This document shows positions 1 to 64,000 of a DNA stretch of 64,000 nucleotides, piece by piece. Numbering within the stretch: position 1 is the stretch's first letter; each line of letters starts with the position of its first letter. Origin of the DNA: Mucilaginibacter sp. Bleaf8 (GTDB taxonomy: Bacteria; Bacteroidota; Bacteroidia; Sphingobacteriales; Sphingobacteriaceae). The position numbers were made by a program, and so were the translations under genes. The notes below the pieces were generated by a model. The model was not told the origin of the DNA, searched no databases, and saw nothing but the letters and a program-made list of their open reading frames with translations. The DNA lies in contig NZ_JAHBBK010000001.1 in the NCBI RefSeq assembly GCF_018390515.1, positions 496,001-560,000 on the forward strand, read 5' to 3'.

Positions 1-441
1 GCACGCGTACCCCTGGATTCTATTCACATACGAGACATCACATTTGGCAATGACACTCATAAAATCATTGTAGCATATTATAACGATCCGAAAGATATAG
101 CCAACCAGTACCGTTATGTAATGCGCATTAACGGTGTACTAAGCAGAAGCATTTATGCTGATGATGACCGACTAACCAATGGTAACGCTATTCAGGAAAA
201 CCTGTACCCGCAAAACGACGACAATGATTTTTTAGACATTAATCCGGGTGATCAGATTGAAGTGGAGATGCAGTGCATTGACAAGGATGTTTTCAAATAT
301 TGGTATACTTTACGCCAGCAATACCGCGGTGGCCCCGGCGGCGGTACAGCACCGGGCAATCCGCCATCCAACATCAGCAACCATGCTTTGGGTTATTTTA
401 GTGCACATACAACGCAAACCAAAAAGATCATAGCTAAATAA
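1..441 (+). CDS. DUF4249 family protein, C-terminal part (5' end outside window)
   Basis: The reading frame is open from the first base and ends at the TAA at 439-441, giving the last 146 residues. The tail carries GNPPSNISNHALGYFSAHT, the kind of ending I know from DUF4249 proteins of Bacteroidota. Such proteins are usually predicted lipoproteins encoded beside TonB-dependent receptors with a carboxypeptidase-like domain, and their function is unknown. The partner receptor would lie upstream, outside the window. An internal ATG at 121 is not the start because the homologous sequence continues upstream of it. No terminator-like hairpin is visible in the 100 bases after the stop. Family call fairly sure; function unknown. 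Confidence 0.75.
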   Translation, partial: ARVPLDSIHIRDITFGNDTHKIIVAYYNDPKDIANQYRYVMRINGVLSRSIYADDDRLTNGNAIQENLYPQNDDNDFLDINPGDQIEVEMQCIDKDVFKYWYTLRQQYRGGPGGGTAPGNPPSNISNHALGYFSAHTTQTKKIIAK

Positions 442-493
442 GCTACTTAGTGTCACGATTACAATTATGTTTTCATGAACGCTGTATTTAGGG

Positions 494-501
494 TACTTTT
501 G
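494..501 (+). promoter_or_regulatory. Bacteroidota -7 box before the MFS gene
   Basis: TACTTTTG matches the Bacteroidota -7 consensus TAnnTTTG and lies 43 bases before the ATG at 545. A good -33 TTTG is not evident at the expected distance (an ATGTTTTC stretch is nearby), so support is partial. Confidence 0.4.
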
Positions 502-544
502 CGCCACATCACATATACTGCTATACAGTATCAAATCGGCGCTT

Positions 545-1702
545 ATGATCGAACAAAAGACTACACTACCCTATTCAAGAAATATTCTGCGTATAGCGGT
601 GGGTGCCATATTTTTCTTACCCGGATTGATATTTGCCAGCTGGGCATCACGTATAGCTACCATTCAGCAAAACCTGAAACTTACTGACGCGGGCCTCGGT
701 GGCCTACTTTTTTGTATACCTGTAGGTTTGATGCTGTCCTTAAGTGTTGCAGGCTGGCTGGTAAACCGGATCGGTAGCCGCAGGCTTTCCATGTTTTCGC
801 TGATATTATACTCCGTAGCCCTGATCGGCCTTGGCGCAGCGCCTAACTTGCCTATACTCATTGCCTGCTTGCTATGTTACGGTTTTGCCAGCAACCTGGC
901 TAATATTGCAGTGAACACACAAGCAGTTGCCATCGAAAAATTGTATGATACGCCCATTATGGCTTCTTTCCACGGCCTGTGGAGCCTGGCCGGCTTTGCA
1001 GGTGCCGGTATCGGAACGTTTATGATAGGCAATGATATTGTTCCTTTTTACCACTTTAGCCTGGTTGCTGTACTGGTAATTATCGGACTGCTTGTTAGCT
1101 GGCGGTTTTTATTGGATGACCAGTCGCCTGCCAAAAGCGGACCGGCGTTTGTACTGCCTGACCGGGCTTTGATTAAGCTGGGCATCATATCATTCTGCTC
1201 ATTGATTTGTGAAGGTGCAATGTTTGATTGGAGCGTGATTTATTTCAAAAAAGTGGTACATGCACATAATGCCTGGATTGCTGCCGGATATACCTGCGCC
1301 ATGGGTGCAATGGCTTTGGGCCGCTTTATTGCCGACAGCTTTGCTGCCAGCTACGGTATTAAAAAAACCTTACAGGTAAGCGGTATACTAACGGCAATGG
1401 GTATGCTGATAGCAATTTTATTTCCATCATTAATTGTAGCCATGTTTGGCTTTGTGTTGGTTGGAGCTGGTGTTTCTTCTGTAGTACCTATGGTTTACAG
1501 TGAGGCCGGTCGGTCAAAAACCATGTCGCCGGGTATGGCATTAGCAGCGGTGGCCACCATTGGCTTTGTCGGCTTTTTAGTTGGGCCACCGGTAATTGGC
1601 TTTTTATCGCAAGCGTTTAACCTGCGTATTGCACTTTTGCTGGTTGTTGGTATGGGCGTTTGCGTTACCTTACTCTCAACCAGAGCCCGCATTAACTCTT
1701 AG
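545..1702 (+). CDS. MFS transporter, YbjJ-like
   Basis: The 385-residue product is almost entirely hydrophobic and has the length and spacing of a 12-helix major facilitator superfamily carrier. The segment LPGLIFASWASRIATIQ near residues 25-41, followed by GWLVNRIGSRRLS around residue 75, resembles the YbjJ-type subgroup, where a conserved SR...IQ element sits in helix 1 and a basic loop follows helix 2. Substrate is not predictable. The ATG at 545 is used because the hydrophobic first helix follows directly. Its stop codon overlaps the stop codon of the small gene on the other strand, so the two genes converge with no room for a terminator between them. Confidence 0.8.
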   Translation: MIEQKTTLPYSRNILRIAVGAIFFLPGLIFASWASRIATIQQNLKLTDAGLGGLLFCIPVGLMLSLSVAGWLVNRIGSRRLSMFSLILYSVALIGLGAAPNLPILIACLLCYGFASNLANIAVNTQAVAIEKLYDTPIMASFHGLWSLAGFAGAGIGTFMIGNDIVPFYHFSLVAVLVIIGLLVSWRFLLDDQSPAKSGPAFVLPDRALIKLGIISFCSLICEGAMFDWSVIYFKKVVHAHNAWIAAGYTCAMGAMALGRFIADSFAASYGIKKTLQVSGILTAMGMLIAILFPSLIVAMFGFVLVGAGVSSVVPMVYSEAGRSKTMSPGMALAAVATIGFVGFLVGPPVIGFLSQAFNLRIALLLVVGMGVCVTLLSTRARINS

Positions 1703-1977
1703 TCGTTGCGGGCAGTGTTCAAATCTGCGTCGGTTGGATTGAGGATGTATTCGTTATGCTCATGACCATTTTGCAAAACGAACTTCAAGCGCTCTTTTGG
1801 AACGGTAATATCTAATGACATTGCAGCAATAACCTCTGGTAAATTCTCAAGCACACTGGTTACCCGTGTATCATCCGACAATTCAATTAAAATATCCTCT
1901 CCTATAGCGCTGATATTCCAATTTTTAATTTGTGCGCTACTTAGTAAATCGATCCATTTTTGTTGATAAGCATTCAT
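1699..1977 (-). CDS. Hypothetical small protein (92 aa)
   Basis: A 92-residue soluble, acidic protein with no signal peptide, membrane helix or motif that I recognise. It begins MNAYQQKWIDLLSSAQIKN and contains a patterned stretch (ILIELSDDTRVTSVLENLPEVIAAMSLDI) that could form an alpha/beta fold. The ATG at 1977 is the first available start. The stop codon shares two bases with that of the MFS gene on the other strand. It is transcribed away from the epimerase gene, with a hairpin between the two. It is probably real because the coding composition resembles its neighbours and the antisense alternative is absent. Function unknown. Confidence 0.6.
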   Translation of the reverse strand: MNAYQQKWIDLLSSAQIKNWNISAIGEDILIELSDDTRVTSVLENLPEVIAAMSLDITVPKERLKFVLQNGHEHNEYILNPTDADLNTARND

Positions 1978-2066
1978 GCTATTAAAAAGGCGTAATCTAG
2001 CAAAAGGTTTTTAATTGCTTTGCCAAATGTATACCGGCCAATAATTGTCAACCTATTTAATAATAG

Positions 2067-2098
2067 AAAAGGCCGGCTCCATGAGGAACCGGCCTTTT
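2067..2098 (-). terminator. Intrinsic terminator of the aldose epimerase gene
   Basis: Inverted repeat AAAAGGCCGGCTCC / GGAACCGGCCTTTT with a 4-base loop lies about 25 bases after the stop of the minus-strand epimerase gene. The GC-rich stem plus a U-run on the minus strand fits a rho-independent terminator. Confidence 0.8.
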
Positions 2099-2121
2099 CG
2101 ATGAAATATTTAAAAATTTCT

Positions 2122-3303
2122 TTATTTAACCGAGAACTTATAAATGGTTGTTGTTTTGTAAGTCTGGCCCGGCTTTAACTCGGTAGTCGGGAAAGACGGC
2201 TTGTTCGGTGAATCCGGAAAATGCTGGGTTTCCAGGCAGAACGCAGTGCGTTTATCATCCTTAACGCCGCCTTTGAATTTGTTATCACCTTTCATAAAAT
2301 TGCCCGAATAAAACTGTACGCCTGGCTCATCAGTGAATACTTCCATAACAATACCGCTCATGTTGCCCTGTACATTAATTACCGGTGTTTGCAGCGTGTG
2401 CTTGTTCAAAACAAAGTTATGGTCATAACCCTTGCCGCTTTTCAATTGCAGGTCGCCTTCTTCAATACGTGAACCAATTTCGGTAGGTTTTCTGAAATCA
2501 AATGGTGTATTTTCAACCGGAGCAATTTTACCGGTAGGAATTAACTTGTCATCTACCGGTGTATAGCTATCGGCATCAATCTTCAATACATGCTTCAAGA
2601 TATCACCCGATCCGCAACCATTTAAATTAAAGTAGGCGTGGTTGGTTAAATTTAATACGGTGTTTTTATCGGTAGTTGCTTCGTAATCTATTTTTACTGA
2701 GTTATCATCACCCAGTGTATAAAGTACTTTCACATTCAATTTGCCCGGAAAGCCCTGCTCACCATCTTCTGACACACAGTTAAGTTGCAGCGTATGGTCA
2801 TCAACCTGTTTGGCATCCCATACTTTTACATCAAACCCTTCTTTACCGCCGTGTAAGGTATTGGGGCCGTCGTTTGCCGCCAGTTTATACTCTTTACCGT
2901 CTAACGTAAATTTAGCATTGCCAATACGGTTGCCGTAACGGCCTATCAAGGCATTGTAGTAGTTGCTTTTACCTGCTTCAAAACCATCAACACTGTCAAA
3001 ACCACCAACAACGTCGGTCATTTTACCTTTACTATCCGGCACTAAAATGCTCACAAAGCGGCCGCCAAAGTTGGTAATGGCAACTTGTACGCCTTTGGTA
3101 TTTTTAAGTACAAATAATTTGGTTTGTTTCCCGTCAACGGTTTTTTCAAAATTTGCTGCAGGTGGTATGGTAACCTGCCCATTTGCAGTACTGTCTGTCA
3201 TGCTGGTGTTTGTTTTGTTGGTAGATTGATTGCAGGCTGTAACTGATAACATGCCGGCTGCAAGCATAGCTGCGTAAAAGGTTTTGCTGGTTATATTTTT
3301 CAT
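2122..3303 (-). CDS. galM: Aldose 1-epimerase (galactose mutarotase), lipoprotein form
   Basis: The 393-residue protein has a lipoprotein signal peptide (MKNITSKTFYAAMLAAGMLSVTAC, lipid-modified Cys 24). A mutarotase beta-sandwich follows. Family motifs seen in order are RYGNRIGNAKF, the histidine motif PNTLHGG near residue 150, LTNHAYFNLNG near residue 220, GYDHNFVL, and the C-terminal glutamate motif FCLETQHFPDSPN. Mutarotases use His and Glu as acid and base to interconvert alpha- and beta-anomers of galactose or glucose. The Cys leader places this one in the envelope, where it could act on sugars released from polysaccharides. It is monocistronic with its own terminator. Function confident; periplasmic placement is inferred from the leader. 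Confidence 0.9.
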   Translation of the reverse strand: MKNITSKTFYAAMLAAGMLSVTACNQSTNKTNTSMTDSTANGQVTIPPAANFEKTVDGKQTKLFVLKNTKGVQVAITNFGGRFVSILVPDSKGKMTDVVGGFDSVDGFEAGKSNYYNALIGRYGNRIGNAKFTLDGKEYKLAANDGPNTLHGGKEGFDVKVWDAKQVDDHTLQLNCVSEDGEQGFPGKLNVKVLYTLGDDNSVKIDYEATTDKNTVLNLTNHAYFNLNGCGSGDILKHVLKIDADSYTPVDDKLIPTGKIAPVENTPFDFRKPTEIGSRIEEGDLQLKSGKGYDHNFVLNKHTLQTPVINVQGNMSGIVMEVFTDEPGVQFYSGNFMKGDNKFKGGVKDDKRTAFCLETQHFPDSPNKPSFPTTELKPGQTYKTTTIYKFSVK

Positions 3304-3658
3304 AATGGTTATTGGTTCTGTGATATGTACACGCGGTGGCTAAAATGTGTAAAATAACTAACTAATACAAGCAATAAAGTAAGCCCAGAATTTATTCAAG
3401 CTCATAAGATATACGAGCGGAGTTTTCTTAAGCTGAATAAGTTCTTTAGTCTTGTTAGTAAAGATGCCTAACGCCAAAAAGTTTGCTAAACAAACAACAA
3501 TGTTACAGGCAAGCTGTTAGGTACATGGTTAATTAAACTTTGGTATAGATATTATTTACCCCCTGTGTTTTTACAAAGCGCTTACAAACGGGCAGGCATA
3601 AGTTTTAAGTAATGTACCCATTAGTAAATTTTATGCTGTAATTTTACCCGCTCAATTA
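3304..3658. promoter_or_regulatory. Divergent intergenic region between epimerase and Mla operon
   Basis: This 355-base AT-rich stretch holds the start regions of two divergent units. No open frame of note and no RNA fold is recognisable. TAATTTTA at 3629-3636 is one mismatch away from the -7 consensus TAnnTTTG and is the best, weak, candidate for the plus-strand operon. No clear box was found for the minus strand. Confidence 0.35.
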
Positions 3659-4468
3659 ATGGATACAAAAAATAGCACATCAGTTCTGGCAGCGAATGCC
3701 AAACCGCCTGCCTCCAGGCGATTTGCCAAATTTTTTACAGACGTTTATGATGTCTACCGCTTCATAGTTCGTTTTTTTAAAGAGGCATTCGTTCCGCCAT
3801 ATGAATTCAAAGAACTGATTAAGCAATGTTATGAAATTGGGGTTCGCTCCTTTCTGCTAATTAGTGTTACCGGCTTTATTGTTGGTTTAATTTTTACTAA
3901 GCAATCGCGCCCATCGTTACTCCAGTTCGGGGCTACATCATGGATACCATCCCTGGTGTCGATCGCAATTATGCGTGCATTGGCGCCGCTGGTTACAGCA
4001 TTGATCAGTGCCGGCCGTGTGGGCTCAAGCATCGGTGCCGAAATTGGTTCCATGCGCGTAACGGAGCAGATTGATGCTATGGAAGTTTCCGGCACCAAGC
4101 CGTTCAATTACCTGGTATGTGTACGCGTGCTGGCTACCACCATCACCATACCAATTTTGGCTATATATAATGGTTTAGTTGCCATGCTGGGCGGCTACCT
4201 CAATGTAGCTGTAAACGAGGGCACGAGTTTCAGCACTTATGTGCAGCAATTTTTCCAGCCCTTAGGGTTTATCGACTTTGAATCATCTATAATCAAATCC
4301 ATGGTATTTGGTTTTACCATCGGAATTGTAGGCTCTTATAAAGGTTGGAATTCATCAAGCGGTACAGCTGGTGTAGGTAAAGCCGCAAACTCTGCGGTGG
4401 TTACGGCTATGTTCCTGGTATTTATAGAAGAAGTAATTATTGTACAGATAACCGGCTGGTTCCGTTAG
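3659..4468 (+). CDS. MlaE-type ABC transporter permease
   Basis: The 269-residue protein has an N-terminal amphipathic segment and about five membrane helices. It carries the family signature EIGSMRVTEQIDAMEVSG near residues 127-145, the EQIDAM element typical of MlaE/YrbE permeases. In the Mla pathway this subunit forms the inner-membrane channel that moves phospholipids between the inner membrane and an MCE protein. The next two genes encode the matching ATPase and MCE subunits (gaps of 10 and 2 bases), so this is a three-gene operon. MlaB and MlaC homologues are absent here, which I know to be usual in this phylum. Direction of lipid transport cannot be deduced. Confidence 0.9.
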   Translation: MDTKNSTSVLAANAKPPASRRFAKFFTDVYDVYRFIVRFFKEAFVPPYEFKELIKQCYEIGVRSFLLISVTGFIVGLIFTKQSRPSLLQFGATSWIPSLVSIAIMRALAPLVTALISAGRVGSSIGAEIGSMRVTEQIDAMEVSGTKPFNYLVCVRVLATTITIPILAIYNGLVAMLGGYLNVAVNEGTSFSTYVQQFFQPLGFIDFESSIIKSMVFGFTIGIVGSYKGWNSSSGTAGVGKAANSAVVTAMFLVFIEEVIIVQITGWFR

Positions 4469-4478
4469 TTTTTAATTT

Positions 4479-5252
4479 ATGGAGCAAAACAAACACGAAA
4501 TAGATTACAGCGAAAAGGTTATCAGTATCAAGGGCCTCGAAAAGTCGTTTGGTGATTACCATGTATTACGTGGTATTGACCTTGACTTGTACAAAGGCGA
4601 AAACCTGGTGGTACTAGGCCGGTCAGGTACAGGTAAATCTGTATTGATAAAAATCATATCCGGCCTGCTCAAAGCCGATCGTGGCGACGTAAATGTGCTG
4701 GGCCAGGATGTAGTTAATATAACTACAGAAGACTTACAGGAACTGCGTAGACGCATAGGGTTTTCTTTCCAGAACAGCGCCCTATACGATAGTATGACGG
4801 TACGTAAAAACCTCGAGTTTCCACTGGTGCGTAACCGCAAAAACCTGCGCCGCAAAGAAATAGACGAAATGGTTGAACGTGTGCTTGATGCCGTTGGTTT
4901 AAAGCAAACTATTAACCAAATGCCAGCTGAGTTATCAGGAGGGCAACGCAAGCGTATTGGTATTGCCCGTACCTTGATATTGCGTCCGGAAATCATGCTT
5001 TATGATGAACCAACCGCCGGATTAGATCCCATCACATGTATTGAAATAAACAATCTGATCAACCGTGTTCAGGAAAATTTCAATACATCGTCCATCATTA
5101 TCACGCACGATCTTACCTGCGCCAAAGCAACCGGCGACCGCGTAGCCATGCTGCTCGACGGGCAGTTTCAGCGTCAGGGAAAATTTGATGAAGTTTTTGC
5201 TACCGATGATGAGCGGGTTAAACAATTTTACAACTACAACTTTATACAGTAA
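4479..5252 (+). CDS. MlaF-type ABC transporter ATPase
   Basis: A 257-residue nucleotide-binding subunit that powers the MlaE-type permease. Visible elements are Walker A GRSGTGKS (residues 47-54), the Q-loop at FSFQNS (about 96-100), the signature LSGGQRKR (152-159), Walker B with catalytic Glu in IMLYDE (172-177), and the switch His 210 in IIITHD. GRSGTGKSVLIK is the variant typical of Mla ATPases. Ten bases separate it from the permease gene and two from the MCE gene, which indicates one transcript. Length is normal and all catalytic residues are present. Confidence 0.93.
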   Translation: MEQNKHEIDYSEKVISIKGLEKSFGDYHVLRGIDLDLYKGENLVVLGRSGTGKSVLIKIISGLLKADRGDVNVLGQDVVNITTEDLQELRRRIGFSFQNSALYDSMTVRKNLEFPLVRNRKNLRRKEIDEMVERVLDAVGLKQTINQMPAELSGGQRKRIGIARTLILRPEIMLYDEPTAGLDPITCIEINNLINRVQENFNTSSIIITHDLTCAKATGDRVAMLLDGQFQRQGKFDEVFATDDERVKQFYNYNFIQ

Positions 5253-5254
5253 TA

Positions 5255-6250
5255 ATGGATTCAGGAGAAAATAAACGTGCATTGTGGGTGGGCCTTTTTA
5301 TCAGTATCGGCCTTGTCATATTAATTATAGGCATATTCACTTTAGGCAACCAGCAAAAAAGTTTTGTGAAAGGCCTGCATCTTAAAGCCCGTTTCACTAA
5401 TGTATCGGGTTTAATTAAAGGAAATAACGTGTGGTTTTCGGGCGTTAAAGTGGGTACCATTAAAAACATCACATTCACCGGTATCAATCAGGTTGATGTA
5501 GAGTTCAATATCGATCAAAGCATTCAACAGTACGTACACCGTAATGCATTGGCAACTATTGGCTCGGAAGGCTTTATCGGTAATAAAACAATTAACATCG
5601 AAGGCGGCACGCCCGATGCACCGGTTGTGCAGAATGGCGATTCTTTAAGTACACGTGGCATATTATCAACTGATGATATTATGAAAACACTGCAAAAGAA
5701 TAATGAGAACCTATTGTCCATCACCAGCGATTTTAAAGTACTGAGCAAAAATATGGTTGAGGGCAAAGGCTTAGCCGGCGCATTGCTTGCCGATTCAAGC
5801 CTGGCTATGCGTTTCAGAGCTGTTGTTGCAAACCTGCAAACTACTACCGCCAGCACAAACCAAATGGCTATCGAATTAAACCGTTTCGGTCGTAAAATGA
5901 ATACCAAAGGCGGCCTGGCCGACAAGATGCTGACCGATACTGCAGTGTTTGCCAAATTGCAACAATCAGCCAACCAATTGCAGGAGGCTACAGCCAAAGC
6001 CGGCGTTTTAACAGATAACCTGAACCGTGCCAGTGGTAAATTAAATACTACCGACAACGCAATTGGTGTGTTGCTAAATGACCAACCTACCGCAAATCAA
6101 TTGAAAAGCACACTTGACTATCTAAATCAAAGTTCAATCAAGTTGAATGATGATCTCGAGGCTGCTCAACATAATTTCTTATTGCGCGGATTTTTCAAGA
6201 AGCGTAAAAAAGAACAGAAAAAAGCGCAAGAGGCAACTAACAAAAATTAA
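5255..6250 (+). CDS. MlaD family (MCE domain) lipid-transport protein
   Basis: The 331-residue protein has one N-terminal membrane helix (about residues 9-29) and an MCE domain around residues 38-115 (LKARFTNVSGLIKGNNVWFSG onwards). A long, mostly helical region rich in Q, N and L follows, and the protein ends in a Lys-rich tail. MCE proteins form ring-shaped periplasmic lipid carriers anchored to the inner membrane, and the helical tail may build a tunnel towards the outer membrane. It is the last gene of the Mla-type operon, with a strong terminator after it. The ATG at 5255 follows the ATPase stop by 2 bases. Function confident at family level. Confidence 0.9.
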   Translation: MDSGENKRALWVGLFISIGLVILIIGIFTLGNQQKSFVKGLHLKARFTNVSGLIKGNNVWFSGVKVGTIKNITFTGINQVDVEFNIDQSIQQYVHRNALATIGSEGFIGNKTINIEGGTPDAPVVQNGDSLSTRGILSTDDIMKTLQKNNENLLSITSDFKVLSKNMVEGKGLAGALLADSSLAMRFRAVVANLQTTTASTNQMAIELNRFGRKMNTKGGLADKMLTDTAVFAKLQQSANQLQEATAKAGVLTDNLNRASGKLNTTDNAIGVLLNDQPTANQLKSTLDYLNQSSIKLNDDLEAAQHNFLLRGFFKKRKKEQKKAQEATNKN

Positions 6251-6258
6251 GCTTAACA

Positions 6259-6297
6259 AAAAAAGGCCGGACTCATTCACTTGATCCGGCCTTTTTT
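6259..6297 (+). terminator. Terminator of the Mla-type operon
   Basis: Stem AAAAAAGGCCGGA / TCCGGCCTTTTTT with a 13-base loop lies a few bases after the MCE gene stop, with a T-run on the plus strand. Confidence 0.85.
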
Positions 6298-6314
6298 ATA
6301 TTCCCTTAGTCTGT

Positions 6315-7082
6315 ATGGTTATTGATTTTAGCGGCAAGAATGTACTGATTACCGGCGGATCGCGTGGCATAGGCAAAGCTTGCGCAAAGCTGTTTGCATC
6401 GCTAAATGCTACGGTAATTATAACCTACAAGAGTAATAAGGTTGAGGCTGAGCAAACACTATCCGAATTAGGTACACAAAACCAGCATAGCGCATGGCAG
6501 TTAGATCAGTCGAATGCTGCAGCTATAGAGCTATTTTATAAGGAACTGCTTCAAAAGTATTCCTGCTTGGATGTACTGATTAATAATGCAGGCGTTTTCG
6601 TGGATCATAAAATTGCAGAAGTAAGCTACGCCGACTGGCAACAAAGCTGGAACGAAACAATCGGCACGAATCTTACAGGCGTAGCTAATATGTGCTACTT
6701 TGCATCAAAGCAAATGATTGCACAAGGTGGAGGCAAAATAATCAACGTATCCTCACGCGGCGCATTTCGCGGCGAGCCCGACGCCCCTGCCTATGGCGCA
6801 AGCAAGGCCGGCTTAAATGCCATGAGTCAATCATTGGCATTAGCATTAGCGCCGCACAACATCAGCGTTCATATCATAGCTCCGGGCTTTGTACAAACCG
6901 ACATGACCGCTGACCTATTGAACAGCCCTGCAGGTGAAGCCATAAAATCACAAAGCCCCTTCAACCGCGTAGCCGAACCTGAAGAGCTGGCCCGACTGGC
7001 GGTGGTATATGCCTCATCAGGATTCGAATTTACCAGCGGTGGTATTATCGATTTGAACGGTGCATCCTATCTCAGAAGCTAA
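6315..7082 (+). CDS. Short-chain dehydrogenase/reductase (FabG-like)
   Basis: A 255-residue classical SDR. It shows the dinucleotide-binding TGGSRGIG (residues 13-20), NNAG (90-93), catalytic Ser at 146-147, and Tyr 160 with Lys 164 in YGASK, so the catalytic tetrad is intact. The C-terminal IDLNGASY is usual for FabG-type enzymes. It probably reduces a carbonyl or oxidises an alcohol with NAD(P)(H) in the cytoplasm. The substrate cannot be named, and a role in fatty-acid synthesis is not implied by its surroundings. The start lies 18 bases after the preceding terminator, so its promoter must overlap that region. The stop codon abuts that of recQ, which runs the other way. Confidence 0.85.
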   Translation: MVIDFSGKNVLITGGSRGIGKACAKLFASLNATVIITYKSNKVEAEQTLSELGTQNQHSAWQLDQSNAAAIELFYKELLQKYSCLDVLINNAGVFVDHKIAEVSYADWQQSWNETIGTNLTGVANMCYFASKQMIAQGGGKIINVSSRGAFRGEPDAPAYGASKAGLNAMSQSLALALAPHNISVHIIAPGFVQTDMTADLLNSPAGEAIKSQSPFNRVAEPEELARLAVVYASSGFEFTSGGIIDLNGASYLRS

Positions 7083-8975
7083 TCACACGTAAAACTTGTC
7101 GCCACTGGTTTTTATACGACCGCTATCCAGCAACATCCTGATTACAGTAAGGCGTTCTGATTTTTGGCCATGCTTTAGTGAAGTAACTAACTGATCAAGA
7201 CTAACCGGTTCCTGGTTCAGCAACTCCATAATTTCTTCCGCTATGTTTTCATTCAGTTGAGCCGCATTTTTTTGACGCTTTTCCTGTAAACATACATCGC
7301 ATACACCGCATTTAGGTGCGCCTGTTTCACCAAAGTAAGCTAACAGCATCTGGCTGCGGCATTGTTGCTGGCAGGCATACGTTAGCATGGCTTCCATCTT
7401 TTGCTGGTATACCGACTTACGGTTTTCCAGATAGCGTTTATCCAGTATCAGGTGATCGGATGTTACACGAGCCTTTAGATAGGTAACCTGTGGTTTATCC
7501 GTTTGCGGCAAATAGCTTAATACACCAGCCTGTTGCAGTTGCTGTAAAGCATCGGTCACTTGTTGTACACTTAAATTGGTACGGCGTGCTAAATCAAATT
7601 CGCGCAGGCGCACATAGTTGTCAAACGCACCACCGTAAGATCGCAGTAGTGTTTTGATAAATGGATCCCAAGCTGCGTTTTGTATCTGGAACTTGTACAA
7701 ATCTTCATTATATACCTCAAAACGAAAACGCGATGGCAGGAATACACTTTCATTGAAAGCCAGGTGTTCTGCTTGTTCCAAAAACTTCAATGCATTTAGT
7801 GTTTTCAATGCGTCAAGCTTAAACCGGCTGCAAAAATCGGCCAGATCCAAATCAAAGCTTAACCCCTCGCCTGCTCCATATGCTAATTGAAAATAATTGG
7901 CCAGATAGTGGTAAGCCTGCTTTATTTCATCTACTGATGGAAAACTGGATTCAAATTTCTTTTCCTGCTTTAGTTTATCCGCTGCACTATATAATAAAAC
8001 CGCATAAGCCTTTTGTTCATCACGACCTGCACGACCAGCTTCCTGATAATAAGCTTCCAGGCTTTCGGGCACATCCTTATGAATTACAAAACGTACATCG
8101 GGTTTGTCTATGCCCATTCCAAATGCATTGGTGGCCACCATAATGCGGATATGATTACTTTTCCACTGCTCCTGCTTAGCCGAGCGTAAATCGCCGGTTA
8201 AACCGGCGTGATAATAGTCGGCTGCCATGTCATGGTCGGTAAAATACTTTGCTATATCGACCGTTTCTTTACGGCTGCGCACATAAACAATACCTGTTCC
8301 TTTAACGCCCCTTGCTATATCCAGCATTTTGCGCAGTTTGTTTTCTTCATGCTGTACCAGATAGCTGATATTGTGGCGCTCAAAACTCTGCTGGTAAACA
8401 TTTGGAGCTGTAAATAGTAGTTTTTGTTGTATGTCTTCCTTTACATCAGTTGTAGCTGTCGCCGTTAGGGCTAGTACAGGTACTTTAGGATGGAGTTCGC
8501 GCAAATCGGCAATGTGCAGGTAAGGCGGCCTGAAATCATACCCCCACTGCGATATACAATGCGCTTCATCAACCGCAATGAGATTTACCTTCATGTATTT
8601 GATTCGCTCGCGTACCAAATCTGATTGTAAACGCTCGGGCGAGAGATACAAGAACTTTACCGGCCCGTATATACAATTATCCAACGCAATATCCACTTCC
8701 CGTTTACCCATGCCAGATACGATAGCAATAGCCTGTATACCCTTGCTTTTCAAATTGTCTACCTGATCTTTCATCAGGGCAATTAATGGGGAAATGACTA
8801 AACAAATCCCTTCCATAGCCATTGCAGGCACTTGGTAGCATACCGACTTGCCCCCGCCAGTGGGTAGTAAGGCCAGTGTATCCCGTCCTTGCAGCACCGA
8901 TTCAATAATCTCCTGCTGCAAGGGCCGGAAAGCTTCGTGCTTCCAATAATGCTTAAGTATCTGCTGTATGGTCAT
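7083..8975 (-). CDS. recQ: ATP-dependent DNA helicase RecQ
   Basis: A 630-residue superfamily 2 helicase that unwinds DNA 3' to 5' in recombination and repair. Seen are the Q-motif region FRPLQQEII, Walker A TGGGKS (39-44), DEAH (136-139), the aromatic-rich loop ISQWGYDFRP, and helicase motif VI QEAGRAGRD. The zinc-binding cysteines of the RQC domain (CQQQCRS...CGVCDVC) and a winged-helix C-terminus follow. I see no separate HRDC domain after the winged helix. The ATG at 8975 is preferred over an in-frame ATG at 9020, because family alignment begins at MTIQQILKHYW. A shorter, second RecQ form is common in Bacteroidota, so the genome may hold another copy. Confidence 0.93.
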   Translation of the reverse strand: MTIQQILKHYWKHEAFRPLQQEIIESVLQGRDTLALLPTGGGKSVCYQVPAMAMEGICLVISPLIALMKDQVDNLKSKGIQAIAIVSGMGKREVDIALDNCIYGPVKFLYLSPERLQSDLVRERIKYMKVNLIAVDEAHCISQWGYDFRPPYLHIADLRELHPKVPVLALTATATTDVKEDIQQKLLFTAPNVYQQSFERHNISYLVQHEENKLRKMLDIARGVKGTGIVYVRSRKETVDIAKYFTDHDMAADYYHAGLTGDLRSAKQEQWKSNHIRIMVATNAFGMGIDKPDVRFVIHKDVPESLEAYYQEAGRAGRDEQKAYAVLLYSAADKLKQEKKFESSFPSVDEIKQAYHYLANYFQLAYGAGEGLSFDLDLADFCSRFKLDALKTLNALKFLEQAEHLAFNESVFLPSRFRFEVYNEDLYKFQIQNAAWDPFIKTLLRSYGGAFDNYVRLREFDLARRTNLSVQQVTDALQQLQQAGVLSYLPQTDKPQVTYLKARVTSDHLILDKRYLENRKSVYQQKMEAMLTYACQQQCRSQMLLAYFGETGAPKCGVCDVCLQEKRQKNAAQLNENIAEEIMELLNQEPVSLDQLVTSLKHGQKSERLTVIRMLLDSGRIKTSGDKFYV

Positions 8976-9172
8976 GTACGCGGTAACAATATTAATGTAT
9001 TTAAGCGCATTTAACAGCATATTGTTTAAATGACGTTGGTATATAACTGGTTTTTAGGGTAATATACAATCGTAACGTACGGATACTAAACTCTTGAAGC
9101 TAATTGTTAATTTTGCAGCTTGTGTAAATGTGTTTGAACTGGCTTACAAATTTCTGTTTCAGAAATATTAAG

Positions 9173-9180
9173 TATGTTTG
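9173..9180 (+). promoter_or_regulatory. Possible -7 box of the PASTA-mltG operon
   Basis: TATGTTTG matches TAnnTTTG and lies 38 bases before the ATG at 9219. The -33 region (CTGTTTC around 9154) is only a partial match. Another TAATTTTG lies at 9108-9115. Confidence 0.4.
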
Positions 9181-9218
9181 ATAGCTGATTGCCTTTTAAA
9201 ATTTGATTGCCCACACAG

Positions 9219-10016
9219 ATGAGTAAATTCTGGACATATTTAAAAACCAAAGACTTTCGTAATAACTTTTTAGCCGCCGTTGGTTCGGTACTGGCCGTAA
9301 TATTAATTGCTTATTTGAGTTTAGGTTATTATACCCGCCACGGATCTGGCGTACCTGTACCTAAATTAAAAGGACTTTCTATTGACCAGGCACGCGCCAT
9401 AATGGAACAGCAGGGCTTTCGTTACCAGGTTGATTCCGTTTATGTGCAGGATCAGGCTCCGGGTACTATCATTGAGCAGGACCCTGACGCTGGTACCAAT
9501 GTAAAGGAAGGCCGTACCATTTACTTAACCATGGTAACAACAGAAGCTCCTGAAGTATCTTTACCAGAGTTGGATCAAAGTACCTACCGCGAAGCCGTTG
9601 CTATTCTGTCAAACAACGGATTGAAGGTTGGCGACACCACTTACCGCTCTGACATTGCCCGTGACCGGATACTTGAAGTAACTTTTGGTGGTCAGATCAT
9701 CAAAACCGGATTTAAATTACCTAAAGGATCAAAAGTTAATTTAGTGTTGGGCGATGGTGCCGGTGCAAATGAAGTTGATATACCCGACTTGTTAAACCAG
9801 GATCTGGATGCTGCGCGCTTTGCTATTCGCGGTGCCGGCTTAACGGTAGGGTCCATTACCTATGAGGGAAGTATTACCGACTCGACAAACGTAGTAGTGG
9901 TATCACAGTTCCCGATGCCTACCGACTCAACCAGCAAAACCAGTATAGGCACGCGTATTAATTTAACCGTTTCACAAGGTAAAAAAACGGATGAACCTCA
10001 GCCCGAGCAACCCTGA
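9219..10016 (+). CDS. PASTA domain membrane protein
   Basis: The 265-residue protein starts MSKFWTYLKTKDF, has one membrane helix (about 16-38), and then carries three PASTA repeats outside the membrane (about 46-115, 116-185, 186-258). PASTA domains bind peptidoglycan or beta-lactam-like ligands in kinases and penicillin-binding proteins. Here there is no kinase or transpeptidase domain, so it looks like a stand-alone cell-wall sensor or scaffold. It leads an operon with rhodanese, mltG, thioesterase and YihY genes. The presence of mltG supports a cell-wall role. An upstream in-frame TTG at 9207 is less likely than the ATG at 9219. Confidence 0.85.
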   Translation: MSKFWTYLKTKDFRNNFLAAVGSVLAVILIAYLSLGYYTRHGSGVPVPKLKGLSIDQARAIMEQQGFRYQVDSVYVQDQAPGTIIEQDPDAGTNVKEGRTIYLTMVTTEAPEVSLPELDQSTYREAVAILSNNGLKVGDTTYRSDIARDRILEVTFGGQIIKTGFKLPKGSKVNLVLGDGAGANEVDIPDLLNQDLDAARFAIRGAGLTVGSITYEGSITDSTNVVVVSQFPMPTDSTSKTSIGTRINLTVSQGKKTDEPQPEQP

Positions 10017-10311
10017 TATCAGCGCAAGGGAGCTGCAACAACGGTTGCAACTCCCTGAACAATTACGCATTCTTGATGTAAGAGAGCCGATCGAATATCA
10101 TACTCATAACATTGGCGGCTTAAATATTCCGTTAAATAAGCTCGCCGAATCAGGCGTTAAATTACCATGGAACATTGATGAAGAAATAATTGTTATATGC
10201 AAGGCCGGATTAAGAAGTGAAACGGCGCAATCCATTTTACAGCAAAATGGTTATGAGAATGTAAGAAACTTAACTGGCGGCTTGCTGGCCTTACGCAGAA
10301 TACAAGAATAA
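9991..10311 (+). CDS. Rhodanese-like domain protein
   Basis: A 106-residue single rhodanese domain with the substrate-side motif LDVREPIEYHTHNI (Asp 29, Arg 31) and the active-site loop VICKAGLRS with Cys 70, so it is likely catalytically competent as a sulfurtransferase. No signal peptide is present. The ATG at 9991 lies inside the 3' end of the PASTA gene (26-base overlap in another frame) and no other suitable start exists, so translation is probably coupled. The sulfur acceptor is unknown. Confidence 0.85.
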   Translation: MNLSPSNPDISARELQQRLQLPEQLRILDVREPIEYHTHNIGGLNIPLNKLAESGVKLPWNIDEEIIVICKAGLRSETAQSILQQNGYENVRNLTGGLLALRRIQE

Positions 10312-10328
10312 ACATACATTTACCTGTC

Positions 10329-11384
10329 ATGAATCAACAATCGCAATCACCTGGCGGTACTTTCAAAAAGTTCATTATCGCACTGGTGGTAATCGTTATC
10401 CTCGCATTGGGTATTACCGGTGTTGTATATTACCTGCGCTATTTTGGCGCCAACGTAACCGACAAACAAGAATATCTATACATCCATACCGATGCAGGCT
10501 ATAACGAAGTGTACGCCAACATACGTGAGCAAGGCATAGTAAAAGATACCACCACCTTTAACTGGGCCGCACACAACATGAACTACGTAAACCGCGTAAA
10601 GCCCGGTAAATACAAACTAAAATCGGGCATGAGCAACCGTGCGCTGATCAACATGCTAAAGTCGGGTGCGCAGGAAGCGGTGAAACTGTCATTTCATAAT
10701 CTGCGCCTGAAAACCCAATTTGCCGGGTCTGTAGCCAAGCAGTTGGAGCCCGATTCTATCGCTATCATCAGCCTGTTGGATTCTACAAAGTTTATCGAGA
10801 AATACGGCTTCAATACCGAAAACATATATGCCATGTTTATTCCCAATACTTACCAGATGTATTGGAATACAACAAGCGAAAAGTTCTTTAAGCGTATGTA
10901 CGGCGAATATGAAAAGTTTTGGACCGCAGAGCGCAAGCAAAAAGCCCAGGCACTTAACTTATCGCCCATACAGGTTTCCATACTGGCATCCATTGTTGAT
11001 GCAGAAGCACTGCATGATGATGAAATGCCTATGATTGCCGGCTTGTACCTGAACCGGCTTAAGCGTGGCATTAAGCTGGAAGCCGACCCGACTGTAATTT
11101 TTGCTACCGGCGATTTTACCATCAAACGGGTATTGAATAAATATTTAAACACACCATCACCTTACAATACCTATCGTAATACCGGCCTGCCCCCTGGCCC
11201 TATTATGATGCCATCCGTTAATGCCATTAATTCGGTGTTGAATTACAAAAAGCACGATTACATTTACATGTGTGCTAAAGAAGATTTTTCGGGTTATCAT
11301 AACTATGCAAGCAACGTGGCCGATCACCTGGCTAATGCACGCCGTTTCCAACAAGCACTTAACGAAAGGGGTATCAAAAGATAA
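10329..11384 (+). CDS. mltG: Endolytic murein transglycosylase MltG
   Basis: The 351-residue protein has one N-terminal membrane helix (about 14-37), a LysM-like region, and the YceG/MltG catalytic domain. The diagnostic block LASIVDAEALHDDEMPMIAG, followed by LNRLKRGIKLEADPTVIFA and later the GLPPGPI motif, is present. MltG cuts nascent glycan strands in the inner-membrane-proximal peptidoglycan and releases 1,6-anhydro ends. In the catalytic block the first acidic position is Asp (IVD), where E. coli has Glu (IVEKE or IIEKE), while the second Glu is kept. I cannot say which is catalytic here. The stop shares one base with the next ATG. Confidence 0.92.
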   Translation: MNQQSQSPGGTFKKFIIALVVIVILALGITGVVYYLRYFGANVTDKQEYLYIHTDAGYNEVYANIREQGIVKDTTTFNWAAHNMNYVNRVKPGKYKLKSGMSNRALINMLKSGAQEAVKLSFHNLRLKTQFAGSVAKQLEPDSIAIISLLDSTKFIEKYGFNTENIYAMFIPNTYQMYWNTTSEKFFKRMYGEYEKFWTAERKQKAQALNLSPIQVSILASIVDAEALHDDEMPMIAGLYLNRLKRGIKLEADPTVIFATGDFTIKRVLNKYLNTPSPYNTYRNTGLPPGPIMMPSVNAINSVLNYKKHDYIYMCAKEDFSGYHNYASNVADHLANARRFQQALNERGIKR

Positions 11385-11791
11385 TGTTTCAATATACCAC
11401 CAAATTACGTGTCCGCTACGGCGAAACCGACCAGATGGGCTATATGTACTATGGCAACTATGCCGAGTTTTTTGAGGTTGGCCGTGTAGAAATGTTACGC
11501 AGCACGGGGCTGACCTACCGATGGATGGAAGAAACAGGTATTATGATGCCGGTACTCGAAATGAAATGCCGTTACCTGAAACCGGCTTTGTACGATGAAG
11601 AGATCAGCGTCAGGGTTACAATTGAAAAAATGCCGGGTGTTAAAATTCATTTTAAGTACGAATTGTTTAACGAGAAAGAAGAACTGATACACGTTGGTGA
11701 AACGCTGCTGGCATTCATTAACATGAAAACCGGCAGGCCAAGTTTAGCCCCTCAAGAATTTTTAGACCAACTAAAGCCATATTTTGAGTAA
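11384..11791 (+). CDS. Acyl-CoA thioesterase, YbgC/4HBT hotdog family
   Basis: A 135-residue hotdog-fold protein with the family element RVRYGETDQMGYMYYGNYAEFFEVGR; the probable catalytic Asp is residue 16. Such enzymes hydrolyse short acyl-CoA thioesters in the cytoplasm. In proteobacteria YbgC belongs to the tol-pal operon, whereas here it follows mltG (1-base overlap, TAATG) and precedes the YihY gene. The preferred acyl chain is unknown. Confidence 0.88.
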   Translation: MFQYTTKLRVRYGETDQMGYMYYGNYAEFFEVGRVEMLRSTGLTYRWMEETGIMMPVLEMKCRYLKPALYDEEISVRVTIEKMPGVKIHFKYELFNEKEELIHVGETLLAFINMKTGRPSLAPQEFLDQLKPYFE

Positions 11792-11800
11792 ATTTGGTGG

Positions 11801-12778
11801 ATGGAATGGCTGCACCGCGTACTGCTGAGGTTGGGATTATACAGGAGCTTTATTGAATGGACCAAGCGGGTTATACTGCCCGGCTTCCGTCCGCTGCCAT
11901 TGTATACCATTGCTGCTTTCTTTTTAGGCGAATTAAAAAAAAGTTCGCTGGTAAACCGCGCTTCATCGCTGGCCTATAACTTTATGCTGGCGTTATTTCC
12001 GGCCACCATCTTTTTATTTACACTAATACCTTTCGTGCCTATATCTCATTTTCAGGACAAGCTACTGGATCTGTTATCTGTAATACTGCCGGGCAACGCC
12101 TTTTCAGCATTGAAGAGTACCATGTTTGACATCGTGAAAAATCAGAACGGCAAGTTGTTGTCCTTTGGTTTCGCATCGGCTCTCTACTTTGCATCTAATG
12201 GCGTATATAACCTGATGCAGGCATTTAATAAATCATCATTAATTGTTGAAAGCCGCAGCTGGTTAAAACGTCGCCTGATATCAGTAGTGCTAACCGTAGT
12301 TATCAGTTTTTCTTTACTATTAGCCATCGGCATTTTAGTTGCCGGGCAAGCGGTAATTAACTTCTTACAATCGCGCATGTTCTCGACCTGGCATTTATGG
12401 CTATATCTCATTGCGCTATCCCGCTGGATCATTGTAGTACTTATCTTCTTTGTGGTTGTATCCACATTATACCGTTATGGCCCAGCGCACAAGCGCAGAT
12501 GGAAGTTTATCAGTCCGGGTTCAATGCTGGCTACAACCTTAGCCGTACTTACATCTTTAGGGTTTACTTACTACATCAATCACTTTTCTTCCTACAATAA
12601 AATATATGGTTCGATAGGAACTTTGATTGTTATGATGATTTGGTTATACATCAATTCACTTATAATTTTGATAGGATTTGAACTCAATGCAAGCGTCGAC
12701 TTGTCTAAAAGGAGCATCAAAATTGTAAAACCGAGGGTTAACAGCTTCCGCACTCACCAGCAACAACGGGCTCATTAG
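11801..12778 (+). CDS. YihY/BrkB family membrane protein
   Basis: The 325-residue protein has about six membrane helices and the family elements SSLAYNFMLALFPATIFLFTLIPF (first helix) and, near the C-terminus, GTLIVMMIWLYINSLIILIGFELNA. The family was once annotated as ribonuclease BN in error and its function remains unsettled (a transport role has been proposed). It is the last gene of the PASTA-mltG operon, 9 bases after the thioesterase gene. The C-terminal tail is short and basic. Family call confident. Confidence 0.87.
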   Translation: MEWLHRVLLRLGLYRSFIEWTKRVILPGFRPLPLYTIAAFFLGELKKSSLVNRASSLAYNFMLALFPATIFLFTLIPFVPISHFQDKLLDLLSVILPGNAFSALKSTMFDIVKNQNGKLLSFGFASALYFASNGVYNLMQAFNKSSLIVESRSWLKRRLISVVLTVVISFSLLLAIGILVAGQAVINFLQSRMFSTWHLWLYLIALSRWIIVVLIFFVVVSTLYRYGPAHKRRWKFISPGSMLATTLAVLTSLGFTYYINHFSSYNKIYGSIGTLIVMMIWLYINSLIILIGFELNASVDLSKRSIKIVKPRVNSFRTHQQQRAH

Positions 12779-12883
12779 TGTATTTTAGCCTGATTATCAG
12801 CACCTTTCAAATACTGTGCCGACTTTGTAAAAAAAGTGAAATTAAAATTTGGCAATTCAGCACGGATTTGTACTTTTGTCCCC

Positions 12884-12971
12884 GGAGAGTTGGCAGAGTG
12901 GTCGATTGCGGCAGTCTTGAAAACTGTTGACTGTAACAGGTCCTGGGGTTCGAATCCCTAACTCTCCGCCA
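12884..12971 (+). tRNA. tRNA-Ser (anticodon TGA)
   Basis: The acceptor stem GGAGAGT / ACTCTCC is fully paired, the discriminator is G 12968 and CCA is encoded at 12969-12971. The anticodon arm GCAGT-CTTGAAA-ACTGT puts TGA at 12918-12920 (reads UCA). A long variable arm follows and the T-arm is GGGGTTCGAATCCC, as expected for a type II serine tRNA. A terminator follows at 12991. Confidence 0.96.
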
Positions 12972-12990
12972 AAAAAATTTTCATCAGAAA

Positions 12991-13024
12991 AAAGCCTGCT
13001 TTGTAAATTGCAGGCTTTCTTTTT
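12991..13024 (+). terminator. Terminator after tRNA-Ser
   Basis: AAAGCCTGC / GCAGGCTTT with a 10-base loop, followed by TCTTTTT, starts 20 bases after the tRNA. Confidence 0.8.
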
Positions 13025-13277
13025 ACATCCAATGTTCTCTTCATTTGTCAGGCCCATCGCTAAAAGACAATGGCGAAAATTGAATTCTCGCTTAACTAAG
13101 CTAAAATGAACATAACATAGTTCCAGCTTAATAGAAAAATGAATGCCGAACGAATTATGCTTTCACTATCAAGTGATCTTAGGCTCTGCTTGATATTAAC
13201 AGGAAAATAAATATCTATAGCAATAAGTAAAATGCCGAATTTATTGCTTACCTTGCATACTTAGTAAATAAATTATA
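13025..13277 (+). promoter_or_regulatory. Leader region of the first cold-shock gene
   Basis: About 250 AT-rich bases without a coding frame precede the small cold-shock gene. Long structured leaders are known for cspA-type genes and this length would allow one, but I cannot show a fold. A partial -7 box TTACCTTG lies near 13248-13255. Confidence 0.3.
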
Positions 13278-13472
13278 ATGCAAAAAGAAGGAACAGTGAA
13301 GTTTTTCAATACCGAAAAAGGTTTTGGATTTATCTCACAGAGTGAAAACAGAAATGATGTTTTTGTACACTCAACTGGCCTCATTGACCCTATTCGTGAA
13401 AATGATTTGGTAACATTCGATGTGGAAGAAGGAAAAAAGGGTCTTGACGCAATAAATGTAAAATTAGCTTAA
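13278..13472 (+). CDS. Cold-shock domain protein (CspA family)
   Basis: A 64-residue single cold-shock domain with RNP1 KGFGFI (about residues 15-20) and RNP2 DVFVH (about 30-34). It is a five-stranded OB-fold that binds single-stranded nucleic acid and acts as an RNA chaperone. Length matches CspA-type proteins. It begins MQKEGTVKFFN, as is usual, which supports the ATG at 13278. A strong terminator follows, so it is monocistronic. Two cold-shock-domain genes lie in tandem here; this one is the minimal form. Confidence 0.95.
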   Translation: MQKEGTVKFFNTEKGFGFISQSENRNDVFVHSTGLIDPIRENDLVTFDVEEGKKGLDAINVKLA

Positions 13473-13493
13473 CACACTATACCAATTTATTGT

Positions 13494-13527
13494 AAAGCAT
13501 TCCCTTCTTTTATGGGAATGCTTTTTT
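13494..13527 (+). terminator. Terminator of the first cold-shock gene
   Basis: AAAGCATTCCC / GGGAATGCTTT with a 9-base loop and a T-run on the plus strand, 21 bases after the stop codon. Confidence 0.85.
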
Positions 13528-13646
13528 GTTATTTAAATTTACTGATTCACTTGTATAGCGGTGCAAAATAAGAAGCCTTGCTACACATACAATTAAAAAG
13601 GCTTGAACCAATTGTAAGATGGTTCTCAAAAACAAATAAATAATCT

Positions 13647-14102
13647 ATGGGTAGATCAACCGAAACATTTAGTAAAAAAGAAAACGAAAAGAAAAGGCTT
13701 AAAAAGCAAAGAGACAAAAAAGAAAGAGCCGAAGAACGCAAGGCTAATTCTGATAAGGGCAAAAGTCTGGAAGACATGATGGCTTACGTAGATCACAATG
13801 GTAACATCACTTCTACGCCACCTGACCCTACAAAAAGAAAGAATGTCCAGTCGGAAGATATTCAGCTTGGTGTACCAAAGCAAGAAGACCGTCCTGTTGA
13901 AACCGTTAGAAATGGAACAGTTGCATTTTTTAACGAATCAAAAGGTTATGGCTTTATCCGCGATCTGCAATCACAAGAAAGTATTTTTGTGCATGTAAAC
14001 GGAATTGTAGAGCAAATTAAGGAAAACGACAAAGTAACCTTTGAAGTGGAGAAGACGCCAAAAGGGCTAAATGCTATAAAAGTAAAAAAAGCAGCTAAGT
14101 AA
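13647..14102 (+). CDS. Cold-shock domain protein with basic N-terminal extension
   Basis: A 151-residue protein. Residues 1-45 are a highly charged, Lys/Arg/Glu-rich helix (MGRSTETFSKKENEKKRLKK onwards) and residues 46-84 form a Pro-containing linker. A complete cold-shock domain occupies about 85-151, with RNP1 KGYGFI and RNP2 SIFVH. The C-terminal domain should bind single-stranded RNA or DNA, and the basic extension could add RNA or ribosome affinity (inference). The layout is one I recall from sphingobacterial genomes. It is transcribed alone, with three hairpins downstream. Confidence 0.85.
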   Translation: MGRSTETFSKKENEKKRLKKQRDKKERAEERKANSDKGKSLEDMMAYVDHNGNITSTPPDPTKRKNVQSEDIQLGVPKQEDRPVETVRNGTVAFFNESKGYGFIRDLQSQESIFVHVNGIVEQIKENDKVTFEVEKTPKGLNAIKVKKAAK

Positions 14103-14116
14103 GCTTAAGCAATTGC

Positions 14117-14158
14117 TTGTACTGTTAAGAAAGTTTGTTCAGTTTCTTAACAGTACAA
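14117..14158 (+). repeat. Long perfect inverted repeat without U-run
   Basis: Arms TTGTACTGTTAAGAAA and TTTCTTAACAGTACAA are exact reverse complements (16 bases each) around a 10-base spacer. It starts 15 bases after the cold-shock gene stop. No T-run follows, so it is not a standard terminator. It may protect the mRNA 3' end, be a binding site, or act in both directions. Confidence 0.7.
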
Positions 14159-14202
14159 ATGCAATATTGATATATATCTTGCTTTCGGGTCAAGTAAAAA
14201 AC

Positions 14203-14237
14203 AAAGAGCGCTGTTGACATCCACAGCGCTCTTTTTA
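14203..14237 (+). terminator. Terminator downstream of the second cold-shock gene
   Basis: AAAGAGCGCTGT / ACAGCGCTCTTT with an 8-base loop and five T on the plus strand, 100 bases after the stop codon. Confidence 0.8.
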
Positions 14238-14352
14238 ATTAGCGCACGACGTTTATGTATGTGTGTGCTATATTGAAGTACTCACTATTTATCTGCCCGT
14301 TACGATTAATTAAAAAACGTAACAGAGAATAATAAATGACTCTTTCACATAA

Positions 14353-14386
14353 AGTAAGCGATCCGCTCAATGGCGGGTCGTTTACT
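14353..14386 (+). repeat. Hairpin paired through G-U wobbles
   Basis: AGTAAGCGATCCGC and GCGGGTCGTTTACT pair fully on a plus-strand RNA if two G-U pairs are allowed. On the minus strand those become A-C mismatches, so the hairpin, if real, belongs to a plus-strand transcript. No T-run follows. Confidence 0.4.
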
Positions 14387-14409
14387 CTATAGACTCTAAT
14401 ATTATAATC

Positions 14410-14649
14410 TTAGTCATTATCGTCAACACCGCGCGTATTCTGTGTGTTTGAATTGCCGTCGCCTAAATCAACATCTAATTGATCCTCGTGGCCGTCATAG
14501 CCTATCATGGTATCTTCCATAGCTATTTTATACCCCTCCTCCTCTTTTTGTTTATGGCTCTCAATATTTGGATTAGTAGTATTTGTATCTGCTGCATTTC
14601 CCTCTGTCGGTTTCAAAAATCCGTTTTCTTTCTTCTGTTGATTTTCCAT
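14410..14649 (-). CDS. Small acidic hydrophilic protein (79 aa)
   Basis: A 79-residue, strongly hydrophilic and acidic protein that begins MENQQKKENGFLKPTEGN and ends in a Asp/Asn-rich tail (LDVDLGDGNSNTQNTRGVDDND). There is no signal peptide, membrane helix or known domain, and the sequence looks disordered. It is flanked on both sides by non-coding DNA and is transcribed alone. I recall similar short acidic proteins in Mucilaginibacter-type genomes but cannot name a family. It is likely real because of clean start/stop placement and an amino-acid bias unlike random frames. Confidence 0.55.
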   Translation of the reverse strand: MENQQKKENGFLKPTEGNAADTNTTNPNIESHKQKEEEGYKIAMEDTMIGYDGHEDQLDVDLGDGNSNTQNTRGVDDND

Positions 14650-15035
14650 CGCTCTGTCTATTAATTGGTATAAAAATTATAATTAGTACATAAGGTTAAT
14701 CTCCCTACCATACTTCATGTTAACTTATAGTTAAAACAATACATAGCTAAATGGTTTGAACTTTTTTGGAATAATCAAACTGTTCTAAAAAGCATAAGTC
14801 AATTCCTAATTATCATACAAATTAACTAGTAGAATTCAACAACGCACCCCGCCTCTCGACAAAGAAAAACGATATTCATAACTGCAATCATCATTGGTAA
14901 CACACATTAAATCAACATCATACCAACTGAAATTTTCACCTTATAGTAGCAATTTTGTATGTGTAAACCCATCGGGAATTAACAGCTAAACTGCACTTAA
15001 TTTTTAATTGGCACGATAATGGTTTAATCTTAAAC
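14650..15035. other. AT-rich non-coding stretch
   Basis: About 385 bases without a credible gene. No recognisable RNA fold or strong -7 box was found. TTGGCACG at 15008-15015, followed by TGGTT at 15020-15024, resembles a sigma-54 site with an imperfect -12 element (GT instead of GC). Confidence 0.35.
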
Positions 15036-15197
15036 ATGAAAATAGTACATCTGAACATCAATTCAATATCAAAAGATACTAAGAAAGATATCATAGTACT
15101 TTTTGAAAGACAAAAGCGCGAACTTAAAGCTGTATATAACCGTTTCAAAGCTCAGGCGACGTTACCTGAAGCTCCCTTTACCGGTTTGATAGCTTAA
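15036..15197 (+). CDS. Candidate small protein (53 aa)
   Basis: An ATG frame from 15036 to the TAA at 15195-15197 encodes 53 residues, starting MKIVHLNINSISKDTKKDI and ending PFTGLIA. The middle is a charged amphipathic segment (VLFERQKRELKAVYNRFKAQ) likely to be helical. It lies in an 830-base region without other genes. No clear ribosome site precedes the ATG, but Bacteroidota often lack one. A 7-base-stem hairpin (AGGCGCT/AGCGCCT, 15221-15240) follows 23 bases after the stop. I do not recognise a family. It could also be a chance frame. Confidence 0.4.
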   Translation: MKIVHLNINSISKDTKKDIIVLFERQKRELKAVYNRFKAQATLPEAPFTGLIA

Positions 15198-15349
15198 CTA
15201 TATATTCCTCCAAGTGAGAAAGGCGCTTGTATGAGCGCCTCATAAATATTGTATGACTTGTTCATACTGATGGTTCCACTGTTATTCGTGAGATAACATT
15301 TGCATTCCTTGAGTCTATTCTTAGACACAATTAAGTGCTACAATGCATG

Positions 15350-15384
15350 TCGACTTTATAGACAGCAGTACTGTCAAGAGTCGA
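15350..15384. repeat. Nested dyad (possible hairpin)
   Basis: Outer arms TCGACT / AGTCGA enclose inner arms GACAG / CTGTC around CAGTA, with a small internal loop. It lies 95 bases downstream of the LamG lipoprotein gene, on whose transcript it could be a 3'-end structure. Confidence 0.4.
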
Positions 15385-15397
15385 TGGATTATTACTA

Positions 15398-15431
15398 TAT
15401 CCCCCAACAACTTCTATCCCCCAACAACTTC
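15398..15431. repeat. 17-base perfect tandem duplication
   Basis: The unit TATCCCCCAACAACTTC occurs twice in direct succession (15398-15414 and 15415-15431) in non-coding DNA. It looks like a replication-slippage product. Confidence 0.85.
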
Positions 15432-15478
15432 GTTCACTAGCACTGCTACCTTTTAGCAACTTCTGAATTCAGCATACC

Positions 15479-16537
15479 TTAATCAGGTTTCTCATTGTTA
15501 TAGATACTCGTTACTTCAGTTGTGGAAAGCACCTTATTATAATAACGAATATCATCTAATGCTCCTTTAAAATAAGAGCCGCTATAGAAGTAATTAGGAT
15601 TACTTGTATCTGTAAAATTGAACTGATCTTTGGGTAACTGCTGACCTATCGCCAAATTTACGGGTGCGGCAAGTTTCGCTGCGGTACCGGCCAAACTTTC
15701 TGTTTTTACCTGTACACCGTCTACATAAAAAGTTATAGCCCCATTGCCTACCGTAACTACGGCATGATGCCATTCGCCGGTAACCATCTTACCCGGATTG
15801 CTGTCTTTATCAAAAGTTGCAGCAGGTGTTTTCAAGGTCATAAATAAAAAATTATCTGCCTGCAACTGGAACTTAAAACCATTCCAACGATTAAGCGACA
15901 TAATGTAATTATCGCCAAACTGTTCTTTTGGCTTAATCCACATGCTAATGCTCAGCATATCAGGATTTAGGGCGGTTTTATATGGCACTTCAATATAAGC
16001 CCCATTGGACAACTCATAAGCGCGATTATCTTGGCCAAAACGATCGGTAGTGAGCACGGGCAATGTGCCGCCGTCGGTATGATTGCCTTCTGTGCCTATA
16101 ATGCCTGACATCAGTATGCCATCATTATGATTAGCGGTTGCATCTTGTGCGTTGCCATTGAACAACCATTTAGCAATTAAATTCTGCGAAGCTACCTCAG
16201 CAATTTGCCGGGCATTGAAAGCGGAAATTGCCCGGCGTAAACTAGCATAAGCATTATTAACCTCCTGCTGGGTAAACTGTCCATTGTTTACTGATGCAGC
16301 CATATCAACCGCCTGTTTCAGATCAGCTCGTGCTTGTTTTGGATACTGGCCTATATCCCGACCTTCCGGTGCTTGTGCGTAAACCTGAGTTATAGAATCG
16401 GTTAGCCGTTTAAGCTCCTGCTTATTGGCGTTATAATCAGCTTCCTGCTTATCTTTTTTACAGGAAGCCATCATTGCACAAATAGCAGGCACTATTGCGA
16501 AATATCGATATGATGTATATATACGTTTACGAATCAT
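15479..16537 (-). CDS. LamG-domain surface lipoprotein of the SusCD operon
   Basis: The 352-residue protein has a lipoprotein leader ending in MMASC (lipidated Cys 26). A short helical FIVAR-like segment follows (about 45-110, LKQAVDMAASVNNGQFTQQ). A concanavalin-type LamG beta-sandwich takes up about 118-348 (IAKWLFNGNAQDATANHNDG, then WHHAVVTVGNGAITFYVDGV, ending LDDIRYYNKVLS). LamG domains bind glycans. As the third gene after susC and susD (20 bases from susD) it probably serves as a surface glycan-binding protein feeding the SusC/SusD importer. No catalytic residues were identified, so I do not call it an enzyme. Confidence 0.85.
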   Translation of the reverse strand: MIRKRIYTSYRYFAIVPAICAMMASCKKDKQEADYNANKQELKRLTDSITQVYAQAPEGRDIGQYPKQARADLKQAVDMAASVNNGQFTQQEVNNAYASLRRAISAFNARQIAEVASQNLIAKWLFNGNAQDATANHNDGILMSGIIGTEGNHTDGGTLPVLTTDRFGQDNRAYELSNGAYIEVPYKTALNPDMLSISMWIKPKEQFGDNYIMSLNRWNGFKFQLQADNFLFMTLKTPAATFDKDSNPGKMVTGEWHHAVVTVGNGAITFYVDGVQVKTESLAGTAAKLAAPVNLAIGQQLPKDQFNFTDTSNPNYFYSGSYFKGALDDIRYYNKVLSTTEVTSIYNNEKPD

Positions 16538-16557
16538 TACTGTGCGTTATTAAATAC

Positions 16558-18018
16558 TTACAATCCGCCGTTGGTATTCCGCTCCGTTTGCGGAATTGGA
16601 AAAAAGCGATTTTGTGCGAAACTGAAATTTGGGGCGCCTGGCTTAATAGCAGCTTCGGCATATGCTTGACCATAGCGCATGACATCAAAATACCGTTGAA
16701 ATTCCAAAGCCAGTTCAGACCTGCGCTCACGCCGTATAATATCCCGCAATTGGGCCTGGTCTGTTACTGTTATATCTGCCAGTAAACCTGCAGGTGCGGT
16801 ACCATCATAATTGGTTCGGGCACGCTGCCTTACTTTGTTTAATGGCGCAAGCGCAGCTGTGCTCTGGCCGGATTCGTTCAACGCCTCTGCTTTTATCAAC
16901 AAGATATCGGCAAAGCGGATAGCCTCATAATTAAGGTTTGCATCGTTTTTGGTGGTTGACGGTACTTCACTTAAAGGCTGCACATGTTTTTTGGATAAAT
17001 AACCAGTAGACGACCATGAGGCATCAAAATCAGAATCAAAATAAGGCTGACCGGCACGAGCGATGGTACGATCCAATCTGGGGTCACCGGGTTCAAAATT
17101 ATCAACAAGATTTTGGGTTGGATAATACACGCCTGCTCCATTCAAAGCCCGGGGTGCAAACCAGTAATTCAATGAATTGCCCTGCAACGGCTGTGCACTA
17201 CGCACATGCCATACCGAAAAAATTGCTTCACTATTATTCTTGGCCGACGCATTGAAATTGTCACCGTAATCAGCGGTTAGCTGGTAACCTAACGCCTCAA
17301 CCTGATCAGCATATTTTACCGCGTCTGCATACTTTTTCTGGAACAGGGCAGTTTTAGCCATTAAAGCCAGCGCGGCGCCTTTTGTGGCACGCCCGGCATC
17401 GTTACCAGCCTGCCACTTGTCAGGCAATCCGGCTACCGCTTCGGTCAGGTCTTTTTCTATTTGAGCATAAACTTGCGCCTGTGGCGATAGCGGCATGGCT
17501 GCATCCGCAGCAGTTGTTACTTTTAGGCGTAAAGGTATGTTGCCATAAAAGTTGGTTAACAAAAAGTAATAGTAAGCTCTCAAGAATTTTACTTCTGCCA
17601 GCGATTGCTTTTTAACCTCATCAGACACGCGGGTGTTACTTGCATTTAAACCATCCGTTACTACATTGCAACGGTTAATGCCATCATAATAACGTGCCCA
17701 TAACGCTTGTACAGCAGCATTGCCCGGTAAAATGTTATAAAGATCTACACTGGTATAGTCGGCCTGCTCACCGGCGTTCCCTCCTATTATTACATCATCT
17801 GTAGCAACATCCCCCAGTACCCATAGGGGGTTAGCTGACGCATCGGTAAAGGTTAACGGTATATATGCGGCATTCACCGCGGTTTTGGTGGTTGCATCAT
17901 TACTGAATAAATCTTCATTTGAATAATATCCAAGCGCCGGTTCGTCTAAAAACTTTTTGCAGCCCGTGCCCAGCAGCAGGCAGGCAAACAACGGCGTTAT
18001 TATATAGTTAATTCTCAT
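16558..18018 (-). CDS. RagB/SusD family outer-membrane nutrient-binding lipoprotein
   Basis: The 486-residue protein has a lipoprotein signal (MRINYIITPLFACLLLGTGC, Cys 20), the N-terminal FLDEPALGYYSNEDLFSN element, and TPR-like helices (KFLRAYYYFLLTNFYGNIPL). The C-terminal SusD features include DILLIKAEALNESGQS, RRERRSELALEFQRYFDVMRYG and FFPIPQTERNTNGG. SusD proteins sit on the cell surface as a lid over the SusC barrel and bind the glycan or peptide ligand. It starts 3 bases after the susC stop, so the pair is co-transcribed. The ligand cannot be predicted. Confidence 0.95.
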   Translation of the reverse strand: MRINYIITPLFACLLLGTGCKKFLDEPALGYYSNEDLFSNDATTKTAVNAAYIPLTFTDASANPLWVLGDVATDDVIIGGNAGEQADYTSVDLYNILPGNAAVQALWARYYDGINRCNVVTDGLNASNTRVSDEVKKQSLAEVKFLRAYYYFLLTNFYGNIPLRLKVTTAADAAMPLSPQAQVYAQIEKDLTEAVAGLPDKWQAGNDAGRATKGAALALMAKTALFQKKYADAVKYADQVEALGYQLTADYGDNFNASAKNNSEAIFSVWHVRSAQPLQGNSLNYWFAPRALNGAGVYYPTQNLVDNFEPGDPRLDRTIARAGQPYFDSDFDASWSSTGYLSKKHVQPLSEVPSTTKNDANLNYEAIRFADILLIKAEALNESGQSTAALAPLNKVRQRARTNYDGTAPAGLLADITVTDQAQLRDIIRRERRSELALEFQRYFDVMRYGQAYAEAAIKPGAPNFSFAQNRFFPIPQTERNTNGGL

Positions 18019-18021
18019 TAT

Positions 18022-21000
18022 TTAAAAATTCACGTTAACCCCTAATGTATAAATGCGTGCTGAGGGATAAGTACCCCAATCAATCCCCACGGCTCTTACG
18101 CCGTCACCCTGTGCGTTACTGCTGGTGTAAATCTCCGGGTCCAGGCCGGTATACTTAGTGATAGTAAACAAATTTTGAGCACTTACATATATCCGCATAG
18201 ACGACATCTTTAATTTTGATAGCAAGTTGCTGCTGAAGTTGTAACCTAACTGCACATTCTTTAAACGCAGGTAAGATCCATCCTCAAGAAATCGTGTGGA
18301 AGGGCGGCGGTTGTTAGTTGACGATGCCGACTCCCAGGTAAGGCGCGGAAACTCATTCGTACTCCCATCCCCATTCCAGCTACCTGTTGCCACGCGCTCA
18401 GTAATATTAAACGCACGGTAAAAGCCCTCATTATCGGTACGTATCTGGTTATAGATTTTGTTCCCTTTCGCTCCTTGAAAAAACAAGCTTAGATCGAACT
18501 GTTTGAATGCTACATTGCCCGTAAAGCCATAGGTAAGTTTAGGTATAGGGCTGCCTGCAATCACACGGTCATTCTCATTAATCACCCCATCGCCATTGCT
18601 ATCTGTATATTTTACATCGCCGGGTTTTATACCTTCGCCCTGGTAGGCATGCGTAAATATGTCGAGCTGGTTTTGAAACACACCTTCCATAGGCAATAGG
18701 TAAAAAGCGCCTATCGGCCGACCGACCGTGGTAAGTGTAGCATAATACTCATTATCTATACGGCCACCCACAATTGGCGAACCAGCCAACGATAACACTT
18801 TATTACTAAGTGTGGCCAAGTTACCCGATACGTCGAAACGCCAGTTTTGAGATAATGCTTTGCGGTACGAAACCTGCAATTCCAAACCTTTGTTGCGCAC
18901 CTTGCCTGCGTTTATATAGGGGCTGGCACCTCCCCCGGCACTTGGTGGTAACGGGTTGGCGAACAAAATATCCGAGTTATCGCGGATAAAGTAGTCGGCT
19001 GAGAATTGCAGATCATTATTGAGGAATGATGCATCCAAACCAAAATTTGTTTGTGTGCTGGTTTCCCATTTAATATTGCTGTTACCTCTTGCCGTAAGCG
19101 AGTTACCAATTACCGGCGTACCGCCAAACGGGTAAAAACCTACAAATGAGTTAAGCGTGGTATAGGCATAATTACTGATTTCCTGATTACCAGTTTGCCC
19201 AATGCTGGCTCTAAGTTTTAATAACGAAAGCCACTTTACATCTTTCAAAAAGTTTTCTCTGTCCAAACGCCAGCCAACCGATCCGGCATAAAAGTTACCA
19301 TAACGGCTGTTGGGCGCCAAACGTGACGAACCGTCACGACGAACAGTAAAGCTGGCCAGGTACTTTTCGGCATACTGGTAATCAACACGACCAAACAACG
19401 AGAACAGCGCCCAGCGCGACTCGTTTTCACCGTTTTGCTGCACGCCTATGCCATTATCTAAGTATTGGAAATTTGGATCTTGGTTTGGAAAGATGGACCG
19501 CGAAGCCGATAAGCCGTTTGTGCGACTCTTGATAGCCTCACTACCTGCCAATATGGTAAATACGTTATCCTTGTTGATGTTGAAGTTATAGGTGAGTGTG
19601 TTGGTCCAGTTGTAATCAAACTGATTGGCATTTGAACGAGCCAAGCTTCCTGGTGAGTTGATAGCCCGGTCGCTCCCCCAAATCTTGAAGAACTGTTTAA
19701 AGTCGGTGATAACCAGATTGCCACCAAATGTTGATCTGAACTTTAAACCTTTTAAGATGTTAGCTTCGGCGTATACATTGCCTATTACGCCGTAAGCGTT
19801 ATAGTTTCTATCAAAATTATCGGCATAACCAACCGGATTTAAGCCATCACCAAAAAACGCCGGGTTTTCGGGTAGATCAACATAATCACCATTGGATTTG
19901 AATACTGGTGTTGCCGGTGTGCGAAACAAAGCATATCGCATTACACTTGCACCCTGATTACCCGCGCCAAAGCCATCGCCTGAGGAACCAACCTGACGGG
20001 TTTTGGAGTAAGATAAATTGATGTTGGTACCAACCGTAAATATTTTTGAAAGCGTACTGTTAACACCCGTGCGCAGGTTTAAACGGTCGAATGCACTGTT
20101 TTTTATCAATCCATCCTGCTTAAAATAATTTGCCGAAACAATATAGTTACTACTTTCACTACCACCATTTACCGATAGGCTGGTGTTGTTGATAATAGCA
20201 GGTTTTAATACCTCCTTTTGCCAGTTCACATCCGGTAAGGTGCTTGCAAGGCTGGCCGGTATCTGTTCGCGCCCATCGGCCGCAGCAGCCGTGTTAAATG
20301 CAGTTACATATTGCTGCGTGTTGGCCATCTTGATCAGATCACCGTGTGTTTGCACGCCGGTGTACTGGTTGATGCTGAAACGCGCTGGGCCGCTACGGCC
20401 TTTTTTGGTTGTCACAACCACAACCCCGTTAGATGCACGGGCACCATAAATAGATGCCGACGATGCGTCTTTCAAGATATTGATGCTTTCGATATCCGAG
20501 GGTGCAATCTGGTTAATGCCTGATGGCGTAGGCACACCATCAATTACATACAAGGGGTTATTGTTATTGATAGTACCCACACCACGTACACGTACGGCTA
20601 TACCTTCGCCAGGAGCACCGGTAGCTTGCGTTACAGAAACGCCGGCGGCTTTACCCTGCAGTAGCTGGTCTACACCACCAACCGGCATATTATCTATATC
20701 TGATGACCTTATTTGAGCTACAGCACCAGTTAGGTCTTTCTTCTGCTGAGCTGAATAACCGGTAACCACAACTTCGTTGAGAGAGCGGCTGGACGGTGCC
20801 AAGGTAACCGTGATGCTTTTTGAAGAGCCCGGCCTTACTGTTTGTGTAACATATCCTAAATAGCTTACCTGTAAAATGCTGTTGGCTTTTGGCAAACGTA
20901 TGGTAAAGCGACCATCTGCACCTGATGTAACGCCACTTCGCGTTCCGCTGATGCGGATGTTTGCTCCGGGAACGGGTTGCCCCTTTTCATCTTTTACAAT

Positions 21001-21213
21001 GCCTTGTACACCGTCAGCTTTTGAGGTATCCGGCTTTGGCGCTACCGCGGTTGGCGGCGGTGGACTAACGGTTGCCGTTGGCACCGTGTCTTTCTGAGGT
21101 TGCTTGGGTATGGTATCAGGACTTTGCTGAGCATTAACTTTTACTGACGATAATATTAATACAGTTGAAACGGCAACAAACGGTACATACTTTTTAAAAA
21201 GTAAAAACTTCAT
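18022..21213 (-). CDS. SusC/RagA family TonB-dependent receptor
   Basis: The 1063-residue protein has a signal peptide (MKFLLFKKYVPFVAVSTVLI..., cleavage about 28). An unusual Pro/Thr-rich stretch of about 40 residues follows (31-68, with PPPP), then a carboxypeptidase-regulatory-like domain (about 69-142). Next come the motif LNEVVVTGYS (145-154), the plug, and a long beta-barrel ending in a terminal aromatic (NVNF). It imports the ligand captured by SusD, powered by TonB. The ATG at 21213 is chosen over an in-frame ATG at 21258 because a proper signal peptide begins there. No sigma/anti-sigma, hybrid sensor or AraC regulator is adjacent. Confidence 0.95.
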   Translation of the reverse strand: MKFLLFKKYVPFVAVSTVLILSSVKVNAQQSPDTIPKQPQKDTVPTATVSPPPPTAVAPKPDTSKADGVQGIVKDEKGQPVPGANIRISGTRSGVTSGADGRFTIRLPKANSILQVSYLGYVTQTVRPGSSKSITVTLAPSSRSLNEVVVTGYSAQQKKDLTGAVAQIRSSDIDNMPVGGVDQLLQGKAAGVSVTQATGAPGEGIAVRVRGVGTINNNNPLYVIDGVPTPSGINQIAPSDIESINILKDASSASIYGARASNGVVVVTTKKGRSGPARFSINQYTGVQTHGDLIKMANTQQYVTAFNTAAAADGREQIPASLASTLPDVNWQKEVLKPAIINNTSLSVNGGSESSNYIVSANYFKQDGLIKNSAFDRLNLRTGVNSTLSKIFTVGTNINLSYSKTRQVGSSGDGFGAGNQGASVMRYALFRTPATPVFKSNGDYVDLPENPAFFGDGLNPVGYADNFDRNYNAYGVIGNVYAEANILKGLKFRSTFGGNLVITDFKQFFKIWGSDRAINSPGSLARSNANQFDYNWTNTLTYNFNINKDNVFTILAGSEAIKSRTNGLSASRSIFPNQDPNFQYLDNGIGVQQNGENESRWALFSLFGRVDYQYAEKYLASFTVRRDGSSRLAPNSRYGNFYAGSVGWRLDRENFLKDVKWLSLLKLRASIGQTGNQEISNYAYTTLNSFVGFYPFGGTPVIGNSLTARGNSNIKWETSTQTNFGLDASFLNNDLQFSADYFIRDNSDILFANPLPPSAGGGASPYINAGKVRNKGLELQVSYRKALSQNWRFDVSGNLATLSNKVLSLAGSPIVGGRIDNEYYATLTTVGRPIGAFYLLPMEGVFQNQLDIFTHAYQGEGIKPGDVKYTDSNGDGVINENDRVIAGSPIPKLTYGFTGNVAFKQFDLSLFFQGAKGNKIYNQIRTDNEGFYRAFNITERVATGSWNGDGSTNEFPRLTWESASSTNNRRPSTRFLEDGSYLRLKNVQLGYNFSSNLLSKLKMSSMRIYVSAQNLFTITKYTGLDPEIYTSSNAQGDGVRAVGIDWGTYPSARIYTLGVNVNF

Positions 21214-21360
21214 AGGCAATAACAAGGCAGGTGAATCAACTCGTAAACAACAATCCACCCATCTTGTTTTAACTTTTCTTTAAATATGTTATAACTATTT
21301 AGAAAACACGGCCTATTTTATGAGACATTCATATAATTATTATCAGCAATATCTTTAAAC

Positions 21361-21396
21361 AAAAAAGGCGCTTAGTTAACACTAAGCGCCTTTTTT
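21361..21396 (-). terminator. Terminator of the efflux operon
   Basis: AAAAAAGGCGCTTAGT / ACTAAGCGCCTTTTTT are perfect 16-base arms with a 4-base loop, 17 bases after the stop of the minus-strand outer-membrane efflux gene. Confidence 0.9.
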
Positions 21397-21413
21397 ATAA
21401 TCCCAGAAACTGT

Positions 21414-22823
21414 TTATTTCCAACCCCCGCCTAACGAGCGATAGAGATTAACTACTGCTTGTAGTTCTTGCAAACGGTCATTTACGCTGCTGAGTTTAGC
21501 AGACAATAAACTTTGCTCTGAAGTTAGTACGTCGGTATAGTTGGTTGATGAACTATAACGTAATAACTCTTTGGTGTAATCAACTGCTTTTTCTAAAGCC
21601 TTGAGCTGGTTAGCACGGGTGTTTTGCTTTTCAACAGCAGTTTGGTAGGCATACAAGGCATTCGAAACCTCGCCACCGGCAGTAAGTAGTGACTGCTGGA
21701 AGCTATAGTAAGCCTCTAATTGTTGCGCTTGTGTGGTTCTTAAACGCGCTTTGTTTTGGCCACGGTTAAAGATAGGTTGAGTTAAGCCTGCCACTGCGTT
21801 ATAGAAAATGGAGTTATCAAACAAGTTACGTATACGTAATGATGATACCCCACCCTGCGCCGTAATGGTTAGCGATGGATAAAAGTAAGCACGCGCCAGA
21901 TTAGTATTCTCAAATGCACTTCTGAAAGCAAACTCGGCCTGTTGTACATCCGGTCTGTTTTTTAGTAATTGAGATGGTACTCCCATTTGTAAATTATCAA
22001 AGGGCTTTTGCTCTTCTAATGATGTACGCTTGATTGTGCCTGGTGCCCTTGCCAGTAAAATGCTCAAAGCGTTCTCCGTTTCGCGTATATTCCTTTTCAA
22101 ATCGGGTATGGTCACTTCCGCCGCGTAGCGGTTCGCCTCACTTTGTACAACGGCAGCACCAGTCACTATAGCACTTTCTTTAAGCGCCTTCATGGTCTCT
22201 ACGTCGGAGATACGGTTTTTAAGCGTTTGCTCTGTAATAGCCAGCTGCTGATCCAGCGCCAACAAATTGTAGTAGTTGTTGGCTATATTGGCAATTAGTT
22301 GGGTTTGCACAGCTCTTTTGGCAGCATCGCTTTGCAGCAAGCCAGCCAAAGCCTGTCTTTTAGCACTACTTAACTTTCCCCAAATATCAGCTTCCCAGCT
22401 TGTGTTCAGGAATATCTGATAGGTGGTTGTTTTCAGGTTAAACGAGTTTGCAAACTCAGGCGGAAAGTTCAGGCCAGCGGCTGATTGCTTTGCCCGTGTT
22501 GCAGTAGCATTACCGCCCAAGCTCGGCAAGAATGCCGCACGGCTTAATTGTAAATTAGCCTGAGCCTCGTTGATACGCTGCACGGCAGTTTTCAAATCCA
22601 GGTTTTGGCTAATGCCTTCCCGGATAAGGCCTTGCAGCACAGTGTCGCTAAACAACGTACTTACCGGCAAATTGGCAATGCTGGCCGTATCTGTTATCGT
22701 AGTATCGCGGTACAGGTTATTGGTATTAACCGCAGGCCGCTCATACTTTTTGGTTACACATGAAGCAAGTACCGACACTGCCGCCAGCGCCGTAATTACT
22801 TGCTTGTTATATCTGTTAATCAT
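21414..22823 (-). CDS. Outer-membrane efflux lipoprotein (TolC/OprM-NodT type)
   Basis: The 469-residue protein has a lipoprotein leader (MINRYNKQVITALAAVSVLASC, Cys 22). The two repeats of the outer-membrane efflux family follow: the first near LDLKTAVQRINEAQANLQLSRAAFLPSL and the second near ARAYFYPSLTITAQGG. The C-terminal coiled-coil helices are rich in Ala, Gln and Leu. It forms the trimeric exit duct of a tripartite RND pump. It is the last gene of the operon with adaptor and pump, 39 bases after the pump gene, and is followed by a strong terminator. Confidence 0.93.
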   Translation of the reverse strand: MINRYNKQVITALAAVSVLASCVTKKYERPAVNTNNLYRDTTITDTASIANLPVSTLFSDTVLQGLIREGISQNLDLKTAVQRINEAQANLQLSRAAFLPSLGGNATATRAKQSAAGLNFPPEFANSFNLKTTTYQIFLNTSWEADIWGKLSSAKRQALAGLLQSDAAKRAVQTQLIANIANNYYNLLALDQQLAITEQTLKNRISDVETMKALKESAIVTGAAVVQSEANRYAAEVTIPDLKRNIRETENALSILLARAPGTIKRTSLEEQKPFDNLQMGVPSQLLKNRPDVQQAEFAFRSAFENTNLARAYFYPSLTITAQGGVSSLRIRNLFDNSIFYNAVAGLTQPIFNRGQNKARLRTTQAQQLEAYYSFQQSLLTAGGEVSNALYAYQTAVEKQNTRANQLKALEKAVDYTKELLRYSSSTNYTDVLTSEQSLLSAKLSSVNDRLQELQAVVNLYRSLGGGWK

Positions 22824-22862
22824 TTTAAACTCTTGTCAAAATTGTGAATACTGTTTATCCTA

Positions 22863-25800
22863 TTATTCAACTTGGGCAGCGTTCGCCTCGGCAATAACAG
22901 GCTCAGGCTTGGCGCCTATGCGCTCCTGTAATGCCTGGAAGATGACGAACAAGGCCGGAATAACAAATACGCCGAATATTGTACCGATCAGCATACCGCC
23001 TACCGCACCAGTGCCAATTGAACGGTTACCTGCTGCACCGGCACCGGTTGCCAGCATCAGCGGAACCAGACCAAAGATAAATGCAAATGAGGTCATCAAA
23101 ATCGGTCTTAAACGAGCTACAGCGCCATCAATAGCGGCTTGCACAATACTCTCGCCGGCACGGCGACGTAAAACGGCAAACTCCACAATCAAAATCGCAT
23201 TCTTAGCCAGCAAACCAATAAGCATGATGAGCGTGATTTGCAGATAAATGTTGTTTTCCACACCAAATATTTTGGCGAATAAAAATGCACCAGCCAAACC
23301 AATTGGCAATGATAACAATACGGCAAACGGTAAAATGTAGCTTTCGTACTGTGCACTTAACAGGAAGTAAACGAATACCAAACACAGCATAAAGATGAAT
23401 ATGGTTTGGCTACCACCTGCAATCTCCTCACGGGTAAGGCCCGAAAATTCATATCCATAACCGGCAGGCAAAGTCTGCGCTGCAACTTCCTGAATTGCCC
23501 TGATAGCGTCGCCTGAGCTGTAGCCTGGCTTAGGTGCACCTGTAACGGAAATAGAGGTAAACAAATTGAAACGGTTTATTGATTCCGGACCGTAGGTTTT
23601 GGTCAGAGTAACAAACTCAGATATTGGTGCCATAACACCATTGTTGGTTCGTACAAATATACCGTTCATGCTTTCAGGCGTACCTCTGTAACTGGCATCA
23701 GCCTGTATCATTACGCGGTATTGCTTACCAAATTCGTTAAAGTTTGATGCGTATAAACCACCGTAATAACCTTGTAATGTTCCCAAAACAGAGCTTACTG
23801 ATACATTAGCCTCTTTACATTTAGCAACGTTCACATCTACTTTATACTGAGGGAAGTTGGTGTTGAAGAAGGTAGTACCGTATTGAATTTCCGGACGCTG
23901 GTTTAAAGCACCCAGGAATTTCCCATTTACTTCGGTAAATTTCTGGATAGAACCACCAGTTTTATCCTGAACCTGGAATTCGAAACCACTGCTGTTACCA
24001 AAGCCTTGTAATGATGGTGGTACAAAGAATAGCACACGTGCACCTTTGATGCCGCCCGTCATGCCAAACAATTTGCCTGTAACGGCATTTACATCGTGCT
24101 CCGCTCCCTTGCGCTCATCCCACGGTTTAAGTTTGATGAAGACGGCTGCATAAGAACCACCTGCGCCGCTCAATATACCCTGACCTGCAATACGCGTAGC
24201 CGATTCAACCTCGGGCAAACTTTTAGCCATGGCAGAAACCTGGTTGGCTATCTGTGTAGTACGCTCCAAAGATGACGATGGAGGTAAGGACACGTCGCCA
24301 ATGATAAAGCCCTGATCTTCGTTTGGTACGAAAGCGCTTGGTGTTGTTTTGAGCAGGAACCAGAATAACACAGCAAACACCGCAATACCAGCAACGGCAA
24401 TCCATTTTTTGGCAGCTAAAAAGCTTACCGACTTTTTGTATTTACCCGTTAGTGCATCAAAACCAGTATTGAAGGCAGAGTAAAAGCGTTGTAAAAAGCC
24501 GGTTTTGTGATGCTCACCTTCCGGGTGCGGTTTTAATAACAGCGCACATAAGGCCGGGCTCAAGGTTAAAGCGTTTACAGCTGAAATCAAGATTGATATA
24601 GCCAGCGTTAAACCAAACTGCTTGTAGAATACACCTGTTGAGCCTGTAATGAACGATACCGGAATAAATACCGCAGCCATAACCAATGTAATAGATATAA
24701 TAGCGCTGCTAATCTCGCTCATGGCCTCAACCGTAGCGGTTTTGGCCGATTGTGCACCATGATCAAGTTTGGCGTGTACCGCCTCAACCACCACGATGGC
24801 ATCATCCACCACAATACCGATGGCCAGTACTAATGCAAACAGGGTAAGCAGGTTGATGGTAAAGCCAAACACTTGCAGGAAGAAGAATGTACCTACGATA
24901 GCCACTGGCACAGCAATAGCCGGAATCAGGGTTGAGCGGAAATCCTGCAAGAAAATGAATACCACAATAAACACCAGGATAAATGCTTCAACCAGTGTAT
25001 GAATTACCTTTTCGATAGAAACATCGAGAAACTCATTGGCACTGAAGATAGCGATAGGCTTTACCCCCGGAGGAAAGGTTTTTGCAGAAGCTGCAATTGT
25101 TTCCTCACACTGTTTAATCATTTCGTGGGCGTTTGAACCGGCGGTTTGATACACTGCAATTGCTATGGAGGGGTTACCGTTGGTTTCGGAATTACTTGCG
25201 TAACTAAGGGAACCTAACTCAACCTTGGCAATATCACGCAGACGCAAAATCTGTCCGTTGGTAGCCGAGCGGATTACGATGTTCTCGAACTCGCCTGGTG
25301 TTTTTAAACGTCCTTTGTATTTCAAAACATACTCGAACGACTGATTACTGTTCTCGCCAATTTTACCTGGTGCTGCTTCTATGTTCTGCTCTGCTAAAGC
25401 GGCATTAACATCGTCAGGAATTAATCCGTAAGTAGCCATTACATCCGGTTTAAGCCAGATGCGCATAGAGTAATCCTGCTGACCGAAAACGCTGGCATCA
25501 CCTACACCGTTAATACGTTTTAATTGCGGCAGCAAGTTGATGTTGGCATAGTTCTGCAAAAAGGTTTGATCGTATGATTTGTTGGTACTCGAAATAGCGA
25601 ATACCATAACCATACTACTTTGCTGTTTAGCAGTGGTTACACCAGCCTTGGTAACCTCGGCAGGCAATAAGGGCGTAGCTTTAGATACCCTGTTCTGCAC
25701 ATTTACCGCTGCCAGATCGGGGTTAGTACCCAGCTTAAAGTATACCGTTATTGTAGCGCTACCATTGTTACTGGCAGTTGAAGTCATGTAGGTCATGTTC

Positions 25801-26018
25801 TCCACGCCGTTAATCTGTTCCTCAAGCGGAACAATAACGCTGTTCATAACCACATCAGCGTTGGCACCCTGGTATGATGCAGAAACCACAACCGTAGGCG
25901 GCGCAATTTCGGGATACTCTGATATTGGCAGCGATGTGAGCCCCAGTATACCCAGTATCACTATAATAACCGATATCACCGTTGATAATACCGGTCTTTC
26001 TATAAATTTACGTAACAT
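22863..26018 (-). CDS. RND efflux pump, HAE1/AcrB type
   Basis: The 1051-residue, 12-helix inner-membrane antiporter has the AcrB layout: short N-terminus MLRKFIERPVLSTVISVIIV, a large periplasmic loop, and the proton-relay Asp pair in GIVVDDAIVVVEAV (helix 4). The second loop and the C-terminal half follow, including LLAKNAILIVEFAV. It exports hydrophobic compounds such as drugs, dyes or bile-salt-like molecules using the proton gradient. Gene order adaptor-pump-duct under a TetR gene is typical of AcrAB-TolC systems. Full length, no lost key residue seen. Confidence 0.96.
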   Translation of the reverse strand: MLRKFIERPVLSTVISVIIVILGILGLTSLPISEYPEIAPPTVVVSASYQGANADVVMNSVIVPLEEQINGVENMTYMTSTASNNGSATITVYFKLGTNPDLAAVNVQNRVSKATPLLPAEVTKAGVTTAKQQSSMVMVFAISSTNKSYDQTFLQNYANINLLPQLKRINGVGDASVFGQQDYSMRIWLKPDVMATYGLIPDDVNAALAEQNIEAAPGKIGENSNQSFEYVLKYKGRLKTPGEFENIVIRSATNGQILRLRDIAKVELGSLSYASNSETNGNPSIAIAVYQTAGSNAHEMIKQCEETIAASAKTFPPGVKPIAIFSANEFLDVSIEKVIHTLVEAFILVFIVVFIFLQDFRSTLIPAIAVPVAIVGTFFFLQVFGFTINLLTLFALVLAIGIVVDDAIVVVEAVHAKLDHGAQSAKTATVEAMSEISSAIISITLVMAAVFIPVSFITGSTGVFYKQFGLTLAISILISAVNALTLSPALCALLLKPHPEGEHHKTGFLQRFYSAFNTGFDALTGKYKKSVSFLAAKKWIAVAGIAVFAVLFWFLLKTTPSAFVPNEDQGFIIGDVSLPPSSSLERTTQIANQVSAMAKSLPEVESATRIAGQGILSGAGGSYAAVFIKLKPWDERKGAEHDVNAVTGKLFGMTGGIKGARVLFFVPPSLQGFGNSSGFEFQVQDKTGGSIQKFTEVNGKFLGALNQRPEIQYGTTFFNTNFPQYKVDVNVAKCKEANVSVSSVLGTLQGYYGGLYASNFNEFGKQYRVMIQADASYRGTPESMNGIFVRTNNGVMAPISEFVTLTKTYGPESINRFNLFTSISVTGAPKPGYSSGDAIRAIQEVAAQTLPAGYGYEFSGLTREEIAGGSQTIFIFMLCLVFVYFLLSAQYESYILPFAVLLSLPIGLAGAFLFAKIFGVENNIYLQITLIMLIGLLAKNAILIVEFAVLRRRAGESIVQAAIDGAVARLRPILMTSFAFIFGLVPLMLATGAGAAGNRSIGTGAVGGMLIGTIFGVFVIPALFVIFQALQERIGAKPEPVIAEANAAQVE

Positions 26019-26087
26019 AATTAAGATTTATGTTGAGCAGTTACTGCATCACTGTTTTCAGCAAGCATGAACTGTACATATGAAAAA

Positions 26088-27260
26088 TTACTTTAAATCC
26101 TGGTAAACTTTGTCTTCACCCTGCATGTCAGGTTTAATGGTCATGCCATCCTGCATGTTGGATGTACCTTCAAGCACAACGGTGTCACCTGCTTTTAAAC
26201 CGCTGGTTACCACAAAGTATTGGCCCGATGCTAAGTCCATGATTTGAATTTCGGTACTTTTAACCGCGCCTTTAGCATCAACCACGTATACGAAGCGTTT
26301 ACCCTGCAGCTCATAAGTTGATTTTTGCGGCACCAGAATAACATTTTCTAAAGACTGTGGGATACGTATAGTTGCACTGCCACCGCTCCTGATAAGGCGC
26401 ATTGGGTTGGGGAACGTAGCACGGAAACTGGCCGAACCGGTTTCGGTATTTATTAAACCACTTATGGTTTCTACGCGGCCCTTTTCAGGATAATTGCTAC
26501 CATCTGATAATATTAATGATACCTGTGGCAGTTTAGCTAACTTAGCTTCAAGCGTTTTACCTTCATAATGTCTTGAGAACTCAAGCAGCTGCTTTTCATT
26601 TAACGAGAAATAGGCATATACATTACCGATATTTGAAACGGTGGTTAACGGCTGCGTTGTGCTGCTGTTTACCAAGCTTCCCAATTTGTAAGGGATAGTA
26701 CCTACCACACCGTTTACCGGGCTGGTTACTGAAGCATAACCCAGGTTGGTTCTTGCATTGGCCAAATTAGCGTTGGCTTGTACCAAAGCGGCTTTACGTG
26801 CCTGCAATGTGTATTGAGCTGATTCCAGTTCGTAGTGGCTGATGATATCTTTCTCTACCAGTGGTTTAGCTTTATTTACCTGCAGTTGCGCTGCACTTAC
26901 ATCGGCTTTTGCACTGGCTACTGCTGCCGCTGCATTGTTAATATCCTGGGTATACTGAGGAGCGCTGATATGAAACAGCAACTGGCCTTTTTTAACCACG
27001 CTGCCTTCATCAATATAGATACGATCAATGTAGCCATCAATTTTTGGCCGGATCTCGATGTTTTGTTGTCCTTGCAATGTTGCAGGGTAATCGCTGTTTA
27101 AGGTTGTGTTTTTAGCTTCTATTTTAAATACCGGAAAGCTTTGTACCGGTGGTGGCCCGCCGGCAGCGGCTGCACCGCCCTGATTTTGCTTATTGCCGCA
27201 TGACGACAATAACAGCATAGCCGATCCAAAGCCTGCTAATAGTTTTGCTGTAGTTTTCAT
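26088..27260 (-). CDS. RND periplasmic adaptor lipoprotein (AcrA type)
   Basis: The 390-residue protein has a lipoprotein leader (MKTTAKLLAGFGSAMLLLSSC, Cys 21) followed by a Gly/Ala/Pro-rich linker. The lipoyl half-motif IEIRPKIDGYIDRIYIDEGSVVKKGQLLF follows, then a helical hairpin rich in Ala (VASAKADVSAAQLQVNKAKP), a second lipoyl half (GYASVTSPVNGVVGTIP), and the beta-barrel and membrane-proximal domains. It links pump and outer-membrane duct. The ATG at 27260 gives a clean signal peptide; the in-frame ATG at 27299 would add a His-rich prefix. A separate promoter may lie in the 96-base gap after the tetR gene. Confidence 0.94.
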   Translation of the reverse strand: MKTTAKLLAGFGSAMLLLSSCGNKQNQGGAAAAGGPPPVQSFPVFKIEAKNTTLNSDYPATLQGQQNIEIRPKIDGYIDRIYIDEGSVVKKGQLLFHISAPQYTQDINNAAAAVASAKADVSAAQLQVNKAKPLVEKDIISHYELESAQYTLQARKAALVQANANLANARTNLGYASVTSPVNGVVGTIPYKLGSLVNSSTTQPLTTVSNIGNVYAYFSLNEKQLLEFSRHYEGKTLEAKLAKLPQVSLILSDGSNYPEKGRVETISGLINTETGSASFRATFPNPMRLIRSGGSATIRIPQSLENVILVPQKSTYELQGKRFVYVVDAKGAVKSTEIQIMDLASGQYFVVTSGLKAGDTVVLEGTSNMQDGMTIKPDMQGEDKVYQDLK

Positions 27261-27336
27261 GAATTTGTTGATATGCAATGTGTTGATGTGATGATGCATG
27301 GTTGATTATGTAAGGTAACTTACTGATGTATACCTG

Positions 27337-27347
27337 CTGTTAAACAG
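27337..27347. promoter_or_regulatory. Possible repressor half-site before the efflux genes
   Basis: CTGTT-A-AACAG is a perfect short dyad. Its core TGTTAAACA (27338-27346) is also present in the right arm of the dyad in front of the tetR gene (27959-27967). It lies between tetR and the adaptor gene, where an internal promoter could be controlled. Confidence 0.4.
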
Positions 27348-27356
27348 GCATGAATT

Positions 27357-27944
27357 TTACTTGAATATCATTTCGCAGATGAGCTTCTTCCGCTCGTTGA
27401 TCATATCTGTATAGCCCGAGTCACTAAAATTGAACATTTCCTTAAACAGAGGCGCCATAATGAGCGGATAAACCATGAGCGAAAACAGATTCATCAGAAA
27501 ATGTACTGGGTTCATGGGCTTTATATGTCCGGCATCCATCTCTGTCTGTATCTGCGCCAAAAAGCTCTTTATTTTCTGAGGCTTACTTTCGTCATGTATA
27601 CGGCAACTATCATTCAGTATCTCCGTTACTAGAAACGTTTCCTGATATGGAAATGCGACAGCCTCTGTTAAAAAAACATCAATCAGGTTTTCAATCTTTT
27701 TCTTGAACGGCAAATCAGACTCCATAACGGTGTCTAATCTTGCATTTAGGCCTTGCATGGCTTCTTTAAAAACCTGCTGAATCAGAATATCTTTTGAACG
27801 AAAATAGTAATGCAGCAACGTACGGTTTACACCTGCAGCATCTGCAATATCTTGTGTAGTTGCATGAAGCTTGCCTTCTGCAAAAAAGATCCGTTTGGCT
27901 GTATCTTTTATTAACTGTTCGGTACCTGTATCTCTTAATGCCAT
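27357..27944 (-). CDS. TetR/AcrR family transcriptional regulator
   Basis: A 195-residue regulator with the TetR helix-turn-helix at residues 29-53 (TTQDIADAAGVNRTLLHYYFRSK) and a C-terminal all-helical ligand-binding domain (CsgR-like, with SLMVYPLIMAPLF). By position it should repress the RND pump operon that follows 96 bases downstream on the same strand, being released by a pump substrate. The ATG at 27944 is preferred over one at 27983, because the latter adds a hydrophobic prefix uncommon in TetR proteins. An inverted repeat directly adjoins this start, consistent with autoregulation. Confidence 0.9.
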   Translation of the reverse strand: MALRDTGTEQLIKDTAKRIFFAEGKLHATTQDIADAAGVNRTLLHYYFRSKDILIQQVFKEAMQGLNARLDTVMESDLPFKKKIENLIDVFLTEAVAFPYQETFLVTEILNDSCRIHDESKPQKIKSFLAQIQTEMDAGHIKPMNPVHFLMNLFSLMVYPLIMAPLFKEMFNFSDSGYTDMINERKKLICEMIFK

Positions 27945-27969
27945 TTGTTTGACAAAAATGTTAAACAAA
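27944..27969. promoter_or_regulatory. Probable TetR operator at the start of its own gene
   Basis: TTTGTTTGACA and TGTTAAACAAA are reverse complements but for one position, around AAAA. The dyad touches the tetR start codon and would block initiation there. Such length and symmetry suit a TetR dimer. Confidence 0.55.
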
Positions 27970-28073
27970 ATTGAAAACAGCAAGAATGATAAGCAAGTAC
28001 TTATTTTATTGACAATTTAATGAAAGTATTAAATAAATTTTAAACAGCTGAACGTTTTTTGTTAGAAAATAAA

Positions 28074-28108
28074 AAGGCGGCTTTGTTACAAATTAACAAA
28101 GCCGCCTT
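28074..28108 (-). terminator. Terminator of the DoxX gene
   Basis: AAGGCGGCTTTGTTA / TAACAAAGCCGCCTT, perfect 15-base arms with a 5-base loop and a U-run on the minus strand, 21 bases beyond the stop of the DoxX gene. Confidence 0.88.
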
Positions 28109-28129
28109 ACAATAAATTTCTGCAACCTA

Positions 28130-28567
28130 TCAGGCTACTGCTTCGCTTTTTTGTTCAACTGACAGCACGCCGTTGCCTTCAATCAAAAAACAAACAAGCC
28201 CTAATAGCACGGAAACCGATAGCCAGTACTCCGAATATGGCTTTAGATAGCTTTGCTGTACATTCACAAACAGCACAGCTACCAAAAGTACCGGCAAGTT
28301 CAGCAAGCAAAACAAACGCGTGTACGAGCCAATGGCTATAAAAAAGCCACCGGCAATGTGAAGAATAATAATTAAATGGGCCAAAATACTGATACATACT
28401 GCTGTACCCAGCATGCTATCCATCATTAATTTGGTAAAAGCACCAAGGTTGGCTGCAAAGGCGAGTCCCTTCCAGATCAACACAATACCTAAAGCTATCC
28501 TGAAATAGTCTAACCACTTAGGGTGATGACAATCGCCCCAGTGCTGAATTTTGGTGAGCAACTTCAT
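28130..28567 (-). CDS. DoxX family membrane protein
   Basis: A 145-residue protein with four membrane helices (about 20-42, 52-76, 82-102, 112-132). It begins with a helix containing YFRIALGIVLIWKGLAFAAN, which resembles the DoxX family core. DoxX-like proteins are membrane subunits of uncertain role, linked in some bacteria to quinone or thiol redox chemistry. It is transcribed alone, divergent from xseA. Function is not further predictable. Confidence 0.75.
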   Translation of the reverse strand: MKLLTKIQHWGDCHHPKWLDYFRIALGIVLIWKGLAFAANLGAFTKLMMDSMLGTAVCISILAHLIIILHIAGGFFIAIGSYTRLFCLLNLPVLLVAVLFVNVQQSYLKPYSEYWLSVSVLLGLVCFLIEGNGVLSVEQKSEAVA

Positions 28568-28721
28568 AAGAAATTTATAATTTGGTTATTATAAATTTAC
28601 GAAGATAGAGTCTGAAAAAACCAACAATATTTAGAAAATATTTTCATGCCATATTGAGGTCATCTTCCCATTTAAACCAAGTTTACATCTTCTACGCTGA
28701 GAGTTCATGAAGGCTAATTCG

Positions 28722-28729
28722 TAAATTTG
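28722..28729 (+). promoter_or_regulatory. -7 box upstream of xseA
   Basis: TAAATTTG matches TAnnTTTG. Its end lies only 16 bases before the TTG start at 28746, so the leader would be about 10 bases. No clear -33 TTTG was seen. Confidence 0.45.
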
Positions 28730-28745
28730 AGTTTTAAAGAAACGT

Positions 28746-30170
28746 TTGAGTACTGCACCCCAATTTCGCTTATCTGAACTGGCCGGCATTGTAGCCGGTG
28801 TAATGGACCAAGTATTTTCTGGCCGTGCATTTTGGGTAATTGCTGATGTAACGAGCCATAGTTACAGGGCAGGCAAAAACCATCACTATTTTGATCTGGT
28901 TGAGAAAGATTCGCAAAGCAGTACTATCATCGCCCGCTTTTCGGCACGTGCGTGGACGGATGGCGCAGAACAGATAGCCACTTTTGAACAGAGCACCGGT
29001 CAACGGTTTACAAATGATATTAATGTGCTTGCCTTAGTAAGCCTGCAGTATCACCCGGCTTTTGGCTTACAGCTGATACTGCACGATATTGATACCAATT
29101 TCACACTCGGCACACTCGAAAAGCAAAAGCAAGCTACTTTGCAGCGCCTGCTTACCGACAATGCAGAGCATGTACGCTTAAAAGACGGCACCTATGTTAC
29201 CTTTAATCAGGAGCTGGAACTGCCCAGAGTTGTACAGCGTATAGCTGTTATCTCATCAAGCTCATCGGCAGGGTATGAAGACTTTGTGCATACGCTTAAG
29301 CATAACCCGTATGGGTACACATTTAAAACTGACCCATATTTTACCGTGGTGCAAGGCGAAAATAACGCACAGTTTATTGTAGAAAAGCTGATTGAAATAT
29401 TTCATTCCGGTAAACCTTATGATGCGGTGATCATCATTCGGGGTGGTGGCGCACAAACAGATTTGCTTCTTTTTGAGCAGTATGCCATAGGCAGGGCCAT
29501 TGCCCGCTTCCCTATTCCTGTTATTACAGGTATAGGTCACCACAAAAATGAAACGGTTGCCGACCTGATGGCGCATACTTCTGTAAAAACGCCTACAAAA
29601 GCAGCTGAGTTTATTATAGCAAGAAACCGGGATTTTTATGATGAAATAATTTCACTCGAAAAAAGCATCATTATCCACTCACAACAACTGCTTGCCGATC
29701 GTAATCAAGGGTTAGCCCAACTCAATACCGGTTTAATCAATGCTGTTAAAGACACTTTAAATGATCAGCAGCAGGCACTGGCATTAAAAAATCAGCAGAT
29801 TGCATTGGATAGCCAAGCATTGCTATTCAAGCACCGGACCAGCTTACACATGCTGGCAGGCAACATAACCGGCCGCCCGGAAATGCTATTGTATCAAAAG
29901 AAATGCGATTTAGCTTATGCCTTGCAAAGCATTAAAATATGCAGCAAGCACCGAGTTAAAAGTGAAGAGCTGTCTATTAACAGGTTTGAAGCCAGTATAC
30001 GGATGCTGCAACCAGAGAACATACTAAAGAAGGGCTTTGCTATTTTGAGCCATAATGGTAAGCTATTGCACAGTGCAGAAAACATTGAAATTGGAAACGT
30101 GGTTGATATAAAACTTGCCGATCAAACCTTATCAGCCCAAGTTATTAGTAAAAACGAAAACTATGAATGA
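28746..30170 (+). CDS. xseA: Exodeoxyribonuclease VII large subunit
   Basis: The 474-residue subunit has an N-terminal OB-fold (FRLSELAGIVAGVMDQVF... ADVTSH), the catalytic domain with RIAVISSSSSAGYEDF, IIRGGGAQTDLLLF and PVITGIGHHKNETVADLMAH, and a long helical region that binds the small subunit. It degrades single-stranded DNA from both ends. The start is TTG at 28746. An in-frame stop lies 18 bases upstream, no ATG lies between, and the next ATG would cut into the OB-fold. The E. coli motif GHETD reads GHHKN here, so an Asp reported to matter in E. coli is Asn. It overlaps xseB by 8 bases. Confidence 0.92.
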   Translation: MSTAPQFRLSELAGIVAGVMDQVFSGRAFWVIADVTSHSYRAGKNHHYFDLVEKDSQSSTIIARFSARAWTDGAEQIATFEQSTGQRFTNDINVLALVSLQYHPAFGLQLILHDIDTNFTLGTLEKQKQATLQRLLTDNAEHVRLKDGTYVTFNQELELPRVVQRIAVISSSSSAGYEDFVHTLKHNPYGYTFKTDPYFTVVQGENNAQFIVEKLIEIFHSGKPYDAVIIIRGGGAQTDLLLFEQYAIGRAIARFPIPVITGIGHHKNETVADLMAHTSVKTPTKAAEFIIARNRDFYDEIISLEKSIIIHSQQLLADRNQGLAQLNTGLINAVKDTLNDQQQALALKNQQIALDSQALLFKHRTSLHMLAGNITGRPEMLLYQKKCDLAYALQSIKICSKHRVKSEELSINRFEASIRMLQPENILKKGFAILSHNGKLLHSAENIEIGNVVDIKLADQTLSAQVISKNENYE

Positions 30171-30369
30171 AACCTTAACATACGAACAGGCCTACGAGGA
30201 GTTGGCCGAAATTGCGGAAGCCCTGGAGTCGGAAACTATTTCGGTTGATGAACTGGCAGAGAAAGTAAAGCGGGCCTCCTACCTGGTTACTTTATGTAAA
30301 AGCAAATTGCAAAGTACGGAAGCCGAAGTAAACCACATCATTAACCAAATGGAGCAGAACAGCAAGTAG
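30163..30369 (+). CDS. xseB: Exodeoxyribonuclease VII small subunit
   Basis: A 68-residue helical protein starting MNETLTYEQAYEELAEIAEA, the standard XseB opening, with the coiled segment LAEKVKRASYLVTLCKSKLQ. It binds along the helical arm of XseA to form the active enzyme. The ATG at 30163 lies inside the xseA 3' end (8-base overlap ATGAATGA), giving translational coupling. A longer in-frame start at 30115 is rejected because it would extend 48 bases further into xseA. Confidence 0.93.
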   Translation: MNETLTYEQAYEELAEIAEALESETISVDELAEKVKRASYLVTLCKSKLQSTEAEVNHIINQMEQNSK

Positions 30370-30375
30370 TTGATC

Positions 30376-33300
30376 TTACTGCGTCTGATCTTCTGGTAAA
30401 TTTTCATGATTAAGCAGTTGCAGCAAGTCCTCTTTATTGAGCGACCGGATAACTGAGGCATCCGTTCGAATAAGATCATTGGCCAGATCCCGTTTGGTTT
30501 GCTGCATAACCATCATCTTCTCCTCTACTGTGCCCGGACAGATTAAACGTACAGCTACAATGTTTTTATCCTGACCTATACGGTGACAGCGGTCAATGGC
30601 CTGGTTTTCAACAGCCGGATTCCACCATGGGTCAACCAGGTAAACATAGTCAGCCTCGGTTAAGTTGAGGCCTGTTCCACCAGCTTTTAGGCTGATCAGG
30701 AATACGCGTATGTTATCATTGGTTTGAAAAGCATTTACCACGCCCTCTCGGTTTCGGGTTTGGCCGGTAAGGTAGCTGTATCCTATCCCCCGTTTAATTA
30801 ACTCAGCCTTAATCAGATCGAGCATAGTTACGAACTGTGAAAACACGAGTATTTTATGGTGCGCCTGTTTACCTTCAATCTGCTCCAGCAGCATGTCAAT
30901 TTTGGCAGACGCATCGCCCGGCATTTTTTCTCCTTTAATCAGCAATGGTGAATTGCAAATTTGTCGCAACCTGGTTAAACCCTTCAGCACGTTCATTGAG
31001 CTTTTCTTGAGCACATCGCCTGTTGTTGCCGAAATGTATTCCCGGAATTCTTTCTCGTAAGCATCGTATATTTTGCGCTGTTGCGGCTTCATTTCGCAAT
31101 AAAGCACCATATCTGTTTTCTCCGGAAGCTCTGTAGCCACCTGCTGTTTTGTACGCCTTAGTATAAATGGCTTAATTTTTTCCTGCAACTCTGCCGTGCG
31201 TTTGTTGCTCTTAAAGCTATCAATCGGTGAAGAATAAATGTCCTTAAAATACTGCTTACTGCCCAGCAAACCCGGACAGGCAAACGAAAGCTGCGCATAC
31301 AAATCAAAAGTGTTGTTCTCAACAGGTGTACCTGTAATCACGATCTTATTTCGCGAGTTTAGCAGGCGCACCGCTTTGTAGCGTTGCGATTCTGGATTTT
31401 TAATGTTCTGGGATTCATCCAGAAAGATGTAATTAAAATTATAGTCTTTTAGAAAGTTTACGTCAGAAAGTAAGGTACCATAAGTAGTCAGCACCACTTC
31501 ATATTTGTCGAAATCAGCAACCTGCTTGGTACGCTCAGATCCGTACAGGGTACAAACTTTTAATGAGGGTGCAAACTTTTCAACCTCTTGCTGCCAGTTA
31601 AAAATTAATGATGTTGGTACAATCAGTAAATTGGTATTATGGCTAACTTTATGACGCTGCAATAAAATAAAGGCAAGTATCTGAATAGATTTACCCAAAC
31701 CCATGTCGTCTGCCAAACAGCCACCGAAATTAAAATTATCCAGAAAGTTAAGCCAGTTTAAGCCCTGCCGCTGGTATGGGCGCAATTCGCCACACAAATC
31801 AGGTGGAACAGCCACGTGTTGTATGGCATCAAAATTTGCCAGCTTGTTTCTGTAAATATTTAGTTCATCCTGCACGCCGTCATCAAGCTGTTCGGCGTCA
31901 TATAACTGCTCAATAGCTGTGAAATTTATCTTTGGGATACGAATGGTATGTTCGTCGGCTATTTCACCAGCATTGAAGTATTTACTGAATTTTTCGATCC
32001 ACTCGGCTGGTAAAATTCCCAGTGTGCCGTCATCCAGCTGTATGTACTTACTCTTGTTTTTTACCGCCCGATAAATTTTCTTGAGTGCAGCCCTCGTACG
32101 GCCAAACCGTACACCTACTTCGGTATTAAACCAGTTAATACCGCTTAATACTTTAATGCTGATTTTGACTTTGTGCGGGTTTAATTTATTCCCCTCCAGT
32201 TCGTTAAAACCTAATATGGTAATATGATGATTGCGCCACTCCTCAAACACGTTTAAAAACCAATCTTCATCTAAAAAGAACTTTTTGTGCAGGTAAAAGT
32301 ATTGCAGGTCGCTCTCCAACTGTTCCTCTAAGTGAGGGTGCTGCCGGATGAGCAGCGATGTAAAATCATCCTCCTCGGCCTCATTGCGATAAACCATGAA
32401 TTCTCTTCCGCGCTCGTCGGTACTATAAATTTGCCTTTTAGTGCGTATGGATATTTCAACCTCACCGTAGCGCATCACCGGTATCAACATTACATGTGCG
32501 CCAAAGTCCGATAGATAAATGATCTTCTCTGCCTGCCCGGTAAAACCTTGCTGCTCCAGCTGACTTTGGCTGGCCGGTTTGATATGCCTGTACTCTACCT
32601 TAATCTTGTCTTCTAACTTAGAAAGTACCTGCGTTTTAAACTCCGGAAATTTTGATTGGTGGATGAGCAAATTGTCGGGCTTTTTGGCAAACAGTTCAAT
32701 AACGTTTATAACTTGTAAGCTATCAACTAAATATAGCACTTTATCATACTTAACAAAGTAGGTAAAACACAGCTGAACATCTTTGAGCAATACAACCTTG
32801 CCGCTTATTTTAACGCTACCCGAAACCTCATAAAACTGATTTTGAAGTGTAACAGTCAGTTTTAAATCACCTGGTAAAACCTTAACAACAGTAGGCTCAA
32901 TGGAAGCAGCGGTTACCTTATCAGATACATCACTATTATGATAAAAGAAACTGTAGCCTAACGGATTTTTTGTGATAGCACGCAAAGCTGCAATGTCCGT
33001 TTCACTTCGCTTAATATTGAGATGGTTCTGAAACTGGTTTACACCTGTAAAAAATCTTAGCTGCCCGTGATCTTCTGTTTGCCAAACCTTATCTAATGGC
33101 GGCACCAAAGTAAGCGGATTTTTAATTTTTCCATCTTTGGTGGATTTTGCCTGGTACAGCTCAACAAACAGGTATTTATAGTATTTATACTGTTTAATTA
33201 CCACACAATTGATGATATCTGTATTGTGATCGTCTGTTGCTATTGGCAAAGCCTCGGGTACAATCATTTCTCTGAATGATGTAAGGCTTTCTTTTGTAAC

Positions 33301-33795
33301 AGGCAATAGTGCTGGTGATTTGGGGGCGATAACAAGGCTACTGTTTGTTATGCTGATACTGAAGAAATCATCAAGATTCTTTTCATGCTGTAAACCGTAA
33401 TCAACAGCAAACTTCCGCAGCTTGTCATGACGTAACCGGTAATCATAAAACGCCCGGTAATCATCCTTCCTGATTATGGCTGTTAGCACTAGGGCCTGAT
33501 GCTCGCATAGGTTACCGGCAACGGCCTTGCATTGGCAGGATATATGTAATTGTGTTGCCTGCTGTACCAATGTTACGGTAGGGAAGCCAGTAATCAGCGT
33601 ACTGCTGAACGCGCCCTGGTTAATCTCCAAAAACAGCGGCTTTATTTGTTGCCAGCTCTTGCTGTCAGCATCATAATTACCACTGGTATAACGGGCAATC
33701 AGCATTTCTGATAACTGTGCAACAGTTATATTGCTGAAGACAAGACTATGTTGTGCTTCCTCATTCCCCGCCCGCATTATTACCTTATTACTCAC
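30376..33795 (-). CDS. SNF2-family helicase with SWIM zinc finger
   Basis: The 1139-residue protein has, in order: an N-terminal region with a SWIM zinc finger (CQCKAVAGNLCEHQ, about 86-100); a long bacterial SNF2-associated domain (about 150-600); and the SNF2 ATPase with Walker A DDMGLGKS near 697 and DESQ (a DEAH variant) near 793. The helicase C domain follows, with FSQFVTMLDLI, SLKAGGTGLNL and DRCHRIGQDKNI. Such proteins translocate on double-stranded DNA and may remodel protein-DNA complexes; the bacterial role is not settled. It converges on xseB with a 6-base gap. No restriction or defence genes adjoin. Confidence 0.92.
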   Translation of the reverse strand: MSNKVIMRAGNEEAQHSLVFSNITVAQLSEMLIARYTSGNYDADSKSWQQIKPLFLEINQGAFSSTLITGFPTVTLVQQATQLHISCQCKAVAGNLCEHQALVLTAIIRKDDYRAFYDYRLRHDKLRKFAVDYGLQHEKNLDDFFSISITNSSLVIAPKSPALLPVTKESLTSFREMIVPEALPIATDDHNTDIINCVVIKQYKYYKYLFVELYQAKSTKDGKIKNPLTLVPPLDKVWQTEDHGQLRFFTGVNQFQNHLNIKRSETDIAALRAITKNPLGYSFFYHNSDVSDKVTAASIEPTVVKVLPGDLKLTVTLQNQFYEVSGSVKISGKVVLLKDVQLCFTYFVKYDKVLYLVDSLQVINVIELFAKKPDNLLIHQSKFPEFKTQVLSKLEDKIKVEYRHIKPASQSQLEQQGFTGQAEKIIYLSDFGAHVMLIPVMRYGEVEISIRTKRQIYSTDERGREFMVYRNEAEEDDFTSLLIRQHPHLEEQLESDLQYFYLHKKFFLDEDWFLNVFEEWRNHHITILGFNELEGNKLNPHKVKISIKVLSGINWFNTEVGVRFGRTRAALKKIYRAVKNKSKYIQLDDGTLGILPAEWIEKFSKYFNAGEIADEHTIRIPKINFTAIEQLYDAEQLDDGVQDELNIYRNKLANFDAIQHVAVPPDLCGELRPYQRQGLNWLNFLDNFNFGGCLADDMGLGKSIQILAFILLQRHKVSHNTNLLIVPTSLIFNWQQEVEKFAPSLKVCTLYGSERTKQVADFDKYEVVLTTYGTLLSDVNFLKDYNFNYIFLDESQNIKNPESQRYKAVRLLNSRNKIVITGTPVENNTFDLYAQLSFACPGLLGSKQYFKDIYSSPIDSFKSNKRTAELQEKIKPFILRRTKQQVATELPEKTDMVLYCEMKPQQRKIYDAYEKEFREYISATTGDVLKKSSMNVLKGLTRLRQICNSPLLIKGEKMPGDASAKIDMLLEQIEGKQAHHKILVFSQFVTMLDLIKAELIKRGIGYSYLTGQTRNREGVVNAFQTNDNIRVFLISLKAGGTGLNLTEADYVYLVDPWWNPAVENQAIDRCHRIGQDKNIVAVRLICPGTVEEKMMVMQQTKRDLANDLIRTDASVIRSLNKEDLLQLLNHENLPEDQTQ

Positions 33796-33832
33796 CTAAC
33801 AGCTGCAAATAAATTACCGTTACTGCTTTTTA

Positions 33833-34606
33833 TCAATCAGCAATCTCAATCCACACCGGACCATGATCGCTTGACTTTTCCCAGCCGCGTACATGCCGAT
33901 CAACACCGGCCGCAGTTAAACGGCCATCTAATTCGGGGCTCAGTAAAAAATGGTCAATCCGTAAGCCGGCGTTGCGGCCATAAGCGTTGCGGAAGTAGTC
34001 CCAAAATGTATAAATCGTTTCGTCGGGATATAGCTTGCGGACAGCATCCGTCCAACCTTGCGCAAGCAACTTTTCAAATGCAGCGCGCGTTTCCGGGCGA
34101 AACAATGCATCCTCTACCCAACGTTCCGGCTTATATACGTCGCCTTCGGTAGGTATAACATTATAATCACCGGCAAGTACGGTTGGCTTATTTTGAGCCA
34201 GTAAACCCGCAGCATGCTTTTGCAACCGTTCCATCCACTGTAGCTTGTAATCATATTTAGGGCCGGGTGCCGGATTACCGTTAGGCAAGTACAGGCAACC
34301 TATGGTAACGCCGTTGATGATAGCCTCGAGGTATCTGCTTTGTGTATCCTCTTCATCTCCGGGTAAACCCCTGCCAGTTTCCTGAATTTCATGACCGCGT
34401 GATAAGATTGCCACACCGTTCCAGCTTTTTTGACCATGCCAGATAGCATTATAACCTGCCTCCTGAATGACATCTACCGGGAACTTTTCCTGCGGTGCTT
34501 TTAACTCCTGCAGGCAAACCACATCGGGCTTGGTTTCATCCAGCCAACGAAGTAAAATGGGTAAACGGGCACCGATGCTATTAACGTTATAGGTGGCTAT
34601 TCTCAT
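33833..34606 (-). CDS. xth: Exodeoxyribonuclease III (AP endonuclease family)
   Basis: A 257-residue EEP-superfamily nuclease. It begins MRIATYNVNSIGARLPILLR and has the metal-binding Glu 34 in CLQELKAP, a GDYNVIPTEGDVY motif near 150, LRIDHFLLS near 215, and the catalytic SDHGPVWIEI near the end. It cleaves abasic sites and removes 3' blocking groups during base-excision repair. Length matches XthA/ExoA proteins. It lies 37 bases downstream of, and in the same direction as, the SNF2 helicase gene, which it precedes in transcription, so the two may share a message. Confidence 0.94.
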   Translation of the reverse strand: MRIATYNVNSIGARLPILLRWLDETKPDVVCLQELKAPQEKFPVDVIQEAGYNAIWHGQKSWNGVAILSRGHEIQETGRGLPGDEEDTQSRYLEAIINGVTIGCLYLPNGNPAPGPKYDYKLQWMERLQKHAAGLLAQNKPTVLAGDYNVIPTEGDVYKPERWVEDALFRPETRAAFEKLLAQGWTDAVRKLYPDETIYTFWDYFRNAYGRNAGLRIDHFLLSPELDGRLTAAGVDRHVRGWEKSSDHGPVWIEIAD

Positions 34607-34618
34607 ATGCTATGTAAT

Positions 34619-34701
34619 TACAAACAGAGGTTAAAAGTGCAGCTTTTATCAAATTTATACAACTGTTTGCTCACAAAATTGCTTATTTATTTAGCAAACA
34701 G
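34619..34701. promoter_or_regulatory. Repeated CAAACAG motifs between xth and the 2H phosphoesterase gene
   Basis: CAAACAG occurs at 34621-34627 and 34695-34701, and inverted (CTGTTTG) at 34663-34669. The last two belong to a 9-base dyad CTGTTTGCT-N21-AGCAAACAG that ends 6 bases before the ATG at 34708. This could be an operator or a leader hairpin. Confidence 0.45.
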
Positions 34702-34707
34702 AAAAGA

Positions 34708-35235
34708 ATGAAGTTTTTTGCAGGAATCATTCCGCCCCAAGACATCGCCGACAGCATTTTGGCCATACAACGCCCGTACGGTGACAACAGGCTCGAACCA
34801 CACATAACATTAAGGCCTCCCGTAACACCGGCAGATACCAACAAATGGCTATCCGCAGTTACCAATATCGCTGCCAACTACCAGCCGTTTCAGATTCAGC
34901 TAAGTGGTACGGGCCGTTTTGGCAAAGGTGTGTTGTTTATCAGTATAGAGTCTGCTCCATTGCATGAGCTGCATACCGCACTTGTGCCGGCACTTGAATT
35001 ATTTGAACCAACTTCAACAGCACATAAGTTTGAGCAGTATCATCCACATATGACCCTAGGAAGGGCTTGGTGCGGCTTCACGCCGGATGCCTTCCGGCAA
35101 ATGCAAGCACTGGCTGATGATTATATGGCATCGGGCTCGATTACCTTTGAGGCAACGCACATACGTATTTATCAAAAGCCAGATGATCAGGGGCGCTTTC
35201 AGCCTTATCGGGATATACCATTAGGCCGGGTATGA
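34708..35235 (+). CDS. thpR: 2'-5' RNA ligase / 2H phosphoesterase family protein
   Basis: A 175-residue two-histidine phosphoesterase with both HxTx motifs, HITL (residues 32-35) and HMTL (114-117), in the usual two-lobed fold (MKFFAGIIPPQDIADSILAI at the start). Family members include RNA 2',3'-cyclic phosphodiesterases and the LigT RNA ligase. The natural substrate in bacteria is uncertain. Transcribed divergently from the exonuclease III gene. Function is confident only at family level. Confidence 0.85.
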   Translation: MKFFAGIIPPQDIADSILAIQRPYGDNRLEPHITLRPPVTPADTNKWLSAVTNIAANYQPFQIQLSGTGRFGKGVLFISIESAPLHELHTALVPALELFEPTSTAHKFEQYHPHMTLGRAWCGFTPDAFRQMQALADDYMASGSITFEATHIRIYQKPDDQGRFQPYRDIPLGRV

Positions 35236-35392
35236 GTTGATTGTTTAGAGTGTGACATCATCACACCTAAAAACAAAACTTATGTTGGCATACGTCAAAT
35301 TAAAGTTAAATAAATTAACATGAAGTAAAATAGGCAAAACCAATTAGGTAAGCGCAGGTTTTAATAGTAGACATTAAAATACTATTTGAATC

Positions 35393-36400
35393 ATGACTGA
35401 TAAAGATAAAATGAACCGGCGAATGGTAATTGGCGGCTTAGGTGCAGGCTTAGCAGCTGCAACCGTGTCGCCTGTTTTTGCTGCCGGCGATACATTAAAC
35501 CCCAATGATATGACAGCACCTGGATTGCAAGACCCAACAACAAAATATCCCAAACCACCTTTTAAAGGTCAGTCCCAACCGTGGCCGGGGCTGGCCAGCC
35601 AAATGGACCCAAAGCCCGATCATGGCGAAACCAGTTATAAAGGTTCGGGCCGATTAAAGGGGCGCAAGGCACTGATTACCGGCGGCGACTCAGGTATGGG
35701 CCGTGCAGCGGCCATTGCTTATGCACGTGAGGGTGCCGATGTGGCAATTAACTATTACCCTACCGAAGAACAAGATGCCCGCGAGGTGATTGCGTTGATA
35801 AAAGCGGAAGGTCGGAAAGCTGTTGCTATTCCGGGCGACTTGCGCGACGAAGCTTTTTGCAAGCATTTGGTTGAAGAAGCGGTGCGCGGTTTAGGTGGCT
35901 TGGACATTGTGGTGAGCAATGCTGCACGCCAGCAAGCCCGCCAGTCAATCCTGGATATTACCAGCGAAGATTTTGATGCCACTATGAAAACCAATATCTA
36001 TGCCCCCTTCTGGATTATAAAGGCAACCCTACCACACCTGCAGCCAGGATCAGCAATTATTGGTACCACATCTGAGCAGGCTTACGATCCTTCACCTGAT
36101 TTGTATGATTATGCCCAAACCAAGGCAGCAACCATGAACTACGTAAAATCGTTAGCTAAACAGCTTGGCTCTAAAGGAATACGTGTAAATGGTGTTGCAC
36201 CGGGGCCAATATGGACACCATTGCAGGTAAGCGGTGGCGCTACCCAGGAAAAGCTGAAAAGCTTTGGTGGTCAAACACCGATGGGCCGTCCGGGGCAACC
36301 GGTGGAATTGGCTTCCATTTATGTGCAATTGGCGGCAAGTGATGCCAGCTATGCTACGGGCCAGGTTTATGGTGCCGCAGGTGGTGCCGGCCAGCCGTAA
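35393..36400 (+). CDS. SDR oxidoreductase with Tat-like N-terminal leader
   Basis: The 335-residue protein starts with a twin-Arg leader (NRRMVIGGLGAGLAAATVSP, Arg 9-10, AxA-type end near 28-31) and a Pro-rich linker. An SDR domain follows from about residue 90, with TGGDSGMG, SNAA in place of NNAG, a Ser in GTTSEQAY, and YAQTK. It resembles the SDR at 62333-63214 over its whole core, including the shared DHGETSYKGSG entry and GIRVN.VAPGPIWTP. The leader suggests export folded with bound cofactor, unusual for SDRs. A related possibility is that the leader is a relic and the protein stays cytoplasmic. Substrate unknown; a terminator follows. Confidence 0.85.
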   Translation: MTDKDKMNRRMVIGGLGAGLAAATVSPVFAAGDTLNPNDMTAPGLQDPTTKYPKPPFKGQSQPWPGLASQMDPKPDHGETSYKGSGRLKGRKALITGGDSGMGRAAAIAYAREGADVAINYYPTEEQDAREVIALIKAEGRKAVAIPGDLRDEAFCKHLVEEAVRGLGGLDIVVSNAARQQARQSILDITSEDFDATMKTNIYAPFWIIKATLPHLQPGSAIIGTTSEQAYDPSPDLYDYAQTKAATMNYVKSLAKQLGSKGIRVNGVAPGPIWTPLQVSGGATQEKLKSFGGQTPMGRPGQPVELASIYVQLAASDASYATGQVYGAAGGAGQP

Positions 36401-36425
36401 ATTGAAGGATGAAATACTACTAACT

Positions 36426-36460
36426 AAAAAAGGTGTATCCAAAATGGGTACACCTTTTTT
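36426..36460 (+). terminator. Terminator of the Tat-leader SDR gene
   Basis: AAAAAAGGTGTATCC / GGGTACACCTTTTTT with a 5-base loop (one wobble pair) and a T-run. Confidence 0.85.
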
Positions 36461-36463
36461 TAT

Positions 36464-36538
36464 TGGAGGCGTGAGGACGGATTCGAACCGCCGTACAAGG
36501 TTTTGCAGACCCCTACCTAACCACTCGGCCACTCCGCC
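36464..36538 (-). tRNA. tRNA-Cys (anticodon GCA) with an extra base in the acceptor stem
   Basis: Read on the minus strand: acceptor GGCGGAG, D-arm GCC...GGT, and anticodon arm GGGGT-CTGCAAA-ACCTT with GCA. The T-arm is GGCGG-TTCGAAT-CCGTC, then CTCACGCC, discriminator T, and encoded CCA (36464-36466). The 3' acceptor strand has eight bases, CTC-A-CGCC, against seven in GGCGGAG. All seven pairs form only if the A at 36472 bulges out. Everything else fits a cysteine tRNA. Likely functional but structurally odd, or a single-base sequence error. Confidence 0.88.
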
Positions 36539-36551
36539 TTATTATAGATTG

Positions 36552-37139
36552 TTACAGCGATGCTGTACCTTTTTGATTAGCCAGCTGGTCAATCACCTTA
36601 AGCATTCCGGCAAACTCCTTTTTGTCGTACAAGCGAGTGAGGTAAGCTATATTTCCGTTTTGGTCAATCACCACATTACGTGTTACGCCACTTTTCTTAT
36701 CGGCAAACCTGCCGAATATTTCCGCACTCGGATCAAGTGCTAACGGATAAGTAATCTCCATATCTTTATGGAACTTTTGTACCTTCGGTAGCGGCTCATC
36801 TCTATCTACTCCTATCAAAACTACATTCTTGCTTTGATAAGCTTTCCAAACATCATTTTCCAGATGCGGCATTTCCTTCCGGCAAACACTGCACCAGCTT
36901 GCTGTAAACTGTAAAACCACCACTTTGCCCCGCAGTTCCTTCAAGGATGTTTTTTCTCCGTTTTGCAGCACCAATTCAAAATCGTCAGGGGCCTTGTCGC
37001 CTACTTTTACCAAATAACCGCGATCATCAGCAGTTGTGTCTTTAGTTGTGTTGTTATTGACCTGTGCACGTAAAGTATGAGAGCTGATACCCAGTATAAC
37101 AGTAAGTGATAGGACAGTTAAAAGCTTTTTCATGAACAT
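36552..37139 (-). CDS. TlpA/ResA-like thioredoxin-fold protein
   Basis: A 195-residue exported thioredoxin-like protein. It has a signal peptide (MKKLLTVLSLTVILGISSHT..., ending near Ala 25), an AhpC/TSA-redoxin fold with VGDKAPDDFELVLQNGEKTS, and the active site WCSVC (Cys 83 and 86). It probably reduces or forms disulfides in the periplasm, as in cytochrome c maturation or peroxide defence. Either ATG, at 37139 or 37133, could start it; the second gives the more typical signal peptide. It follows the cysteine desulfurase gene by 12 bases and so is likely under the same SAM riboswitch. Confidence 0.85.
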   Translation of the reverse strand: MFMKKLLTVLSLTVILGISSHTLRAQVNNNTTKDTTADDRGYLVKVGDKAPDDFELVLQNGEKTSLKELRGKVVVLQFTASWCSVCRKEMPHLENDVWKAYQSKNVVLIGVDRDEPLPKVQKFHKDMEITYPLALDPSAEIFGRFADKKSGVTRNVVIDQNGNIAYLTRLYDKKEFAGMLKVIDQLANQKGTASL

Positions 37140-37151
37140 ATATTTAATGCA

Positions 37152-38288
37152 TTAAGCGGCAACACTCTGATAAATTTGCTGCAATACTCCAATAACCAAA
37201 TCAATCTCGGCTTTGGTATTAAACTTACTAAAAGAGAACCGGATGTGTTGTTTATCCTCATCGGCACCTAAGGCTTGCAGCACATGCGAGGCCGAACCGG
37301 TTGAACAAGCACTACCGCCTGAAACGGAAATTTGCTGTTCGTCCAAACATCGCAGCAAACCTGGCTCATTATGCAGTGCCGGGAAAGCTACGCTTAAAAC
37401 CGTATATAAACTTTTTTCAGCATTGGCAGAATTAGCGTTGAAGCTTACCTCAGGCACCTCATCAAGCAAACGTTCAATTAAATAATTTTTGAGGTTTTGG
37501 ATTTGCTGCTGATGCTCATCTAAATGGGCGTAGGCAAGTTGTAAAGCTTGGGTTAAACCTATGATGCCATGTATATTTTCAGTACCGGCACGCAGCCTAC
37601 CCTCCTGTCCGCCTCCATGAATCAGGCGGCTAAGTTTCACACCTTTACGGCAAAAAAGAAAGCCAATGCCTTTGGGGCCATGAAATTTATGCGCCGATGC
37701 AGCTAAAAAGTGCACCTTCAACTTCTGCAAATCATGGCGGTAATGACCTATGGTTTGCACGGTATCTGTATGGAAAAGGGCATTATATTTTTCACAAAGC
37801 TCACCAATAACCTCAATATCATTCAAATTACCAACCTCGTTATTGGCATGCATTACCGAAACCAAACTGCGGCTGTGTGATTGAAGTAAAAGCTCGAGGT
37901 GTGCTAAATCAAGGTTGCCCTTTTCATCGTGCTCGATAAAGCTAAGCTTGATGTGTCCTTTCGCCTGCAAATCAATCAACGTATGTAATACGGCATGATG
38001 CTCAAAACGGGTGGTAATAACGTGCGAAACGCCTTCAGCATACACGGCAGAAAGTATAGCTGTATTATCGGCTTCAGTGCCTCCCGAAGTAAATATAATC
38101 TCTTGCGGGGATGCGTTCAATAAACCTGCTATTGTGGCCCTGCAATCTTCAATTGCCTGACGTGCCTGCCGGCCCTGCTCATGGTGCGATGAAGGATTAC
38201 CGTAATGGTTCAGCAAATAAGGCGTCATAGCATCGAATACTTCTTTATCTAAGGGTGTGGTTGCTGCATTGTCAAGGTAAATTCTCAT
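37152..38288 (-). CDS. Cysteine desulfurase (IscS/NifS family)
   Basis: A 378-residue PLP enzyme that takes sulfur from cysteine as a persulfide and gives alanine. It starts MRIYLDNAATTPLD. Seen are SGGTEADN (68-75), HANNEVGN, the PLP lysine 201 in ASAHKFHGPKG, and the mobile-loop cysteine 328 in SGGSACSTGSA, so it is catalytically complete. The group I-like loop suggests IscS/NifS-type sulfur donation. No iscU, iscA or tRNA-thiolation gene adjoins; a thioredoxin-like gene follows. A SAM-I riboswitch lies 94 bases upstream of the ATG on the same strand. Confidence 0.93.
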   Translation of the reverse strand: MRIYLDNAATTPLDKEVFDAMTPYLLNHYGNPSSHHEQGRQARQAIEDCRATIAGLLNASPQEIIFTSGGTEADNTAILSAVYAEGVSHVITTRFEHHAVLHTLIDLQAKGHIKLSFIEHDEKGNLDLAHLELLLQSHSRSLVSVMHANNEVGNLNDIEVIGELCEKYNALFHTDTVQTIGHYRHDLQKLKVHFLAASAHKFHGPKGIGFLFCRKGVKLSRLIHGGGQEGRLRAGTENIHGIIGLTQALQLAYAHLDEHQQQIQNLKNYLIERLLDEVPEVSFNANSANAEKSLYTVLSVAFPALHNEPGLLRCLDEQQISVSGGSACSTGSASHVLQALGADEDKQHIRFSFSKFNTKAEIDLVIGVLQQIYQSVAA

Positions 38289-38381
38289 GGCTAAAATTTT
38301 TTAAATAAATGATTAAATGAATTTACTTATGCCAGAGAGACTGCCGGGCAAGCCAGCTTTACAAGTTGGTTAACTTGTTAT

Positions 38382-38497
38382 CTTATCTTCCTCCTGTGTT
38401 TATGTACAAGAGCAGGAATTAGCACCTTTCACCAGCTTAAAGCTGGCATAGGTTGCTAAGACTTCGCAGGGCCTTTCCCTCAGTCTTTCTGGATAAG
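38382..38497 (-). ncRNA. SAM-I (S-box) riboswitch
   Basis: On the minus strand the aptamer runs from CTTATCC (38497) to GATAAG (38382), which pair as P1. Inside are the P2 arm AGACT/AGTCT with the kink-turn GA, GAGGGAAAGGCCCTGCGAAG including the pseudoknot GGCC, and the conserved TTAGCAACC. The P3 hairpin CCAGCTT/AAGCTGG, then GAAAGGTGCTAATTCC and the P4 arm CCTG/CAGG follow. All S-box landmarks appear in order. It should switch off the downstream cysteine desulfurase and thioredoxin genes when S-adenosylmethionine is abundant. No intrinsic terminator is visible after it, so control may act on translation. Confidence 0.95.
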
Positions 38498-38525
38498 TAT
38501 AAAAAGAACGTTCACTAAACAGCAT

Positions 38526-38533
38526 CAAATATA
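38526..38533 (-). promoter_or_regulatory. -7 box of the SAM-riboswitch transcript
   Basis: On the minus strand TATATTTG matches TAnnTTTG and ends about 29 bases before the aptamer. No TTTG is seen at -33; that region is taken by a dyad. Confidence 0.55.
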
Positions 38534-38540
38534 AAACTAT

Positions 38541-38570
38541 AATCTATAAAATCTATATATTTTGTAGATT
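38541..38570. repeat. Dyad overlapping the -33 region of the riboswitch promoter
   Basis: AATCTATAAAAT and ATTTTGTAGATT are reverse complements except for one base, around CTATAT. The position, just upstream of the -7 box, suggests an operator. It could instead be the 3' hairpin of the upstream minus-strand gene, although it lacks a U-run. Confidence 0.4.
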
Positions 38571-38579
38571 ATTTTTAAT

Positions 38580-39074
38580 TTATTTAGCCGCCGTTAAAAG
38601 CTCCAGCTTTTTTGTATCACGATAACTTAAATACAAAGGAATCATGCATAGCGCACCAAACGAACAATCAACCAACCGCCAGTAAAAAGGGATATTACGG
38701 ATGGGTCCGACGATGAAGGCTAAAGGAAAAATAAGTACACTGGCTATCATACCGAATTGTATCACCCAAATGTTCCGAACAGGATCTTTATACGGCCCAA
38801 CATAAACTATAGCTATTACAATATGCGCAAATGCTAACCAATCGGTTCCATAACTAAGATACGGGTATAGCTCATTGGTGTTATGTATGGCTATATATAT
38901 GGTATGAACCCAATTTGAAATAAAGCTATCACCTGCAGGGAGGTGTTTGAGCCAAAAGGCCAGTTCAGTTTCAATTGGAAAGGCCGTTACGCCACTAATA
39001 ACTAAGCCAAAAATGATGATCGCGATATTGATTCTTATGCGCCTGTACAGGCGTTGTGTTTGATTAGTTTCCAT
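38580..39074 (-). CDS. Small integral membrane protein downstream of xrtN
   Basis: A 164-residue protein with four predicted membrane helices (about 16-34, 78-96, 104-124, 132-150), a basic N-terminus and basic C-terminal end. It resembles no family that I can name. Its ATG lies 11 bases inside the xrtN 3' end, so it is translationally coupled to the exosortase. Membership of the XrtN operon suggests a helper role in sorting or surface assembly, which is inference only. Confidence 0.7.
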   Translation of the reverse strand: METNQTQRLYRRIRINIAIIIFGLVISGVTAFPIETELAFWLKHLPAGDSFISNWVHTIYIAIHNTNELYPYLSYGTDWLAFAHIVIAIVYVGPYKDPVRNIWVIQFGMIASVLIFPLAFIVGPIRNIPFYWRLVDCSFGALCMIPLYLSYRDTKKLELLTAAK

Positions 39075-40428
39075 AGAATTGTAAATTGAAAATATTTTTA
39101 ACCAGCAGCTGTTTTACTGCTGTGCGTAATGTAGTTTGGTTGGCTGTATTAACGTTGATCAGGTAAAACAACTTGTCGTTTTTTAAAGCCTGCCAGCGCC
39201 AATGCAATTGGTCTACGCTTCTTGAAGTACCATCATCAAACCACCAGGCTGTGTAAATGCGGTCATGCCCTTTTTCAAGCACGCCGGTGTATATATCTAC
39301 GCCGTCAACTTTTTCCTTCTTAACACTTTTGAACCGGTAGCCGCTACCTACCCAACAAACTGTCGGGTCGTGTTCGGGAGCATAAAAAGCTGTTGGTTTT
39401 AGATACACAAGTGCGCTTGCATTATGTAGCTTGAGGATGCCACCCGGCAAGACACTCTTTTGGTAGCCTGCAACTTGTATGCTTGTTTGTGCCGGACGAT
39501 AAACCGTATCTACCGTTGTTCGGTGATAAGCTGCACATGTAAATGCAATAAGTAAGCAGAAATGCAATAGCGGATATAACAAACCGACAGACTTCTGCTG
39601 GCTAACAGCAGCAGCAATGCCATCGCTTCCAAAACGGCGAATCGCCAACTGGATGATATATAATATTGGCATTAAAACATATAGTGTTAAACAAAGCAGT
39701 CCTATGGCATCATGCATAACCGTATCTGGCATCGCTTTGAAAAGCACCAGCATAAGTATCCTTAAAAAGTTGGATACGATGTTTAGCGCTATGGTCATGA
39801 TCGTAAGCAGTAAAAGATGGATGAACCCCAAGGCCTTGCCCAGCTTATGCTGATAAATAGCGATCACCAGAAAACAGATGAGCAACGATGTAACCAGCAT
39901 ATTTAAACCTGCGCAAGCCGGGTCGACTGCAAATTCATACCCGTCAACAGCTATTTGATTACCAACTGCCAGTGCCGTTTTGCCGCATGCTTTCAATACA
40001 TTTGCCGCCTGCTCGCTTAACCATAAGCGTACAGGCAATTCAAATAAACGGGTAATATGCTTACACACCGGCGAAACAAGCAGAATCAGAAATAAAATTA
40101 CCGGATTAACTTTACCCCAACTGCTTTCAACAAGTAACAGTACTGCAAGCAGCATGGCCGTAAACAACGCTGTTTTTACTGGCAACAATATAGCCAGTAT
40201 CACAGCTACTATAGCCGGTATCAAATAACGTACGGACCGCTCTCCTCTGTACCTTAGCACTATTACCGGTATAATAGCGAGTGCCAGGTACACATTCCAA
40301 TCCCATGCAAAATAACCAGGAACTAACCATACCGCAGAGCCTGCGTAAAACAGCCCGATTAATGCTGCAAGCCACGCCTGTGATAACGATTTTGCATGGG
40401 TATTACCCATTAATAAATCAGGCAGCAT
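39064..40428 (-). CDS. xrtN: Exosortase N (XrtN)
   Basis: A 454-residue membrane protease/transpeptidase. Residues 1-290 hold about eight membrane helices with the exosortase catalytic triad: Cys 172 in VDPACAGLNML, Arg 223 in NIVSNFLRILM, and His 239 in MHDAIGLL. Residues about 310-454 form a soluble EpsI-like domain (HDPTVCWVGSGYRF). Exosortases cut C-terminal PEP-CTERM-type signals and attach or release the protein. XrtN is the Bacteroidota type with one dedicated VIT-domain partner, encoded directly upstream here with an 11-base overlap. Catalytic residues all present. Confidence 0.92.
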   Translation of the reverse strand: MLPDLLMGNTHAKSLSQAWLAALIGLFYAGSAVWLVPGYFAWDWNVYLALAIIPVIVLRYRGERSVRYLIPAIVAVILAILLPVKTALFTAMLLAVLLLVESSWGKVNPVILFLILLVSPVCKHITRLFELPVRLWLSEQAANVLKACGKTALAVGNQIAVDGYEFAVDPACAGLNMLVTSLLICFLVIAIYQHKLGKALGFIHLLLLTIMTIALNIVSNFLRILMLVLFKAMPDTVMHDAIGLLCLTLYVLMPILYIIQLAIRRFGSDGIAAAVSQQKSVGLLYPLLHFCLLIAFTCAAYHRTTVDTVYRPAQTSIQVAGYQKSVLPGGILKLHNASALVYLKPTAFYAPEHDPTVCWVGSGYRFKSVKKEKVDGVDIYTGVLEKGHDRIYTAWWFDDGTSRSVDQLHWRWQALKNDKLFYLINVNTANQTTLRTAVKQLLVKNIFNLQFYGN

Positions 40429-42934
40429 AATTACGTATTGCGGGTTTAAACATGCTATAAGCTATTACCAAGGCGGTTAATATAATCAGCATCCATTCTT
40501 TAGGTTCGGGCACAGCTCCGGATGATTTCATGGAGGCATTTTTCAGGCTGTTCTTATTCTCATCAATACCAAATCTTTCATAATCCTTTTGGCTCTCCAG
40601 CACAATCATGCTCGATACTGGACTAACGATATAACCTCTTTCTGCCTCGGCTATCAGCTCCGGGCGAATAAGATTCTTGTTGAAGTAATCAGCCCCGGCT
40701 TTTTTCATAATGTCATTGTAAGTAAACAATCGCATCAAGTGATCTGGCGCTGTATTTCCGGTCTTCTTATTTTTTGTTTGCTGTATCATTAAACCAGCAT
40801 GCTCAATTACCACGGTAGAGTCATTCTCCTGCACACCAGCAAACTGTTGTGATTTTAGTCGGGTGGTTAAATCAGTGATCGTACCCTGCTCGTAGTTAAG
40901 TACCCGCAACTCTTTTAGCGCTTTCAGATATGGCGTGGTTTCTGTACCCAAATTAAAAATTCGGATTTGCTTAGGCTCTTTTAAATAATGAGTCAGACTT
41001 TTAGAGAATTCGCTGTCATTCAAATCTTGTAAACCTGGTGATGCACCATTGTTTTTGGTGATGAGCAAAGCATCTTCGGGATGTGCAATTTCAAATACGG
41101 GAAACAAACTAAAGTTCTGTGCAGTGGCTATCTCATAAACATCCTGTGCATTGTTATTATCAATACCAACGAGCGAACCTGAATAGGCATAAACTCTTTT
41201 ACCTTTCAGTAAGTTAAGTAAAGTAAGATATTCCTGTTTAGACCATGAAGCATTCAAATCCAGGTAAACCGATTGCGGGTTGAATTGCGTTGCATGGGGC
41301 TGATAAGCTTTTAGCTGATAAGTGGTATCTGCAAAAGTAAAACCCGTAGTAGCCAGCTGTGGTGCAAAGCAGGATAGCTCCCAATAAGGCTTAAAATCGC
41401 GGTTAAGCTGGTACACACCAAGGTTCACCTGCTTTGCCCCCTCCGGCAGTTTAATGCCACCAGGCTTATTACCATCATAACTGATCTGCAGGGTTTCGAC
41501 TGCATTCTTTGCAGTTGGCCCGTCGAAATAACTGTTTTCGTAAAACAAACTACCGTTTTGGTAGCGCAGCGGACTGGTAATGCCTATACGGAATAAGCGA
41601 TTTTCTTGTGGTGTGCATGGAAATACCCTAACCGTAACAGTGTTTCCTTCCTGCCAGTGTACCACGGATGGATCGTGCACTTCTACGCCCACTACCGTTT
41701 TGTAGGCAGAATCAGCCTTAGCCTGTGTAGTTAACCGCGACTTTTCCTCATGCCCGTTAATCCATAATGATAAGGAACTAACCACTGATCCTTCCGGCAT
41801 ATGGAAGGTATAAATTGCTTCTTCCTGATTCCACGCTCCCTCAGCAATGTTATGTACCGTTAGGCTTTTCTCGGTATATGCCATGCGGTATTGTGGGTAT
41901 AATTTCACATTGCTTACCACACTTGAAGTTTGCAGGTGATCGCCCGTCCAAAGGCGATCCTGTGCATGGTGGCGTGCGTCATACATGGATTTCAAAATAT
42001 TTATGCGCGCTTTTCGATCCAGATTAGGTTCGCTGAAAAGCAAGCTGGCGATAACCACCAACGGGTCGTGCACCTTACGCTCATCGAAAGATTGTGATGG
42101 CAAACCGGCAAAGAAAAAGTCGCCCTGCGGATTGGCTTCTTGGTAAACCAGGCCGGCTTTCAGGATACGTTCATTAATAGCTGTTTTTTCAACCCCCTGG
42201 CTTACCGCCACCCAGGCAGGTAGCTTACCATCATTGAGGGTGGCTTGGTTCATTAATAAATCAATCTTTTGGTTGCTTTTATTCCACATAATCAGGAACA
42301 CCATTAAGGCAATAAGCGGTGCCGTAAAACCGGCCCCGAATAGGCAAAGTACAGCCCGATCTTCCCTACCAACCCGAATCAGTAATATGATACTTAGAAC
42401 TGCTAAAAAAGCTGGAATAAATGTGTGCAGCGATATACCTAAACCAATAATAGCAACTACACTTAGAGCATACAGCGGAACAAGGTAGATGGCATAATAA
42501 ACAAACAGCAAGCAGGCAGCACCCAAAAAGAAGTACACCATATTCTGTAAATACTTCGGCATAGCTGCACTGAACGCCGCCAGCAAAAAAGTAACTGACG
42601 AGATAACAATCCAAACGCAAAGCCAGTCGGCCGAGTCGTTGAAAACATTCATTTGCCGGTTCAAAGCAAATGCACTTATAAACCACAACATCAATAAAAT
42701 TGCAGTATGCGATAGTTTAGCCTTTGAAAGCCGCCATCCGGAATACCATACCGTATCTATAAATAAGGTAACTAAATAGGTTATGGAAAACAGGTAGTTC
42801 AAAAAGAATATACCTGTGCTTACTCTTGTGGCTGTGTTAAGCGATACACAAAAAACAATGGCAGACAGACTGGTAAGTACCAAACCCCACCTGGTGAGTT
42901 TGTCTTGAAATAAGGTTTTGACGAATGTGTTCAT
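40418..42934 (-). CDS. XrtN-system VIT domain protein (exosortase substrate)
   Basis: The 838-residue protein has about seven to eight N-terminal membrane helices (1-235), then an extracytoplasmic part with a VIT domain near 360-465 (YTFHMPEGSVVSSLSLWING... VRVFPCTPQENRLFRIG). A von Willebrand-like region (LDLNASWSKQEYLTLLN) follows. The C-terminal sorting signal is VPEPKEW (808-814), then a hydrophobic helix and the basic end RNYAA. I know this pairing as the single dedicated target of XrtN. Its role after sorting is unknown. A 22-base regulatory site and a perfect -7 box lie directly before the start codon. Confidence 0.92.
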   Translation of the reverse strand: MNTFVKTLFQDKLTRWGLVLTSLSAIVFCVSLNTATRVSTGIFFLNYLFSITYLVTLFIDTVWYSGWRLSKAKLSHTAILLMLWFISAFALNRQMNVFNDSADWLCVWIVISSVTFLLAAFSAAMPKYLQNMVYFFLGAACLLFVYYAIYLVPLYALSVVAIIGLGISLHTFIPAFLAVLSIILLIRVGREDRAVLCLFGAGFTAPLIALMVFLIMWNKSNQKIDLLMNQATLNDGKLPAWVAVSQGVEKTAINERILKAGLVYQEANPQGDFFFAGLPSQSFDERKVHDPLVVIASLLFSEPNLDRKARINILKSMYDARHHAQDRLWTGDHLQTSSVVSNVKLYPQYRMAYTEKSLTVHNIAEGAWNQEEAIYTFHMPEGSVVSSLSLWINGHEEKSRLTTQAKADSAYKTVVGVEVHDPSVVHWQEGNTVTVRVFPCTPQENRLFRIGITSPLRYQNGSLFYENSYFDGPTAKNAVETLQISYDGNKPGGIKLPEGAKQVNLGVYQLNRDFKPYWELSCFAPQLATTGFTFADTTYQLKAYQPHATQFNPQSVYLDLNASWSKQEYLTLLNLLKGKRVYAYSGSLVGIDNNNAQDVYEIATAQNFSLFPVFEIAHPEDALLITKNNGASPGLQDLNDSEFSKSLTHYLKEPKQIRIFNLGTETTPYLKALKELRVLNYEQGTITDLTTRLKSQQFAGVQENDSTVVIEHAGLMIQQTKNKKTGNTAPDHLMRLFTYNDIMKKAGADYFNKNLIRPELIAEAERGYIVSPVSSMIVLESQKDYERFGIDENKNSLKNASMKSSGAVPEPKEWMLIILTALVIAYSMFKPAIRNYAA

Positions 42935-42940
42935 ATTTTA

Positions 42941-42964
42941 AAAGTACTTTGTATTTCAAAGTTA
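42941..42964 (-). promoter_or_regulatory. Operator and -7 box before the XrtN substrate gene
   Basis: AAAGT-ACTTTG-TATTT-CAAAGT (42941-42962) begins 7 bases from the ATG. ACTTTG/CAAAGT form a dyad. On the minus strand TAACTTTG (42964-42957) matches TAnnTTTG, so the dyad covers the -7 box and start point. A near-identical copy lies at 43887-43908. Confidence 0.7.
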
Positions 42965-42977
42965 TTGGATAAAAAAA

Positions 42978-43280
42978 TTATGGCTTTTGTTGTTTTATTA
43001 AATTTTCGAGTGCTTCGAGGTGTTTTTTAAACGCTGAGATGCCTTTATCAGATGCCAGATAACGGGTATTGGGCTTTCTGCCCAAAAAAGATTTGTTCAC
43101 CGTAATATACTCCTCCTTTTCCAAAGCCTTTAAGTGCGATGCCAGGTTGCCATCGGTCACCTCAAGCAAATCTTTCAGAGAATTGAAGTCATAGCTTTCG
43201 TTCGCCACCAAAACGCTCATAATTTGCAGGCGTATGCGGTTTTCAAAAGCCTTATCAAAATTATTAAGCGATATTTTCAC
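42978..43280 (-). CDS. Winged-helix transcriptional regulator
   Basis: A 100-residue regulator starting VKISLNNFDKAFENRIRLQI (initiator Met from GTG), with a winged helix: helix-turn-helix FNSLKDLLEVTDGNLASHLK and wing EEYITVNKSFLGRKPNTRYL. The family, common in Bacteroidota, has no ligand domain. The GTG at 43280 is chosen because the family begins there and because it gives a 17-base overlap with the upstream membrane gene; the ATG at 43331 would add a Cys-rich stretch foreign to the family. It is the likely binder of the twin 22-base sites flanking it (42941 and 43887). Confidence 0.85.
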   Translation of the reverse strand: MKISLNNFDKAFENRIRLQIMSVLVANESYDFNSLKDLLEVTDGNLASHLKALEKEEYITVNKSFLGRKPNTRYLASDKGISAFKKHLEALENLIKQQKP

Positions 43281-43884
43281 GGTCGTATTTAAAATGCATA
43301 ATGGTACCGTACACAATGTGCAGTACACCAAAGCCCATAGCCCAAAACATTAATCCAAAGCCCGGCATTGCGGCGGCAATTAAGCCAAGTATAATATCAC
43401 ATATACCCAGCCATTTCACATCACCAAAAGTATGCTGGCTGGCGGCCACCAGCGCCAGGCCATAAAATATAAGACAGGTAGCAGCGATAACACCGTAATG
43501 CCCCTGCCAAATTAAAATCATGGCAAAAGCACCTCCGGTAAACAATGGCAAACTGCCGCTAACCAGCAGCGCCCTACTGGTAGGGTTCCAGATAGTTTGC
43601 CTTTTACGACGCGCCTTACGTACGGTTAACAACAGGCCCGTACCTACCGATAAAACAAGTACACCACAAGCTACAGCTAAAAGCTGCCAGGTAAGCCATT
43701 CATTATAGTCGCGTACATAGGGATCAAAATCGCCATACAGCAACTTATAACCAATAGCCGCCCCTATTAATGCATAAATGCCAGCCATAACGCCCGATAA
43801 ACCACTGAGGGAAATGAACTTAGTTGACCGCTCCATCATATTTTTGATAGAGCTTATTTCGGCATAAACGTCTTTGTGTTCCAT
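43264..43884 (-). CDS. Six-helix membrane protein co-encoded with the winged-helix regulator
   Basis: A 206-residue protein with a short hydrophilic N-terminus (MEHKDVYAEISSIKNMMERS) and six membrane helices. A basic loop KARRKRQTIWNPTSRALL lies in the middle. I recognise no named domain, though such proteins often accompany this regulator type in Bacteroidota. The 17-base overlap with the regulator gene implies coupled translation and a shared role, for example the membrane protein sensing a signal or sequestering the regulator (inference). The regulatory site lies 3 bases before its ATG. Confidence 0.75.
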   Translation of the reverse strand: MEHKDVYAEISSIKNMMERSTKFISLSGLSGVMAGIYALIGAAIGYKLLYGDFDPYVRDYNEWLTWQLLAVACGVLVLSVGTGLLLTVRKARRKRQTIWNPTSRALLVSGSLPLFTGGAFAMILIWQGHYGVIAATCLIFYGLALVAASQHTFGDVKWLGICDIILGLIAAAMPGFGLMFWAMGFGVLHIVYGTIMHFKYDRENIA

Positions 43885-43886
43885 TT

Positions 43887-43908
43887 AAAGTACTTTGCAA
43901 TTCAAAGT
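43887..43908 (-). promoter_or_regulatory. Second copy of the 22-base operator, before the regulator operon
   Basis: AAAGT-ACTTTG-CAATT-CAAAGT differs from the copy at 42941-42962 at only two positions, both in the dyad spacer. It ends 3 bases from the ATG at 43884. On the minus strand TTACTTTG (7 of 8 to TAnnTTTG) overlaps it. Confidence 0.7.
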
Positions 43909-43951
43909 AAAGTAAAAGAACTCGTGCTACCAAATTAATTTCGAATTTTAT

Positions 43952-44671
43952 TTACCAATCATTGCTCAGCAAATAGATCACAAAGGCTGCTGCGCCTGCT
44001 ATCAATGTATTCAAAAAGTTTACGGTATCGTTTTTAATTACGTGATGCCTTTCTAAAGCAGCACCCAACACGGAATCGGCTAAGTTGCCGATAGTACCGC
44101 AAACAATCAGCCAGCCGAAATATGGCCAGCCAAATTTCAAACAATAAATAAACGCAATAATAGCACTGCCTGCAACGCCTATCAACGTACCTTCCAGGCT
44201 AACTACGCCGTCTAAACCACGCTGGTCTTTACGCAGGGTAAGTATATTATAAAAATTTTTACCATAAATGGTTCCTAACTCTGACGACAAGGTATCGGCC
44301 GTAGCCGAACAAAAGCTTGCCGCAATTACAACCTGCAAAGCAGGCTGATATGCAGGGTAAAGTAAGCAAATCGCTCCTGCTAACGCCCCCACCCCGGCAT
44401 TGGCCAGTACCTGACTTGCTTTGCGTTGGCCATTGTTAACCTCCGCAGCATTCAATTGCACTTTCTTTGCAACATTCCAGGTGGTAGCTACGGTGCCTAA
44501 TATAAAAAAGCCAGCCATCATCCATATCCCGGTAAAGCCAGCCCCGGTGTATACCAGCAATCCGACAACACCGCCGGTTATTGCAGCCATGAGGGTAAGC
44601 TTTTTTAACAAGACACTTAATACCATACCCGTTAGCAGTACACTTATAACAATATAATCGTTTAATGACAT
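43952..44671 (-). CDS. DUF92 family membrane protein
   Basis: A 239-residue protein with six or more membrane helices and the DUF92 signature region: SATADTLSSELGTIYGKNFYNILTL, then DGVVSLEGTLIGVAGS and GTIGNLADSVLGAALE. The Asp/Ser-rich loops are shared with plant VTE6-type phytyl-phosphate kinases, and a prenyl- or phytyl-phosphate kinase-like role has been suggested for the family. The bacterial function is unproven. Monocistronic, divergent from a methyltransferase gene. Confidence 0.85.
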   Translation of the reverse strand: MSLNDYIVISVLLTGMVLSVLLKKLTLMAAITGGVVGLLVYTGAGFTGIWMMAGFFILGTVATTWNVAKKVQLNAAEVNNGQRKASQVLANAGVGALAGAICLLYPAYQPALQVVIAASFCSATADTLSSELGTIYGKNFYNILTLRKDQRGLDGVVSLEGTLIGVAGSAIIAFIYCLKFGWPYFGWLIVCGTIGNLADSVLGAALERHHVIKNDTVNFLNTLIAGAAAFVIYLLSNDW

Positions 44672-44687
44672 CCGCTTATTTTAATGC

Positions 44688-44695
44688 CAAAGATA
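44688..44695 (-). promoter_or_regulatory. -7 box of the DUF92 gene
   Basis: On the minus strand TATCTTTG matches TAnnTTTG and ends 17 bases before the ATG at 44671. A TTTG lies 16 bases upstream of it, somewhat closer than usual. Confidence 0.5.
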
Positions 44696-44737
44696 GGTTT
44701 TGAACCGGATGCAAACCTTTACTCCCACGGCTTTTGT

Positions 44738-44745
44738 TAATTTTG
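44738..44745 (+). promoter_or_regulatory. -7 box abutting the methyltransferase start codon
   Basis: TAATTTTG matches TAnnTTTG and ends 4 bases before the ATG at 44750, so transcription would start at or near the start codon (leaderless message). Confidence 0.45.
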
Positions 44746-44749
44746 CACT

Positions 44750-45442
44750 ATGAAAGATATTTTGGGCGAAGCGGTACATAACTATCACTTTAATAATACG
44801 CCGGGCAAGCTGTGGATACACAATACTTACGGCCCCAAGGAGCCAATGCCGGTGGAAGCTTACTTTAGAGAAGAGGATGACATGCCCGACCTGGAATGGG
44901 TTGCCCTGAATGAATGCCGTGGGCAAGTGCTCGATGTAGGTGCAGGCGCAGGCAGCCATGCCTTAATATTGCAGGAACGCGGCTTTGAGGTAATGGCTTT
45001 AGATATCTCTGCAAATTCAGTTGAAGTGATGAAACTACGCGGTGTTAAGCAAGCGGTTCAAGCGGATATTTTCACCTACTCCGGCCATCAATTTGATACC
45101 ATTTTATTGTTGATGAACGGCATCGGTCTGGCTGGCACGCTAAGCGGATTAACGCAACTGCTTCAGCACCTGAAAACATTACTGCAACCAGGCGGCCAGT
45201 TGCTGTTCGACTCGTCGGACGTCGCTTATCTATATGAGGGTAAGGTGCCTGCAGGCGAACCTTACTATGGCGAGATCAGCTATCAGTATGAATACAAGAA
45301 TCAAAAAACGGAGTGGTTTAAGTGGTTATACATTGACGAAAAAAGGTTAACTGCGATAGTTGAAGCTGATGGTTGGGACATGGACGTTTTGTATGAAGAT
45401 GAACATGGCCAGTATCTGACCAGATTGACGTTAAAGAAATAA
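44750..45442 (+). CDS. Class I SAM-dependent methyltransferase
   Basis: A 230-residue protein with SAM-binding motif I VLDVGAGAGSHAL (about 60-72), the acidic residue ending motif II in ALDIS (about 84), and a later LLQPGGQLLFDSSD motif. An N-terminal extension (NYHFNNTPGKLWIHNTYG) may bind substrate. The fold is Rossmann-type and cytoplasmic. The acceptor (small molecule or protein) cannot be inferred. No functional link to the neighbours is obvious. Confidence 0.85.
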   Translation: MKDILGEAVHNYHFNNTPGKLWIHNTYGPKEPMPVEAYFREEDDMPDLEWVALNECRGQVLDVGAGAGSHALILQERGFEVMALDISANSVEVMKLRGVKQAVQADIFTYSGHQFDTILLLMNGIGLAGTLSGLTQLLQHLKTLLQPGGQLLFDSSDVAYLYEGKVPAGEPYYGEISYQYEYKNQKTEWFKWLYIDEKRLTAIVEADGWDMDVLYEDEHGQYLTRLTLKK

Positions 45443-45555
45443 AGCCGGGTGCTATTAACTGTGTAAAAAAGTTATGGATTTTAAATGTACTCCATGCTTT
45501 CGCTTAATTTATCTGTACTTTTCCATGCATAATATTTTAATTAAACCCTTTGTGC

Positions 45556-47991
45556 ATGAAAAGAACTTTACTTTGTACACTGCTATTAGCAACCGGCGTG
45601 TATGTTAAGGCGCAGGATGCGGTAAGCTACCAAATGCCCCCCAAAGCTATAGCAGATTTGCTTTTGGCCAAGCCAACCCCAAGCATTACTATTGACGCTA
45701 AAGGTGAATGGATGCTGATAAGCGAACGCAATTCCCTACCCTCGGTTGAAGAACTGGCGCGCCCGGAATTGCGAATTGCGGGTATGCGCATCAACCCAAA
45801 CAATTTTGCGCCCAGCCGCCAGGTTATATCTTTTAGTAGTTTAAGCCTAAAGAATGTTAAAACAGGAAAAACGTTTATTATAACTGGTTTGCCCGGCGTA
45901 CTCAATGCCACCAACATTAGCTGGAGCCCCGACGAAAGCAAGGTGGTTTTCACCCAGACCAATGCTAAAAGTGTTGACCTGTACCAGATAAATGTGCTTA
46001 CGCACAAAGCAACCAGGTTAAATAAACTACCACTCAACATGGTGCTCGGCGGCGACATTAGCTGGGTAGACAATTCGACCTTATTGTATAAGGTTATCAC
46101 CAAAGCAGCCACAATGGCACCGGCAAAGCCGCTTACGCCAACCGGACCGGTAGTACAGCAAAACTTAGGTAAATCGGCACCAAGTGTTACTTATCAGGAT
46201 ATGATCAAAACGCCTTATGACGAAAAGCTTTTTGAATTTTATGCTACATCACAGCTGGTTATCAATAAAAGCGGCGTTGAAATGCCTGTAGGTAAACCTG
46301 CCATTTATGCTTCTGCACAGGTTTCGCCTGATAAAAAATATATTTTGGAACGCACCCTGCATAAGCCTTTCTCCTACCTGGTGCCAGCACAAGGTTTTCC
46401 ATCTACCGTATTGATTGCAGACATTTCAGGAAAAGCGGTGAAGAACGTAGCGGAATTACCATCTACTGAAGTAAAACCCTCGGGTTATGACAACATTCAA
46501 AATGTGCCGCGTGGTTTTGACTGGCGCGACGACGAAGCGGCTACTGTTACCTATGCCATGCCTTTGGATAGCGGCCTGATCCGTAAAAAAGTAGCGTATC
46601 ATGATGCGGTGTATGCTTTGAGCGCACCGTTCACCGGTGAGGCAAAAGAATTGTTCAAAACAGAACAGCGTTTCCGTAACATACAATGGGGTAATGCTGA
46701 AATTGCCTTGGTAAGCGAAGGCTTACGCTCAAAACAAAGCACCAGGGTGAGCCGGTTTAATTCCACCACAGGTAAACTGGAAACTTTGTGGGAGCGCAAC
46801 CAAACAGATGTTTACGGTAACCTGGGCGAACCGGTAACTGAACGCAACAAGTTTGGCCGTAGCGTTATTATGCCTATCCGAAACGGCAGCAAAATACTGA
46901 TGAACAACCAGGTGGGCTCTTCACCAAAAGGCGACCTGCCATTTTTGGCTACGTTTGATTTGAACAGCAAAAAAAGCGAGATCATCTGGCGTTCGCAGGA
47001 AGGTCAGTTTGAGTACGTTTATGATGTGCTTGACCCTGTAAAGTTAGTTTTGGTTACCCGCCGCGAAACGCAAACCCAGGTGCCCAACTACTTTATAAAA
47101 AATTTGGTACTTAGAATTGGCGACCAGCAAATTACCAGCTTTACCAACCCTTACCCACAAATGGAGGGCGTATCCAAAACCAAAATCCAGTACAAACGCT
47201 CGGACGGTGTAGATATGACCGGTGATCTATATTTGCCTAAAGGCTACAACAAAGAGAAAGACGGCCCGTTGCCTGTGCTAATCTGGGCCTACCCTGCCGA
47301 GTTCAATTCAGCTAATGACGCGGCACAGATACGCGGTTCTAAAGATCGCTTCATTACCATTAATCCAGGCGGTCCGGTATTTTTTGTTACGCAGGGCTAT
47401 GCGGTATTAGATAATGCATCAATGCCGATTGTTGCCAAGGATGGCAAACAACCAAATGATACCTTTATAGCGCAACTGGAGATGAATGCTAAAGCAGCTA
47501 TTGATAAACTTGCCGACTTAGGCGTGGGCGACCGCAACCGCGTTGCCGTTGGTGGCCATAGCTATGGCTCTTTCATGACAGCCAATCTGTTGGCACACAC
47601 TAAGCTGTTTAAAGCCGGCCTTGCCGAAAGCGGTGCTTACAACCGTACGCTTACACCTTTTGGTTTCCAGAACGAAGAACGCACTTATTGGGAAGCACCC
47701 AAGCTGTATTATGAAATGAGTCCGTTCAGTTATGCCGACAAAATTAAAACGCCGTTGCTGCTGATTCATGGCGATGCCGATGATAATACCGGTACCTACC
47801 CTATCAATAGTGAGCGTTTGTTTGCAGCCATTAAGGGCTTAGGCGGTACAGTACGCTTTGTATACTTACCTTACGAGGCGCATGGCTATCGCGCCAAAGA
47901 AAACCTGCTGCACAAATTGTGGGAACAAAATCAATGGCTGGATAAATATGTAAAAAATGCCAAGCCACAAACGGCTGCACAAGCTGATTGA
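45556..47991 (+). CDS. S9 family (prolyl oligopeptidase-type) serine peptidase, exported
   Basis: The 811-residue protein has a signal peptide (MKRTLLCTLLLATGVYVKAQ), an N-terminal seven-bladed beta-propeller (about 25-540), and a C-terminal alpha/beta-hydrolase domain. The catalytic triad is visible: Ser 669 in GGHSYGS, Asp 742 in HGDADD, and His 776 in YEAHGY. It should cut short peptides in the periplasm. The ATG at 45556 is preferred over a TTG two codons upstream. Followed by a bidirectional terminator shared with the next convergent gene. Confidence 0.93.
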   Translation: MKRTLLCTLLLATGVYVKAQDAVSYQMPPKAIADLLLAKPTPSITIDAKGEWMLISERNSLPSVEELARPELRIAGMRINPNNFAPSRQVISFSSLSLKNVKTGKTFIITGLPGVLNATNISWSPDESKVVFTQTNAKSVDLYQINVLTHKATRLNKLPLNMVLGGDISWVDNSTLLYKVITKAATMAPAKPLTPTGPVVQQNLGKSAPSVTYQDMIKTPYDEKLFEFYATSQLVINKSGVEMPVGKPAIYASAQVSPDKKYILERTLHKPFSYLVPAQGFPSTVLIADISGKAVKNVAELPSTEVKPSGYDNIQNVPRGFDWRDDEAATVTYAMPLDSGLIRKKVAYHDAVYALSAPFTGEAKELFKTEQRFRNIQWGNAEIALVSEGLRSKQSTRVSRFNSTTGKLETLWERNQTDVYGNLGEPVTERNKFGRSVIMPIRNGSKILMNNQVGSSPKGDLPFLATFDLNSKKSEIIWRSQEGQFEYVYDVLDPVKLVLVTRRETQTQVPNYFIKNLVLRIGDQQITSFTNPYPQMEGVSKTKIQYKRSDGVDMTGDLYLPKGYNKEKDGPLPVLIWAYPAEFNSANDAAQIRGSKDRFITINPGGPVFFVTQGYAVLDNASMPIVAKDGKQPNDTFIAQLEMNAKAAIDKLADLGVGDRNRVAVGGHSYGSFMTANLLAHTKLFKAGLAESGAYNRTLTPFGFQNEERTYWEAPKLYYEMSPFSYADKIKTPLLLIHGDADDNTGTYPINSERLFAAIKGLGGTVRFVYLPYEAHGYRAKENLLHKLWEQNQWLDKYVKNAKPQTAAQAD

Positions 47992-48015
47992 TTTTAGCAA
48001 ATTTCCTTAATCATG

Positions 48016-48050
48016 AAAAAGCCCTGATAAATTATACATCAGGGCTTTTT
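48016..48050. terminator. Bidirectional terminator between the S9 peptidase and SMP-30 genes
   Basis: AAAAAGCCCTGAT / ATCAGGGCTTTTT with a 9-base loop, A-run on one side and T-run on the other, between converging stop codons. Confidence 0.88.
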
Positions 48051-48052
48051 TG

Positions 48053-49021
48053 CTATTTCTGGGCGCCTTTCACTTTCATTTGAAACGTGTATATAGCTTT
48101 GGATGCGGTAATGAAGAGCATATCTTTATTTTTTCCACCAAAACACACGTTACCAGTCCACGGCTCGTTGATGGCAATTAAACCGATCTGTTGGCCTTTA
48201 GGGTTGTATATGTAAACACCACTTTTACCGGTCAGATATACGTTTCCCTCGCTATCTAAGGTCATACCGTCCGAGCCATTTTCGGTAAAAAGCTGCTGGT
48301 TGCCAAGCACGCCGTTTTTTACAATATCAAATTTATAGGTTTTGCCATCGCCTATATCAGCAACAAAGAGGTGCTTGCCATCCGGTGTACCAATGATGCC
48401 GTTAGGTTTCTTTAAATTATCGGTCACTACAAAGGCCTGGCTTTTTCCCGGTGCCAGGTAATACACTTTTTCTCCGGTAATATCAGGTCGGGCACCATTC
48501 CAGTAATCACGTACATATAAAGGATCGGTAAAATAAATCCCACCTTTGGCATCAACCCACAAATCATTAGGTCCGTTAAAATGACGGCCGCCAAAATCTT
48601 TCAAAATAACCTTCACCTTTTTATCGGGGCTGATTGACCACATCTGGTTATGCTCGTCGGCACAAGTAATCAAATTACCTTTCTTATCAAAAAACATCCC
48701 GTTTGATCGCCCGGCTTGCTCCAAAAATAAAGACAGCTTTCCATTGATGTCATACTTCCATATATGGTTATTGGGCTGATCGGTAAAATACACATTACCT
48801 TCTTTATCAGGAGCCGGCCCTTCGGTAAATTCGAATTGCTTACTGACTAATTGCGGTTGAGTGCCCTTTTCAAATAAGTTGGCGGTAGTATAAGTGCTGT
48901 CGGTAGTTGGATGTTCTGATGATGACATGGACGAAACATTAAGCGTGTTACCAGCTACAGATGAAACACTGTAGGCTGATATTAATAATGCTGCGCCAAG
49001 AATTTTGTTTATAGATAGCAT
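48053..49021 (-). CDS. SMP-30/gluconolactonase family exported protein
   Basis: The 322-residue protein has a signal peptide (MLSINKILGAALLISAYSVSSVAG) and a six-bladed beta-propeller of the SMP-30/LRE family. Seen are FTEGPAPDKEGNVYFTDQPN (metal-binding Glu), FNGPNDLWVDAKGGIYFTDP (Asn and Asp near the middle), NGIIGTPDGKHLFVAD and SDGMTLDSEGNVYLTG. Such enzymes are Ca-dependent lactonases. The substrate is unknown. The ATG at 49021 is chosen over one at 49066 because the signal peptide starts there. Confidence 0.9.
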   Translation of the reverse strand: MLSINKILGAALLISAYSVSSVAGNTLNVSSMSSSEHPTTDSTYTTANLFEKGTQPQLVSKQFEFTEGPAPDKEGNVYFTDQPNNHIWKYDINGKLSLFLEQAGRSNGMFFDKKGNLITCADEHNQMWSISPDKKVKVILKDFGGRHFNGPNDLWVDAKGGIYFTDPLYVRDYWNGARPDITGEKVYYLAPGKSQAFVVTDNLKKPNGIIGTPDGKHLFVADIGDGKTYKFDIVKNGVLGNQQLFTENGSDGMTLDSEGNVYLTGKSGVYIYNPKGQQIGLIAINEPWTGNVCFGGKNKDMLFITASKAIYTFQMKVKGAQK

Positions 49022-49035
49022 GTTATTTAGTTTTG
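49004..49035 (+). promoter_or_regulatory. Promoter of the DUF4268 gene
   Basis: TTTG at 49004-49007 and TAGTTTTG at 49028-49035 are separated by 20 bases, fitting the Bacteroidota -33/-7 pattern. It overlaps the start of the divergent SMP-30 gene. Confidence 0.6.
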
Positions 49036-49094
49036 TGCAAAAGTGAAAATTATTTGCCTTAAACAAACAGATATATGTTCGCTTTTATGATAAC

Positions 49095-49556
49095 ATGTAT
49101 TCAAAAGATCAGGCCTCACAAATAAAACAATCATTCTGGACTACCTTCGGGCAGTACATCGCTCCGCAATTATCGGCCGACGGTTTAAAAATCAACTGGG
49201 TTAATTACAAAACCGGCATTAAGCATTTGAGCTTTCGTATGCAAACTACCAATCGTGCTGCATCGATAGCAATTGAGATTAGCCACCCCGACGCTGGTAT
49301 CCAGGAACTGTTTTTTGAACAATTCAAAGAACTGAAGTTTGTGCTGCACGATACCCTGCAAGAAGAATGGGAATGGGAACTGCACACTACCGATGAGTAC
49401 GGCAAAACCGTTAGCCGCATTTTTAAAGATTTGCCGCAAGCGAGTATATTTAACCGCGATGACTGGCCGAAACTGATCTCGTTCTTCAAACCACGCATAA
49501 TTGCGCTGGATGAATTTTGGAGCACAGCCAAGTATAGCTTTGATGCACTTAAATGA
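49095..49556 (+). CDS. DUF4268 domain protein
   Basis: A 153-residue soluble protein of the DUF4268 family. Family traits are the opening KDQASQIKQSFWTTFGQYIAP, the Trp-rich LQEEWEWELH, and the closing FFKPRIIALDEFW. The family is widespread in Bacteroidota; the fold recalls nuclease-like PD-(D/E)XK relatives, but function is unproven. Single-gene unit with its own promoter. Confidence 0.85.
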   Translation: MYSKDQASQIKQSFWTTFGQYIAPQLSADGLKINWVNYKTGIKHLSFRMQTTNRAASIAIEISHPDAGIQELFFEQFKELKFVLHDTLQEEWEWELHTTDEYGKTVSRIFKDLPQASIFNRDDWPKLISFFKPRIIALDEFWSTAKYSFDALK

Positions 49557-49652
49557 TGCATGGAGCGCTCCTTTACTCCCTTCAGTACTTTAATTTCATG
49601 TCAGAGCGCGGCTCGACTAAAAACTGTCATTTAGTATAATGGCTAAAATAGC

Positions 49653-49660
49653 TATCTTTG
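49653..49660 (+). promoter_or_regulatory. -7 box of the glycosyltransferase pair
   Basis: TATCTTTG matches TAnnTTTG, 28 bases before the ATG at 49688. The -33 element is weak (TTTA near 49630). Confidence 0.5.
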
Positions 49661-49687
49661 CCGGCTCATAGCTAAATATACAGATAT

Positions 49688-50653
49688 ATGCCCGAATTAT
49701 CAGTTGTCATAACTGTACTCAACGAACGTGAAAACATTAAGCCTTTGATTGAAGAAATAAGGAAGGCATTATCGCTTATTGACTATGAAGTTGTTTTTGT
49801 AGATGACGGCTCGGACGATGGCACTCAGCAAGAAATTGTTAGCCATGCCGATGATCGGATTAAACTGGTTGAGCTTCGTAAAAACTATGGGCAAAGTACA
49901 GCCATGACGGCTGGTATTGACCATACCACCGGCGAATACGTGGCACTGCTTGATGGTGACCTGCAAAACGACCCGAATGACATCCCCTTTATGCTGAAAA
50001 AGCTAAAAGATGAGGATTGGGACGTAGTTGCCGGTAACCGTAAAAACCGCCAGGATGGTATGGTGCTACGTAAAATTCCAAGTAAGATCGCTAATGCACT
50101 TATCCGCCGCATGACGGGTGTATACATTAAAGACTACGGTTGTACCCTCAAAATTTTCAGACGCGAGATAGCCGAAAACTTAGGTTTATATGGTGAGTTA
50201 CACCGCTTTATTCCTGTTTTGGCTAAACTTCAAGGTGCACGCATTACACAGGTAGATGTAACGCACCATGCGCGCAAATTCGGTAAATCAAAATACGGTA
50301 TCAACCGTACCTTCAAGGTAATCAGCGATCTGATCTTGATGGTATTTTTCCGTAAGTACATCCAAAAGCCGATGCACTTATTTGGTAGCGTAGGTTTTGT
50401 TGCCTTCTTTTTAGGTGTGCTTATCAATATGTACCTGCTCATACTTAAGCTTCTCGGTCATGATATTGGCGGTAAGCCTTTATTAATTTTGGGATTGATA
50501 TTCTTATTGGGCGGCGTGCAGTTAATTACATTAGGTATTTTGGCCGAAGTAAATGTGCGTACTTACTTTGAATCTCAGAATAAAAAAACTTACCAGGTAC
50601 GTAAAGTGTATTCAGGTAAACTGGTTATGAAGCCGGCAAACATTACAGCATAA
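49688..50653 (+). CDS. Polyisoprenyl-phosphate glycosyltransferase (GT2, GtrB/DPM1-like)
   Basis: A 321-residue GT-A glycosyltransferase with nucleotide-binding SVVITVLNERENI, VDDGSDDGT near 39-47 and DGDLQNDP near 90 (DxD), followed by two C-terminal membrane helices (about 235-255 and 268-290). It should transfer a sugar from a nucleotide sugar to undecaprenyl phosphate at the cytoplasmic face. The next gene encodes a GT39/ArnT-type enzyme that could use the product outside, so the two form a two-step envelope glycosylation module. Confidence 0.9.
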   Translation: MPELSVVITVLNERENIKPLIEEIRKALSLIDYEVVFVDDGSDDGTQQEIVSHADDRIKLVELRKNYGQSTAMTAGIDHTTGEYVALLDGDLQNDPNDIPFMLKKLKDEDWDVVAGNRKNRQDGMVLRKIPSKIANALIRRMTGVYIKDYGCTLKIFRREIAENLGLYGELHRFIPVLAKLQGARITQVDVTHHARKFGKSKYGINRTFKVISDLILMVFFRKYIQKPMHLFGSVGFVAFFLGVLINMYLLILKLLGHDIGGKPLLILGLIFLLGGVQLITLGILAEVNVRTYFESQNKKTYQVRKVYSGKLVMKPANITA

Positions 50654-50672
50654 CTAATGTTTTGAGAGCTGC

Positions 50673-52274
50673 ATGGGCACCTATCTTTCTAAACTGTTTA
50701 TTGCAGCAGACCGCAGACTGGTTTTCCTGTTTTTCCTGTGCACTGTTACCTTCTTTCTAAACTTAGGTAAAGCGCCTATCTATATATTGGATGAGGCCAA
50801 AAATGCACAATGCGCCCGCGAAATGCTGGAGCGACGCGACTGGATTGTGCCCACTTTTAATCAGGCACTACGGTTTGATAAGCCTCCGCTGCATTACTTT
50901 TTTATGTCGGCGGCTTATGGCGCTTTGGGCGTAAACGCATTCGCTGCCCGCTTCTTCTCTGCTATCTGTGGAATTTTTGTGGTTTTGCTTACCTATCGTT
51001 TTGCAGCTAAGCACATCAATAAGCAAGTAGGCTTTTTAAGCGGGTTAATTTTACTCGCCTCGTGGCAAACGGGTTTAGAAATGCGCATGGCTGTTCCCGA
51101 CCCTTACCTTATTTTGCTCCTGATGCTGGCGTTATACAAGTTTTATGACTTTTATAATTCATCCTATACGAAAACGAGTCGGCTTATAACCTTCTATATC
51201 GTTTTAGGATTTGCCGCGTTGGCCAAAGGTCCCGTGGCACTGCTGTTAACCCTGCTTATTGTAATTATATTTCTTGCTATACAAAGGCAAATTAATTTCC
51301 AGGTACTTAAAAAATGCAAACCGATATATGGGTTGCTAATCATTTCGGCAATTAGCCTGCCTTGGTTTTATTTGGTACATGAGCACACCAACGGTATCTG
51401 GACGCGGGAATTTTTATACACCCAAAACATCGGCAGGTACGTACATCCTAAAGAAGGGCACGGCGGCTTTTTTTTAAAGACTGTTTTGTTTATGATAGTA
51501 GGCCTACTGCCTGCAACAATATTCTTATTTGAAGCTATCAAACCTTTATGGCGCAAGGCTAAAACAAGCCCATTGTTTCGTTTCTCATTTGTTGTAATTC
51601 TTGTAATAACTGTATTTTTCACACTGTCACGAACTAAGTTACCTAATTACGCTATGCCCTGTTATCCTTTTTTAAGTATACTGTTGGCTTATTACTTATG
51701 GCAGCTTTGTGAATCGAACAAACTCATTCGCATACAAGCCATTATCATATTCATTATAAGCATTGCTGTACCCACAGCTTTGTATTTGCTTACACAAAAA
51801 GACGTTACCTTAAAGCAATTACCGGGCATATGGAAACCTTTCCTGTTACTGCCTGCCGGCATTCTGATTGCGTTAGTATATCAGTTTAGTACTAAAAGCT
51901 ACAGAACCAAAGCTTCTATCTACATTACTTTTATCTGCTTTATTATAACAGGCTGGCAATTGCACGCTTATGCTTATCCGAAAGTATATGCGCAAAACCC
52001 GGTTAAAAAGATTTTGCAATTGCAACCGGTAACCGAACCACTGGTATCATACCGTATGTATAACGCGGCATTTAACTTTGCCCTGAAGCAACCAGTGAAA
52101 AGAATAGAACAGACAGACAGCTTAATGGCTTATATAAAAACGCACCCTAAAGCGGTGATTATTACAAGAGAAAAATATATTCATGAACTTGACAGCCTGC
52201 CATTCAAAGTGGAGCATGAATTTAAAGATATATTCGAATCGCATACCAACTATGTGATTTCGCTTATAAAGTAA
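50673..52274 (+). CDS. ArnT/GT39-like membrane glycosyltransferase
   Basis: A 533-residue protein with about 11-12 membrane helices. The first extracytoplasmic loop carries the GT-C motif ILDEAKNAQCAREMLERRDW (acidic DE residues) and later FDKPPLHYF. A short soluble C-terminal domain follows. Such enzymes move a sugar from a polyprenyl-phosphate donor to lipid A, protein or polysaccharide in the periplasm. It lies 19 bases after the GT2 gene, which could make its donor. A bidirectional terminator follows. Confidence 0.9.
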   Translation: MGTYLSKLFIAADRRLVFLFFLCTVTFFLNLGKAPIYILDEAKNAQCAREMLERRDWIVPTFNQALRFDKPPLHYFFMSAAYGALGVNAFAARFFSAICGIFVVLLTYRFAAKHINKQVGFLSGLILLASWQTGLEMRMAVPDPYLILLLMLALYKFYDFYNSSYTKTSRLITFYIVLGFAALAKGPVALLLTLLIVIIFLAIQRQINFQVLKKCKPIYGLLIISAISLPWFYLVHEHTNGIWTREFLYTQNIGRYVHPKEGHGGFFLKTVLFMIVGLLPATIFLFEAIKPLWRKAKTSPLFRFSFVVILVITVFFTLSRTKLPNYAMPCYPFLSILLAYYLWQLCESNKLIRIQAIIIFIISIAVPTALYLLTQKDVTLKQLPGIWKPFLLLPAGILIALVYQFSTKSYRTKASIYITFICFIITGWQLHAYAYPKVYAQNPVKKILQLQPVTEPLVSYRMYNAAFNFALKQPVKRIEQTDSLMAYIKTHPKAVIITREKYIHELDSLPFKVEHEFKDIFESHTNYVISLIK

Positions 52275-52306
52275 AAAAGCTCAATCTTTAAAGATTGAGC
52301 TTTTTT
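52273..52306. terminator. Bidirectional terminator
   Basis: A 34-base perfect palindrome: AAAAAAGCTCAATCTTT / AAAGATTGAGCTTTTTT. It overlaps the stop region of the GT39 gene and faces the convergent small lipoprotein gene. Confidence 0.88.
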
Positions 52307-52315
52307 ATTTCCCCG

Positions 52316-52525
52316 TTATTTTTGTGGCGGGTTAGTTTTGGTTGTATCTGTTTTAGCAGATGTATCTCTCGTTGCTGAGGTGTCAGTTGTTGTCGTTGTA
52401 GCGGCCGAATCCGTTACTACGGTGCTGTCGCCGCTGCCGCTGGCTGCTTTTTCAGAGCTGCATCCCGCCGCTACTGAACCGATAATTGCCGCCATAAAGG
52501 CCAGACCTAAAATGTGCTTTTTCAT
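52316..52525 (-). CDS. Small Ser/Thr/Asp-rich lipoprotein
   Basis: A 69-residue predicted lipoprotein. The leader MKKHILGLAFMAAIIGSVAAGC puts the lipidated Cys at 22. The mature part is a low-complexity tail of Ser, Thr, Asp, Ala and Lys (TTTTTDTSATRDTS) ending NPPQK. It is likely disordered and tethered to the membrane. The ATG at 52525 is chosen over one at 52561 since the signal peptide starts there. No family recognised. Confidence 0.7.
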   Translation of the reverse strand: MKKHILGLAFMAAIIGSVAAGCSSEKAASGSGDSTVVTDSAATTTTTDTSATRDTSAKTDTTKTNPPQK

Positions 52526-52750
52526 GGTATCTGAGTTTAAGTGTTTCTTCTTGAACATCAAATAAGCTGATATTGTTCTATTTAGCTACCATTTTAGCTA
52601 TTTTAAGCGTATTGGTTCCAAATGAACCCGTAAACTTGCACATACCTCAAGCTACATTTACACGTTACTATTAGGTAAAAGTTCAATTACCGATAAGCTT
52701 TTTGTGCCTGATGCCCTTATATTCGCAATCCGGCCTCAACACGCTTTGCC

Positions 52751-53218
52751 ATGAAAATAATAATGAATACAGATGCATTCCTGAAAAAGGGCTTTGAGAT
52801 ATCGACAGACAATAGTAAGCTGGACATTAATTTGGTTTATGACTTTCTGATCAACGAATCATACTGGGCAACGGGCATGTCTGCCGAGAGGTTAAATAAG
52901 GCCATTCAAAATTCATTATGTTTTGGTATCTATCACGATAAGCAGCAATGCGGTTTTGCACGGGTGGTAACCGATATGGCTACTTTCGCTTACCTATGCG
53001 ATGTATTTGTATTAAAAAATTACCGTGGTATGGGATTATCTAAGTGGTTGATACAAACTATTCGTGAACATCCGGAGTTAAAAGGATTGAGACGTTGGTC
53101 GTTGGCCACTGCAGATGCACATGGCCTTTACGAGCAATTCGGATTTAAAGTGATTAACAGACCCGAGCGATGGATGGAGATTTTCACCCCTTACACTACA
53201 ACAGCAGACGCACTGTGA
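52751..53218 (+). CDS. GNAT family N-acetyltransferase
   Basis: A 155-residue protein with a GNAT fold: CGFARVVTDMATFAYLCDVFV, then the acetyl-CoA loop NYRGMGLSKWLI (R/Q-x-x-G-x-G variant) near 95-107, and the C-terminal DAHGLYEQFGFK motif. It transfers an acetyl group to an amine; the substrate is unknown. Start could be 52751 or the ATG at 52763. Followed directly by the AlbA-like gene. Confidence 0.85.
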   Translation: MKIIMNTDAFLKKGFEISTDNSKLDINLVYDFLINESYWATGMSAERLNKAIQNSLCFGIYHDKQQCGFARVVTDMATFAYLCDVFVLKNYRGMGLSKWLIQTIREHPELKGLRRWSLATADAHGLYEQFGFKVINRPERWMEIFTPYTTTADAL

Positions 53219-53223
53219 ATAAA

Positions 53224-53847
53224 ATGAGTATCAGAAAGCTGATTATGGAGGGCGAAGGTGTTTCACTGGATTTTAAAAACCGGATAACCAGCTGCGAAAA
53301 GATCGCTAAAACAATGGTTTCTTTTGCTAACAACAAAGGCGGCCGCTTACTGATAGGCGTTGCTGATGATGGCACCATAAAAGGGGTAAAATCGGAAGAC
53401 GAAGAGCGCTATATGATTAACCGTGCTGCACACTTTTTTGCGCGCCCGGCATTGGAACCGGCTTTCGAAGAAATTTACTTTGATGACAAGCTGGTGCTGA
53501 TGGTTGAAATTGAGGAAAGCGACACTAAGCCCCATTATGCTTTGGGCGATGATGGCAAATGGTGGGTGTATATACGTGTTAAAGACAAGAGTGTGCTGGC
53601 AAGCAAAATTGTTGTTGATGTTCTGAAACGATCAGACAGGAACGAAGGTGTGCTGATCGAATACTCATCCAAGGAAAAAGCGCTGCTTGAATATCTGGAG
53701 CAACACGAGCGCATTACCGTTAAGCAATACTGTGATTTGCTCAACCTGAGTCGCCGCAGGGCTCAGCGGATTTTGGTTAATCTTGTGTTATCTGGTGTAA
53801 TACGGGTTCATACCACCGAGAAAGAAGAGTTTTATACGGCCAGTTAG
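53224..53847 (+). CDS. AlbA/Schlafen-type putative DNA-binding protein with C-terminal HTH
   Basis: A 207-residue protein with an AlbA_2/Schlafen-type domain in the first 125 residues (MSIRKLIMEGEGVSLDFKNR, then MVSFANNKGGRLLIGVADDG). A C-terminal winged-helix-like segment follows (ITVKQYCDLLNLSRRRAQRILVNLV). These proteins are predicted regulators or nucleic-acid-binding ATP-site proteins. The ATG at 53224 is 5 bases after the GNAT stop. A GTG at 53215 would overlap that stop as GTGA and is an alternative. Function beyond nucleic-acid binding is not predictable. Confidence 0.8.
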   Translation: MSIRKLIMEGEGVSLDFKNRITSCEKIAKTMVSFANNKGGRLLIGVADDGTIKGVKSEDEERYMINRAAHFFARPALEPAFEEIYFDDKLVLMVEIEESDTKPHYALGDDGKWWVYIRVKDKSVLASKIVVDVLKRSDRNEGVLIEYSSKEKALLEYLEQHERITVKQYCDLLNLSRRRAQRILVNLVLSGVIRVHTTEKEEFYTAS

Positions 53848-53875
53848 GCAATCCGTAGCAAATACCTTACCTTTG
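53844..53875 (+). promoter_or_regulatory. Promoter of the MATE gene
   Basis: TACCTTTG (53868-53875) matches TAnnTTTG, with TTAG at 53844-53847 twenty bases upstream as an approximate -33 TTTG. It overlaps the end of the AlbA-like gene and lies 26 bases before the ATG at 53902. Confidence 0.5.
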
Positions 53876-53901
53876 TAGCCCTCCTATTTAAAAGGATTGC
53901 T

Positions 53902-55257
53902 ATGAATCAGCTCTATCAAAAATACAAACCACATTACAACGCCAATTTGAAGCTGGCTATACCCGTGGTCATATCCCAATTGGGCCACACACTGGTTCAA
54001 CTATCTGACAGCATTATAGTGGGCCACTTTGCAGGTACAATTTCACTGGCTGCTGTATCACTGGTTAACAGTATTTTTGTAATAGGCATGGTGCTGGGTT
54101 TAGGTATTAGCTACGGTATCACGCCTTTAATAGCACAGCACAATGGCAAGGGCAACTTTGCAGAGTGCGGTAGGTTGTTATCCAACAGTTTTTTCCTGAA
54201 CATTATAAGCGGCGTTTTGCTTTTTGTATTGATCTACTTCGGATCCAATTTACTAATGGATCAGTTAGATCAAACACCTGCGGTGGTAAAAGAAGCTAAG
54301 CCATTTATGCTGTTGCTCTCCTTATCCATTATTCCGATGCTGATGTTTAGCACATTTAAACAATTTGCCGAAGGATTGGGCTTCACTAAGCAGGCCATGA
54401 TGATCTCTATCTGGGGCAATATTTTAAACATCTGCCTGGGTATCATCTTTGTAAAAGGCATGTTTGGTATTGCACCTATGGGCATACGTGGCGTGGGCTA
54501 TAGTACTTTAATTGACCGTACGTTGATGGCAATTGTAATGGGTACTTATGTGTTCCGGTCGGCAAATTTCAAAAAGTATCTGCAAAACTTTGTATTAACG
54601 GCTATTGATAAAGTGCGGTGTATGCAACTATTACGCATTGGCGCTCCAATATCCTTGCAATACGCTTTCGAGATCAGCGCCTTCAGTGCAGCTGCAATTT
54701 TAATGGGGCAATTGGGTTCGGTGCAACAAGCCGCTCACCAAGTTGCTATCAGTATGGCGTCGTTAACTTATATGATGGCAAGCGGCGTATCAGCAGCGGC
54801 CGCTATCAAGTCAGGGAATCATTTTGGCGCAAAAAACTACCAGGAGCTACGGGCGTCTGCAATGGCGAGCTATCACATCATCATCCTTTTTATGATGTTT
54901 ACGGCCCTGCTTTTTGTAGTATGTAACCAATGGCTACCATGGATCGTTACCTCAGATAAAAGTGTAATAGAAGTAGCATCCCACCTGTTGATCATCGCTG
55001 CGGTATTCCAGCTGTTTGATGGAACGCAGGTAATAGGGCTGGGTATTTTGCGCGGTATGGGCGATGTGAATGTGCCTACGTTTATCACATTTTTGGCCTA
55101 TTGGGTTATTGGCTTGCCATTGGGCTACTTACTTGGTATACATTTGCATTTCGGTCCTAATGGTATATGGTATGGTTTGGTAGCCGGCTTAGGCGTAGCA
55201 TCCATATTGTTATATCTCCGTTTTAATAAAAATACAGAAAAGCATTTGGCTGCATAG
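53902..55257 (+). CDS. MATE family efflux transporter
   Basis: A 451-residue, 12-helix multidrug and toxic-compound extrusion carrier with two homologous halves. It starts MNQLYQKYKPHYNANLKLAIPV and includes QLSDSIIVGHFAGTISLAA (helix 1-2), GLGISYGITPLIAQHNG, and the second-half counterpart QLGSVQQAAHQVAISM. It exports cationic compounds with Na+ or H+. Substrate unknown. Confidence 0.92.
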   Translation: MNQLYQKYKPHYNANLKLAIPVVISQLGHTLVQLSDSIIVGHFAGTISLAAVSLVNSIFVIGMVLGLGISYGITPLIAQHNGKGNFAECGRLLSNSFFLNIISGVLLFVLIYFGSNLLMDQLDQTPAVVKEAKPFMLLLSLSIIPMLMFSTFKQFAEGLGFTKQAMMISIWGNILNICLGIIFVKGMFGIAPMGIRGVGYSTLIDRTLMAIVMGTYVFRSANFKKYLQNFVLTAIDKVRCMQLLRIGAPISLQYAFEISAFSAAAILMGQLGSVQQAAHQVAISMASLTYMMASGVSAAAAIKSGNHFGAKNYQELRASAMASYHIIILFMMFTALLFVVCNQWLPWIVTSDKSVIEVASHLLIIAAVFQLFDGTQVIGLGILRGMGDVNVPTFITFLAYWVIGLPLGYLLGIHLHFGPNGIWYGLVAGLGVASILLYLRFNKNTEKHLAA

Positions 55258-55316
55258 CGCGCTTACGTCAAACAAGCAGACAGCTTATAAACAATTCTTT
55301 AAGTCGGCGGGTTAGT

Positions 55317-56419
55317 ATGGTTATGAAACACATACTAACCCGATTATTTGCCGCAGCTGGTATTGCTGCCTGTATGGCAACAGTCTCCAACTTAACTTAT
55401 GCACAGCAGCCTAAATTACAGCAGGTTTATGCTGATAATACTTACCAGTTTACCGGCGTAGCGGTATCAGCCAAAAACCGGTTGTTTGTTACTTATCCGC
55501 TGTGGTCAAAAACTTACAAATATGCCGTGGTGGAAGTTATGCCGAATGGTACAGCCAAGCCTTTCCCAGACGCAGCCATGAACAGTTGGAAGACCGGTGA
55601 AGATGGTAGCAACAAATGGGTATGTGTGCAAACTGCTTATGTTGATGCTGACGATTATCTATACATTGTAGATCCCGCAGCACCAATGTTGAACAAAGTA
55701 GTTGGTAACAGCGCCAAAGTGGTCAAATTTAATTTAAAGACTAACAAGATTGAACGCACCTACCGCTTTACCGGAACAATTGACCAAAGCAGCTACCTGA
55801 ATGACATACGTGTAGATACCAAGAAGCAGGTAGCTTATTTAACCAATTCGGGAACAGGCGGTATTGTAATACTGGATTTAAAGTCGGGCAAATCCCGCCA
55901 AGCATTGCAAAACCACAAATCGGTACACTCTGATTCCAACTTTAAGTTTGTAATTGATGGTAAAGAGTTTAAGAAGCAAGGCCAACCAATGAAGTTCAGC
56001 TCTGACGGTATTGCGTTAACGCCTGATGGTAGCTGGCTATATTACAAGCCACTTACAGATAAAAAGCTTTACCGAATTACTACCAGTGCCTTATTGGATG
56101 AAAAACTTAGCCCGCAGCAGTTAGCCGGCAAGGTACAGGATTTAGGCAATGTAGCGGTTACCGATGGTATGATCTTCGACAAGCAAGGTAACTTATACCT
56201 GGGTGATATGATTACTACCGGATGCTGCGCATGACACCAGATTTAAAAGTTTCTGTATGGTTTAAAGATATGAATCTGATTTGGCCGGATACTTATTCTA
56301 TATCTAAAGACGGCTATATGTACCTTACCACTTCGCAAATCAACAAGCAGCCCAACTACAATAATGGCGTTAACAAGCGTACTTCACCGTATAAAGTGTT
56401 TAAAGTAAAACTTCCTTAA
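55317..56419 (+). pseudogene. Major royal jelly / yellow-family protein gene with a frameshift
   Basis: The frame from 55317 gives a signal peptide (MKHILTRLFAAAGIAACMAT...) and most of an MRJP/yellow-type beta-propeller (GVAVSAKNRLFVTYPLW, SYLNDIRVDTKKQVAYLTNSG, FSSDGIALTPDGSWLYYKPL). It stops at 56234 just after NLYLGDMITTG. The expected C-terminus (RMTPDLKVSVWFKD, LIWPDTYSISKDGYMYLTTS, ending VFKVKLP at 56419) continues in another frame from about 56222. Adding one base near 56220 restores a single frame of about 367 residues. It is either a recent frameshift mutation or a sequence error. Confidence 0.82.
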
Positions 56420-56440
56420 AAGAACTAAGGTGTTATATAA

Positions 56441-56478
56441 ACAGAAAAGGCCTGCTCAAACGAGCGGGCCTTTTCTGT
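56441..56478. terminator. Bidirectional terminator between the MRJP-type gene and rplT
   Basis: ACAGAAAAGGCCTGCTC / GAGCGGGCCTTTTCTGT with a 4-base loop and one wobble pair, between two converging genes. Confidence 0.85.
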
Positions 56479-56495
56479 TAGTTTTATAATACAGC

Positions 56496-56840
56496 TTATT
56501 TTACTGCATCAACCACAGCTTGGAAAGCTTCTGGATGGTTCATAGCTAAATCAGCCAAAACTTTACGGTTTAAACCGATTTCGCTTGCATTTAGCTTACC
56601 CATTAATTGAGAGTAAGATATACCATGCTGGCGTGCACCTGCATTGATACGCTGAATCCACAAAGCGCGGAACTCTCTCTTTTTAGTTTTACGGTCGCGG
56701 TAAGCGTACTGTAAGCCTTTTTCAACTGTGTTTTTAGCAATGGTGTAAACCTTGCTGCGTGAACCATAGTAACCTTTTGCAAGGTTCATGATTTTTTTTC
56801 TACGTCTTCTGGACGCTACTGCGTTAACTGAACGTGGCAT
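56496..56840 (-). CDS. rplT: 50S ribosomal protein L20
   Basis: A 114-residue L20. It starts [21 protein letters not shown] and contains [20 protein letters not shown] and [20 protein letters not shown], all typical. It binds 23S rRNA and is needed for early 50S assembly. It lies last in thrS-infC-rpmI-rplT, the conserved order. In many bacteria L20 represses its own operon at the leader. Confidence 0.97.
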
Positions 56841-56918
56841 TTTTTTGCTTTTTTGGTAGTGAGTGCTCCGCTAAACGGGGTCTTTGGTACTCGAAAACCT
56901 GGTTAAAAAATTAATGAA

Positions 56919-57119
56919 TTACTTTCCGATACAAAGCATACGTTTCACGTTACCCATGTCAGCATCAGCTACTAAGCTGGTTTGACCTAAGGCACGTTTA
57001 CGCTTAGTCGACATCTTGGTTAAGATGTGGCTTTTGTATGCGTTTTTTCTGGCAATTTTACCGGTTCCAGTAAGCTTGAAGCGCTTTTTAGCACTGGAAT
57101 TGGTCTTCATTTTTGGCAT
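56919..57119 (-). CDS. rpmI: 50S ribosomal protein L35
   Basis: A 66-residue, very basic L35 starting [20 protein letters not shown] with [22 protein letters not shown]. Length and position between infC and rplT are as expected. A 78-base gap separates it from rplT. Confidence 0.97.
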
Positions 57120-57193
57120 AACACTTATTAATTTAATTTCTACGCTTCAACAGCGTATTATCTTTATCCAGCTTTATAGGCTGTGATGTTGTC

Positions 57194-57763
57194 TTATTTT
57201 TTAGCTGCCTTAGGGCCAACAATCAGGAACATACGTTTACCTTCCAATTTTGGTAACTGCTCAACTTTACCAACTTCTTCCAAAGCCTGAGCAAAACGTA
57301 ATAGTAAAATTTCCCCCTGCTCTTTATAAACAATAGCACGGCCTTTAAAATGCACGTAGGCTCTAACCTTCTCACCTGCTTCCAGGAAGCTCATTGCATG
57401 CTTTAGCTTAAAGTTAAAGTCATGATCATCCGTGTTAGGTCCGAAACGAATCTCTTTAATGATCGTTTGCTTAGCGTTGTTTTTAATCTCTTTCAGCTTT
57501 TTCTTTTGCTCGTAGATAAACTTGTTATAGTCAATCACACGGCAAACGGGAGGAACTGCGTTCGGAGATATTTCAACCAGATCCAGCTCCTGCTCTTGCG
57601 CTATTGCCAACGCTTCGCGGGTTGGATAAACACCCTGCTCCACATTATCGCCCACAAGGCGAACCTCTGGAGCTTTGATGAAGTTATTAATATTGTGCTC
57701 TGCTTCCTTTTTCTTGAAAGGAGGCCGTGGCCCTCTGTTGAAATTCGGTCTACCTAATGCCAA
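57194..57763 (-). CDS. infC: Translation initiation factor IF-3
   Basis: A 189-residue IF-3 with the N-terminal domain ([39 protein letters not shown]), a Lys-rich linker, and the C-terminal domain ([39 protein letters not shown]). It begins with ATG at 57763. The short Gly/Pro/Arg extension [19 protein letters not shown] precedes the canonical start of the protein. One base separates it from thrS. Confidence 0.96.
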
Positions 57764-57764
57764 G

Positions 57765-59690
57765 TTATACTGTTATTTCTTTTAGTAACTGTTGTTTAAA
57801 TTCTTCAATGCTGATGGTACCTAAATCACCAACGCCATGTTTACGAACAGAAATCGTGCCATCAGCAGCTTCTTTTTCGCCAACAATCAGCATATATGGG
57901 ATTTTTTTGATTTCAGCATCACGTATCTTACGCCCTATCTTCTCATCTCTGAAATCAATCAGCCCGCGAATATCGGAATTATTCAGCTCATTTGAAAGTT
58001 TTTTTGCATAATCTTCATACTTTTCAGAGATAGGCAAAATCACATATTGCTCAGGTGATAACCACAATGGGAAATTACCGGCGCAATGCTCAATCAATAC
58101 AGCAACAAACCGCTCCAGTGAACCAAATGGTGCACGGTGAATCATCACAGGGCGGTGCTTTTGGTTGTCGCTTCCGGTGTATTCCAGCTCAAAGCGTTCT
58201 GGCAGGTTGTAATCTACCTGGATTGTACCCAATTGCCACTTTCTGCCTAAAGCATCTTTTACCATAAAATCGAGCTTTGGACCATAAAAGGCAGCCTCGC
58301 CATATTCAATGATGGTAGGTAATGCTTTTTCGGTTGCAGCTTCAATAATCGCGCTTTCTGCTAACTGCCAGTTTTCTTCGGTACCAATGTACTTGGTCTT
58401 GTTTTCCGGATCGCGCAGGGAAACCTGTGCAGTATAATCTTCAAAGCCTAAAGCTGAGAACACATATAACACCAGGTCGATCACTTTCTTGAACTCTTCC
58501 TTCACCTGATCGGGACGGCAAAACAAGTGCGCATCATCCTGTGTAAAGCCACGAACACGGGTAAGGCCGTGCAGCTCGCCGCTTTGCTCATAACGATAAA
58601 CGGTACCGAACTCTGCAAAACGCACCGGCAGGTCTTTGTATGAACGGGGCTTCGTTTTATAAATTTCGCAATGGTGCGGGCAGTTCATAGGTTTTAAAAA
58701 GAACTCCTCACCTTCCTGCGGTGTTTGTATAGGCTGGAAACTATCTTTACCATACTTTTCATAATGCCCGGAGGTTACATACAGGTTTTTATGACCGATG
58801 TGCGGAGTAATCACCTGCTCGTATCCGGCCTTTGCCTGTGCGCGCTGTAAAAAATTCACTAAACGCTCGCGCAGAGCTGTACCTTTTGGCAACCAAAGCG
58901 GCAAGCCCATACCTACTTTTTCGGAGAACGCAAAAAGCTCCAGCTCTTTACCTAATTTACGGTGATCGCGTTTCTTTGCCTCTTCAATAACTTTCAGGTA
59001 ATCTGTCAGTTCGCTTTGCTTAGGGAAAGTAACACCGTAGATACGGGTAAGCTGCTTACGGCTTTCATCACCACGCCAGTATGCACCGGCAACGCTCATC
59101 AGTTTCACAGCTTTTACAAAGCCGGTGTTCGGAATATGCGGACCGCGGCACAAGTCGGTAAATTCGCCTTGTGTGTAAAAAGTGATTGAACCATCTGGCA
59201 AATCTTTAATCAGGTCGAGTTTGTACTCGTCGCCTTTCGCAGTAAAGTATTCTGTAGCTTCCGCTTTGCTCACCGGCTTACGAATGTAATCTTGTTTGGC
59301 TTTCGCCAGCTCAATCATTTTATCTTCAATCTGTTTAAAGTCATCTGAAGAAAAAATGCGGTCGCCAAAATCTACATCATAATAAAAGCCGGTTTCGATA
59401 GCCGGACCGATACCGAATTTTGTACCCGGATACAAGGCTTCAAGCGCCTCGGCCATTAAGTGTGCTGATGAGTGCCAGAAAGTTGATTTACCATCGGCAT
59501 CATTCCAGGTAAGCAGCTTTACAGCCGCATCCTGTTCAATTGCCCTGTTGGCATCCCAAACATGGCCATCAACTTCGGCCGCTAATACGTTACGTGCTAA
59601 GCCCTCAGAAATGGATTGGGCAATTTGCATAGAGGTAGTTCCTTTTTCGTACTGACGAACGGAACCATCAGGAAGTGTAATGTTAATCAT
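57765..59690 (-). CDS. thrS: Threonyl-tRNA synthetase
   Basis: A 641-residue class II synthetase. It has an N-terminal TGS domain (1-60), an editing domain with [11 protein letters not shown], and the catalytic core: motif 2 [24 protein letters not shown], the zinc ligands in [10 protein letters not shown], and motif 3 [19 protein letters not shown]. An anticodon-binding domain follows. It charges tRNA-Thr. It leads the operon with infC, rpmI and rplT. A clear own promoter lies 77-106 bases upstream. Confidence 0.97.
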
Positions 59691-59766
59691 CTACAACTAT
59701 GATTTCTAAGTTAAAAAATGTGTTAAAACAGCAATCACCTACAAAAGTGATTATATTTTGATGCTG

Positions 59767-59796
59767 CAAAAATAGAATTAAACGTTTATTGCGCAA
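59767..59796 (-). promoter_or_regulatory. Promoter of the thrS-infC-rpmI-rplT operon
   Basis: On the minus strand TTG (59796-59794) and TATTTTTG (59774-59767) are 19 bases apart, a good fit to the Bacteroidota -33/-7 consensus. The start point would be near 59760, giving a leader of about 70 bases that can form a short AATCAC/GTGATT hairpin. Confidence 0.7.
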
Positions 59797-59825
59797 GTAT
59801 AATACTTAACTGATATATAAATATA

Positions 59826-60016
59826 ACAAAAAAGCGCCTCAATATTAAGGCGCTTTACTTTTGTGTATGATAAGATTTAGGATAATATTATGTAGGATAT
59901 GCCTAAATATAAATACTTATAATCAGCAAACTAACATATACAGCACTACTGAATACCTAAGATATAGTAGACGATAAGCCGGTAGATTTTAACGTGAAGC
60001 ATGATGACAGTTTTAT
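59826..60016 (-). ncRNA. Candidate small RNA between the Fe-S protein gene and thrS
   Basis: A promoter (60023-60052) and an intrinsic terminator (59831-59856) on the minus strand delimit an RNA of about 190 bases with no gene of normal size. Since thrS has its own promoter beyond the terminator, this is more likely a separate RNA than a thrS leader. A frame of 18 codons (60002-59946, MLHVKIYRLIVYYILGIQ) lies inside. It does not match an RNA family that I know. Confidence 0.45.
59831..59856 (-). terminator. Terminator of the candidate small RNA
   Basis: AAAGCGCCT / AGGCGCTTT with an 8-base loop; on the minus strand it is followed by TTTTTTG. It lies about 250 bases after the stop of the preceding Fe-S protein gene. 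Confidence 0.8.
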
Positions 60017-60022
60017 ATAGAG

Positions 60023-60052
60023 CAAAGATATACCTAATTTTATAGTAGCAAA
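60023..60052 (-). promoter_or_regulatory. Promoter of the candidate small RNA
   Basis: On the minus strand TTTG (60052-60049) and TATCTTTG (60030-60023) are 18 bases apart, close to the -33/-7 consensus. It lies after the stop codon of the Fe-S protein gene. Confidence 0.6.
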
Positions 60053-60104
60053 ATAAATAACCGTTATTTAATATAAATTAACACAAATTTAACTAGCACA
60101 TCAT

Positions 60105-60833
60105 TTATACATTTCCCCAGCCATTTGCCAGCACATCGGCGATGTGCATTGTTTTGATAGGCAACTTCTCTTTATCAATATAGTTTTGCAAATGCAGTAA
60201 GCAGGAAGCATCTGTTGATATAATATAATCGGCACCGGCAGCCAACGCGTTATCTACCTTTTGCTGGGCCATAGCACTCGAAATAGCATCGAACTTTACA
60301 GCAAATGTACCGCCGAAACCACAGCAGGTTTCATTGTCTTTCAATTCCACTAAATCCAGTCCATATACTTTTGAAAGCAAGCGGCGGGGCTCTTCCTTGA
60401 TCTTGCATTCACGCAAGCCGCTGCAACTGTCATGATAAACGGCGCGCCCCTCCAATTCGGCTCCAAAATGGTCGAATTGCATAATATTTATTAAAAAGTC
60501 GGACAGCTCATAGATGTTGGCTTGTATGGCACGGCATTTATTATGCGCCATAGTATTGGTAAATAGATCATTATAATAATTACGCACCATACCAGTACAA
60601 GATGCCGAGGGCGACACAATAACATCCTCTTCCGAAAAATCATTCAAAAACTTACTGCCTACAGCTTTGGCATCATCCCAAAAACCAGCATTAAATGCCG
60701 GCTGCCCGCAACAGGTTTGCCCCGGATTATAACTTACCACACAGCCTGCCTTTTGCAACACCTTCACGGTATTAAAAGCAGTATCGGGAAACAACTGATC
60801 AATAAAACAGGGAACAAATAACTCAATCTTCAT
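60105..60833 (-). CDS. Cysteine-rich (CCG) Fe-S protein, LutA/GlpC-like
   Basis: A 242-residue protein with two CCG domains: VVSYNPGQTCCGQPAFNAG near 33-51 and DNETCCGFGGTFAVK near 161-175, each followed by conserved hydrophobic segments. Such domains ligate an unusual Fe-S cluster or act in thiol redox reactions. In LutABC they take part in lactate oxidation, in GlpC in glycerol-3-phosphate oxidation. LutB and LutC partners are not next to it; a UMF1-type MFS gene ends 15 bases upstream on the same strand. Likely a subunit of a lactate or glycolate dehydrogenase. Confidence 0.85.
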   Translation of the reverse strand: MKIELFVPCFIDQLFPDTAFNTVKVLQKAGCVVSYNPGQTCCGQPAFNAGFWDDAKAVGSKFLNDFSEEDVIVSPSASCTGMVRNYYNDLFTNTMAHNKCRAIQANIYELSDFLINIMQFDHFGAELEGRAVYHDSCSGLRECKIKEEPRRLLSKVYGLDLVELKDNETCCGFGGTFAVKFDAISSAMAQQKVDNALAAGADYIISTDASCLLHLQNYIDKEKLPIKTMHIADVLANGWGNV

Positions 60834-60848
60834 GTGCTGTACTCAAAA

Positions 60849-62171
60849 TTAAACGGCGCTAAGTTCCGAAACTTCGGCCTGCTTTTTTTGTTTGCCCAGC
60901 AACGAAAAAAGCAAAACCAGTCCCAGTATAAAAAATATAGTTAGCACCAGCGCCGAGTTGCGCATACTATGCGTAAGCGACTCTACAAAGCCAAATGTAA
61001 ACAATCCGATTACAATTGCCAGCTTTTCGGTTACATCATAAAAGCTAAAATAAGCTGCAGTATCGGTAATATTCTCCGGTAAAAATTTGGAATACGTTGA
61101 GCGCGACAGCGATTGAATGCCCCCCATTACCAAACCCACCACTACAGCCACCAAGTAAAACTGCGTTGCCGTTTGTGTAAAATAGGCAGCTATGCAAACA
61201 CCTATCCAAATAAATACTACCCCGATAAGCACTTTGATGTTTCCGTATATAGACGACAGCTTTGACATAAGTGCAGCACCGCCAATAGCTACTAACTGGA
61301 TTATTAAAATAGTAGCTATCAATTGTGTATCCTTCAGGTGAAGCTCTTTGGCAGCAAAGCCGGTTGCCACCAGCATAACCGTTTGTACGCCCATGGAGTA
61401 AAAAAAGAATGCCGTCAAATAACGTTGCAAAAACGGCATGGATTTCATATTGCGCCATACTCGGCCTAATTCTTTAAAGCCACCACTTATTACATTTTGC
61501 TGAACTTTTGTTTGATTTGGTTCGCCCTTTGGCAATTTAAAAAAGGGAATCTGCGCAAAGCCCAACCACCACAAGCCTACCAATAAAAAAGACAATCGGG
61601 CAGGCAAACTTGGATCAGTTATACCAAATGTATCCGGACTTAACACAAAGACAAAACATATGATTTGCAGTAATACACTGCCTATATAACCGTAAGTAAA
61701 CCCTTTGGCACTAACACCATCCTGCCTGTCTATCGAAGCAATTTGAGGCAGGTATGAATTATAAAATACTGCACCACTGCAATAGCCAATAGCGGCTAAT
61801 GCAAAGCAAACCATGCCAAGCGTAAGCGTATCCAGCTTAAAGAAAAAAAGACCACAGCAAGCCAAGCCGCCAAGCCAAGTGAACAGCTGCATGTAGCTTT
61901 TTTTGTTCCCTTTATAGTCGGCAACAGAGGTAAGTATTGGCAGCAGTAAAACCACTACCATGTAGGCAGCTGCAATTACATAATCAAGTAAGGCTGTGTT
62001 TACAAAACGGTGCCCCAAAAAGGTTACCATATCCTTATTGTCTTTGGTGATGGTAATAGCCGTATAATAAGCGGGAAATATGGTGGATGTAATAACCAGG
62101 TTATAAGCTGAATTGGCCCAATCAAACATGGCCCAGGCTTGTATAGTTTTCGGATTGTTTTTGCTATCCAT
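60849..62171 (-). CDS. UMF1-family MFS transporter (Atg22-like)
   Basis: A 440-residue protein with 12 membrane helices. The opening WAMFDWANSAYNLVITSTIFPAYY is the hallmark of the UMF1/Atg22 family. Related yeast Atg22 exports amino acids from the vacuole; bacterial substrates are not known. The ATG at 62171 is used; a TTG at 62192 is an alternative. It is 15 bases from the Fe-S protein gene, so the two are probably cotranscribed. A link to organic-acid metabolism is possible but unproven. Confidence 0.85.
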   Translation of the reverse strand: MDSKNNPKTIQAWAMFDWANSAYNLVITSTIFPAYYTAITITKDNKDMVTFLGHRFVNTALLDYVIAAAYMVVVLLLPILTSVADYKGNKKSYMQLFTWLGGLACCGLFFFKLDTLTLGMVCFALAAIGYCSGAVFYNSYLPQIASIDRQDGVSAKGFTYGYIGSVLLQIICFVFVLSPDTFGITDPSLPARLSFLLVGLWWLGFAQIPFFKLPKGEPNQTKVQQNVISGGFKELGRVWRNMKSMPFLQRYLTAFFFYSMGVQTVMLVATGFAAKELHLKDTQLIATILIIQLVAIGGAALMSKLSSIYGNIKVLIGVVFIWIGVCIAAYFTQTATQFYLVAVVVGLVMGGIQSLSRSTYSKFLPENITDTAAYFSFYDVTEKLAIVIGLFTFGFVESLTHSMRNSALVLTIFFILGLVLLFSLLGKQKKQAEVSELSAV

Positions 62172-62276
62172 GATATGGGCTAAGTTAGACAATTACTCGT
62201 GATTGTTACAAACACCCTTATTATTAGCTTTTATATCCACCAAAGGCCCATCAAAATATTTTAGGTTCGTCAACAA

Positions 62277-62308
62277 AAAAGGCGCTTCTAAAATATAGAG
62301 CGCCTTTT
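62277..62308 (-). terminator. Terminator of the SDR gene at 62333
   Basis: AAAAGGCGCT / AGCGCCTTTT with a U-rich tract on the minus strand, 25 bases after the stop codon. Confidence 0.8.
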
Positions 62309-62332
62309 CATGTCATCAATTAAGGATAATGC

Positions 62333-63214
62333 TTAAATAGTCGGTGATCCACCAGTTACCTGGATAGTGGCACCAGTCATATAGCTCGAATCTTCAGAAG
62401 CTAATAATACATAGCTTGCCGCCAGTTCTGCCGGTTGGCCTGCACGTTTTAATGGTACATCCTGACCGAATGATTTCACTTCTTCCGGACTCATGGTGGA
62501 TGGTATAAGCGGTGTCCATATAGGGCCCGGTGCTACGCAGTTAACACGTATGCCTTTTTCGGCCCAAAGCTGCGCCATGCTCGATGTAAAGTTTTGTATT
62601 GCTCCTTTGGTAGCAGCATAGGCAACCAAAGTTGGGCGTGGCTTATATGCATTTACCGATGTGGTGTTAATTACGGTGCTACCTGGTTTCAAGTGTTGTT
62701 CTGCCTTTTTGCACAGATAAAACATTGGGTAAATGTTAGTTTTAAAAGTACGATCCCACTCCTCAGTTGATACTTCCTGTAATGATTCTCTTGACATCTG
62801 GAATGCAGCATTGTTCACCAGAATATTTATCTCGCCAAATTCTGAGATTGCCGTATCAATTATGTTCTGACAGTGTTCCTCTTCCCGGATGTCACCAGAA
62901 ACCAGCACCGCTTTACGGCCAGCTTTTTCAACGTACTTCGCTGTTTCGCGGGCATCTTCATGTTCGTCCAGGTAAGAGATCAGCACGTCGGCTCCTTCCC
63001 GTGCAAAGGCAATTGCTACCGCCCTGCCAATGCCCGAATCGCCACCGGTAATAATTGCCTTGCGCCCATTCAGCTTACCACTGCCTTTATAAGAGGTTTC
63101 GCCATGGTCTGCTTTCGGCTCCAGCTCGGCTTCTGTACCCGGTATATCCTGTTGCTGTTCGGGCAACTCTTCATTCGTGTATTTCTTTGTTGGGTCTTGA
63201 TTCGTTTCTGACAT
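62333..63214 (-). CDS. SDR oxidoreductase (general-stress YhdF/YhxD-like)
   Basis: A 293-residue SDR with a charged N-terminal extension (MSETNQDPTKKYTNEELPEQ) ending in DHGETSYKGSGKLNGRK. It has TGGDSGIG, NNAA, a catalytic Ser in NTTSVNAY and YAATK. The C-terminal GGSPTI is normal. It is a cytoplasmic paralogue of the Tat-leader SDR at 35393-36400. Relatives in Bacillus belong to the general stress regulon. Substrate unknown, NAD(P)-dependent. Confidence 0.88.
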   Translation of the reverse strand: MSETNQDPTKKYTNEELPEQQQDIPGTEAELEPKADHGETSYKGSGKLNGRKAIITGGDSGIGRAVAIAFAREGADVLISYLDEHEDARETAKYVEKAGRKAVLVSGDIREEEHCQNIIDTAISEFGEINILVNNAAFQMSRESLQEVSTEEWDRTFKTNIYPMFYLCKKAEQHLKPGSTVINTTSVNAYKPRPTLVAYAATKGAIQNFTSSMAQLWAEKGIRVNCVAPGPIWTPLIPSTMSPEEVKSFGQDVPLKRAGQPAELAASYVLLASEDSSYMTGATIQVTGGSPTI

Positions 63215-63408
63215 GTTCCCTGTTCTTAATAGTTAATAAATTAAATCACTCTTAGTATTAACAGATTTAAAACAAATGGTTTACACTTTTTGAGAATAGT
63301 TGGACATTTGAAAGAGTTAAGCGGTTTCACAAACATTATATCACAACAGCTGTATATCCGCTAATACTTGACAACAAAAGCTGCCGTTTACGTTAATACT
63401 ATATATTT

Positions 63409-63416
63409 TATATTTG
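63409..63416 (+). promoter_or_regulatory. -7 box of the sensor kinase gene
   Basis: TATATTTG matches TAnnTTTG, 28 bases before the ATG at 63445. TTTA at 63387-63390, 18 bases upstream, is an approximate -33. Confidence 0.5.
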
Positions 63417-63444
63417 CGCCGACATTACCATATCACTCCAAGCC

Positions 63445-64000
63445 ATGCTACCAGAAGGAAACGATCACGAGCTTAATATTTATGCAACGGGCGAAATGGC
63501 CGACCGGATTCGTTCGCATGCATGGGCATCAAGCCCGGTTGGTCCTGTTTCTGCATGGCCGCTCAACCTGCTCAATAGCGTAAACCTCATTCTGGATTCC
63601 GGTTTCCCGATGCTGATCTGGTGGGGATCCGAAAAGATCCAGTTTTACAATGATGCTTACAGGCAAATACTTGGTTCCGGGCCTGGTGGTAAGCATCCCA
63701 AAACATTAGGCCAAAAAGGCGAAACCGCCTGGATTGAGGTTTGGCCGGTTATTGGTCCGCTTATAGATAAGGTATTTGAAACCGGCAAAGCGGTATACCA
63801 GGAAGATGTATTGATTCCTATTTATCGCAACGGCCAGCTGGATGACGTGTATTGGACATTTAGCTACAACCCAATCAGAGGTGTTGGCGGCAAAACCGAG
63901 GGTATATTAGTGGTTTGTAATGAAACCACACACAAGTACCAGTTGATGCAGGAAAATGAACAGCGATTACAGCACATCTTGGATACCATGGCTGAAGGTG
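63445..64000 (+). CDS. PAS-domain sensor histidine kinase, N-terminal part
   Basis: An open frame from the ATG at 63445 runs off the window and gives 185 residues. It holds a PAS_4-type domain: MLIWWGSEKIQFYNDAYRQI, then LGQKGETAWIEVWPVIGPLI and DVYWTFSYNPIRGVGGKTEG, ending with the coiled linker LMQENEQRLQHILDTMAEG that leads into a second PAS domain. Such N-termini are typical of multi-PAS hybrid histidine kinases of Bacteroidota. The kinase core lies beyond the window, so the call rests on the PAS layout. There is no signal peptide, suggesting a cytosolic sensor. Confidence 0.8.
   Translation, partial: MLPEGNDHELNIYATGEMADRIRSHAWASSPVGPVSAWPLNLLNSVNLILDSGFPMLIWWGSEKIQFYNDAYRQILGSGPGGKHPKTLGQKGETAWIEVWPVIGPLIDKVFETGKAVYQEDVLIPIYRNGQLDDVYWTFSYNPIRGVGGKTEGILVVCNETTHKYQLMQENEQRLQHILDTMAEG

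Follow-up and report, generated by a model that had tools for sequence, protein, structure and literature searches.

The window, a 64,000-nucleotide stretch of the Mucilaginibacter sp. Bleaf8 genome, contains a locus on the minus strand in which a regulator operon is followed by an exosortase operon. The regulator operon begins with TM206 (43264..43884), which encodes a membrane protein with six helices, from a family not yet described, and stands upstream of the regulator gene in nearly every locus, and continues with HTH (42978..43280), a winged-helix regulator of the HTH_34 type with a GTG start; the 17-base overlap of the two frames (TM206 43884-43264, HTH 43280-42978) is as an earlier note on this DNA had described it. 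The exosortase operon comprises the gene for a VIT-domain protein of family TIGR04477, the XrtN substrate (40418..42934), the exosortase XrtN itself (TIGR04476; 39064..40428) and, as its last gene, a 164-aa membrane protein, here called TM164 (38580..39074), which overlaps XrtN by 11 bases and is a recurring member of the putative regulon described below. The pairing of XrtN with a VIT-domain target, mentioned in the same note, was confirmed by both profiles, the substrate scoring 985.1 bits against a cut-off of 250 and the enzyme 373.6 bits against a cut-off of 200. Near the C terminus of the substrate, after the VIT domain, there is a conserved SSGAVPEPxEW motif. Elsewhere in the window, a SAM riboswitch (RF00162, 77.1 bits; 38380-38499, minus strand) lies upstream of the gene for a cysteine desulfurase-like aminotransferase (38288-37152), and Rfam places two tRNA genes at 36468-36537 (minus strand) and 12884-12968 (plus strand).

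HTH matches PF13601 at 96.1 bits (cut-off 27) over all 80 positions of the model and is the sole HTH_34 protein over cut-off in the genome. Its predicted structure is a winged helix, with a helix-turn-helix and a two-stranded wing (pLDDT 91.2), and its nearest solved relative is 1ub9/PH1061 (E 5.8e-13). The AlphaFold2 model of TM206 has six long membrane helices and one N-terminal helix (pLDDT 88.7). This protein belongs to a coherent family, in which 39 diverse members share invariant residues that include I13, M17, S20 and G28. We considered whether TM206 could be SdpI or have another known fold and rejected this: the window protein matches no Pfam family over cut-off, the SdpI model is found for none of the 39 homologues among the Pfam families listed at E<=0.1, and the PDB holds neither a sequence relative nor a fold match at E<=0.001.

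Paired sites in the window

Each operon is preceded by a 22-base site on the minus strand. The upstream site, UP (ACTTTGAATTGCAAAGTACTTT, 43887..43908), is kept across the family and the phylum and ends 2 bases from the TM206 start codon (ATG 43884); the downstream site, DN (ACTTTGAAATACAAAGTACTTT, 42941..42962), ends 6 bases from that of the VIT gene (ATG 42934). Of their five spacer bases, two differ, and the exact core, ACTTTG-N5-CAAAGT, has these two copies only within the window. The near-identical pair (43908-43887 and 42962-42941) was thus present as claimed, along with its neighbouring start codons, but the distances of 3 and 7 bases given previously are coordinate differences, the true gaps being 2 and 6. 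The half-sites ACTTTG and CAAAGT are inverted and lie 11 bp apart, about one helical turn, a spacing that would match expectation for a winged-helix dimer.

Promoter elements accompany the upstream site. At UP, a -33 element of the TM206-HTH operon, TTTG (43931..43934, minus strand), is matched by TTG at the same offset (-27 to -22) in 107 of 110 orthologous upstream sites, and a -7-like element, TTACTTTG (43903..43910, minus strand), overlaps the left half of the operator, its first T being present in 99% of the 110. The sigma-A -7 consensus of flavobacteria is TAnnTTTG (PMC9723704). The earlier note was right that the operator overlaps a -7 element at the regulator operon but misplaced the perfect box: a perfect TAnnTTTG (TAACTTTG, 42964-42957) stands at the XrtN site, and the regulator-operon site has TTACTTTG instead, yet is the sole site in the window with a TTTG -33 element. 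At DN, a T7 tract (42971..42977, minus strand) directly follows the stop codon of HTH and ends 8 bp before the operator.

Rarity of the site and its co-occurrence with the regulator

The site is rare. The 5.03-Mb Mucilaginibacter genome contains four perfect copies of the 22-mer ACTTTG-N5-CAAAGTACTTT and five of the 17-base core, and all four perfect copies precede membrane-protein genes or operons that start with one; the possibility, named in the note as a refutation, of a motif scattered genome-wide before unrelated genes was not borne out. The copies outside the window lie at C1:114 kb, where two tandem sites precede the gene for a 112-aa membrane protein, and at C13:36 kb, before a gene for a DoxX-like protein. 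A control pattern, the motif read backwards, found no match in 201 genomes of the order or in 395 genomes sampled across the phylum.

Site and regulator co-occur at both scales. Among the 201 genomes of the order, 184 encode an HTH relative (E<=1e-8) and 136 contain a perfect site; all 136 encode HTH and none of the 17 HTH-less genomes has a site (p 9e-10, a nominal value, the lineages being related). Among the 395 Bacteroidota genomes, 190 encode HTH (E<=1e-12) and 80, covering 43 genera, contain a perfect site; once again every one of the 80 encodes HTH, and the site is absent from all 205 HTH-less genomes (p 6e-31, likewise nominal for related lineages). The exact site is missing from 110 of the 190 HTH genomes phylum-wide, some of which have one-base variants such as CAAAGCACTTT. 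The anatomy of the locus, with UP site, TM206, HTH and DN site in order, was seen in nearly all loci fetched from the family and from other families.

Two observations belong beside these counts. Four Dyadobacter regulator loci (L376, L377, L378 and L381) speak against the link, having no motif within the 1.5 kb examined although the XrtN operons of the same genomes have a near-perfect or perfect site. A P-to-T change in the wing of HTH tracks the site variants GCAC and GTAC; this co-variation is confounded by phylogeny and was set aside as evidence.

Exosortase loci and the wider candidate regulon

In the order sample, a site precedes the XrtN operon at all 13 XrtN loci, that of the window included; at four of them the operon opens with CreD. 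A scan with the substrate alignment extended this to 80 XrtN loci, from Mucilaginibacter, Pedobacter, Pontibacter, Rufibacter, Dyadobacter, Chitinophaga, Niastella, Fulvivirga, Chryseolinea and other genera. Of the 78 that could be evaluated, 63 have a site (<=2 mismatches) within -650 to +70 of the VIT start, 41 of them perfect, and none of 200 permuted motifs matched in this test; the motif that the note had asked after at other XrtN loci is thus their usual companion. The same regulator lies close by less often: a TM206-HTH operon is within the 6-kb upstream flank at only 32 of the 80 loci. The site is thus retained even at a distance from the regulator gene. Where an adjacent regulator was lacking (32 loci tested), a site was found in 25 of 28 genomes that encode HTH and in none of four that do not (Fisher p 0.001). 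Ten XrtN loci without a nearby site comprise four in HTH-less genomes, three with HTH 3-5 kb upstream and three that have HTH and are siteless.

Individual loci show further arrangements. In two Pedobacter genomes where no regulator adjoins the VIT gene, that gene has tandem sites before it, and in a genome of another family (G369) a site stands 15 bases before a gene for an 832-aa protein that is followed by an exosortase-like gene. In several tandem XrtN loci, L277, L301, L305, L316, L328 and L334 among them, a hairpin and a T-run lie between the operators, in the leader of the substrate gene. A weak XrtN fragment with an internal stop (G085:C5:41235-41459, in L116) is possibly the remnant of a lost gene.

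A regulator specific to XrtN is ruled out by the distribution of HTH, which is found in 184 of the 201 genomes of the order, against about 13 for XrtN. The commonest neighbour after a DN site is CreD (PF06123) or a relative; other genes in this position are a Coq4-like gene with CreD, DUF4153 and XrtN. Among 46 perfect sites away from the regulator, 13 precede the 112-aa protein, nine a DoxX-like protein, eight DUF2809 and three CreD, while the remaining scattered sites lie before small membrane proteins and a TM164 relative. In five loci (L128, L139, L145, L146 and L185) TM164 itself lies behind HTH without XrtN, often together with DUF2809 and a protein with an MpaB-like oxygenase domain.

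In three genomes (L212, L215 and L419), two of Pedobacter type and one of another family, the operon behind HTH contains an independent exosortase/VIT pair, XrtK with MSEP-CTERM. This pair lies at L212:4163-7580 (TIGR04287 135 bits, TIGR04286 873.5 bits) and at L419:2369-5652. For one of the three genomes, the substrate was assigned by the size and place of an adjoining 928-aa gene. XrtK loci are not targets in general: of the three over cut-off in the 395 genomes, only the HTH-adjacent one has a site at <=1 mismatch, and the other two have none at <=2 mismatches.

Two classes of site

The UP and DN sites share a sequence and are nonetheless different devices. The -33 and -7 elements of the UP class have no conserved counterpart at DN, where TTG occupies the corresponding place in one of 95 loci and the first T of the -7 box is present in 47%. 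Instead, 95 of 95 DN loci of the family have a run of at least six Ts whose position is constant, with 8 bp between its end and the site, and phylum-wide an A/T tract is present in 41 of 41, of which 30 are T6+ runs and 11 are AnTm; overall, 136 of 136 DN loci have the tract at an unchanging distance. Where sites occur in tandem, the first usually has the -33 element and the second the tract, and of 30 such second sites about half have a stable hairpin (z<=-2) before them. DN sites directly after HTH have no stable hairpin (mean z 0.11).

It had been proposed that the regulator acts by occluding the -7 box. This fits the UP class, where the site overlaps a conserved -33/-7 promoter and occlusion is the straightforward reading; the DN class has neither a conserved -33 nor the first T of a -7 box, so simple promoter occlusion is unsupported there. 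Intrinsic termination of the TM206-HTH operon is not by itself a sufficient account of the T tract, since there is no hairpin at that place and the tract is AnTm in 11 of 41 loci. These AnTm variants also count against a pure U-tract model. The DN tract is possibly an element that releases RNA from a stalled polymerase, or else a DNA-structure element of an unusual promoter.

A tentative proposal, to which we give less than an even chance, is that UP sites block initiation and that the internal sites, those after HTH or second in a tandem pair, are no promoters but elongation barriers gated by the regulator, with read-through from the regulator promoter on a membrane signal. An A/T tract at a fixed distance of 8-10 bp from the site, which in tandem loci often follows a hairpin, would release polymerase stalled by bound HTH_34 protein, and XrtN/VIT and CreD would be expressed by read-through only when a signal sensed by TM206 frees the DNA.

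A model for the regulatory switch

Our main reading, to which we assign a probability of roughly 0.78, is that both sites are operators of a phylum-wide Bacteroidota HTH_34 regulon that is autorepressed and has TM206 as its likely sensor. The HTH_34 protein would bind the site as a dimer. At UP, the dimer would cover the -7 region and the transcription start of the TM206-HTH operon, resulting in autorepression; at DN, it would control downstream envelope genes, namely the XrtN operon here and CreD, Coq4-like, DUF4153 and XrtK/MSEP-CTERM genes elsewhere; and further single or tandem sites would add a small set of inner-membrane protein genes. The comparative evidence strongly supports control by one regulator, acting through this site, of both its own operon and that of the XrtN sorting system, and to this extent the proposal that it represses itself and the sorting operon is supported; it needs amending in that the mechanism at DN may differ and the regulator is not dedicated to XrtN.

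Gating by TM206 is plausible because its gene and that of HTH are almost always together; its reading frame usually overlaps or abuts the HTH frame. SdpI is a membrane protein that captures the repressor SdpR, and by analogy TM206 would hold or release the HTH_34 repressor on a signal that we infer to arise at the membrane.

Three other explanations bear on the binding and its sign. HTH might bind the site and activate transcription, and the lack of a conserved -33 element in the DN class would suit this, since activator-dependent promoters can be of that kind. Yet at UP the operator lies over the -7 element and the predicted start and reaches further downstream, which is the position of a repressor, at a promoter with a good -33 element of its own, and repression is the usual role of HTH_34/ArsR-like proteins that have autoregulatory sites; activation is accordingly unlikely. 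Still less probable is that the motif serves an alternative sigma factor as its promoter, or that it is bound by some other regulator co-inherited with HTH_34. UP sites do coincide with promoter elements, and, HTH and TM206 being inherited together, the association of site and regulator is compatible with another co-inherited factor. This reading would hardly account for a second inverted half and ACTTT downstream of the predicted start, or for DN sites that keep the full 22-mer without promoter elements, and the motif is confined to HTH-bearing genomes, where it flanks the HTH gene itself.

The motif is short and palindromic, as a chance match or a mobile repeat (a dispersed palindromic element) without regulatory role could be. 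But copies per genome are few, their N5 spacer varies, their orientation is fixed, start codons are near and the target families recur, with no backwards-pattern match in the 201 and 395 genomes; genome-wide rarity and the reversed and permuted controls rule this origin out, and we put its likelihood at next to nothing. Repression by a bound HTH_34 dimer is what we infer in preference to each of these.

Significance and comparison with known systems

No function has so far been assigned to XrtN, its VIT substrate, CreD, TM164 or the small Bacteroidota membrane proteins, which the proposed regulon joins. It names a regulator and an operator, offers a candidate sensor and gives XrtN a testable regulatory context. 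That a second pair, XrtK/MSEP-CTERM, recurs in this position points to an inducible envelope response in which the dedicated exosortase pairs of the phylum take part. The open-access literature, which leaves subscription papers outside, yielded no mention of XrtN as an exosortase or of its regulation, no exosortase together with CreD in Bacteroidetes, and no instance of the motif in a relevant context. The view that this control circuit had not been described before agrees with that search: the operator, the membrane partner, the regulon and the two-class site architecture appear to be undescribed. The general type, an autoregulated winged-helix repressor with a membrane partner, is a known one.

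The closest analogue is SdpR of Bacillus subtilis, an autorepressor of the operon that it shares with the membrane protein SdpI (PMC6818787). Both systems are two-gene operons that combine a small autorepressor, of ArsR type in SdpR, with an integral membrane protein. However, the gene order is reversed in TM206-HTH, which belongs to another phylum; its regulon takes in several loci, including exosortase, CreD, DoxX-like and DUF2809 genes; and no adjacent toxin operon was seen. PH1061 (1ub9) has the HTH_34 (PF13601) domain in common with the regulator but was deposited as a hypothetical protein, with no operator, membrane partner or targets described there. The enzyme and substrate of the window are members of the XrtN/VIT families (TIGR04476/TIGR04477), and in three genomes XrtK/MSEP-CTERM (TIGR04287/TIGR04286) stands where XrtN/VIT does here, behind the regulator; these family definitions, however, contain neither regulator nor operator. 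For the internal sites, a precedent exists in protein roadblocks such as LacI, CcpA, CodY, PurR and ArsR, where a DNA-bound repressor downstream of the promoter can halt elongation (PMC10310618). A repressor bound at an internal operator may stop elongation here in a similar way; what sets these loci apart is an A/T tract that accompanies the operator at a constant distance, often joined by a hairpin where sites are in tandem.
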